Source of the DNA: Motilimonas eburnea
GTDB lineage: Bacteria; Pseudomonadota; Gammaproteobacteria; Enterobacterales; CBDFNC01
Assembly (NCBI RefSeq): GCF_021295345.1
Contig: NZ_JAIMJB010000032.1
Coordinates: 1 to 34,291 of the forward strand
Reading direction: 5' to 3'
DNA length: 34,291 bases
Position numbers and translations under genes: made by a program. Position 1 is the stretch's first letter. Every line of letters begins with the position of its first letter. Below the pieces are notes generated by a model, which was not told the DNA's origin, ran no database searches, and worked only from the letters and a program-made list of their open reading frames with translations. Positions 1 to 34,291 of this stretch are shown here, in pieces.

Positions 1-145
1 ATTGAAGGGAGGTAATAACTTGTTCAAAACCTGCTGTTTTCGTTCTTCACTATAGCGTGGCACTATCAAGCCTTAACGCCCCAACTGGTTAAATTTTAAG
101 TAGTGACAACTATCCTGCCAGAGGGGGGAAGTAAGAATAACAAAA

Positions 146-198
146 TCTGGTCACCCATCAATTTGCGCGAACTCACATCCTAGAGCAAGGCGTTAAAG
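146..198 (+). repeat. attC-like repeat remnant 1
   Basis: Contains the motif TCACCCATCAATTTGCGCG (related to GGCTGGACACCCATC seen in four other spacers of this block) and ends in GGCGTTAAAG at about 190-198, which resembles the GTTRRRY end of an integron attC site except for the last base. No full inverted partner is seen, so this is at best a decayed site. Bases 1-145 upstream show no convincing gene. Confidence 0.3.
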
Positions 199-211
199 TA
201 AAATTAGAAAA

Positions 212-286
212 CTCTAACGCGAAAGACTGGCGAAAGGCTAAGGCTGGACACCCACCCATTTGCGCCCAGTTATTGGCGCGGTAAAT
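212..286 (+). repeat. attC-like repeat 2
   Basis: Starts with CTCTAAC (212-218, one mismatch to RYYYAAC), carries AGGCTGGACACCCA at 241-254, and contains a 5-bp hairpin GCGCC/GGCGC (262-266 with 275-279) before GGTAAAT. The same motif order recurs at 2664-2725. The structure is like an integron recombination site, but the right-hand GTT core is not intact. Confidence 0.35.
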
Positions 287-523
287 AAACATCAAAAGTC
301 TCGCTTTGTTCACAATAAACTTCTAACTTATTGATATATAATCCCAAAAAGCTTTTGCTCGCTTATGTACGAGTGACAGACTCGGGCTTGGTGATTTTTC
401 GTCTTGGTTTGTTTTTCGCTGGGAGGTGAGTTAATGATGAAGTTTAGTTTTAAGTGTCTGATGAAAAATGATTTTTATAAGGTTGATCTAGGTGTAAGGT
501 TGCGGGTTTACCAAGAAAAGTGT
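235..523 (+). repeat. Long diverged direct repeat, copy A
   Basis: About 285 bases that match 2672-2953 in the same orientation. Shared landmarks in order are ACACCCA, GTTATT, GTAAAT, AAAAGTCTCGC, TTGTTCACA, AACTTATTGATATATAAT, CTCGG, TTCGTCT, CGGTTTG-like runs, and GGTTTACCAAGAAAAGTG at the right end. In both copies the right end lies directly before a small + strand gene. The block probably holds the promoter and leader region of a mobile or duplicated cassette; TATAAT at about 336-341 is a possible -10 box, but no well-spaced -35 is visible. Confidence 0.6.
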
Positions 524-556
524 GAATACACTGTTAAATGTCAATCATAGGTCGGT

Positions 557-1105
557 ATGATATTTAAAATTGGGAATTTAGATAATCAAGAAGAGCTGTT
601 CTGGGATGATCTCTATGAGGTAGAGGAGTACCCCAATTTCTCTCGTTTACTCATTGGCTGTAAAGCGAGAGAAATCCCTCTTATTCTTGAGTTCTGCAAA
701 GAAATGGAAGGGCCTTTTGGCGTATTACATGTTTTGCTAGCGTCGCGTTTAGGAAAAGAATCTGGAAGATACCAAAGTCCTTATCCATTATCTTACGACG
801 AACTTGAGTTATTTTTGTACGAGCACCAAGAGTACTTTGAGCGTGATGGTAGAAGTCATTTATGGGTGTCATCAGTGACTGGTGAAGGTCAATTCATATT
901 TGACAATCATAACTACATATACGCCTATGGCGATATAGAGGGTTACGTTAGTAAATTAATGCTGAAGGGCTTCAGTGAAGGCGAGGTAAAAATCCCCGTG
1001 CCACACTGTCACAATTATCATGTAGAATTTGATGGTGAAGAAGAGTCCGTAAATAATTCATTCGAGTGGTTATATTCACCGCTACAGGATGGCGATGATC
1101 CATAG
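557..1105 (+). CDS. Unrecognised acidic 182-residue protein, first gene of the cassette-like block
   Basis: I do not recognise the family. The protein is soluble-looking, rich in Asp/Glu and aromatic residues, with no signal peptide, membrane segment or obvious catalytic motif. Its size and composition are like many immunity-type or cassette-encoded proteins, but nothing shows a function. The start ATG at 557 follows a weak AGGTCGG, and the gene sits just right of long repeat copy A. It is AT-rich compared with the core genes right of 5300. Its stop is followed within a few bases by a TTTAAC...GTTAGG core-like pair, and the next gene starts only 37 bases later. Confidence 0.75.
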   Translation: MIFKIGNLDNQEELFWDDLYEVEEYPNFSRLLIGCKAREIPLILEFCKEMEGPFGVLHVLLASRLGKESGRYQSPYPLSYDELELFLYEHQEYFERDGRSHLWVSSVTGEGQFIFDNHNYIYAYGDIEGYVSKLMLKGFSEGEVKIPVPHCHNYHVEFDGEEESVNNSFEWLYSPLQDGDDP

Positions 1106-1107
1106 CC

Positions 1108-1126
1108 ATTTAACCAAGCGTTAGGA
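1108..1126 (+). repeat. Collapsed attC-like core pair
   Basis: ATTTAAC (1108-1114, matches RYYYAAC) is followed after five bases by GTTAGGA (1120-1126, GTTRRRY except the last base). The two halves are inverted (TAAC/GTTA). This is what would remain if the middle of an attC site were deleted; chance cannot be excluded for so short a motif. Confidence 0.3.
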
Positions 1127-1142
1127 GTCACAAGGGAATAGT

Positions 1143-1574
1143 ATGACAGATGATGAATACGATAGTTGGGTAGGATCTCAGCGCAGCAATGTCCTAGAGT
1201 ATCTCGAATTGAACGGATTGGTATCTCCAACTTTAGCTGAATGGCCAGCTTTTGATGTAGCGCCACATTTCGCAATTTGGGCAATAGAATCGAAAGAGCA
1301 ACCCGGGGCCGTTGGTTGGTGGGCTTTTTCTGGTGATTGTCCGACTGATTATGTTTCTGAATCAGGGGACTGCCATCCAAGGTCTGCCCTGAGAGATTTG
1401 CTTAAAGCTTGGAAAAGTTATTTGCCGTATTTGAAAGAAGGACGACAGCCAGAAAATACCTCTTTTGGTAAAGATAGTGATTTCAAACGTCTTGCTAATC
1501 TGCTCGAGTCTAGGATTGAAATTCTTGATAACTGGTTAACTGATGATGAAGTTTGGGAGTATCTGAACTCCTAA
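1143..1574 (+). CDS. DUF4826-like protein
   Basis: A 143-residue cytoplasmic protein. The central stretch, roughly residues 36-62, has WAIESKEQPGAVGWWAFSGD followed by PTDYVSE, then HPR and a helical tail with WLTDDEVW. From memory this order (PG-VGWWA-SGD-PTDYVS, late W--DD--W) is that of the DUF4826 family of gammaproteobacteria, whose function is unknown. The start ATG at 1143 has a good ribosome binding site, AAGGGA, seven bases upstream. The TAA stop lies inside the CCTAACAAAAA sequence that opens the following attC-like spacer. Family assignment is from memory, not a search. Confidence 0.75.
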   Translation: MTDDEYDSWVGSQRSNVLEYLELNGLVSPTLAEWPAFDVAPHFAIWAIESKEQPGAVGWWAFSGDCPTDYVSESGDCHPRSALRDLLKAWKSYLPYLKEGRQPENTSFGKDSDFKRLANLLESRIEILDNWLTDDEVWEYLNS

Positions 1575-1690
1575 CAAAAACATGTTGGCGATGCAAAACA
1601 GTCTGGCGGTTTTGGTATAACGAAAGGCCAAAAAAGGCTGGACACCCATCTCTTTGCTTTCCTACGGTGCATATGAATGAGACGTTAGGT
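1569..1690 (+). repeat. attC-like site, best-preserved in the block
   Basis: CCTAAC at 1570-1575 pairs perfectly with GTTAGG at 1684-1689; the right heptamer GTTAGGT (1684-1690) fits the integron consensus GTTRRRY exactly. Inside, ATGCA (about 1590) can pair with TGCAT (about 1669), and the motif GGCTGGACACCCATC lies at 1636-1650. The 122-base length is like the long attC (VCR-type) sites of chromosomal integrons. The left end overlaps the stop codon of the preceding gene, as is common for cassettes. Confidence 0.45.
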
Positions 1691-1723
1691 ACCCAACTTG
1701 CCTAGAGTAGTTTAAGGAGTGAT

Positions 1724-2119
1724 ATGAAAAAACTACTAACACTATTAAAGTTGACCAGTATGCGGCTCAATAGAAAAAGAGCGTCGAGTGATTTGGTAAA
1801 TACTGAGGAAAGTAAGGGCTCAAGTTGGATAGAAGTGTGGGCTCTTTACATGAGTACACAAAGTGTTGAGCAAACGAAGAAGACGGCTGCTCAACTGTTT
1901 GATGATGTCCCGGGCGAGGTTGTAGCCAACTATCATACGTTCGAATATGAGTTATGCGGAAGAAAGTACAAAGCTGTTCTGGTTGAAGACTTAAGCAAAA
2001 CCTCTGAACCTGTCAAAGCGATGGATAAAGGAGATGCTAAGTACGCGAAAGTAAAGGTTAATCCAAATCAACCTAGCGAATATGAGTTTCAGTATTGTGA
2101 TTGTGGTCAACCTCACTGA
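1724..2119 (+). CDS. Unrecognised 131-residue protein with Cys-containing C-terminus
   Basis: Strong start: TAAGGAGTG lies just before ATG 1724. The N-terminus is Lys/Arg-rich (MKKLLTLLKLTSMRLNRKR) and amphipathic rather than a clean signal peptide. The middle is mixed alpha/beta with several Lys-Val-Lys runs, and the protein ends in YCDCGQPH, so a metal site or disulfide is possible. I do not recognise the family. Only 31 bases separate it from the endonuclease V-like gene, with no attC-like core between, so these two genes could form one cassette or operon. Confidence 0.7.
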   Translation: MKKLLTLLKLTSMRLNRKRASSDLVNTEESKGSSWIEVWALYMSTQSVEQTKKTAAQLFDDVPGEVVANYHTFEYELCGRKYKAVLVEDLSKTSEPVKAMDKGDAKYAKVKVNPNQPSEYEFQYCDCGQPH

Positions 2120-2150
2120 CCGTCAGCAAAATTAAGTGGGATAGCATACT

Positions 2151-2669
2151 TTGGTGAAAAGTTTGAAATTAGCAATTGATGTTCAATATGTGGATGACAA
2201 AGCAGTCGTCGCAGGGGTTCTATTTCGTGATTGGGATTGTGAGCATGTTTATGAAACTATTGTTAAAGAAGTCAGTCCGGTAGCGCCTTATGAACCAGGC
2301 TCATTCTATAAGCGCGAACTACCCTGCATTCTTTCTTTACTCGATGATGTTGCAGAAAGTATAGAAACCATTATCGTTGATGGTTATGTTAATCTCGGTG
2401 CGGAACAGGCAGCGGGGCTTGGCATGCACTTGTATAAAGCGTTAGGAGAAACAATCAACGTAATTGGTGTTGCCAAGAAGCCGTTCAAAGATACGCCCAG
2501 AGATTGTGAAGTGTTTAGAGGAAAGAGTTTAAATCCGTTGTATGTAACAGCGGTCGGTATCAGTTTAGATGAAGCGAAGTTGGCAATAACCAAGATGCAC
2601 GGTAAACACCGTCATCCTACCTTACTGAAGAAAGCTGACCAACTTTGTAGAGGGATCTGCTGTGCCTAA
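2151..2669 (+). CDS. Endonuclease V-like protein, short form
   Basis: Residues match the deaminated-DNA repair nuclease endonuclease V in order: AIDVQYV (Asp10, first metal ligand), PYEPG (the PYIP wedge, Tyr47) leading to RELP (Glu56), IIVDGY (Asp77) and INVIGVAKKPF. The Glu-to-Asp spacing of 21 equals that of E. coli Nfi (Glu89/Asp110, from memory). Near the C-terminus GKSLNPLYVTAVGI and HRHPTLLKKADQL also fit the family. At 172 residues it is shorter than the usual about 220, with the N-terminal part before the first Asp missing. The start is TTG 2151 or GTG 2154; the nearest ribosome site, GTGGGA, slightly favours TTG. It could repair DNA or serve as an accessory nuclease of the block. 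Family confident, activity inferred. Confidence 0.8.
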   Translation: MVKSLKLAIDVQYVDDKAVVAGVLFRDWDCEHVYETIVKEVSPVAPYEPGSFYKRELPCILSLLDDVAESIETIIVDGYVNLGAEQAAGLGMHLYKALGETINVIGVAKKPFKDTPRDCEVFRGKSLNPLYVTAVGISLDEAKLAITKMHGKHRHPTLLKKADQLCRGICCA

Positions 2670-2725
2670 CAAAAAGACTACACACCCATCAATTTTCTGC
2701 CTGTTATTAGTGCAGTAAATTAATG
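2664..2725 (+). repeat. attC-like repeat 3
   Basis: GCCTAAC (2664-2670) fits RYYYAAC and contains the TAA stop of the endonuclease V-like gene. CCTAACAAAAA is identical to the start of the 1569-1690 site. It continues with CACACCCATCAATTTT and CTGC...GCAG, which can form a small hairpin, then GTAAAT. There is no intact right core, and it merges into long repeat copy B. Confidence 0.35.
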
Positions 2726-2953
2726 GAAAAGTCTCGCATTGTTCACATCAGTTTCTTAACTTATTGATATATAATCTCAAAAAAGCTTATCCTCGTTTGT
2801 TTACGGGGGCCTGAGTCGGGCTCGGTATGCTTTCGTCTCGGTTTGTTTTCTCGGGGATGAGAGTTAATAGCTAAGGTTTCTTGTAAGCTTTTGATAAATA
2901 TTTATTTAGTTTTCTGGTTCTAGGCGGAGCCGTACGGGTTTACCAAGAAAAGT
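2672..2953 (+). repeat. Long diverged direct repeat, copy B
   Basis: Partner of 235-523 in the same orientation, with insertions and substitutions. The most similar stretches are AAAAGTCTCGC, TTGTTCACA, AACTTATTGATATATAATC and the right end GGTTTACCAAGAAAAGTG (2936-2953). This fills the 282-base gap between two genes. No reading frame is conserved between the copies, so the conserved element is probably non-coding (promoter, leader or recombination structure). Confidence 0.6.
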
Positions 2954-2966
2954 GCTAGTGAGAATT

Positions 2967-3347
2967 ATGCATCGTCCATATAAATCGATAAATGAGATTC
3001 CTTTTGATTCACCAGAATCTGAAGTAATTAAGAGGTGTGGATCGCCAGATAGGACCGGAGTGAATTCTATTGGGTTAAAAGAACTCGACTATGGTGAGAG
3101 TATTTATCGATTTGATTCAAGCGGTAAATTCGTTGAGGTTACGGTTAATCTTGAGGAGTTGGCATTAGATTTTGAGGTCGTTCAATTCGGTGAGCTTGAA
3201 GGCTATCTAACAAAGAACGATGTGGGTATATTTAATAAATTCGGGTTTCTTGTTAGCCCTAAGTTTGGATTAGCCTTCGACCCTGATCACAAGCATTGGG
3301 TTACGTTTTTTCGAGAAACTAAGCTAGAAGATTGGCGCAATATATGA
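2967..3347 (+). CDS. Unrecognised 126-residue protein
   Basis: Starts right after repeat copy B. The frame is open from GTG 2952, but ATG 2967 (MHRPYKSINEIPF) looks the more natural start; GTG 2952 or 2958 remain possible because no strong ribosome site is visible. The sequence is a soluble alpha/beta protein with a PESEVIKRCGSPDRT segment near the N-terminus and ends in KLEDWRNI. Similar small proteins occur as immunity-like genes, as I recall, but I cannot name a family. An ACTTAAC core-like heptamer follows seven bases after the stop. Confidence 0.7.
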   Translation: MHRPYKSINEIPFDSPESEVIKRCGSPDRTGVNSIGLKELDYGESIYRFDSSGKFVEVTVNLEELALDFEVVQFGELEGYLTKNDVGIFNKFGFLVSPKFGLAFDPDHKHWVTFFRETKLEDWRNI

Positions 3348-3353
3348 AAATGC

Positions 3354-3452
3354 ACTTAACAAGCAGCAGCAACCGACCATCAAAAGAGTCACTCAAATTG
3401 CTGCGCAATTACGTGCCACTTTAGCCCGCGGCTGAGCGCGGCGCTAAATTCC
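3354..3452 (+). repeat. attC-like spacer with internal stems
   Basis: ACTTAAC (3354-3360) fits RYYYAAC just after a stop codon. GCAGCAA (about 3366) pairs with TTGCTGC (about 3399), and CCGCG/CGCGG forms a second stem near 3426-3441. The right end, GCTAAAT at about 3443, is one base off GTTRRRY. A degenerate cassette recombination site is the simplest reading; a transcription attenuator is an alternative. Confidence 0.3.
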
Positions 3453-3464
3453 ATTGAGAGAGTT

Positions 3465-3821
3465 ATGAAAGATTCAGAGAAGTTTGGAAAATTGATCTCT
3501 CAAGAGCTTAGAGATAAAGCCTTAAATCGTTATCTTGATTTAGAGTCAGGTCGGCTTAAATCGCCCAGTATGCGAGAATTGATGTCAAAGCTGAGTGGTT
3601 TTTCAAGCGATCAAAAAGAATTGGTAAGAAAACTGCTCACAGAGTGCATCGATACAGGAATACACGATTTCTTATTTGCACTTGAAGAAGAAAATGAAGA
3701 GATTAAAGTAACCATAAATGGCCACGATATTGCCAAAGAGTCTGATGGTTTAAGTGGTGAGATATATACCGACGATGGCTGGTTCGAAAAATACAGTGAG
3801 TATGGGCAGAGCGGAATTTAA
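3465..3821 (+). CDS. Unrecognised 118-residue protein
   Basis: Begins at ATG 3465 with GAGAGAG eight bases upstream as a usable ribosome site. Residues 1-75 look helical (LISQELRDKALNRYLDLESG, then SPSMRELMSKLSGF and a leucine-rich helix), followed by a short beta-rich acidic part ending in DDGWFEKYSEYG. There are no membrane segments and no obvious catalytic residues. I believe similar uncharacterised proteins exist in other bacteria, but I cannot name the family with confidence. Its TAA stop is inside ATTTAAC (3816-3822). Confidence 0.75.
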   Translation: MKDSEKFGKLISQELRDKALNRYLDLESGRLKSPSMRELMSKLSGFSSDQKELVRKLLTECIDTGIHDFLFALEEENEEIKVTINGHDIAKESDGLSGEIYTDDGWFEKYSEYGQSGI

Positions 3822-3916
3822 CAGCAGTAACTGACCTCCTGCAACTACACTTCTTGTGCATAAACCCTGCACAAAAGCCGCCAGTTACCTCCGGCGGCAG
3901 TGCGCTGAGGGAAGAA
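3816..3916 (+). repeat. attC-like spacer with three hairpins
   Basis: Opens with ATTTAAC at 3816-3822, which fits RYYYAAC and holds the preceding stop codon. Inside, GTAACTG pairs with CAGTTAC across the spacer, TGTGCA pairs with TGCACA, and GCCGCC pairs with GGCGGC. A long bottom stem carrying smaller stems is typical of attC single-strand folds. The right GTT core is not recognisable. Confidence 0.35.
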
Positions 3917-4342
3917 ATGTTCTCCGATTCGCAGAAAATTGAAACGTATAAAGCTCTAGGTCAAATTGCGATGAGCAGCGGCGGAAGTGAGTACAAGTGC
4001 GCTTGGGCTATGAGTTTGCTGGAGCAAGGCGTTGATTCACCAAGCCTTGTTATCCTTGCAACGCTTCTGAAGCCCATAAATGAATTTGAAGCCGACGATT
4101 ATTTCAATAGAGTTTTAAAAGAACTAAACATCGAACGCCCCAGTGATGCAGGTGCAATAGAAGGATATGCCAGAGTTTTAATGAAAGAGGTGATTGACGG
4201 TTCTTTGGCTCTAGAAATGGGTGCCTCAATGATATATGGTGCTTACATTAAACTTGGTTATCCTGAATTATTTGGCGAATTCACAGTTCTCGAGGATGAC
4301 TGGTATTGTGAATGTATTAATGGCTGGTCAAAAGAGAAATGA
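3917..4342 (+). CDS. Unrecognised 141-residue helical protein, possibly cut short by TGA
   Basis: ATG 3917 is chosen because GAGGGAAGAA lies directly upstream; the frame is open from 3854 but that part lies in the hairpin-rich spacer. The protein is mostly helical (SDSQKIETYKALGQIAMSSG, then LLEQGVDSPSLVILATLL) and acidic, ending at TGA 4340-4342 after INGWSKEK. The same frame continues for 23 more sense codons to TAA 4412-4414, reading RAEIIKTCKEVYEFLNYP and so on, like a natural helical C-terminus. So the gene may have been shortened by a nonsense change. No family recognised. Confidence 0.7.
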   Translation: MFSDSQKIETYKALGQIAMSSGGSEYKCAWAMSLLEQGVDSPSLVILATLLKPINEFEADDYFNRVLKELNIERPSDAGAIEGYARVLMKEVIDGSLALEMGASMIYGAYIKLGYPELFGEFTVLEDDWYCECINGWSKEK

Positions 4343-4431
4343 AGAGCCGAGATCATTAAGACATGCAAAGAGGTTTATGAATTTCTTAATTATCCAATCA
4401 TTTTCAAAGATTAACCAATCAATCAACTCCG

Positions 4432-4461
4432 CGCCTTCGGCGCCGGAAGCTGAAAAGCTTC
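4432..4461 (+). other. Two tandem hairpins in the leader of the 4493 gene
   Basis: GCGCC-TTC-GGCGC at about 4432-4444 is followed by a perfect GAAGCT-GAAA-AGCTTC hairpin at 4446-4461 with a GAAA tetraloop. They lie between the end of one small gene and the start of the next. There is no following T-run, so this is not a standard terminator; a cassette recombination structure or RNA leader element is possible. Confidence 0.45.
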
Positions 4462-4492
4462 GCAGGTTATTGAGGCGTTTGGCGAAGAGATT

Positions 4493-5239
4493 ATGAAGAA
4501 TTTGTTACTCGTACAAATATTAGATGAAGAATTGCTCGCAACTGGATTTGAGAGAAGCAAATGCGGCATTCCTATTTATAAAAGAACAGTGAATGGAAAC
4601 GAGCAAATACTAGGACTAAGGAAAGGGTCATCTTCTTCTAAAGAATATTCAGTATATTTTGAAGTGCCAGAAGAGGAACATTTCTATGAATTATCACCAT
4701 TATGTCCGCTTAAAAACTCATATTGGTGGCCTGAAGAACTCGCAGCTAGTCAAGAAAGAGAGTTGAGGGGGCTAATTAAAAATGTTGCTCTTGTGTATTT
4801 CAAGTCAAAAGGTAGGACAGTGCTAGATGGTATTAGCGAAGTTAAGCGCCTACTAGAAAATGAAAAAACACCTTTTAAGGAAGCCGAAGAGTGTTTATGG
4901 CGAGTAAAGGGCGATTTGATTGAAATAGTAGATTTTGAGCTATTGGCTAATGATGTTTTCTGCTATATCTACGTCACGAGTTGGCATAAAGACCTTTTGG
5001 ATGTTGGAGAAGAAATTCATCCAGAAAACATATCAAGAGTTGCTTCACAAACCGTAGCCCAATGTCAGATTGATTCTGAGCCAAATACAACTATTTATTC
5101 ATATGAATCTTTCGAAATGGGCACCTCAGGCGTGGCCAAAAGAGTTAATGACACTATCATAGGTTACTTTGATAGTATTAATACCATTGATGATGTTAAG
5201 AGAAATATTCGAAAAGAATACAGATATCACTTCGCGTAA
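4493..5239 (+). CDS. Unrecognised 248-residue protein, last gene of the cassette-like block
   Basis: The largest gene of the block. ATG 4493 follows GAAGAGA. It is soluble, with an N-terminal beta-rich part (IPIYKRTVNGNEQILGLRKG) and an acidic helical C-terminal half; SWHKDLLDVGEE and SYESFEMGTSG lie towards the end. There is no signal peptide, no membrane segment and no catalytic motif I can identify. The low GC, AGA-rich codon use and rich Lys/Glu/Ile content contrast with the genes right of 5300 and suggest acquisition. A GGCTAGACCCCCATC copy of the spacer motif follows the stop, marking the right edge of the block. Confidence 0.75.
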   Translation: MKNLLLVQILDEELLATGFERSKCGIPIYKRTVNGNEQILGLRKGSSSSKEYSVYFEVPEEEHFYELSPLCPLKNSYWWPEELAASQERELRGLIKNVALVYFKSKGRTVLDGISEVKRLLENEKTPFKEAEECLWRVKGDLIEIVDFELLANDVFCYIYVTSWHKDLLDVGEEIHPENISRVASQTVAQCQIDSEPNTTIYSYESFEMGTSGVAKRVNDTIIGYFDSINTIDDVKRNIRKEYRYHFA

Positions 5240-5245
5240 TTTGCT

Positions 5246-5292
5246 TCGAAAGGCTAGACCCCCATCATGTCGCCCTATTGAAGCCTTAACCA
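5246..5292 (+). repeat. attC-like motif at the right edge of the block
   Basis: CGAAAGGCTAGACCCCCATC (5248-5267) is a close relative of the motif at 231-254 and 1621-1650, and is followed by GAAGCCTTAACC at 5280-5291; CAAGCCTTAACGCC occurs at about 68-81 near the left end. The motif overlaps the stop codon of the converging acetyltransferase gene, so the block boundary lies at or just inside this gene's end. Confidence 0.35.
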
Positions 5293-5753
5293 ATCGGCAT
5301 CCACAGGGTTTTTGAAAGCTCAGCAAAGCCTAATTTGTCGTAGAAGGCTTGTGCATCATAGTTAAAAGACATGACTTCAAGTCGCATTTGTATGGCTCCT
5401 TGCTGTTTCGCCCATTGTTGACATTGAGTCATCAGCATACGTCCTATCCCAGATGTGCGTTCGTTTTCATCGACGATTAGGGTGCCGACTCGGCAAATGG
5501 GATCTTTTAGCAAAAAGGGCACGGCTTCATTTTTCGCGATGATGGCGGTAATAAATCCCACTATCTGGTTATCTCGCTGCGCCAACAAAAACAGCCTTGC
5601 GGGATCGTTTAGTGCATCAAGCAGAAATTCGCGCTCGGCTAGGCTTGGTGCGACAAATGCGTGGGGCGCCTGTTCAAAGTGTAAAGCGCCTATTTGATGA
5701 CTTAAGCGTAACAGCGCGTCTATATCCGATGAAGTGGCGGCTCGAATTTCCAT
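5286..5753 (-). CDS. GNAT family N-acetyltransferase
   Basis: A 155-residue GNAT-fold enzyme, which transfers an acetyl group from acetyl-CoA to an amine; the substrate is not evident. It shows MEIRAATSSDIDALLRL (motif C), a central beta hairpin (FLLAQRDNQIVGFITAII), the acetyl-CoA pyrophosphate loop RTSGIGRMLM (R/Q-x-x-G-x-G/A type) and the C-terminal NYDAQAFYDKLGF segment. ATG 5753 is the start because GGGAGC lies eight bases upstream and MEIR is the natural GNAT beginning; the longer open frame to 5822 runs into a hairpin region. It lies downstream of elbB on the same strand, 123 bases apart, with alternative RNA stems between. Confidence 0.88.
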   Translation of the reverse strand: MEIRAATSSDIDALLRLSHQIGALHFEQAPHAFVAPSLAEREFLLDALNDPARLFLLAQRDNQIVGFITAIIAKNEAVPFLLKDPICRVGTLIVDENERTSGIGRMLMTQCQQWAKQQGAIQMRLEVMSFNYDAQAFYDKLGFAELSKTLWMPIG

Positions 5754-5809
5754 TATTGCAGCTCCCTTTGTCTTTGGTGTTAGGCGCAAGTTGCCAGTGT
5801 GACTAGATG

Positions 5810-5878
5810 GATACCTTAGCAAATAAGCCTGCTAAGGTATCTTGGCAGGCGAAGAGTTTGCTATAAAACAGCAGGCTT
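5810..5878 (-). promoter_or_regulatory. Alternative RNA stems between elbB and the acetyltransferase gene
   Basis: A perfect 12-bp hairpin, GATACCTTAGCA (5810-5821) with TGCTAAGGTATC (5830-5841), loop of eight. The same region can pair differently: AAGCCTGCT (about 5826-5834) with AGCAGGCTT (about 5870-5878), or GCCTGC with GGCAGGC (about 5843-5850). The folds are mutually exclusive and the last includes the elbB stop. There is no T-run, so this is not a plain intrinsic terminator; an attenuator or mRNA-stability element between the two genes is inferred. Confidence 0.45.
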
Positions 5879-6527
5879 ACGCCATAGAAATCACTTTGGC
5901 CACTAATTTGGCGATGCCGGCATCGGCTTCTAAAATGTTGCCCGCCAACATATAAGCGGGGGTAGAGACCAGTTTATGGGCTTCATCAACTACTATGTCA
6001 TCGACTGGGCATTCAAGGTGCTCTGCGCCCATTGCCGCGATCGCCGCTGCGGTATTGGCGTCGTTGCCTATGGTCGCCTTGGCGCCAGTGCCATAAACAT
6101 GGGGGATCATGGCTGGAGCTATGCACATGTAACCCGCTGGCTTAGCGGCGGTGGCAAACTCTTTACACACTTTTAATATATCGGCTTGCACCACTGCCTG
6201 CGCGCCTTTTACGGCAAAATCACTGAGGTTTTTCGCCGCGCCAAAACCGCCGGGTAAAATAAGGGCATCAAACTCATCCACATTTAACTCTGTGATAGGC
6301 TTAATGTCACCTCGGGCGATGCGAGCAGCTTCGATGAGCACATTACGATTGGCTGGCATCACCTCACCATTGAGGTGATTGATGGTATGCATTTGCTCAA
6401 TATCGGGGGCAAAGCATTGATACTGCGCCCCAGCTTTGGCGATATGAAGCAGGGTTAACACGCTTTCATGAACTTCCGCGCCATCATAAACCCCGCAACC
6501 GGCAAGGATCACCGCTACTTTTTTCAT
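5877..6527 (-). CDS. elbB: ElbB, DJ-1/PfpI-superfamily glyoxalase-like protein
   Basis: A 216-residue protein, matching E. coli ElbB (about 217). It begins MKKVAVILAGCGVYDG, contains PGGFGAAKNLSDFA and the nucleophile-elbow cysteine in AGYMCIAPAMIPHVYG, and ends LAGNILEADAGIAKLVAKVI. ElbB (sigma cross-reacting protein 27A, also called isoprenoid biosynthesis glyoxalase ElbB) is a type 1 glutamine amidotransferase-like protein with reported weak glyoxalase III activity. ATG 6527 is chosen because CAGGAGC is seven bases upstream; an in-frame ATG further up (6575) adds 16 residues not typical of the family. Transcribed toward the acetyltransferase gene. Confidence 0.92.
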   Translation of the reverse strand: MKKVAVILAGCGVYDGAEVHESVLTLLHIAKAGAQYQCFAPDIEQMHTINHLNGEVMPANRNVLIEAARIARGDIKPITELNVDEFDALILPGGFGAAKNLSDFAVKGAQAVVQADILKVCKEFATAAKPAGYMCIAPAMIPHVYGTGAKATIGNDANTAAAIAAMGAEHLECPVDDIVVDEAHKLVSTPAYMLAGNILEADAGIAKLVAKVISMA

Positions 6528-6626
6528 TAAATTGCTCCTGTAGGTTATTTCTTTTGCCCCCAGCGGGGCACTCATAGGCTTATCACGTTAACTTAAATTA
6601 AATGGGCTAGGCTAGTAGAGTCACTC

Positions 6627-6646
6627 AGCTAAACGGCTGTTTAGCT
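6627..6646. other. Perfect hairpin in the elbB / zinc-ribbon intergenic gap
   Basis: AGCTAAAC (6627-6634) pairs with GTTTAGCT (6639-6646) around a GGCT loop. It lies in the 239-base divergent gap between elbB and the 6767 gene. There is no T-run; the gap probably holds promoters for both genes, but I see none clear enough to mark. Confidence 0.4.
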
Positions 6647-6766
6647 TGAAATTGTGACCTAAACTAGCGTTGAATTTGGGTTGTTTAGGTAAGGTGACGC
6701 GCTAACTCTAGCTAACGGGGTTAGTATTGAAAGCGATTGGCTATCACTGAATAAGGTAAGCTGAAA

Positions 6767-7129
6767 ATGAAATCAAATCGAAGAGGCTGCTATTGCTCAC
6801 TTTGGCAAGACTCCTCAAAAACCTTGATTGAACAAGGCGTTAAAAAGGGCTACTGTGGTATTTGTAGTATCTGTGGTGAGCAAGGCCATTTGCGCCACGC
6901 TCCAGGGGCATTTCCTTATACCGACGCGTGGTGCGATCCCTGTTTTAAGGTTCAGTCGGTGATTAACGTATTACAGGCTTTAGCCATTCCCATGCTGATT
7001 GGCTCCTTGTTTTTTCAGGCTTGGTTGTTTACGGGGCTTGCGGTGCTGTTATTTGGCCAAGGATATTGGCTCAATAACTATGGCAAAGTCATCATTAGGA
7101 AGTTGTCCCGTAAACTAGCGGGAGCTTGA
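6767..7129 (+). CDS. Small zinc-ribbon membrane protein
   Basis: A 120-residue protein of unknown function. The N-terminal half is Cys-rich: CYC near residue 8, CGICSICG at about 30-37 and CDPC near 64, which can form one or two zinc sites. A hydrophobic segment of about 35 residues follows (VLQALAIPMLIGSLFFQAWL and onwards), enough for two short membrane helices, then a basic tail (VIIRKLSRKLAG). It is presumably an inner-membrane protein with a cytoplasmic zinc-binding head. ATG 6767 has AAGGTAAG upstream. The GFA-type gene starts 41 bases after its stop, so the two are probably cotranscribed. Confidence 0.8.
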   Translation: MKSNRRGCYCSLWQDSSKTLIEQGVKKGYCGICSICGEQGHLRHAPGAFPYTDAWCDPCFKVQSVINVLQALAIPMLIGSLFFQAWLFTGLAVLLFGQGYWLNNYGKVIIRKLSRKLAGA

Positions 7130-7170
7130 GGTAAGGCTATGCAATGGAAGCGAGCTAACTAGGAGGTAGA

Positions 7171-7572
7171 ATGGGCATTTTAGAAGTAGATGGCGTTGCC
7201 ATTGAAAAACAGCATAAGGCAAGTTGTCATTGTGGCAGCGTCGAGATCTTGTTTGATTTACCGAACGGCCTTGAAGAGCTAAGGCGTTGTGATTGTTCAT
7301 TATGTCGCCGTCGCGGCGCGATAGCTGCTTCGGTGCCCTTGTCGGGAATCACCATCGTTAAAGGGGCTGAGCATTTAAAGCGGTATCAATTTAACACCAT
7401 GACGGCAAAGCACTATTTTTGTGGTAACTGTGGTATTTATACCCATCATCAGCGCCGCTCTAATCCCAGCCAATATGGTTTTAACGTGGCGTGTTTGGAG
7501 GGGAACAATCCGCTTAAGCTGGGTGAAATACCAACCAATGATGGGGTGAATCATCCAGCGGATCGTAAATAA
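7171..7572 (+). CDS. GFA family (CENP-V/GFA domain) zinc protein
   Basis: A 133-residue single-domain protein of the GFA fold, related to S-hydroxymethylglutathione synthase (glutathione-dependent formaldehyde-activating enzyme). The zinc ligands are clear: ASCHCGSVEI near residues 15-22, RRCDCSLCRRRGA at about 41-51 (CxxC) and YFCGNCGIYTHH at about 86-96 (CxxCG). GFA proteins of this size are widespread and most have no proven substrate, so true formaldehyde chemistry is not implied. ATG 7171 follows TAGGAGGTAG, a very strong ribosome site. A GCCTTGTGT/ACACAAGGC inverted repeat lies about 30-75 bases after the stop and may end the transcript. Confidence 0.9.
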   Translation: MGILEVDGVAIEKQHKASCHCGSVEILFDLPNGLEELRRCDCSLCRRRGAIAASVPLSGITIVKGAEHLKRYQFNTMTAKHYFCGNCGIYTHHQRRSNPSQYGFNVACLEGNNPLKLGEIPTNDGVNHPADRK

Positions 7573-7815
7573 CCTCAGTATTGGTTAACTGTGGGTGGTT
7601 GTGGCCTTGTGTTTGTCTTATTCGCCGAGCTCGCCTCACACAAGGCAATCATACCATGCAGTAATCAATCTCGGCATTGCTGAACCAAGGTTCTGGTTAA
7701 GTGGTCGGCATTTTCTAACAACTCGAACAGTTTAGCCCAAAAAAGCGTCTTGTTAATTGTATTTATTTGCTTTATTTTTGATGTGTAACCTACTGAAAAT
7801 AATAAAGGAAATAAC

Positions 7816-8220
7816 ATGACTGCATTGACAAAAGGCGTACACCATGTGGGCTTGACCGTGGCCAATTTAGAGGCCAGTGCTCAGTTTTTCACTGGGCTAC
7901 TCGGTTGGCATGAGGTCAAACGTAATCCCGATTACCCGGCGATTTTTGTCAGCGATGGCTATATTATGCTGACTTTATGGGACGCTAAAGTTGATGCGCC
8001 TTTGGCCTTTGACAGAAAAGCCAATGTTGGTTTGCATCATTTGGCATTGCAAGTTGAAACCCTAAGCCAACTAGAGGCCTTGCATCAGCAACTTGTCGAT
8101 GCGGGCGTTAACATTGAATTTGGCCCCGAGTTAGTTAAAGCGGGCCCAGCTAAGCATATGATGTGTTATGAACCAAGTGGGATCCGCATTGAGTTCTTTT
8201 GCGCAGGTGTTGCTAACTAA
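7816..8220 (+). CDS. VOC family (glyoxalase/bleomycin resistance fold) protein
   Basis: A 134-residue protein made of one vicinal-oxygen-chelate domain (two beta-alpha-beta-beta-beta modules). Visible marks are GVHHVGLTVANLEASAQFFT with the first metal-site His, NVGLHHLALQVETLSQLEAL with the second, and EPSGIRIEFFC with the late Glu ligand. The family includes glyoxalase I, dioxygenases and antibiotic-sequestering proteins; the substrate here is unknown. ATG 7816 has AAAGGAAATAAC directly upstream. The gene stands alone between a 243-base gap on the left and the small 8291 gene on the right. Confidence 0.9.
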   Translation: MTALTKGVHHVGLTVANLEASAQFFTGLLGWHEVKRNPDYPAIFVSDGYIMLTLWDAKVDAPLAFDRKANVGLHHLALQVETLSQLEALHQQLVDAGVNIEFGPELVKAGPAKHMMCYEPSGIRIEFFCAGVAN

Positions 8221-8290
8221 ATAATTAAAAACAATACTTTAGGTGATAAATTAATTGCCTGAGTGATTAATTCGGATACCGTTACCTAAG

Positions 8291-8509
8291 GTGAACATGA
8301 AATTTAATATTAGCCGTTTGCATACTCAATCTGGGATTGTTCAGTTGTCTGGTGAGCTGGAGAAAACGGCCTCAGGAATAGCACTGCATTATCGCTGTGT
8401 AAGCTTAATGGGCACTGATGGGTGGTTTAGTTTAGATTTAACAAACGAACATACCCAACAATTTCTTTGTGACATTGAACAAGAAGTCATTGCACATTTG
8501 GGTGATTAG
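8291..8509 (+). CDS. Unrecognised 72-residue protein
   Basis: Start MKFNISRLHTQ has a good ribosome site, CTAAGGTGAAC, just upstream, and codon use fits the surrounding core genes. The protein is soluble; VQLSGELEKTASGIALHYRC suggests a small beta-sheet protein, with an acidic helical end. No family recognised. It lies 70 bases after the VOC gene and may be cotranscribed with it. Confidence 0.65.
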   Translation: MNMKFNISRLHTQSGIVQLSGELEKTASGIALHYRCVSLMGTDGWFSLDLTNEHTQQFLCDIEQEVIAHLGD

Positions 8510-8558
8510 CCAAGGTAATAGCCAGTATAAACAATGGTTCATTTCACACCCATGTCCT

Positions 8559-8574
8559 GGCATCAGCTGATGCC
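8559..8574. promoter_or_regulatory. Perfect 16-bp palindrome upstream of the DUF1800 gene
   Basis: GGCATCAGCTGATGCC is a perfect dyad in the 221-base gap before 8731. It has the size of an operator half-site pair, but I cannot link it to a known regulator, and it may also simply fold as a transcript hairpin after the 8291 gene. Confidence 0.4.
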
Positions 8575-8730
8575 CAACTGCTTTGCACCTGTGTATATTC
8601 TCAGGTTTGCGAGGTAAGGCACACCGCTTGTTATTGAATCGTGTGTTTTATGTTACAGCTAACAGAATGCTCAGGAAATAATTCATAGAATCTGGCCCCT
8701 TACGAAGTCGTTGTGTAAGTGGAGTAGTTA

Positions 8731-10386
8731 ATGATTCAAATCAAGGCCATGATCTTACTGGCCATCATGTTCATATTAGGGGCATGTGGTGGCTCTGGAA
8801 GTGGCGACAGTGCACCTAGCCAAGAAGAAGGCGGATCACAGCCACCGATTTCCTATCCAAAAATGACGCAGGCTCAAGCTAGCCGCTTGTTGCATCAAGC
8901 CACTTTTGGCCCCACAGGTGCAGAGATAGACGCAGCAACCAATCTATCGGCCCACGCTTGGTTAGAGCAACAATTTAGTTTGTCACCGACATACCATTTA
9001 CCCTTACTCAAGTTAAGCCCGGATAAAGAGCAGGCCACTTACATTAATCGAATAGATACTTGGTGGCATGCCAGCTTAAGGGCACCTGATCAACTTAGAC
9101 AACGGGTCGCGTTTGCCTTAAGCCAAATTTTTGTGGTGTCCGATACAGGTAACAATTTGCGCAGTCAGCCCGAAGCCATGCTTAATTATTATGATTTATT
9201 ACTTAAGCACAGCTTTGGTAATTATCGTGATTTACTGCAAGACGTGACCCTATCGCCGGTGATGGGGACATATTTAAGCCACTTAGGCAATGAAAAAGCC
9301 AATGTTGAGCTCAATATTCGTCCCGATGAAAACTATGCTCGTGAAGTGATGCAGCTATTTACTATAGGGTTAGAGGAGTTAAACCTTGATGGCACGCCAA
9401 AACGCACCGCTCAAGGCAACACCATCGCTACTTACGATCAAACTCAAATTGAAGGTTTTGCCCGTATTTTTACCGGTTGGACCTTTGCTGATAGTACGAA
9501 ATGGACAAGGCCCAATAAAGACTACCTAAAACTGATGCAAGTGTGGCCTGAGTATCATTCGGAGCTGGAAAAAGTGTTGCTCAATGGCACTGTCGTTGCG
9601 GCCAATGAAGGCCCAGAAAATGCGCTAAAGCTTGCACTGGACAACTTATTTGAGCACGATAATGTCGGCCCATTTATTAGTAAACAGTTGATCCAACGTT
9701 TAACCACCTCCAACCCCAGCGCTGATTATGTCGCCCGAGTGGCTCAAGTGTTTAACGATAATGGCTCAGGCATACGCGGTGATTTAAAAGCGGTTATCTA
9801 TGCTATTTTGATGGATCCCCAAGCGCGTGATTTAAGCCAAGCGCCAGCGCATTTCGGTAAATTGAAAGAGCCGCTATTGCAAACGGCGCAGTTGTGGCGG
9901 GAGCTTAACGCATACAGTCAATCTGGCTACTTTATTACTTGGGGTTTAGATGAAACGCATGGCCAAGTGCCGCTTGGCTCGCCATCGGTGTTTAATTTTT
10001 ATCGCCCTGATTATCAACCATTAACCCTAGCGGGAACAGAGCTGGTGGCGCCAGAGGCGCAAATTGCTAACAGTGCAACCAGTATTGGTTTACTCAATTA
10101 TCATTATTCAAGTTTAGTTTGGCGCATTGCCAGCACTAAGGATGACAATACTGGCAATCAAATCTTAGTGGACTTTTCTGACCATGCCAAGCTGGTTGAG
10201 GCAGAAGGAAAAACCGCGCTAATTGACTATTACAATCAAGTCTTTTTAAGTGGGCAAATGAGTGATGAATTAAGGCGGGAGCTACTCGGTGTGTTTGATT
10301 GGGCCGAGAAGCAAGATTTGCAATATCAAATTGCTTATTGCTTGTTTTTACTCGTTGTTTCACCTGAATACGCACATCAAAGGTAA
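8731..10386 (+). CDS. DUF1800 family lipoprotein
   Basis: A 551-residue secreted protein. It has a lipoprotein signal with lipobox LGAC (Cys19) followed by GGSGSGD, so it is predicted to be lipid-anchored, probably in the outer membrane since no Asp follows the Cys. The body is DUF1800: ASRLLHQATFGPTGAEIDA at the start, RQRVAFALSQIFVVSD, the EDNYAREVMQLFTIGL-type core (here DENYAREVMQLFTIGLEEL), ARIFTGWTF and PSVFNFYRPDY near the end. DUF1800 and DUF1501 genes are typically paired and of unknown biochemical role. GTGGAG precedes ATG 8731. Its TAA overlaps the ATG of the next gene (TAATG), implying coupled translation. Confidence 0.93.
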   Translation: MIQIKAMILLAIMFILGACGGSGSGDSAPSQEEGGSQPPISYPKMTQAQASRLLHQATFGPTGAEIDAATNLSAHAWLEQQFSLSPTYHLPLLKLSPDKEQATYINRIDTWWHASLRAPDQLRQRVAFALSQIFVVSDTGNNLRSQPEAMLNYYDLLLKHSFGNYRDLLQDVTLSPVMGTYLSHLGNEKANVELNIRPDENYAREVMQLFTIGLEELNLDGTPKRTAQGNTIATYDQTQIEGFARIFTGWTFADSTKWTRPNKDYLKLMQVWPEYHSELEKVLLNGTVVAANEGPENALKLALDNLFEHDNVGPFISKQLIQRLTTSNPSADYVARVAQVFNDNGSGIRGDLKAVIYAILMDPQARDLSQAPAHFGKLKEPLLQTAQLWRELNAYSQSGYFITWGLDETHGQVPLGSPSVFNFYRPDYQPLTLAGTELVAPEAQIANSATSIGLLNYHYSSLVWRIASTKDDNTGNQILVDFSDHAKLVEAEGKTALIDYYNQVFLSGQMSDELRRELLGVFDWAEKQDLQYQIAYCLFLLVVSPEYAHQR

Positions 10387-11720
10387 TGGATATGGATCGC
10401 AGAACATTTTTGTCTTTATGCCTTAAGGGTGGGGTATCGGCAGCGGTGCTGACGTCAACACAACTGAGTGCAATGCAAAGCTTGTTAAATCAGCAGCAAT
10501 ACAATGATTACAAGGCGCTGGTTTGTATATTTTTATTGGGTGGCAATGACTCGATGAATATGTTGCTGCCGATGTCGGGTCAAGATAAAGCGGATTATCT
10601 AGCCAGTCGCCAAAATTTGGCGATTGTGGATCCGATTAGCCTATCGCCTATCTCTTCTTTAGCGGAAACCGGTTTGAATCCGGCTTTAGCACCACTTCAT
10701 GACATATTTAATACGGGTGACTTGGCCTTTGTTGGCGGGGTTGGAACTTTGTTAGCACCCACGACATTGGATGATTTTAAAAATAAACGCAGCCATATCC
10801 CTGCGCACTTGTTTTCCCATAACGACCAGCAAGCACGCTGGATGCATGGCAAAGAAAAACAAAGTATCAACACGGGGTGGGGAGGGAGAATGTTGGAGCT
10901 GCTTGAAGACCACCCCCATTTTGCCAGTAATATTTCCCTTGCCGGTACCAATCCATGGCAAACGGGACATAAAACGTCAGCCTTTGCTATGTCTCGCTCT
11001 GGCCAAGCCAAAATTCATGCATTCAAAGGGACGAGTAATCGTGCACAGCAAATAGAGCAAAGTGTGATGCGCAATCTTGCTGCTAGCCAAAGTCGATTAG
11101 CTAAGGTTTACGGTGAGGGCCTCTCAACGGGTATCGCCAATAGCCAAGCAATGAATGCCAGTTTAGAAAACTTAGTCCCTTTACCTGATTTTGGCGAAGG
11201 GCGTTTGTCACAGCAGTTACAAACCGTGGCTAAGGTGATTGCCAGCCAAAGCCAGCTAGGCACAGGCCGCCAAATCTTTTATGTCACCATGGGCGGCTTT
11301 GATACCCATGATGAGCAAGTGACTAAGCATCCTGAGCTATTAGCAGAGCTTGCCACTAGCATGAGTGAGTTTAATCGAGCTATGGTGAGTCTAGGCGTGA
11401 ATGATCAAGTCACTAGTTTTACTATGTCTGACTTTGGCCGTACTTTAAGCTCGAACGGTGATGGTACAGATCATGGTTGGGCTGGTAATCAAATGGTGAT
11501 GGGCGGTGCGGTAAAAGGGCAAGACATCTATGGTACCTTGTTACCCCAACGTTTGGGCAGTGAGTTTGATGTCAAAGGGGGGCGTTTGATCCCACAAGTG
11601 AGTACCGAGCAATACAGCGCCACTTTAGCTAAGTGGTTTGGCTTGAGTGCGAGTGACATCATAGAGCTGTTTCCAAGCCTAGGAAACTTTGATCAAGCAA
11701 CCTTGAACTTTATGGCTTAA
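10386..11720 (+). CDS. DUF1501 family protein with Tat signal
   Basis: A 444-residue protein starting MDMDRRTFLSLCLKGGVSAA, a twin-arginine export signal (DRRTFLS with a mild hydrophobic region). DUF1501 belongs to the alkaline phosphatase/sulfatase-like superfamily: visible marks are ALVCIFLLGGNDSMNMLLPM, FVGGVGTLLAPT, YVTMGGFDTHDEQ and TMSDFGRTLSSNGDGTDHGW followed by GNQMVMGGAVKG. No enzyme activity is established for the family. It probably works with its DUF1800 partner at the cell envelope after folding in the cytoplasm. The start overlaps the upstream stop by one base (TAATG); ATG 10392 is an alternative start. A strong terminator follows at 11738. Confidence 0.94.
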   Translation: MDMDRRTFLSLCLKGGVSAAVLTSTQLSAMQSLLNQQQYNDYKALVCIFLLGGNDSMNMLLPMSGQDKADYLASRQNLAIVDPISLSPISSLAETGLNPALAPLHDIFNTGDLAFVGGVGTLLAPTTLDDFKNKRSHIPAHLFSHNDQQARWMHGKEKQSINTGWGGRMLELLEDHPHFASNISLAGTNPWQTGHKTSAFAMSRSGQAKIHAFKGTSNRAQQIEQSVMRNLAASQSRLAKVYGEGLSTGIANSQAMNASLENLVPLPDFGEGRLSQQLQTVAKVIASQSQLGTGRQIFYVTMGGFDTHDEQVTKHPELLAELATSMSEFNRAMVSLGVNDQVTSFTMSDFGRTLSSNGDGTDHGWAGNQMVMGGAVKGQDIYGTLLPQRLGSEFDVKGGRLIPQVSTEQYSATLAKWFGLSASDIIELFPSLGNFDQATLNFMA

Positions 11721-11737
11721 CTTTTGGCTCTCAACAA

Positions 11738-11767
11738 AAAAGGCCCAGCGTAAAAGCTGGGCCTTTT
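11738..11767. terminator. Bidirectional intrinsic terminator
   Basis: AAAAGGCCCAGC (11738-11749) pairs perfectly with GCTGGGCCTTTT (11756-11767) around a six-base loop. With A-runs on the left and T-runs on the right it works in both directions, ending the DUF1800-DUF1501 operon on + and the rnf-nth-gloA side on -. Confidence 0.93.
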
Positions 11768-11782
11768 GCTAATAAAGTAGAC

Positions 11783-12193
11783 TTAATCGTTACCTAATCC
11801 TTTACCCGCATCTTTGGCATTGATTAGCTCAATGGCATAGCCGTCAGGATCTTTAACAAACGCAATGACGGTTGTGCCGCCTTTTACCGGACCCGGCTCG
11901 CGAGTAATGTTACCGCCCGCGGCACGAATGGCATCACAGGTGGCGTAAATATCTTGGGTTTCAATGGCGATATGGCCATAGGCATTACCGAGATCGTAAC
12001 TATCAGTACCCCAGTTGTAAGTCAGCTCAATCACGGTTTGCTCTGACTCTTCACCATAGCCAAGGAAAGCTAAGGTGTATTTGTATTCCACGTTTTCCGA
12101 CTTTCTGAGCAACTTCATGCCCAACACTTGAGTATAGAATTCGATAGATTTTTCTAAATTGCCCACGCGGAGCATGGTGTGTAATAAACGCAT
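11783..12193 (-). CDS. gloA: Lactoylglutathione lyase (glyoxalase I)
   Basis: A 136-residue enzyme that converts the hemithioacetal of methylglyoxal and glutathione to S-lactoylglutathione. The four metal ligands of the E. coli enzyme are at the same numbers: His5 ([10 protein letters not shown]), Glu56 ([10 protein letters not shown]), His74 (NAYGHIAIE) and Glu122 (DGYAIELI). The length matches E. coli GloA (135). ATG 12193 is preferred over the upstream ATG 12205 since TGGAG lies seven bases before it and His5 then falls in register. It lies 89 bases downstream of nth on the same strand and is ended by the terminator at 11738. The Ni/Co-type bacterial form is expected. Confidence 0.95.
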
Positions 12194-12282
12194 TGCTGAC
12201 TCCAAAAATTGCTAAACAGGGTTTGATTTTATTTTTATGTATTGTACTGGCGAATACCGTGCAACAGCAAGGCCACCAGGCA

Positions 12283-12921
12283 CTAGCTCTCGCTGGTTTT
12301 CTCTTTAAATTCACATAAATCTTCAATGATACAGGCGTTGCATTTAGGCTTGCGCGCTACGCAGACATAGCGGCCATGTAATATCAGCCAATGGTGTACA
12401 TCTACTTTAAACTCAGCAGGCACCACCTTGAGTAGCTTTTCTTCTACTTGGTCGACGTTTTTACCCATGGCAAATTTGGTGCGATTTGACACCCGAAAGA
12501 TATGGGTGTCCACTGCGATGGTTGGCCAGCCAAAGGCGGTATTTAACACCACATTGGCGGTTTTACGGCCTACGCCGGGCAGGGCGACGAGCGCATCTCG
12601 GTCTTCGGGCACTTCTCCGCCATGGAGATCAAGTAGCATACGGCACGCTTTTATCACGTTTTCGGCCTTGCTGTTGTATAACCCGATGGTTTTGATGTAT
12701 TCCTTTAACCCCTCAACGCCCAAATCATAAATGGCCTGTGGTGTGTTGGCGACGGGAAACAACTTATCCGTTGCCTTGTTAACACTGACATCGGTGGCTT
12801 GGGCGGAGAGGGTGACTGCCACCAATAATTCAAATGGGCTGCTAAAGTTAAGCTCGGTTTCAGGCTTTGGGTTTTGCTCACGCAGCCGCGTTAAAATCTC
12901 ACGGCGTTTAGTATTGTTCAT
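12283..12921 (-). CDS. nth: Endonuclease III
   Basis: A 212-residue bifunctional DNA glycosylase/AP lyase that removes oxidised pyrimidines. The helix-hairpin-helix LPGVGRKTANVV contains catalytic Lys120, and VDTHIFRV contains Asp138, both at the E. coli numbers. The C-terminal 4Fe-4S loop C-x6-C-x2-C-x5-C is intact (CVARKPKCNACIIEDLC). The start MNNTKRREIL is the family start. It lies six bases downstream of rnfE, the usual place for nth in gammaproteobacteria, so it is very likely the penultimate gene of the rnf transcript. Its iron-sulfur cluster gives a loose functional link to the redox operon. Confidence 0.97.
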   Translation of the reverse strand: MNNTKRREILTRLREQNPKPETELNFSSPFELLVAVTLSAQATDVSVNKATDKLFPVANTPQAIYDLGVEGLKEYIKTIGLYNSKAENVIKACRMLLDLHGGEVPEDRDALVALPGVGRKTANVVLNTAFGWPTIAVDTHIFRVSNRTKFAMGKNVDQVEEKLLKVVPAEFKVDVHHWLILHGRYVCVARKPKCNACIIEDLCEFKEKTSES

Positions 12922-12927
12922 ATTTAA

Positions 12928-13617
12928 TTATTTTTTATCAGCGATATTTTTAAGGGCGATTAAAAAGCCCATGACCACAAAGGCGCCCGGGGGCAGCACA
13001 GCGAATAAAAACGAAGTATCTGAGCTAAACACGGTAATGGTAAGATCGGGAATACCTTGGCCAAACAGGGCTTGGGCACCCGAAAACAAAGTACCATTAC
13101 CCAGTAATTCACGGATTGCGCCTAAGGCAAGTAGCACCAAGCTAAAGCCTAAGCCCATCATTAAGCCATCAAGAGCGGCGATGCCGGGCTCGTTTTTCGA
13201 TGCAAAGGCTTCGGCGCGCCCGATAATGGCGCAGTTGGTGACGATAAGCGGAATAAAAATGCCCAGTGACAAATATAAGTCGTAGGTAAAGGCATGCATG
13301 ATTAACTCGATACAAGTAACCAAAGAAGCAATGATCATCACGAAAATAGGAATGCGAATTTCTTTGGGCACTTGATTGCGCACTAGGGACACTATCCAGT
13401 TAGACAGCACCAATACGGCGGTGGTGGCGATGGCAAGGCCAAGGGCGTTGATCACGGTGGAAGACACCGCTAATAAAGGGCATAAGCCCAGTAGTTGGAC
13501 TAATCCGGGGTTGTTTTTCCACAACCCCTGTTTGATGATTTCTTTGCTTTCGTCAGAAACCCAAGGTTTCGCATCATGGTGCGTGTCTGGGTTAGTCAGA
13601 TCGTCAATTTGGCTCAT
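12928..13617 (-). CDS. rnfE: RnfE, Rnf/Rsx electron transport complex subunit E
   Basis: A 229-residue integral membrane subunit homologous to RnfA and NqrD. It has about six hydrophobic segments. The paired signatures are [18 protein letters not shown] early on and [20 protein letters not shown] in the middle; the CPLL and TNCAI cysteines correspond to those that hold the intramembrane Fe-S centre between RnfA and RnfE in the related Nqr/Rnf complexes. The N-terminal 20 residues are cytoplasmic and polar. ATG 13617 overlaps the rnfG stop by four bases (ATGA). Followed by nth after six bases. Confidence 0.96.
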
Positions 13618-14261
13618 GATTTGACTCCACAGTTACCGGTTTGTTGATAGAGGTGGTCGCGGTTTCGTTGGTAAAACAGCAAGGTATTTTTGACGGCCGT
13701 TACCACGGCTCTTGGGGTAATGGTTGCTCCAGTAAAGGCATCAAATTGGCCGCCATCTTTTTTTACCGCCCAGCGAGCGTCTTGTTCTGACTCCAGTACG
13801 TAGCCGCTAAACTTGGTGATCCAATCGGATTTTGCTAACTCGATTTTATCGCCTAACCCCGGGGTTTCTTTATGCTCTAGCACGCGCACGCCAGCAATGG
13901 AGCCATCGTACCAAATACCCACCAGCAAGCGAATGTTACCGTTGTAGCCATTGGGCGCAACGGCTTCGATAGCAAGGCCAACAGGGTGTTCATCCTGTTT
14001 TGCCAGCCAAGTTTGCACCGGCTCGGTGGTGCCTAATAAGCTGGGTGATTCACTGTAGAAGCAGCTAGCAAATAAGTCATTGTTGTATTGCTCCGCTGGA
14101 ATTAATTCGCTGATGTTGGCGATTAATTGGGCCTCAATTTGCTTATCAATGATAGGCTTGGTTAAGCTCGAAGTGATGGCCACGACAGCGGTTGAAACGA
14201 TCGCGAAGATGGCCAAGATCAAGCCGTTTTTTGAGACGAATCGGGTCTTGGATTGGCTCAT
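13614..14261 (-). CDS. rnfG: RnfG, Rnf/Rsx complex subunit G (covalent FMN)
   Basis: A 215-residue subunit with one N-terminal membrane helix (about residues 11-32, [20 protein letters not shown]) and a periplasmic domain that carries covalently bound FMN. The attachment motif S/T-G-A-T is seen in [12 protein letters not shown] near residue 180; the second Thr is the attachment residue. [20 protein letters not shown] is also a typical RnfG segment. It overlaps rnfD and rnfE by four bases on each side (ATGA), so translation is coupled along the operon. Confidence 0.96.
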
Positions 14262-15313
14262 GCTTTACGACTCCCATAAACACTTGGCTGAGTGTAATAA
14301 TCAATTAAAGGCACGCACATATTGGCTAAGATCACTGCAAAAGCGATGGCGTCAGGGTAGCCACCCCAAGTGCGGATCACATAGGTGAGAAGCGCGATCA
14401 ATACTCCAAAAATTATACGTCCTCGGGGTGTCGTTGATGCTGACACGGGATCGGTGAGGATAAAAAACGCCGCGAATATGCTGGCACCCGAGAATAAGTG
14501 GATCAGAGGCGATACCATGGTATCAGGATCGCTTAGATAACCCATCAGAGAAATCACAAATAGACCCCCAAGAAAACTCGCCGGGATCTGCCAGCCGATG
14601 GCTTTTTGTTTTAGCAAAAATAACCCGCCAACGAGAAAAGCAATGCTGATCCATTCACTGCCAAAGCCAGCAAAGGTGCCAAATATGGGTTTATTCAAGC
14701 TTTCACTGACAGTTAAACCATGGCCAAGATCGGTTTTAAGGGTATCGAGAGGGGTGGCCATGGTCGTGCCATCAACGGCCGTTTTTATTTGTTGCAAGCT
14801 GTAACCGTCAATGGAAAAACCGCTGGCAATTAACGACCAGGCATCGGCAAACGTGACGCTGTGCTGCATCAAACTCTCTGGCGGTACCCAACTTGTCATG
14901 TGTACGGGGAACGAGATCAGCAGCAGCACGTATGCCACCATGGCGGGGTTAAATAGGTTTTGACCTAAGCCGCCGTAGAGATGCTTCACCACTAAGATGG
15001 CAAACACGATACCTATCGCGGTGATCCACCAAGGTGTGTAGGGAGGTAAACTGATACCGAGCAGTACGCCCGTCAGTAATGCACTGTTATCTTTGATGGT
15101 TCTGATTACTGGTTTGTTGCGGATGGCGAGAATAATGGCTTCGGTGACCACAGCCAATATACCAGCAATCATAATTTGGATCAGGTTGCCCCAACCAAAT
15201 ACATACCATTGAACAAATACCCCAGGAATCAGGCATAACATGACCAAGCGCATTAACTCTGGCGTCTTTAATGCCTTGCGGCTAAAGGGCGATGAGGCTA
15301 GGTTAAGTTTCAT
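14258..15313 (-). CDS. rnfD: RnfD, Rnf/Rsx complex subunit D
   Basis: A 351-residue membrane subunit related to NqrB, with about ten hydrophobic segments. It starts MKLNLASSPFSRKALKTPEL, has ALLTGVLLGISLPPYTPWW (a conserved membrane segment), LGQNLFNPAMVAYVLLLISF, and DGTTMATPLDTLK near residue 185, where Thr in the T-x-A-T motif is the expected covalent FMN site. The C-terminal half has ASIFAAFFILTDPVSASTTP. Its start lies directly after the rnfC stop with no spacer. Confidence 0.96.
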   Translation of the reverse strand: MKLNLASSPFSRKALKTPELMRLVMLCLIPGVFVQWYVFGWGNLIQIMIAGILAVVTEAIILAIRNKPVIRTIKDNSALLTGVLLGISLPPYTPWWITAIGIVFAILVVKHLYGGLGQNLFNPAMVAYVLLLISFPVHMTSWVPPESLMQHSVTFADAWSLIASGFSIDGYSLQQIKTAVDGTTMATPLDTLKTDLGHGLTVSESLNKPIFGTFAGFGSEWISIAFLVGGLFLLKQKAIGWQIPASFLGGLFVISLMGYLSDPDTMVSPLIHLFSGASIFAAFFILTDPVSASTTPRGRIIFGVLIALLTYVIRTWGGYPDAIAFAVILANMCVPLIDYYTQPSVYGSRKA

Positions 15314-18016
15314 TTAGCGATTGTCCTTTTGGGAGTCGGGTTGCATTTGTTCATGTTTCGCCTGTTGCTCGGCTTTTTTGGCTTTGGCGCGAGCAATGGC
15401 TGCTGCCACGGCTGGGTTTTTACTTGCCGCAGCCGGTTTTTCTAGCTCAGGCGCTTTGTCAGAGGCATTAACGGCTTCCCCTTGCTGCGCCGCCTTTTTT
15501 GCTTTAGCGCGAGCGATGGCTGCCGCTACTGCGGGGTTTTTAGTCGGTGCGGTTGACTGCTCTGGCTCAGATTCTGTTTTAGCTGCAGTTTCAGCTTCGC
15601 TTTGCTGGGCTGCCTTTTTCGCTTTAGCTCGAGCAATGGCTGCCGCTACCGCGGGGTTTTTAGTCGGTGCGGTTGACTGTTCTGGCTCAGATTCTGTTTT
15701 AGCTGTAGTTTCAGTTTTAGTTTCAGTTTTAGTTTCAGCCTCGCTTTGCTGGGCTGCCTTTTTCGCTTTAGCGCGAGCAATGGCTGCCGCTACTGCGGGG
15801 TTTTTAGTCGGTGCGGTTGACTGTTCTGGCTCAGATTCTGTTTTAGCTGCAGTTTCAGTTTCAGCCTCGCTTTGCTGGGCTGCCTTTTTCGCTTTAGCGC
15901 GAGCAATGGCTGCAGCTACTGCGGGGTTTTTAGTCGGTGCGGTTGACTGTTCTGGCTCAGGTTCTGTTTTAGCTGCAGTTTCAGTTTCAGCCTCGCTTTG
16001 CTGGGCTGCTTTTTTCGCTTTAGCGCGAGCGATGGCTGCCGCTACCGCGGGGTTTTTAGTCGGTGCGGTTGACTGTTCTGGCTCAGATTCTGTTTTAGCT
16101 GCAGTTTCAGTTTCAGCCTCGCTTTGCTGGGCTGCTTTTTTCGCTTTAGCGCGTGCAATGGCCGCGGCAACAGCTGAGTTTTTAGTCGGGGCTGATGATG
16201 GCGCCGGCTCAGAATCACTATGCGTTATTGGCTGTTCACCTTGCTGCGCTTCCTTTTTGGCTTTGGCGCGGGCTAGGGCAGCAGCAACGGCTGGATTAGT
16301 GGTTTTAGCCGTTGATGTTGCTTCTGCCTTGGTTTGTTGTGTTGGCGCGTCTTCTGTTTGTGCCTGTTTCGCAAGTTTGGCAAGTCTAGCTTGCTCTTTA
16401 CGCGCCTTTCTAACGGCGGCCATATCATCATCTTGTGGTTCGGCTGTGCGCTTAGCTTTAGCTCGCTCTAATGCTTGAGCCACGGCATCCTTGGCAGGTA
16501 CATCTTGATCAGTTGATGCAGTGGCCGGCGTTTTTTCTTGATTAGCTAAAATTTGTGCTTTGCGTTTTTCAGCGGCAGCCTTATTACGCGCTTCGCGCTC
16601 TTGTTTTTCACGCTCAAGGCGAGCTTGGCGCGCTTCATGGCGCACACGGGCTATTTCGGCTTTTTTCGCTTCTTGCTCTTGTTGGCGAATGTCTGCTTTG
16701 CCGATGCGGTAGTATTGAACCAGTGGAATCTCACTCGGGCACACATAGGCGCAACTGCCACACTCAATACAATCAAATAGGTTATATTCACGCAGTTTTT
16801 CATGGTCGTTTGACTTGGCATACCAGTAAAGCTGCTGAGGCAGTAAAGAGGCAGGACAGGCATCGGCGCACTCACCACAGCGAATGCAGGCCATTTCTTG
16901 CCCGGGTGTCGGCAATTCTTGCTCGGTAGGGGCAAGAATACAGTTCGTGGTTTTTATAATGGGAGCACTGGCGCTGGGCAACGTGAACCCCATCATGGGG
17001 CCGCCGATGATCAAGCGCGTTTGGTTATCTTGGGGTTGTAAATTAAAAGGGGCAATTAACTGTTCAATTGGCGTGCCAATTAATGCGTGCACGTTACCAC
17101 GTTGTTCAAAGGCTTCACCGGTAATGGTCACAATGCGTGAAATCAGTGGTTCGTCATCCATCACTGCCCGTTTAATCGCAAACGCTGTGCCCACATTGTG
17201 CATCAATATCCCCATGTCTATGGGGTAGCCTTTGTTCGGCACTTGTTTACCCGTGATCAGTTCTATCAGTTGCTTCTCACCGCCCGATGGGTACTTAGTT
17301 GGCACTACCGTGACGCGGCGTTGCTCGTTATTATACTCACTGAGGGCGGCAATCGCTTCTGGCTTGTTACTTTCAATGGCAATGACGGTGTGTTTGCACT
17401 GTGTCACTTGCTCAATAATTTCAATGCCTTGAATTAGTTCGCTAGCGTATTCACGCATCAACATATCGTCGGCAGTAATATAGGGCTCACATTCAATGCC
17501 GTTAATAATTAACAGCTCTATGTCAGCTTTTCCCGATAGCTTTAAGTGAGCTGGAAAACCAGCACCGCCTTTGCCTGCGATGCCTGCAAGGTGAATTTTG
17601 TCGATAATGGCATGGCGATCTAATTGGCTGATGTCTGTAGTAGGGTGGCGTTCAATCCAAGTGTCATTGCCATCTGGAGCAATGATGATGCTGATCTCGG
17701 GTAAACCAGAGGGGTGGCAACTCGGTCTTGATTCAATGGCTGTTACTTTGCCTGACGTACTGGCATGAACGGGCAGGGCACGAAAGTTGTTGTGGTGGGT
17801 TAATGGCTGCCCTTTGAGCACGGAGTCGCCTACCTTGACCAATAAGTCGGCTGGCTCACCAATATGTTGATTGAGTGGAATGACCAATTCGGTTGGAATC
17901 AGCGCAGGCAGAATAGGTTGTTGGTTTGAAAGGCTTTTGCGTTCAGACGGAAACACCCCGCCAGCAAAACGCCACAGTTTACCTTGTTTAATATGGGCCA
18001 AAATGGACTGGATCAA
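15314..18016 (-). CDS. rnfC: RnfC, Rnf/Rsx complex subunit C with long C-terminal repeat tail
   Basis: The peripheral subunit that takes electrons from or to NAD(H). The N-terminal half is standard: KLWRFAGGVFPSERKSLSN, the flavin/NADH-binding GIAGKGGAGFPAHLKLSGK, then an SLBB-type region and two 4Fe-4S motifs (CIRCGECADACP and CIECGSCAYVCP). After a charged coiled-coil stretch (EARQARLEREKQEREARNKA) comes a tail of eight NPAVAAAIARAKAKK-type repeats. The likely start is TTG 18016, one base after the rnfB stop, with AGAGG nine bases upstream, giving about 900 residues; the frame is open to 18079 inside rnfB. That is far longer than RnfC without repeats (about 450-500). Confidence 0.94.
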   Translation of the reverse strand: MIQSILAHIKQGKLWRFAGGVFPSERKSLSNQQPILPALIPTELVIPLNQHIGEPADLLVKVGDSVLKGQPLTHHNNFRALPVHASTSGKVTAIESRPSCHPSGLPEISIIIAPDGNDTWIERHPTTDISQLDRHAIIDKIHLAGIAGKGGAGFPAHLKLSGKADIELLIINGIECEPYITADDMLMREYASELIQGIEIIEQVTQCKHTVIAIESNKPEAIAALSEYNNEQRRVTVVPTKYPSGGEKQLIELITGKQVPNKGYPIDMGILMHNVGTAFAIKRAVMDDEPLISRIVTITGEAFEQRGNVHALIGTPIEQLIAPFNLQPQDNQTRLIIGGPMMGFTLPSASAPIIKTTNCILAPTEQELPTPGQEMACIRCGECADACPASLLPQQLYWYAKSNDHEKLREYNLFDCIECGSCAYVCPSEIPLVQYYRIGKADIRQQEQEAKKAEIARVRHEARQARLEREKQEREARNKAAAEKRKAQILANQEKTPATASTDQDVPAKDAVAQALERAKAKRTAEPQDDDMAAVRKARKEQARLAKLAKQAQTEDAPTQQTKAEATSTAKTTNPAVAAALARAKAKKEAQQGEQPITHSDSEPAPSSAPTKNSAVAAAIARAKAKKAAQQSEAETETAAKTESEPEQSTAPTKNPAVAAAIARAKAKKAAQQSEAETETAAKTEPEPEQSTAPTKNPAVAAAIARAKAKKAAQQSEAETETAAKTESEPEQSTAPTKNPAVAAAIARAKAKKAAQQSEAETKTETKTETTAKTESEPEQSTAPTKNPAVAAAIARAKAKKAAQQSEAETAAKTESEPEQSTAPTKNPAVAAAIARAKAKKAAQQGEAVNASDKAPELEKPAAASKNPAVAAAIARAKAKKAEQQAKHEQMQPDSQKDNR
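15371..16312 (-). repeat. Tandem 42-residue (126-bp) repeats in the rnfC tail
   Basis: Eight copies of the core NPAVAAAIARAKAKK (one reads NSAV, one ALAR), joined by acidic linkers such as EAETETAAKTESEPEQSTAP. The middle five units are nearly identical at DNA level with a period of 126 bases; one linker carries an extra KTETKT insertion and another lacks two residues, showing unit slippage. A ninth, degenerate unit (AVAQALERAKAKR) precedes them. The cores are basic amphipathic helices and the linkers acidic. The opposite strand has a long open frame over this tract only because the repeat is stop-free there. Confidence 0.95.
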
Positions 18017-18017
18017 A

Positions 18018-18563
18018 CTACTGAACCTCTTTAATTGAAATAGACTGCAGATCCCATTGCCATGTTTTGGTGGTTTCATCGATGGGGATCATTTCAATAC
18101 AATCTGTCGGGCAAGGCGCCACGCACAACTCGCAGCCGGTACATTCATCGGCAATCACCGTATGCATTTGCCGTGTTGCCCCTAAAATGGCATCCACTGG
18201 GCAAGCTTGGATACACTTAGTACAGCCAATGCACTCATCTTCATGGACAAAGGCGACCGCTTTCGGTTTTTCTTCGCCTTCTAGTTTAGTGGGCTCAACG
18301 CCCATTAAGTCTGCCAGCTTGACGATCACCGCTTCACCGCCCGGTGGACACTTGTTGATCGCATCGCCGTTGGCAATTGCATTGGCGTAGGGTTTACACC
18401 CAGGATAGCCACATTGGCCACATTGAGTTTGCGGCAAAATAGCATCAATCTGCTCGACGATAGGATCGGCTTTAACTTTAAAACGTATCGCGGCATAGCC
18501 TAAGATCAAACCAAAAATTAACGCAAGCAAACCAAGGCTGATGACAGCAATTCCAATACTCAT
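18018..18563 (-). CDS. rnfB: RnfB, Rnf/Rsx complex ferredoxin subunit B
   Basis: A 181-residue electron-carrier subunit. An N-terminal membrane helix (about residues 3-27, [20 protein letters not shown]) is followed by the four-Cys Fe-S motif CGQCGYPGC with NKCPPGG, then a two-cluster ferredoxin domain: [12 protein letters not shown] and [12 protein letters not shown]. It lies on the cytoplasmic face and is thought to relay electrons within the complex. The gene follows rnfA by 17 bases and its TAG is one base before the likely rnfC start. Confidence 0.97.
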
Positions 18564-18580
18564 CTAACGTGACTGCTCCA

Positions 18581-19162
18581 TTAAAACTTAACTAGGCCTG
18601 AAAAGCCCATAAAACCAAGGGACATGAGGCCTGCTGTGATCATCGCGATAGATGCCCCTTTGAATGGTACCGGTACATCGGCGGCACTGAGGCGCTCACG
18701 CATAGCAGAGAACAACACCAATACGAGGGAAAAACCAACGGCAGCGCCAAAACCATAAATGAGTGATTCAACAAAATTATGGCCTTCATTGACGTTTAAT
18801 AATGCTAAACCCAACACGGCGCAATTGGTGGTGATCAAGGGTAAAAAAATGCCGAGTAAGCGATACAGGCTAGGGCTGGTTTTATGAACCACCATTTCGG
18901 TAAATTGCACCACAACGGCAATCACCAAAATAAAGCTCAAGGTACGTAAATAGCCTAATCCTAAGGGTAATAACAAGTATTGGTTCACTAAATACGAAAC
19001 GGCAGCGGTTAAGGTAAGCACAAATGTGGTGGCAAAAGACATGCCTACCGCGGTGCTTATTTTGCTCGATACCCCCATAAACGGGCATAAGCCAAGAAAC
19101 TTAACCAGAACAAAATTGTTCACTAGCACAGTCGCGACTAGCAGCAGAAGGTATTCGCTCAT
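18581..19162 (-). CDS. rnfA: RnfA, Rnf/Rsx complex membrane subunit A
   Basis: A 193-residue integral membrane subunit, same length as E. coli RsxA. It starts [20 protein letters not shown], continues with [16 protein letters not shown] and, later, [18 protein letters not shown], the two half-sites with the cysteines for the intramembrane Fe-S centre shared with RnfE. Two more ATGs lie just upstream (19168 and 19171); 19162 is chosen because it gives the conserved family start. First gene of rnfABCDGE-nth-gloA; the 150-base gap upstream must hold the operon promoter, but I see no clear -35/-10 pair. The complex couples NADH-ferredoxin electron flow to ion transport, or in E. coli to SoxR reduction. 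Confidence 0.96.
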
Positions 19163-19276
19163 TATCATCATTCACTTGATCATTGAGCGCACAGTTTAAC
19201 AAGTTTTAACGCTCGAAATAAGCAAAAAAAGCGCTTTTATAGAGTGAGTGGTGAAGGGGTAATCGCTTTTGGCAAA

Positions 19277-19299
19277 AGGCCTTACGCTATGTAAGGCCT
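19277..19299 (-). terminator. Terminator of the GGDEF-EAL gene
   Basis: AGGCCTTAC (19277-19285) pairs perfectly with GTAAGGCCT (19291-19299), five-base loop; read on the - strand it is followed by TTTGCC, a short T-run. It lies 18 bases after the GGDEF-EAL stop and separates that gene from the rnf operon on the same strand. Confidence 0.75.
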
Positions 19300-19316
19300 A
19301 ATTCTGAGAGGGAAAA

Positions 19317-21176
19317 CTACTTAACTTTTGCTAATGGCGTTGGGCGAGAGATTAAGAAGCCTTGTAAACCATCGACGTACATATTTTCTAGTAGTTGTTT
19401 CTGTTCAAGGTGCTCAACCCCTTCGGCAATCACTTGACAACCCATACGGTGAGCAACATCGACTATCATGCGTAAAAATTGCTGGTTGGCACTGTCGCGC
19501 TCTATGTTACTGATAAGACCTGCATCAACCTTAACAAAATCAGGCTTGAGTTCTTTAAACAATCTGAACGAACCTATGCCTTTACCAAATTTACTGATAG
19601 CACTGCGGCTGCCGGTGCGCTTAAGCATATCAAATACACGCTTACTGGCCACCAGGTTACGGTCTAGCACTTCTTCGTCGAACTCGAAAATCAATGAAGC
19701 CGCAATGTTAGGCTCACGCAGTAATAAACGCTCAAGCCATACGATAAACGCGCTGTTTTGCAAAGAGGTCGCTGAAATATTAACTCCCCAGCGCGCCGAG
19801 CCATCGGTTTTGTGGCGACATTGGCTGACCATGGTCTCAAGGATCACTTGCTCGAGTTTTACGATCAAGTCCATTCGTTGGGCCATGGCAAACACGGTCT
19901 CCGTTGGGATCATGGCGTTATTTTGGCCAACAAAACGGGTGAAGATTTCTTGATAGCCCTTCATGTTTCGATGTATCGCTTGAATGGGTTGATGCAGCAA
20001 CATCACAGCACGATTTTCGATAACTTCTTCAATTACCTTCTTCCAATGTAATTGGCCAAGGTTGGTCTCATTAGAGTCATTTTGCTCAAATGCCCAAGCG
20101 TTTAGGCCTTCCGTTTGTGCTTTAGCCAGCGCGATATCGGCACGGGCGAGCACTTGCTCAGGTAACTGACCAGAGGAGATAGAGGATAACCCGGTGTAAG
20201 CAACACTTTCTAAGTTATGCAGGGCTTGGTATTCATCGAATTGGTGCTTGAGAGACTTGGCCAATTTTTGCGCTTCGCTGATGGTCATATTGGGCGCGAG
20301 TAGGGCAAAGTCGGAGCCAGAAATGCGGTAACACTGGCACTCAGGGTATCGCTTGATCAACTGCACTAACATGCGGCCGATATCGGCAAGGTAAATATCA
20401 CCTTGCTGGTAACCGCGTTGCTGGTTGATGTTGTTGAGCTCGGATGCGCGCACAAGGGCTAAGATTGCGGCACTGTTATCACCGTCGTCACTTAATATTT
20501 GGGTTAGCTCTTTGCGAAAAGCATGGCGGTTGTTCAGGCCCGTCAAATTGTCCATATTGACTTGCTTGGCCAGCATTTGGATCTTCTGCTGCTGCTCTTG
20601 CATCACTTGGTGAAAGCGTTGTCTTTGTTCGAGTAACTGCTCCGTTACTTGGCTAAATGTACTCACTTCGCCACTTTCAGAGCTGACTTCTTTGACCAAG
20701 CTCGACTCTAAATTTCTGATTAATCTAAAGTAAGCCCAATTTACTAAAATAGCTGTGATAACAAACAAAATGAACAATTGGTAGAACAACTTAACCGCTA
20801 CGTCGGCGATAGCAGCAAAGCTATTAATAAAGTTGATGCTGAGGTTGCTCGTTTGTAATTCGATGGCCTTGCCAGCACTTGGGAAGAACAGCTTAAACAG
20901 TAGGGGGGAGCCAATATCATTGCTGGCAATGTAAGTAAAGTCGCCTGACTTGTCCGTGATTTGGACATGGCTAAGTTTGTATTTATTCGCTAATTCATCA
21001 ACCGTTGCCTGGCTTGGGCCTTTGATTGAAATCGCCTGTGTGATGTCTGCAATGACAGCTTCATTTTTCTCATTAATGAGAGGCGAAAAATGAAGTTTGA
21101 TGGCTAATAGCACCGCAACCGCGGCCACCAATATGATGATATTGGTGATCATTAAGCTATGTTTATACTCTTTCAT
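19317..21176 (-). CDS. Degenerate GGDEF-EAL membrane protein (CsrD/LapD-like layout)
   Basis: A 619-residue protein: membrane helix at about 8-28, a periplasmic sensor part of about 100 residues, a second helix at about 128-150, a coiled coil, then GGDEF (about 205-365) and EAL (about 375-615) domains. Both catalytic motifs are lost. The GGDEF signature reads SGSDF; the EAL signature reads QEIFTRF; and the metal-binding DDFG pair is ISKFG, so neither synthesis nor breakdown of c-di-GMP is expected. The C-terminal AEGVE and QGFLISRP remain. It may be a c-di-GMP receptor (LapD type) or an RNA-turnover adaptor like CsrD, whose GGDEF is also degenerate; no choice is possible from sequence alone. 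GGAAGCG precedes ATG 21176. Confidence 0.9.
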   Translation of the reverse strand: MKEYKHSLMITNIIILVAAVAVLLAIKLHFSPLINEKNEAVIADITQAISIKGPSQATVDELANKYKLSHVQITDKSGDFTYIASNDIGSPLLFKLFFPSAGKAIELQTSNLSINFINSFAAIADVAVKLFYQLFILFVITAILVNWAYFRLIRNLESSLVKEVSSESGEVSTFSQVTEQLLEQRQRFHQVMQEQQQKIQMLAKQVNMDNLTGLNNRHAFRKELTQILSDDGDNSAAILALVRASELNNINQQRGYQQGDIYLADIGRMLVQLIKRYPECQCYRISGSDFALLAPNMTISEAQKLAKSLKHQFDEYQALHNLESVAYTGLSSISSGQLPEQVLARADIALAKAQTEGLNAWAFEQNDSNETNLGQLHWKKVIEEVIENRAVMLLHQPIQAIHRNMKGYQEIFTRFVGQNNAMIPTETVFAMAQRMDLIVKLEQVILETMVSQCRHKTDGSARWGVNISATSLQNSAFIVWLERLLLREPNIAASLIFEFDEEVLDRNLVASKRVFDMLKRTGSRSAISKFGKGIGSFRLFKELKPDFVKVDAGLISNIERDSANQQFLRMIVDVAHRMGCQVIAEGVEHLEQKQLLENMYVDGLQGFLISRPTPLAKVK

Positions 21177-21339
21177 ATCGCTTCCAAGCTTGTTTTAGGC
21201 CGATTTGGCACAGCGCCTAAGTAATTTATTTGAGTCTAACACGGTATCCATTACTACAAAAATAGCATATCTGAATATTGAGACATAAATATAATTATCT
21301 CAGGGGGTTAAAAAACAAAGAGAGCATGAGAAAAGAGAT

Positions 21340-21415
21340 TGGCTCCTCCTGCTGGGCTTGAACCAGCGACCTGCGGATTAACAGTCCGTCGCTCTACCAA
21401 CTGAGCTAAGGAGGA
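21340..21415 (-). tRNA. tRNA-Asn (GTT), copy 3 of the transcript
   Basis: On the - strand TCCTCCTTAGCTCAGTTGG starts a 76-base cloverleaf with anticodon loop CTGTTAA (anticodon GTT, Asn), T-arm GGTTCAAGCC and encoded CCA end. Acceptor stem TCCTCCT/AGGAGGA is perfect. Identical to the next two copies. Confidence 0.97.
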
Positions 21416-21437
21416 ACAATATAGATTTGTGATTGAA

Positions 21438-21513
21438 TGGCTCCTCCTGCTGGGCTTGAACCAGCGACCTGCGGATTAACAGTCCGTCGCTCTACCAACT
21501 GAGCTAAGGAGGA
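21438..21513 (-). tRNA. tRNA-Asn (GTT), copy 2 of the transcript
   Basis: Same 76-base sequence as the neighbouring copies, anticodon GTT, encoded CCA. Separated by 22 bases from copy 3 and 24 bases from copy 1; the spacers are AT-rich and unrelated to each other. Confidence 0.97.
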
Positions 21514-21537
21514 ATTATTCAATTTTTTGTCTTTGCT

Positions 21538-21613
21538 TGGCTCCTCCTGCTGGGCTTGAACCAGCGACCTGCGGATTAACAGTCCGTCGCTCTACCAACT
21601 GAGCTAAGGAGGA
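21538..21613 (-). tRNA. tRNA-Asn (GTT), copy 1 of the transcript
   Basis: First of three identical tandem tRNA-Asn genes on the - strand, anticodon GTT, encoded CCA. The promoter at 21703-21731 lies about 90 bases upstream and presumably makes one tricistronic precursor processed by RNase P and RNase E. Confidence 0.97.
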
Positions 21614-21702
21614 ACAATTGCAAATTAGGCTGTTATCTTAACTTGTGGTCTTAACTACCACTTATGCTGCCTTGTTAAGGGCGTGTCTCAACAACGGGGC
21701 GC

Positions 21703-21731
21703 ATATTAAAACCCGAAGTTAACGCTGTCAA
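21703..21731 (-). promoter_or_regulatory. Sigma-70 promoter of the tRNA-Asn genes
   Basis: On the - strand, TTGACA (21726-21731) and TAATAT (21703-21708) are spaced by exactly 17 bases. The bases after the -10 read GCGCCCC, a GC-rich discriminator of the kind linked to stringent (ppGpp) control of stable RNA genes. This is the clearest promoter in the window. Confidence 0.88.
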
Positions 21732-22000
21732 CACTTGACCTAATAAAAAACAGATTCTGTGTTTAGTTGGTGAATTTCTAAGCTCTGATACGGCATCACT
21801 CCCTCTCAAGTGAGAGATTATGGGCCAGAACAAGGGGGTTAAACATTACTTTTTGGACTGTTGTTGATGAAATTAGCTTCAATGCTCTATTTTTCAATTT
21901 TTGCGATAAAATTGAGGATGAAATACATCAACTAAAAATGAAAGTTGTTACATTAATCACAAAATATTTTTTCTGTCTTCCCCTGCCGTATTCATCAGAG

Positions 22001-22070
22001 TTATTCACAATTGGCTGGCAAGCCTATGGCACAAGGCGTGGCTTGAGTTATCCACTATTTTTGTGGATAA
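22001..22070. promoter_or_regulatory. DnaA-box cluster upstream of uvrB, probable DARS1 counterpart
   Basis: Three DnaA boxes: TTATTCACA (22001-22009, + strand, one mismatch), TTATCCACT (22048-22056, + strand, one mismatch) and TGTGGATAA (22062-22070, a perfect box on the - strand). The last two form an 8-bp inverted repeat TTATCCAC/GTGGATAA with a seven-base gap. In E. coli the ADP-DnaA reactivating site DARS1, which has three clustered DnaA boxes, lies between bioD and uvrB (from memory). Same neighbour and box number suggest the same element here. It would promote ADP release from DnaA and so help time initiation at oriC. It is also possible that DnaA simply regulates uvrB. Confidence 0.7.
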
Positions 22071-22611
22071 GTATGTGAGTTATGGTCTGCTAAGTGCTTC
22101 AAAGCCTTGCTGTGCTTGGCTTGAGGAAAACGTAAAGAATAAGGGGGGATTAATCAAAATGTATAAATATCAGTGGCTTAATTATGTCAATAGTGTCATG
22201 TTATGAAATCCTTACAACTTGAGTTGGCTCAGGGTGGCTAATTAATCAACTGTGCATTATTTTCAATTTTGAAAGTGATTTAGTGTGAATAGTCAACCCA
22301 AAAAATTAAAAAATCGAGATTATTTTGCTTGAACTTTCGCTTCCATGCGTATAGCGATATTGCTGCGTGTTAACCAAAGCCTACGCTTAACATGGGCTTG
22401 AGCTGGCACAAGGGCATCAAATCTCCGTTTTTAAGGTGTTATGATTGAAAACAGCCGATGTAGCTAAAGCAAGTGGTTTGTTTAGCCGCTCTGAGAGTCA
22501 AAAGTATTAAAAACCTGATGAAAGTGGTTTTACTAGGTTAAGATAGTGAAAAATAAAACACTGGCATTCTCTTAATTTTAATCTATGTAAAATCCTCAAG
22601 GAGTCCTATAG
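22071..22611. other. Gene-free region before uvrB
   Basis: No convincing gene. It is AT-rich and contains small inverted repeats: GCTAAA/TTTAGC near 22464-22486 and AAAACC/GGTTTT near 22511-22533. The uvrB promoter must lie here. I find no CTGT-N8-ACAG LexA box by eye, in contrast to SOS-controlled uvrB of E. coli. The remaining part of the gap, 21732-22000, contains CTCTCA-AG-TGAGAG at 21803-21816 and nothing else I can name. Confidence 0.5.
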
Positions 22612-24606
22612 ATGAAGTCGTTCCAACTCGAATCCGCATTTAAGCCAAGTGGCGATCAGCCACAGGCCATTAAAACGCTGGTTGAAGGCTTTGATGACGG
22701 GTTAGCTCACCAAGTGCTGCTTGGGGTGACGGGCTCAGGCAAAACCTTTACCGTAGCGAATTTAATCACCGAGCTAAATCGCCCGACCATCGTCATGGCG
22801 CCTAATAAAACCTTAGCCGCTCAGTTATACGGTGAAATGAAAGAGTTCTTTCCGAATAACGCAGTGGAATATTTTGTTTCTTATTATGATTATTACCAGC
22901 CGGAAGCCTATGTGCCCAGTACCGACACTTTTATCGACAAGGATGCCTCGGTTAACGATCATATCGAGCAGATGCGTTTATCGGCAACGAAAGCGTTAAT
23001 GGAGCGCCGTGATGTCATCATAGTTGCCTCTGTCTCGGCTATCTATGGTTTGGGCGATCCTCAGTCATACTTATCTATGATGCTGCATCTAACCACAGGT
23101 GATATTGTCGACCAGCGCGATATTTTACGCCGCCTTGCAGAGATCCAATATACCCGTAATGACATGGCATTCAGTCGCGGTACGTTTCGCGTACGCGGTG
23201 AAGTCATCGATATTTTTCCGGCAGAATCGGATAAACATGCGGTGCGCATTGAATTGTTTGATGGTGAAGTTGAGCGCTTAAGCCTGTTTGATCCCTTAAC
23301 CGGACAAAGCATCAATGATGTTCCTCGGATCACGGTTTACCCCAAAACACACTACGTGACGCCAAGACAAACTATTTTAGATGCCATCGAAAATATCAAG
23401 GTAGAGCTAGCCGAGCGTAAGCAACAATTACTTGATAATAATAAGTTAATAGAAGAGCAAAGGATCAGTCAGCGCACCCAATACGATATTGAAATGATGC
23501 AGGAGTTAGGTTACTGCTCTGGCATTGAGAACTATTCACGCTATCTTTCTGGTCGCGCTCCGGGCGATGCGCCGCCTACCTTGATCGATTATCTACCAGC
23601 CGATGGCTTAATGATCATCGATGAAAGCCATGTAACCGTGCCGCAAATCGGCGCCATGTTTAAAGGTGACCGGTCACGTAAGGAAACCTTGGTTGAATAT
23701 GGTTTTCGACTTCCCTCAGCATTAGATAACCGCCCCCTTAAATTCGACGAATTTGAGCGTATTGCGCCGCAAACCTTGTACGTTTCCGCCACGCCTGGGC
23801 CTTACGAACTAGAGCAAACCAATGGCGAGTATACCGAGCAAATCATTCGTCCAACCGGGTTACTCGATCCCGAAATAGAAGTACGCCCAGTCGCAACTCA
23901 AGTGGATGATTTACTGTCAGAAATTAGAATTAGAACAGCTAAAAATGAACGGGTGCTGGCAACCACATTAACCAAGCGTATGGCCGAGGACTTATCCGAG
24001 TATTTAAGCGATCATGGCGTTAAGGTGCGTTATCTACATTCCGATATCGACACCGTTGAACGGATGGAGATTATTCGTGATTTACGTTTAGGCGAGTTTG
24101 ATGTGTTGGTTGGGATAAACTTGTTGCGTGAAGGCTTAGATATGCCTGAGGTGTCCTTGGTGGCCATTTTAGATGCTGACAAAGAAGGGTTTTTACGCTC
24201 TGAGCGTTCCTTGATCCAAACCATAGGTCGCGCCGCGCGTAATGTGAAAGGTAAAGCGATTTTGTATGCAGATACGGTAACCAAGTCAATGCGTAAAGCC
24301 ATCGACGTGACCGAGCGTCGCCGAGAGCTGCAGCATCAGTTTAACCTTGATAATGGCATTACGCCAAAAGGGGTGAGCAAGGCGATCTTAGATATCATGG
24401 CGCTGGGCACAGGCAACAGCAAGGTCAGTAAGGTGGCAGAGCCTAAGGCAAGCTATGGCAAGCTTGATTCACAAACCTTATTGAAACAAATTGCGGATTG
24501 TGAGGCGAAAATGTTCGAACACGCTAAAAACTTAGAGTTTGAACAAGCCGCAGCGATGCGTGATGAAGTGGCCAGCCTGCAACAGCAGTTGATCACCTTG
24601 AGCTAG
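22612..24606 (+). CDS. uvrB: UvrABC excinuclease subunit B
   Basis: The central damage-verifying helicase-like subunit of nucleotide excision repair, 664 residues (E. coli 673). The Walker A loop GVTGSGKT ends at Lys44-Thr45, the damage-probing beta-hairpin [12 protein letters not shown] lies near 92-103, the DESHVT box near 337, and the helicase motif TIGRAARN near 540. The C-terminal UVR domain ([20 protein letters not shown]) that binds UvrC is complete. ATG 22612 follows AAGGAGT at ideal spacing. It stands alone with a 1-kb regulatory gap upstream. Confidence 0.98.
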
Positions 24607-24639
24607 CGGGGTTAAGCAGAGAGAAAACGTGATAGCCAA

Positions 24640-24717
24640 TTAACTATTGGGTTCAAACTTTGTGCTCTGTGCCATTCGCCAGCGATAGAGAAAAGTTAAC
24701 GTCATGAGGATTAACAT
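24640..24717 (-). CDS. Possible 25-residue hydrophobic peptide overlapping the 43-residue gene
   Basis: The reading frame starts at an ATG that overlaps the stop of the upstream 43-codon gene (ATGTTAA) and encodes MLILMTLTFLYRWRMAQS plus a short polar tail. The stop-start overlap and the hydrophobic-basic character resemble coupled small membrane peptides. It has no own ribosome site and could be chance. Confidence 0.25.
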   Translation of the reverse strand: MLILMTLTFLYRWRMAQSTKFEPNS

Positions 24718-24842
24718 GATTTTACCTGCTCACGTTGGCGTTTGATTTCAGCTAGTAATTGGGTAAATTCTGCCATGGTCATCGAAGGTAATGTGATGCG
24801 CTTAAGTGACTTGTCAAATACGCTAATGATTTTTTCAGCCAT
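24711..24842 (-). CDS. Small 43-residue protein of unknown function
   Basis: A short gene in the 447-base gap between uvrB and the DUF3297 gene. It reads MAEKIISVFDKSLKRITLPS, then MTMAEFTQLLAEIKRQREQ and a KSC-type end. An AGAGGTAAGC ribosome site lies just upstream of ATG 24842, and codon choice fits the core genome. The sequence looks like a short strand or turn followed by one long amphipathic helix, plausible as a small regulatory or adaptor protein. No family recognised. It converges on uvrB and diverges from the DUF3297 gene. Bases 24843-25054 hold presumably the two divergent promoters, with nothing else clear. Confidence 0.6.
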   Translation of the reverse strand: MAEKIISVFDKSLKRITLPSMTMAEFTQLLAEIKRQREQVKSC

Positions 24843-25054
24843 GATGCTTACCTCTGTTGTTTAACTAAGTTCAGTATGTCATGGCGAAACTGAATACATA
24901 ATTAACACATACCCCGATTTTGCTGTTTTTTTATACGGGTTTTCACTTATTTGCGGGGTCAGAGCGAATCAAAACAGAGAAACAATTTGATGATTGAGGC
25001 CGCTGATGAGTTTGACTACAATGGAGCACTTTTTGAAGTTAATGGTTAAAAAAT

Positions 25055-25297
25055 ATGAGCGAAAACAAACCTGAATTACCCGATCGCCTATCGGCAAACC
25101 CACGTAGCCCGTTCCACGTAGAAGCAATTTTCGAATTTGATATCGGTATCAAGCTAAACGGTAAAGAGCGTTTCGATGTTGAAGAGTACTGCATCAGTGA
25201 AGGTTGGGTGATGGTGCCATCACCAAAAGCTCTTGATCGTCGTGGTCAGCCGCTCTTGATTAAATTAAAAGGCGCAGTTGAAGCGTATTACTGTTAA
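25055..25297 (+). CDS. DUF3297 family protein
   Basis: An 80-residue cytoplasmic protein matching DUF3297 from memory: LPDRLSANPRSPFH at the start, GIGI/KLNGKER-like middle (here GIKLNGKERFDVEEYCISEG), then WVMVPSPKALDRRGQPLLIK and a short tail. The function of the family is unknown. ATG 25055 has no clear ribosome site; a 22-codon frame starting near 24992-25006 with GAGG upstream overlaps it, so translation may be coupled, or initiation may depend on the AT-rich leader. A strong terminator follows 20 bases after the stop. Confidence 0.9.
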   Translation: MSENKPELPDRLSANPRSPFHVEAIFEFDIGIKLNGKERFDVEEYCISEGWVMVPSPKALDRRGQPLLIKLKGAVEAYYC

Positions 25298-25316
25298 TAC
25301 CTAGCTAGATTTAAAT

Positions 25317-25345
25317 AAAAAACGCGCCTTAGTAGCGCGTTTTTT
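25317..25345. terminator. Intrinsic terminator after the DUF3297 gene
   Basis: AAAAAACGCGC (25317-25327) pairs with GCGCGTTTTTT (25335-25345), seven-base loop. A-run and T-run on both sides make it bidirectional, so it also serves tpiA on the - strand. Confidence 0.93.
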
Positions 25346-25362
25346 ATTGTTCAATTTTTGTC

Positions 25363-25434
25363 GTAGGAGCGACATTTATATCGCGAAATGGCATACACAG
25401 GGCTTACTGTCCGTGCTTTAAAAACCGCTCCTAC
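25363..25434. repeat. Inverted pair of REP-like elements
   Basis: GTAGGAGCGACATTTATA then TCGCGAA (25363-25387) has the GTAGGAGCG head and small GCGA/TCGC stem of REP sequences known from Pseudomonas and relatives. A second head lies inverted at 25426-25434 (CGCTCCTAC), giving a 9-bp inverted repeat around about 54 bases. This BIME/REPIN-like pair fills the gap between two converging genes, a usual location. Such elements are moved by RAYT (TnpA-REP) proteins, none of which is in the window. Confidence 0.65.
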
Positions 25435-25443
25435 CATGCAAAA

Positions 25444-26199
25444 TTAAGCTTTTGCTGCTTCGATGATTGCAGTGAAGTCAGCCACTTTTAGAGAAGCGCC
25501 GCCTACTAGGCCACCGTCGATATCTGGTTGTGCAAATAGGTCAGCTGCTGTAGCTGGGCCTACTGAGCCACCGTAAAGAATTTGTACTTTAGCAGCAACG
25601 TTAGCATCTTGCGCTGCAAGCCATTGACGGATGTGAGCGTGAACTTCTTGAGCTTGCTCTTTAGTCGCTACTTTACCAGTACCGATAGCCCATACTGGCT
25701 CGTATGCGATTACTGAGTTTTCTAGTGCAGCAACACCGTGCGCAGCGATAACCGCAGCAAGTTGCGTTTCAACAACTGAGTTAGTTTTATCAGCTTCACG
25801 CTCTTCTAATGTTTCACCGATACATAGAACAGGTACTAGGCCGTTGTCTTGGATCACTTTGAATTTAGCTGCAACAACTTCGTCGGTTTCGTTGTGTAGG
25901 GTACGACGCTCGCTGTGGCCAACTAGGCTGTACTTAGCACCGAATTCTTTAACCATCACGGCAGACGTTTCGCCAGTGAATGCGCCAGCTACGTTTAGGT
26001 CACAGTTTTGTGCACCAAAGTTGATCGCACCGTCTTTAGTTAGCTCTTCAGTTAGGCCTAGGAAAATAGCTGGCGGACATACTGCTACTTCTACACCGTT
26101 GGCATTAGCTGCAGGGCCAGCTAGGCCGTTAAGTAGTTCAGCCACAGAAGCTTTAGTGCCGTTTAGTTTCCAGTTACCCATAACTAGAGGTGTTCTCAT
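25444..26199 (-). CDS. tpiA: Triosephosphate isomerase
   Basis: A 251-residue glycolytic enzyme interconverting dihydroxyacetone phosphate and glyceraldehyde 3-phosphate. Active-site parts are all present: NWKLNG (Lys11), SLVGHSERR (catalytic His), IAYEPVWAIGTGK (catalytic Glu and the mobile loop) and ILYGGSVGP plus DGGLVGGASL for phosphate binding. It resembles the E. coli/Vibrio type (MRxPLVMGNWKLNG). ATG 26199 is chosen because TGGAG lies eight bases upstream and MRTPLVMG is the family start; ATG 26205 or 26223 would add a few residues. Codon use is strongly biased, as in highly expressed genes. Converges on the DUF3297 gene. Confidence 0.97.
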   Translation of the reverse strand: MRTPLVMGNWKLNGTKASVAELLNGLAGPAANANGVEVAVCPPAIFLGLTEELTKDGAINFGAQNCDLNVAGAFTGETSAVMVKEFGAKYSLVGHSERRTLHNETDEVVAAKFKVIQDNGLVPVLCIGETLEEREADKTNSVVETQLAAVIAAHGVAALENSVIAYEPVWAIGTGKVATKEQAQEVHAHIRQWLAAQDANVAAKVQILYGGSVGPATAADLFAQPDIDGGLVGGASLKVADFTAIIEAAKA

Positions 26200-26353
26200 G
26201 TCCATTTCTCCAATGATATTCAAATGAATGTTATTAAAAATTTTTACTGGGCTCGATTATAAAAAGCCCCTAGGGTGATAAGTAGTGATTTGAACAAATA
26301 AATGTGTAATAAATTTTCATAATTGCCGTAAATGTGATCTGCATCACTTTTCA

Positions 26354-27112
26354 TCATGTCATTTGTCGTAATTTTGCCCACCACATGCCGATATATTCGT
26401 GCATGGCCACCTCCGAGCGGTACAAATAATAGGCTGAAGGTATCTGGCGGTTTAATGGCTCTGGCTGAGTAGAATTGCGCTGATGGTAACTGGCTGGCGC
26501 CGCAATCGGGCTGACTTGGTGAACATCAAACAAGGCTTTAGCCCTTGGCATATGGGTGGCCGATGTCACCAGCGCGGCGGTTTTACCTGCCATGAGTTTG
26601 GCCATTTCAGCCGCTTCTTGGGGAGTATCTAGGGTGTTATCCAAACGTATGATTTTCTGCTCGGGCACACCATAAGTGATGGCAAGGGTTCCCATTAATT
26701 GCGCGTGTGACTGGGAATCACCAAACCCTGAGCCAGAGACCACCCAAGTCGCATTGGGGTTAGCGCGCCAAATCCGAAAGGCTTCACTAAAGCGCGATAG
26801 GGCGGTAGCGCTAAGTTGCCCAGTGATGGCGAGGTCGGGATCCGCTAAGCCATAGGAGCCCAGCACCAAAATCATATCAACAGGCTGCTCGGTATTAAAC
26901 GCGGGATATTGACGTTCTAGATTGGCAACTAAATAACCACTGACAGGCTCACTGGCAAATAAGGTGATACAAACTAATCCACTAGCCGCAACAAATTTGC
27001 CCAGCTTTTGTTTACGAGTAAATAGCAGTAGCAGTAAGCCAAGGGTGATCAAGGTTAACGAAAAAGGCACGGGTTTAACCAATCCACCTAGCCACTTTTT
27101 GAGCAAAAACAC
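26354..27112 (-). CDS. elyC: ElyC-like YdcF/DUF218 envelope protein
   Basis: A 252-residue inner-membrane protein with two N-terminal membrane helices (about residues 10-27 and 36-53) and a DUF218 domain: DMILVLGSYGLADPD, FRIWRANPNATWVVSGSG, TPQEAAEMAKLM and ALVTSATHMPRAKALF. E. coli ElyC (YcbC), next to the muk genes there too, affects peptidoglycan and the undecaprenyl carrier lipid; the same role is likely here. The frame is open to TTG 27142, but GTG 27112 is better, since CGGAG lies eight bases upstream and the protein then starts MFLLKKWLGGLV like E. coli ElyC. It is divergent from mukF. Confidence 0.88.
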   Translation of the reverse strand: MFLLKKWLGGLVKPVPFSLTLITLGLLLLLFTRKQKLGKFVAASGLVCITLFASEPVSGYLVANLERQYPAFNTEQPVDMILVLGSYGLADPDLAITGQLSATALSRFSEAFRIWRANPNATWVVSGSGFGDSQSHAQLMGTLAITYGVPEQKIIRLDNTLDTPQEAAEMAKLMAGKTAALVTSATHMPRAKALFDVHQVSPIAAPASYHQRNSTQPEPLNRQIPSAYYLYRSEVAMHEYIGMWWAKLRQMT

Positions 27113-27285
27113 AGCAATATCTCCGTTTGCGAAATTGCGCAAATTTTACCAGTTTTCTCCGCGCTTGGCTTGTGCCAGAATAGCCAGCTTATTTTTGCCT
27201 TTTGATTGATATTCGCGTCATATTTGAACGCCAATCTATCTAAGGCATAACACCATATTTCACCTCAGTGATGTATAGGACTTAG

Positions 27286-28644
27286 ATGGCCAGTAAAAAC
27301 ACCACAGACGCACAGAAAAACCTGCCTGAGTTGGTAGGATGGGTCAAAGATCAAGGGTTTAACTTGAATTTGTCCTCGGACAGACTCGCCTTTTTGATTG
27401 CGGTCTCTGTGATTGCCGAGCAAGAAGTGGGCGCCGAGTTAACCGAAGCCCAGCTCCATGATGCGTTTCGCCTTGTTAGCGATATCTTCTCGCAAGTGGA
27501 TGAAACCCAAACCGAGCGAGCCAACAACGCCATCAACGACTTTTGTCGTCAGCAATTGTTTAACCGCTTTGGTGCTGACACGGTTGATACGGCCAGCTTG
27601 TATCGTTTAACGCCTCTGGCGCTGGGGATAGTGAATTTCTACGCGCAGCAAAAAACCTATTCCAACGTTAAATTGTCTATTTTGTTGACCCAAGTGGCAG
27701 CGGAAATAGAAAAGGTTTATCAAGCGGCGCAAGCCGGTGGCGATGAGGGCTATTGGGATGAAGCGGTTTACAGCGTACTGAAATACTCGGTAGAAGATAT
27801 TTTCGAGCGCATCGATTTAACCCAGCGTGCCATGGACAGTCAGCAGCAAAATGCCAAAGACGATATCGCTAAGCTATTGCATCAAAACTGGAGTCAGGCC
27901 ATTAGCGCGTGTGAGCAACTATTGGCAGAAACCAGTAGCCACTTGCGAGAGCTGCAAGACACCTTGACCTCGGCGGGCGATAAATTACAAGCGGGCCTAC
28001 TTAATATTCAAGAAACCGTGCATGGTAATGCCGATCATGAGCATATCGCCACCTTAGTGTTTAATTTACAAGCGCGCCTTGATGGCATTATCGCCTGGGG
28101 CCAGCAATCCATCGATCTCTGGACCCGCTACGATCGCCATGTGCACAAGTTTATCCGCACCGCTATCGACATGGATAAAAACCGCGCCTTTAGCCAGCGT
28201 CTGCGCGAATCGGTGCAAAACTTCAGCGAACATAATTGGCACTTAGTGATTGCCGACGAAGCGAGGCTACTTGAGCTCAGAGATGAAACCTTAAGTTTCC
28301 GTGATGAGAACGTCACCGGCGATATGCCCGACGAGATGGAATACCAAGATCTGGTGGATATCCAAAATGAAGTGGCGGCAAGGGTCGAAAGCTATCTAGC
28401 CGAATTTAAGCAAAATCAACAGCCTCTTGAGTTGGCGACGGTTCTGCGTGAATTTTTGGCCGATTACCCCAGTGTGCAGCACTTTGATATTGCTCGCTTA
28501 GTCATAGATGAAGCTTGTAAGTTGGGCCTTGCCAGTGCCGAAGTCAAATTTACTGGCCAACAAGCGCCGTGGCGGCCCATTAATGAAACCGGAGCTAAGG
28601 TGCAAGCCCATAACATTGACACCTACGACAGCCTGCCCCAATAG
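27286..28644 (+). CDS. mukF: MukF, kleisin subunit of the MukBEF condensin
   Basis: A 452-residue kleisin (E. coli 440). It starts with the N-terminal winged-helix dimerisation domain (LPELVGWVKDQGFNLNLS, then DRLAFLIAVSVIAEQEVGAE), has a helical middle region, and ends with the C-terminal winged helix that binds the MukB head (PLELATVLREFLADYPSVQH). MukF bridges two MukB heads and recruits MukE. First gene of mukFEB; ATG 27286 has only a weak ribosome site, TAGGAC. There is no cmoM (smtA) gene between elyC and mukF as in E. coli. Confidence 0.96.
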   Translation: MASKNTTDAQKNLPELVGWVKDQGFNLNLSSDRLAFLIAVSVIAEQEVGAELTEAQLHDAFRLVSDIFSQVDETQTERANNAINDFCRQQLFNRFGADTVDTASLYRLTPLALGIVNFYAQQKTYSNVKLSILLTQVAAEIEKVYQAAQAGGDEGYWDEAVYSVLKYSVEDIFERIDLTQRAMDSQQQNAKDDIAKLLHQNWSQAISACEQLLAETSSHLRELQDTLTSAGDKLQAGLLNIQETVHGNADHEHIATLVFNLQARLDGIIAWGQQSIDLWTRYDRHVHKFIRTAIDMDKNRAFSQRLRESVQNFSEHNWHLVIADEARLLELRDETLSFRDENVTGDMPDEMEYQDLVDIQNEVAARVESYLAEFKQNQQPLELATVLREFLADYPSVQHFDIARLVIDEACKLGLASAEVKFTGQQAPWRPINETGAKVQAHNIDTYDSLPQ

Positions 28645-28694
28645 GGCGATTGAAATTTTTACTTTTTGCCCGTATCGGCAGGAGTTAGCAAAAC

Positions 28695-29423
28695 ATGCAA
28701 TTAACTGACTTAAACGACAGTAACGACAATTACCTTTCAGTTGAGTTAGCCCGTGCCGTGGCCAACCCGCTGTTTCCACAAATTGATGCGCAATTACGCA
28801 GTGGTCGCCATATCAGCAGTGATGATTTTCAGGCCCATTCTTACTTGGCTGATGCTTATGAGGCGCTGGATCAATTTTACCGCCGTTATCAGGTAGAGCT
28901 GATCAAAGCGCCGGAAGGCTTTTTCTACCTAAGACCCAAGTCTAACGCCTTGTTGGGCCGCAGCATGCTGTCTGAATTAGATATGCTGGTCGGTAAGGTT
29001 TTGTGTTACATGTACTTAAGCCCAGAGCGCTTGGCCAACGAAGGCGTATTTACCTTAACCGAGTTGCTGGAAGAGCTAAGCAACCTAGCCGATGAAACCC
29101 AGCTACTGCGCATGGTGAATCAGCGCAGTGGTGGTTCGGATTTAGACAAGCAAAAATTAAAAGATCGCGTAAAAGGCTGTTTACGTCGTTTTCGCCGTCT
29201 TGGCATGTTGACCTTAATTGGTGGTGTCGACAAATTTACACTAAACGAAGCGGTATTTCGTTTTGGCGCCGATGTGCGCACCGATGAAGATCCTCGCGAA
29301 GTGCAAATGCGCTTAATTCGCGATGGTGAGGCGATTGTCCATGATGATGATCTGCCGACAGATGAAAAGCTGCAACAAAACGACGACGAAGAGACTGAAG
29401 AACAACTAGGGCTAGAGGTGTAA
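28695..29423 (+). CDS. mukE: MukE, KITE subunit of the MukBEF condensin
   Basis: A 242-residue tandem winged-helix (KITE) protein that binds MukF and DNA. Family marks are [60 protein letters not shown] and [20 protein letters not shown], followed by an acidic tail ([13 protein letters not shown]). CAGGAG lies eight bases before ATG 28695. It follows mukF by 50 bases and precedes mukB by two. Confidence 0.96.
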
Positions 29424-29425
29424 CC

Positions 29426-32400
29426 ATGGCAAATCGCGGCAAATTTATCTCTTTAACCATGGTCAACTGGAATGGTTTTTTCGCCAGAACCTTCGAGTTA
29501 GATCAACTGGTCACCACCTTGTCGGGCGGAAACGGGGCGGGTAAATCCACCACCATGGCGGCTTTTATTACCGCTATGATCCCCGACCAAACCTTGTTGC
29601 ATTTTCGTAACACCACCGAAGCGGGTAGCTCTAATGCATCACGCGATAAGGGCTTGTACGGTAAGCTAAAAGCCGGTCCGTGTTATAGCTTATTGCAGGT
29701 TAGAAACTCATACGATCAACTGATTTGGTTAGGGGTTCACCTAGAGCAAATCGCTGGGCGTGATAAAAAAGTAAACATCACGCCGTTTGCGCTAACAGAT
29801 TTACCTGAAGACGTTAAGCCGACCGAGCTGTTACTGGAATCCTTAAGCCAAGGCCAATCTCGGGTGCGCCAATTTAGCGAGCTGCGCGCCGCGGCGGCAG
29901 AGTTTGGTGGCGTGCGCGTGACCAAGTACAACTCCATCACCGAATATCATAACTTTATGTTTGATATTGGCGTGATCCCGAAAAAAATGCGCGACCAAAA
30001 AGATCGCAGCAAGCTATACCGCTTGATTGAAGCCTCCTTATACGGCGGTATTTCCAGCACCATTACCCGCTCGTTGCGCGACTATTTGTTACCTGAAAAC
30101 AGTGGTATACGCAAAGCCTTCCAAGACATGGAAGCCGCGATCAAAGAAAACCGTCACACCCTAGAGCGGATCAAACAAACCCAGTCTGATCGTGACTTGT
30201 TTAAAAACCTGATCACGGAAACCACCCACTATGTGGCGGCGGAATACGTGCGTTTAGGCAGTCAGCGACAAGCCTACTCAGAGCAAGCATTGGCGCAGCG
30301 TGCCAAGTTGCAAGCCACGCAAAAGCTATTAAAAGAAGAGCAAGGCCGCATTGTTTACTTGCAACACGAGCTAGACAAGTTAACCCAGCGCGAAGGCATG
30401 TTAGAGCAAGAATTAGAGCTGGCCAGCGACATGCTGCAAAAAGTACTGCAAGCTGTTGCCCTGCAATCAAAAATCACCCAGTACCAAGGTGAAATCGACA
30501 TCACCTTAGCGCAATTGGAAGAGCAGCAAGAAAAGCTCGAACAAGCGAACATCTTGTTTCTTGAAAGCGAAACCGCCAAGCTTGGTGCCGAAGCGGAAGT
30601 GGACTCACTGAAAACCCAGCTAAGTGACTATCAACAAGCGCTGGATATTCAGCAAACCCGCGCCATTCAATACAAGCAAGCGGTTGCGGCCCTAGAGCAA
30701 GCTAAAATCAGCGCCCAAGCGCCAGATTTAGTGCCAGAGCTCGCGGCTGACAAATTAGCCTTGTTCAAAGCTGAGCAAGAAGAGCTGACTCATCAAGTGC
30801 TGGCCGCTAAACACAGTTTAGAAATGGCCAACGCAGCACTGGAAAAATTTGAAAAGGCCCTCGGCTTTTTAAGCCAAATTGAGCAAGTTACCTCGCGCCA
30901 ACAAGCCCATGGTCAAGCCAAGCAAGTACTGGCGCAAGAGCAAAGCTACTTAGGCGTAGTGCAACGTAAAACCGAGATAGAGCGCAGCTTGCAAGATGCG
31001 CAGCGCCAACATCAACAGCAGCAGCAGTTAAACAGTTGGCTGGCCGATTATGCTGGCCAAACCAATGTGACTATCAGCCAAGGCGAGCAAGTGGCCGAGC
31101 AACAAGAGTTGGCATTGGTGGAGCAAGAAACCCTAGCCGCTCAACAAGCCGAGCTAGCCGATGTACTGGCGACCAATAAAGAAAAACTCGCGTCATTAAA
31201 TGCCAGTAATCAGCGCTTAACTCAATTTGCGCCTAAATGGCTGGTGGCACAGGCGGAAAAAGAAAAGCTAGAGCAAGCTTCAGAGCAAACCCTAGACGAT
31301 GCCAGCAGCGTCAGTGCCACCATGCAGCAAACCTTGCAACAAGAGCAAGCCCTTAAGCAACGTAAAGAGCAGTTAAACCAAGAGAAAACCCAGCTTGAGC
31401 AGCAAATTCGCCGCTTACAAAATGCCGGTGGTGAAACCGACGAAACCTTGGGCAGCATAGCGCTCGATCTAGGCGGGGTGCTATTAAGTGATGTGTATGA
31501 CGATATCACCTTAGAAGAAGCGCCTTATTTCTCAGCCCTTTATGGTCCGGCGCGTTACGGCGTGGTGGTGCGAGATCTCGACCTTGCCATTGAAAAACTG
31601 GCGACCATCAGCAACTGCCCAGAAGATTTATATCTGATCCAAGGCGATCCCGATGCCTTTGATGAAGCCCTATTTAATGCCACCGAGCTAGGCGACGCCG
31701 TATTGGTGCGTGAAGGGGCGCGTCAAGTGCGTTACTCGCCGCTGCCGAAAACGCCCTTGTTTGGCCGCGCTGCCCGTGAGGCACGTATTGCCGAGCTAGA
31801 CAAGGCACGCGATGGCTTGATTGAAGAATTTGGCACGGTTTCATTTGAGCAGCAAAAGAAATTACGCCTGTATAATCAGTTTAACGACTTTATTGCCGCA
31901 CACTTGTCTGTGGTGTTTGAAAGCGATCCGCAAGTGCAATTGGCCGAAAATAAACAAGCCATTAAACACATTGAGCAACAAACCCAAACCGCGCAGCAGC
32001 AGCAGGGCCAATTGCAGCAAGGCCTTAAAGCCCTTAAACAGCAGCTGCAACTGCTCGATAAAATTGAGCCATTAGCCTATTTGATTGGCGACGCTAGCAT
32101 TGCCACGCGTTTAGAGCAGGCGCAGCAAGCCGCCAATGAATTAAAGCAAGCCAATCAGTTCTTAGTGCAGCACAAGAGCGCATTAGCGGGCCTAGCTAAA
32201 GAAGTTGATTACTTACAATACGATCCACAAGATATTGATTTGCTAAAAGCAGCCCTTGAGCAAGTGGAAGCTCAGCTGACCGCGAAAAAGCGTCAATGTT
32301 ATGATTTAGAGCAAGTGCAAGCGCGCTTAGCCCACTTTGGTTATGCCGATGCCCAAGCCTTGCTGGATCAAACCAGTCAAATCAACGATGAGCTAAAAGC

Positions 32401-33892
32401 CAAGTTAGTCCTGGCAGAAAAAGCGCGCGTACAAGCTCAAGCACAAGAGAAGCAATGTCGTGAGCGTTTAAACCAAGAGCAGCAAACCCAAGTTGCCCTT
32501 AATGCGGGTCTTCAAGCTAAGCAGCAAACCTTGCAAGAGCTAAATACCGAGCTGGCCGCCTTAGGCGTTGTCCTTAGCCATGATAGTGAAGCCAAGGCCA
32601 AAGCCCATAAAGAGCAGATCCAAACGGATCTGGTCGAGACGCGCGCTAAACGCAATAGCACCAATTCGCACCTAAAGGTGACCGAGAAAGAAGTGGCCAC
32701 CTTAGCCAGCAGCGAAAAATCCGTTAAGCAACACTATCAGCAAGCGCGTGCGACCTTAGTGAAGCAAAAAGCAGGCTGGAGTTTAGTTAACGCGATTGCG
32801 CAAACCAACGATGTGGCGCGCCGACTTGATCGCGCCGAGCTCAAATACCTTGATGCCGATGAGCTAAAGTCTATGTCGGACAAAGCCCTAGGTACGCTTC
32901 GCGCTGCGGTTGCACACGATGAAGAGCTGCGCGATGCGCTGCGTTTCTCGGAAGATAATCGCCAGCCAGAGCGCAAGGTGATGTTCTACGTGGCGGTGTA
33001 TCAATACCTGAAACAGCGTATTCGCCATGACATTATCCGCAGCGATGATCCGGTTGAAGCCATCGAGGAAATGGAAATTGAATTAGCCCGTTTAACGGAT
33101 GAGCTAAAACAACGTGAATCACATCTGTCGATTTCGGCCCATGAAGTGGCCAGTAAGATTCACAACACCATTCGCCGTGAGCAAAACCGCATTCGCGCCC
33201 TGAACCAAGGCCTGCAAAGCGTGGCCTTTGGTCAAGTGGCGGGCGTGCGCTTAAATGTGTCACTGCGTGAAGCGTACTCAACCTTGCTCAATGCCTTAGC
33301 CGAGCAGGGCGCCCAGCACCAAGACTTGTTTGGTAATAACGAGCTGAGCTTCTCAGAAGCCATGGCGAAATTGTTCCAGCGCCTTAACCCGCATATCGAC
33401 CAAGGTGAGCGCAGCCATCAGGTATTAGGTGAAGCTTTACTGGATTACCGCAACTACCTCGAAATGCAAATTGAGGTTTGCCGCGGCACCGAAGGTTGGT
33501 TACGCGCCGAGAGCGGCGCCCTTTCTACCGGTGAAGCGATCGGTACGGGTCAAGCTATCTTGTTGATGGTATTGCATTCTTGGGAAGAAGAATCACGCCG
33601 TTTCCGTGCTCGTGATATTCTACCTTGTCGCTTATTGTTCTTGGATGAGGCGGCGCGTTTGGATGCGCGCTCCATTGCCACCCTGTTTGAATTGTGTGAG
33701 CGCCAAGATATGCAATTGATCATCGCCGCACCGGAAAACATCAGTCCTGAAAACGGCACCACCTATAAGCTTATTCGTAAAACCCACGGCAAAAACGAAC
33801 ACGTACACGTGGTGGGCTTGCGCGGCTTTGGTTATGGTAAAACCGAAACAGAGGATAATAAACAGAGTGTGATCCCTGAGCTGATTGAATAG
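29426..33892 (+). CDS. mukB: MukB, SMC-like ATPase of the MukBEF condensin
   Basis: A 1488-residue chromosome-organising ATPase (E. coli 1486), complete. The N-terminal head has Walker A GGNGAGKST at residues 34-42. Long Gln/Glu/Leu-rich coiled coils run from about 240 to 650 and 830 to 1090. They flank the compact hinge (GGVLLSDVYDDITLEEAPYF and following). The C-terminal head carries signature ALSTGEAIGTGQAILLMVLH and Walker B RLLFLDEAARLDAR. MukB dimers with MukE and MukF extrude DNA loops and act with topoisomerase IV. ATG 29426 is two bases after the mukE stop, so translation is coupled. The many reading frames on the opposite strand are shadows of Gln-rich codons. Confidence 0.98.
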   Translation: MANRGKFISLTMVNWNGFFARTFELDQLVTTLSGGNGAGKSTTMAAFITAMIPDQTLLHFRNTTEAGSSNASRDKGLYGKLKAGPCYSLLQVRNSYDQLIWLGVHLEQIAGRDKKVNITPFALTDLPEDVKPTELLLESLSQGQSRVRQFSELRAAAAEFGGVRVTKYNSITEYHNFMFDIGVIPKKMRDQKDRSKLYRLIEASLYGGISSTITRSLRDYLLPENSGIRKAFQDMEAAIKENRHTLERIKQTQSDRDLFKNLITETTHYVAAEYVRLGSQRQAYSEQALAQRAKLQATQKLLKEEQGRIVYLQHELDKLTQREGMLEQELELASDMLQKVLQAVALQSKITQYQGEIDITLAQLEEQQEKLEQANILFLESETAKLGAEAEVDSLKTQLSDYQQALDIQQTRAIQYKQAVAALEQAKISAQAPDLVPELAADKLALFKAEQEELTHQVLAAKHSLEMANAALEKFEKALGFLSQIEQVTSRQQAHGQAKQVLAQEQSYLGVVQRKTEIERSLQDAQRQHQQQQQLNSWLADYAGQTNVTISQGEQVAEQQELALVEQETLAAQQAELADVLATNKEKLASLNASNQRLTQFAPKWLVAQAEKEKLEQASEQTLDDASSVSATMQQTLQQEQALKQRKEQLNQEKTQLEQQIRRLQNAGGETDETLGSIALDLGGVLLSDVYDDITLEEAPYFSALYGPARYGVVVRDLDLAIEKLATISNCPEDLYLIQGDPDAFDEALFNATELGDAVLVREGARQVRYSPLPKTPLFGRAAREARIAELDKARDGLIEEFGTVSFEQQKKLRLYNQFNDFIAAHLSVVFESDPQVQLAENKQAIKHIEQQTQTAQQQQGQLQQGLKALKQQLQLLDKIEPLAYLIGDASIATRLEQAQQAANELKQANQFLVQHKSALAGLAKEVDYLQYDPQDIDLLKAALEQVEAQLTAKKRQCYDLEQVQARLAHFGYADAQALLDQTSQINDELKAKLVLAEKARVQAQAQEKQCRERLNQEQQTQVALNAGLQAKQQTLQELNTELAALGVVLSHDSEAKAKAHKEQIQTDLVETRAKRNSTNSHLKVTEKEVATLASSEKSVKQHYQQARATLVKQKAGWSLVNAIAQTNDVARRLDRAELKYLDADELKSMSDKALGTLRAAVAHDEELRDALRFSEDNRQPERKVMFYVAVYQYLKQRIRHDIIRSDDPVEAIEEMEIELARLTDELKQRESHLSISAHEVASKIHNTIRREQNRIRALNQGLQSVAFGQVAGVRLNVSLREAYSTLLNALAEQGAQHQDLFGNNELSFSEAMAKLFQRLNPHIDQGERSHQVLGEALLDYRNYLEMQIEVCRGTEGWLRAESGALSTGEAIGTGQAILLMVLHSWEEESRRFRARDILPCRLLFLDEAARLDARSIATLFELCERQDMQLIIAAPENISPENGTTYKLIRKTHGKNEHVHVVGLRGFGYGKTETEDNKQSVIPELIE

Positions 33893-33906
33893 CAAGAAAC
33901 CAAGGT

Positions 33907-33943
33907 GCTAATCAGCATAAACCAAGCTGATTAGCGCTGTTTT
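33907..33943 (+). terminator. Terminator of mukFEB
   Basis: GCTAATCAGC (33907-33916) pairs perfectly with GCTGATTAGC (33926-33935), nine-base loop, then GCTGTTTT. It lies 14 bases after the mukB stop; the converging LysR fragment ends 12 bases further on. Confidence 0.85.
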
Positions 33944-33954
33944 CAATGCCTCTG

Positions 33955-34291
33955 TTATTTTTGTGTGGTTAATTCCTCGGTGAGCAATTGTTCATAAGTG
34001 ACCTTGAAAATTTTATGAACCAGATTGTAATCTCTGATGATCCTATCGCGTTGATTAGACACATTGGCTACGCCTAAGAACATATGACCGGGAGGCTCAG
34101 GCAAAGGCAGGGCTTTGATCTCATCTCCCATTCCCAACTTACTGGCTTCGACCATAGTCGACACCCAGGGCGGGATTCCACTTTGTTCAACTTTCAACCA
34201 AATATAATCTTTGAACGATATTCGCCGGACCAACCTGACTTTCTACGTTTGGCTGCCAAGCTATCTTTTTCGCTAATATCCTGCTTTATCG
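33955..34291 (-). pseudogene. C-terminal part of a LysR-type regulator, frameshifted and cut by the window end
   Basis: The C-terminal about 90 residues of a LysR effector-binding domain: FKDYIWLKVEQSGIPPWVST, then MVEASKLGMGDEIKALPLPE and GHMFLGVANVSNQRDRIIRD. Upstream, this frame meets three stop codons within 57 bases. A different frame is open from the window edge and reads KQDISEKDSLAAKRRKSGWS then GEYRSK, which suits the region just before. The switch falls at about 34205-34225. So the gene is probably broken by a small indel, or the sequence has an error there. The N-terminal DNA-binding part lies beyond the window. Assignment to LysR is by pattern, moderately sure. Confidence 0.6.

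Follow-up and report, generated by a model that had tools for sequence, protein, structure and literature searches.

DARS1 has been worked out in Escherichia coli, where it lies in the bioD-uvrB gap and, in strain K-12 (NC_000913.3), reads TTATCCACT-ATTCC-TGTGGATAA-CCA-TGTGTATTA. Boxes I and II, which face each other, are described as essential (PMC10380432), and in a ChIP-seq table from 2024 the double DnaA box listed for DARS1, a region bound by DnaA in vivo, consists of boxes III and II (PMC11317965). The element is described as working without added factors (PMC5742627), with a 42-bp stretch past the last box needed for full in vitro activity (PMC4585315, citing Fujimitsu 2009). A DARS3 is mentioned once, as speculation (PMC4585315).

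Related sequences have been described more widely. DARS1- and DARS2-like sequences are noted in many proteobacteria (PMC10380432) and in E. coli-like species (PMC5010248), DARS positions are given as conserved among related bacteria (PMC5742627) and one DARS2 alignment includes Vibrio cholerae and Shewanella denitrificans (PMC8682772). The literature thus states already, in broad terms, that DARS1-like sequence is conserved outside E. coli, and Fujimitsu 2009 may show part of what follows.

Here we describe a cluster of DnaA boxes upstream of uvrB in a 34,291-nt stretch of the Motilimonas eburnea genome (contig NZ_JAIMJB010000032.1), referred to as the window. On sequence grounds the element is very probably the host's DARS1, an orthologue of the E. 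coli element with a predicted function.

Results

A DARS-type core in the gap before uvrB

The features of the locus are as follows, palindrome centres being counted from the start of box I.

21340..21613, minus strand: three tRNA-Asn genes (ARAGORN), neighbour on the other side of the gap
22001..22009, plus strand: accessory DnaA box TTATTCACA, perfect, 47 bp upstream of box I on the same strand
22017..22041, no strand: place of the upstream palindrome, centre -19, degenerate in the window
22048..22082, plus strand: DARS1-type core of box I, 5-bp spacer, box II, 3-bp spacer and box III (9-5-9-3-9 geometry)
22048..22056, plus strand: DnaA box I, TTATCCACT, one mismatch to the consensus (base 9)
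22062..22070, minus strand: DnaA box II, TTATCCACA, perfect, facing box I
22074..22082, minus strand: DnaA box III, TAACTCACA, two mismatches, exactly where box III lies in E. coli DARS1
22100..22124, no strand: downstream palindrome of AAnCC-N11-GGnTT type, centre +64
22612..24606, plus strand: uvrB, a 664-aa ORF and the conserved neighbour of the core

The gap between the tRNA-Asn genes and uvrB (21614-22611) contains no ORF of at least 80 aa and no Rfam match above the gathering score, the tRNAs lying outside it, and a tblastn search with E. coli BioD against the whole window returned nothing. This agrees with the initial annotation, which had described a gene-free gap with bioD absent and tRNA-Asn on the other side. 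The three DnaA boxes that it had placed within 70 bases are also present, at 22001-22009 (+), 22048-22056 (+) and 22062-22070 (-), and all three are kept in the four species of the genus compared (4/4). The DARS core that it had proposed is there, but is made up of the boxes at 22048, 22062 and 22074 rather than 22001, 22048 and 22062; the 22001 box lies outside the core and the actual third box (22074-22082) had been overlooked. The supposed perfect inverted pair is perfect as an 8-bp inverted repeat (TTATCCAC...GTGGATAA), but the ninth base of box I departs from the consensus.

The core (22048-22082) reads TTATCCACT-ATTTT-TGTGGATAA-GTA-TGTGAGTTA, with box I facing boxes II and III. It shares the 9-5-9-3-9 plan with E. 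coli DARS1 and this, together with the ChIP-seq double box III-II, indicates that the window holds a DARS-type core with box III at 22074-22082. In an alignment of the gap across the genus, windows over the core were the best kept (0.82–0.85 at 22039-22078, most others below 0.70). Domain IV of the host DnaA is 94% identical to its E. coli counterpart and domain III 89%, and the residues that we take to be box or nucleotide contacts are unchanged.

Two other stretches of the window drew attention. Positions 22177-22202 (CTTAATTATGTCAATAGTGTCATGTT) reached 0.70–0.78 in 40-column windows when the own genome was compared with G001/G002, and were lower in G003. RnfC (15314-18079) carries at its C-terminus a long tail in which Ala/Lys-rich units (KNPAVAAAIARAKAKKAAQQ) are repeated.

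Arrangement of the boxes

Boxes taken singly, with at most one mismatch, are about as frequent in the window as chance predicts (36 observed, 34.85 expected), hence the evidence lies in their arrangement. Head-to-head pairs of boxes I and II with 5-bp spacing did not occur in 5.14 Mb of order-2 Markov sequence, and the window has one. For genome searches we used the pattern TATNCACNNNNNNTGTGNATAANNNTGTG with up to one mismatch, and the reversed pattern as control. Matches were found at four places in the own genome, in 40 of 59 genomes among relatives (19 had no core by this pattern) and in 85 of 114 class-wide, the own genome being in both sets; the reversed pattern had none in the own genome, in the 59 or in the 114. 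Searching the own genome for boxes I and II with two mismatches allowed gave 13 distinct places, the best four with TGTG at the box III position and the other nine without it. Chance clustering of words that resemble a box, within an AT-rich gap, would account for the number of single one-mismatch boxes, but not for the empty simulation, the empty reversed searches or the conservation of the core upstream of uvrB. This reading has next to no probability and, for the core, is already refuted.

Two of the four places lie in the rppH-mutH gap of the own genome, the site of DARS2 in E. coli; these DARS-type cores, 355 bp apart (G000:C66:163634-163668 and 163989-164023; L143, L144, L190), are the host's candidates for DARS2. 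Pairs of cores were also seen in G003 (355 bp apart on C105) and in G014 and G038 (about 340 bp apart). Separately, a full DARS-type core (G000:C13:9964-9998, L142) lies between pta and a small ORF adjoining a methyltransferase gene, with a pta-side core also in G002 and a near-identical core in G001.

Conservation upstream of uvrB

For uvrB, tblastn gave 588 candidate stretches that encode a relative. We assembled 131 uvrB loci, namely the 80 named loci with the best scores among these 588, E. coli, 49 further relatives and the window. A core was present upstream of uvrB in 113 of the 131, 105 found by a scan of up to 4 kb upstream and eight by coordinates (G009, G017, G018, G022, G033, G041, G042 and G045, where the scanned locus covered 1.5 kb and the core is 1.6–2.1 kb upstream). 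Orientation towards uvrB was identical in all 105 scanned cores. The remaining 18 loci had no core in the stretch searched, which was 4 kb in 14 of them, including a Shewanella (L059), and less than 2.3 kb in four (L115, L130, L134 and L139). Among the 58 relatives with a uvrB match, eight stand outside the sample (G005, G015, G021, G037, G043, G044, G047 and G051); in seven of these the pattern finds no core in the whole genome, and in the eighth it finds one next to mutH, hence 113/131 flatters the rate and the sample leans to success.

Spacing within the head-to-head pair is constrained too, so that the check proposed in the initial annotation, conserved box spacing across relatives, was passed. 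With a total of at most one mismatch and up to 4 kb upstream, a spacing of 5 was found in 99 of 131 loci and any other spacing from 0 to 20 in at most two loci each, while the reversed-sequence control gave one locus each at 1, 3, 5 and 14.

The distance between core and uvrB falls into two groups, about 0.3–0.9 kb (72 loci) and 1.6–3.1 kb (33 loci). In the two far loci examined, those of Alteromonas and Marinobacter, core and uvrB are separated by a MATE-like ORF (Pfam was run on the Alteromonas ORF). Matches to bioC or bioD were seen in 25 of 132 loci, which belong to E. coli and named enterobacteria. A tRNA-Asn gene precedes uvrB by no more than 2.5 kb in Aeromonas, Shewanella, Colwellia, Marinobacter and others (1.5–2.5 kb searched in most). 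In Aeromonas an other-strand tRNA-Asn gene sits between the core and uvrB. The core is present with tRNA-Asn, bioD or a MATE-type gene alike, as anticipated in the suggestion that the element is independent of its upstream neighbour, and we infer that tRNA-Asn is the older neighbour.

None of 29 class-level outgroup loci had a core upstream of uvrB within the at most 1.5 kb covered (116–1013 bp in four), so a core could still lie farther out. For class-level genomes with uvrB and a core on one contig, coordinates compared by eye among the matches listed gave no core close upstream of uvrB, and one (G135) had a core 0.6 kb downstream. In a UvrB tree of 84 sequences the genus is placed beside family f10 and not within the Shewanella branch. 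Where dnaA and uvrB share a contig, uvrB lies at 0.58–0.99 of the half-contig from dnaA in 11 relatives with a uvrB-linked core (0.66 in E. coli) and at 0.24–0.81 in three relatives without, thus its position does not separate the two; the own genome is in 71 contigs.

An imperfect box I

Box I is imperfect relative to the consensus TTWTNCACA in 105/105 scanned uvrB-linked cores, although a perfect box was permitted. Box II is perfect in 101 of them, and in 98 a box I with exactly one mismatch accompanies a perfect box II. Box III is looser, with three to four mismatches in ten cores, and this, like its two mismatches in the window, counts against the DARS1 reading. The mismatch in box I mostly falls at base 9, at base 4 in Aeromonas and at base 1 in a few. 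At class-level loci outside the order, boxes I and II were both perfect in 23 of 29 read (of 85 genomes with a match), where the pattern had left base 9 of box I free. We read the weakness of box I beside uvrB as a sign of selection, with the proviso that the loci are related and the counts are not independent events.

An accessory box and flanking palindromes

Perfect TTATNCACA boxes occur 15 times in the scanned flanks of 65 representatives, and nine of these lie at -46/-47 on the same strand as box I. The taxa concerned are this genus, family f10, Oceanisphaera/Oceanimonas and Pseudidiomarina, and across all core loci the perfect box at this position is found in 14 of 105. A perfect box occurs at -35 in four (Erwinia, Pantoea and G020) and at -61 in two, both of family f2, where a third locus has one mismatch. 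With 0–1 mismatch allowed, the -46/-47 box is absent from the E. coli, Shewanella, Aeromonas and Photobacterium loci.

Column conservation, assessed in sets of 36 and of 39 representatives, revealed AAnCC-N11-GGnTT around +64 and -19. The palindrome at +52..+76 is conserved in near loci and is not at that offset in far loci. In reciprocal PWM tests on 39 near representatives less than 60% identical, the matrix derived from +64 ranked -19 next, and vice versa. Among 26 far representatives outside the PWM training, -19 stood level with two within-core offsets and the +64 palindrome was not in the top eight offsets. Raw arm pairing is 0.60 at +64, against an all-centre mean of 0.28, and 0.48 at -19, barely over centres 6, 30 and -4 (0.46–0.47); it is the PWM tests that speak for -19. 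The upstream site is supported in both sets and the downstream site in the near set only; in the window itself the downstream site has a good copy, the upstream site a degenerate one. We infer that the 42-bp stretch of E. coli DARS1 corresponds to the downstream palindrome. The reading of the palindromes as hairpins was judged by eye.

A palindrome-based regulon was considered and rejected. The own genome gave 411 places per strand compared to 67 in the reversed control, in our reading because terminators of similar shape swamp the search, hence no regulon can be derived from it.

DARS-type cores beside priA

Outside the order, DARS-type cores were observed upstream of priA. The 30 loci used (L273-L302), each from another gammaproteobacterial family, were the best PriA matches of 105 genomes with a match, with a query from such a locus. 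A core lies 51–176 bp from the extrapolated priA start in 20 of the 30, in 9-5-9-3-9 geometry and one orientation throughout (20/20), and in 16 neither box I nor box II has a mismatch; the reversed-sequence control gave 0/30. Eight of the 20 genomes overlap the 11 of 29 core loci found earlier beside priA, and 12 are new. The priA-rpmE gap of E. coli has a single one-mismatch box.

An oriC was tried as a reading of the class-level cores and rejected for 29 loci (L240-L268), as there were no matches to dnaA, mnmG, rpmH, rnpA, yidC or mnmE in these loci, searched up to 1.5 kb on each side. Counting against this rejection, and bearing on the 12 new priA loci as well, priA is given among marker genes near the predicted oriC of Francisella in one study (PMC5859110).

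Discussion

By analogy with E. coli, the window core is predicted to bind DnaA, to promote release of ADP and to affect initiation. Two ADP-DnaA molecules would bind boxes I and II face to face, with a third DnaA on box III behind box II. Contact among the AAA+ domains of the bound DnaA would loosen ADP, and the ADP-free DnaA would leave the DNA, take up ATP and could then start the next replication round. The perfect box 47 bp upstream may help to load DnaA onto the weak core, here and in some other families, and the flanking palindromes may form part of the accessory region of about 50 bp that enhances ADP release and gives E. coli DARS1 its full activity, or be sites of some other protein.

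The boxes could instead serve mainly for DnaA repression of a uvrB promoter, a coupling of repair to the cell cycle in which recharging is minor or absent. E. coli DnaA is reported to repress uvrB from a promoter overlapping DARS1 (PMC6015884), and the element travels with uvrB. However, the core is 1.6–3.1 kb off in 33 of 105 loci, which is far for ordinary repression, a MATE-type ORF lies between in the two examined, and in Aeromonas the other-strand tRNA-Asn gene intervenes. A consensus scan of 21600-22640, of a kind that can overlook real promoters, found no plus-strand promoter-like site, and DARS2, which is not at uvrB, has the same core form. We regard repression as an unlikely main role. 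A DnaA titration site without a catalytic role can be argued from E. coli work (PMC12371093), but would leave the fixed spacing, fixed orientation and imperfect box I of 105/105 loci unexplained, and is highly improbable.

With the element read as DARS1, a wider scheme can be sketched, although we hold it as tentative and rather doubtful. DARS cores may be an old gammaproteobacterial element that settled beside various genes of replication and repair, which are uvrB and mutH/rppH within the order of the window and priA outside it; in the uvrB version selection would keep box I weak, and a palindrome present in one or two copies would let some protein, or DnaA itself, tune or loop the core. Having one fixed element beside uvrB in many families would make initiation control comparable across the order, and its natural variants (weak box I, -46/-47 box, palindromes) can be used to test which parts matter. 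If the priA-linked core outside the order acts likewise, it would extend the DARS idea to bacteria for which the literature searched holds no report. The imperfect box I of all 105 uvrB-linked cores, the -46/-47 box, the palindromes and the priA-linked DARS core are likewise without prior report in the literature searched, which was consulted in part and had most subscription papers outside it.

Compared with the described systems, the window core is closest to E. coli DARS1. Each precedes uvrB in the same sense, with identical boxes I and II, spacers of 5 and 3 bp and box III in the same place. They differ in the neighbouring gene (bioD in E. coli, tRNA-Asn in the window), in the distance from the start of box I to uvrB (422 bp versus 564) and in the perfect -46/-47 box, which is present only in the window. 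E. coli uvrB is also reported to have a LexA box (PMC6015884), whereas none of 17 matches to CTGTN8ACAG (up to one mismatch) across the window falls in the gap before uvrB. E. coli DARS2, in the rppH-mutH gap, has an identical 9-5-9-3-9 core geometry, but its IHF and Fis sites are described as spread over 455 bp (PMC5742627), and the window site is not at mutH, the window having no mutH or rppH match. Like the window site, datA is a cluster of DnaA boxes outside oriC, a likeness taken from the literature and not from sequence; it is described as promoting ATP hydrolysis with IHF (PMC10380432), whereas DARS elements act in nucleotide exchange. The window core is thus of a known kind, and the details that appear to go beyond what is known of it are the weak box I, the -46/-47 box and the palindromes.
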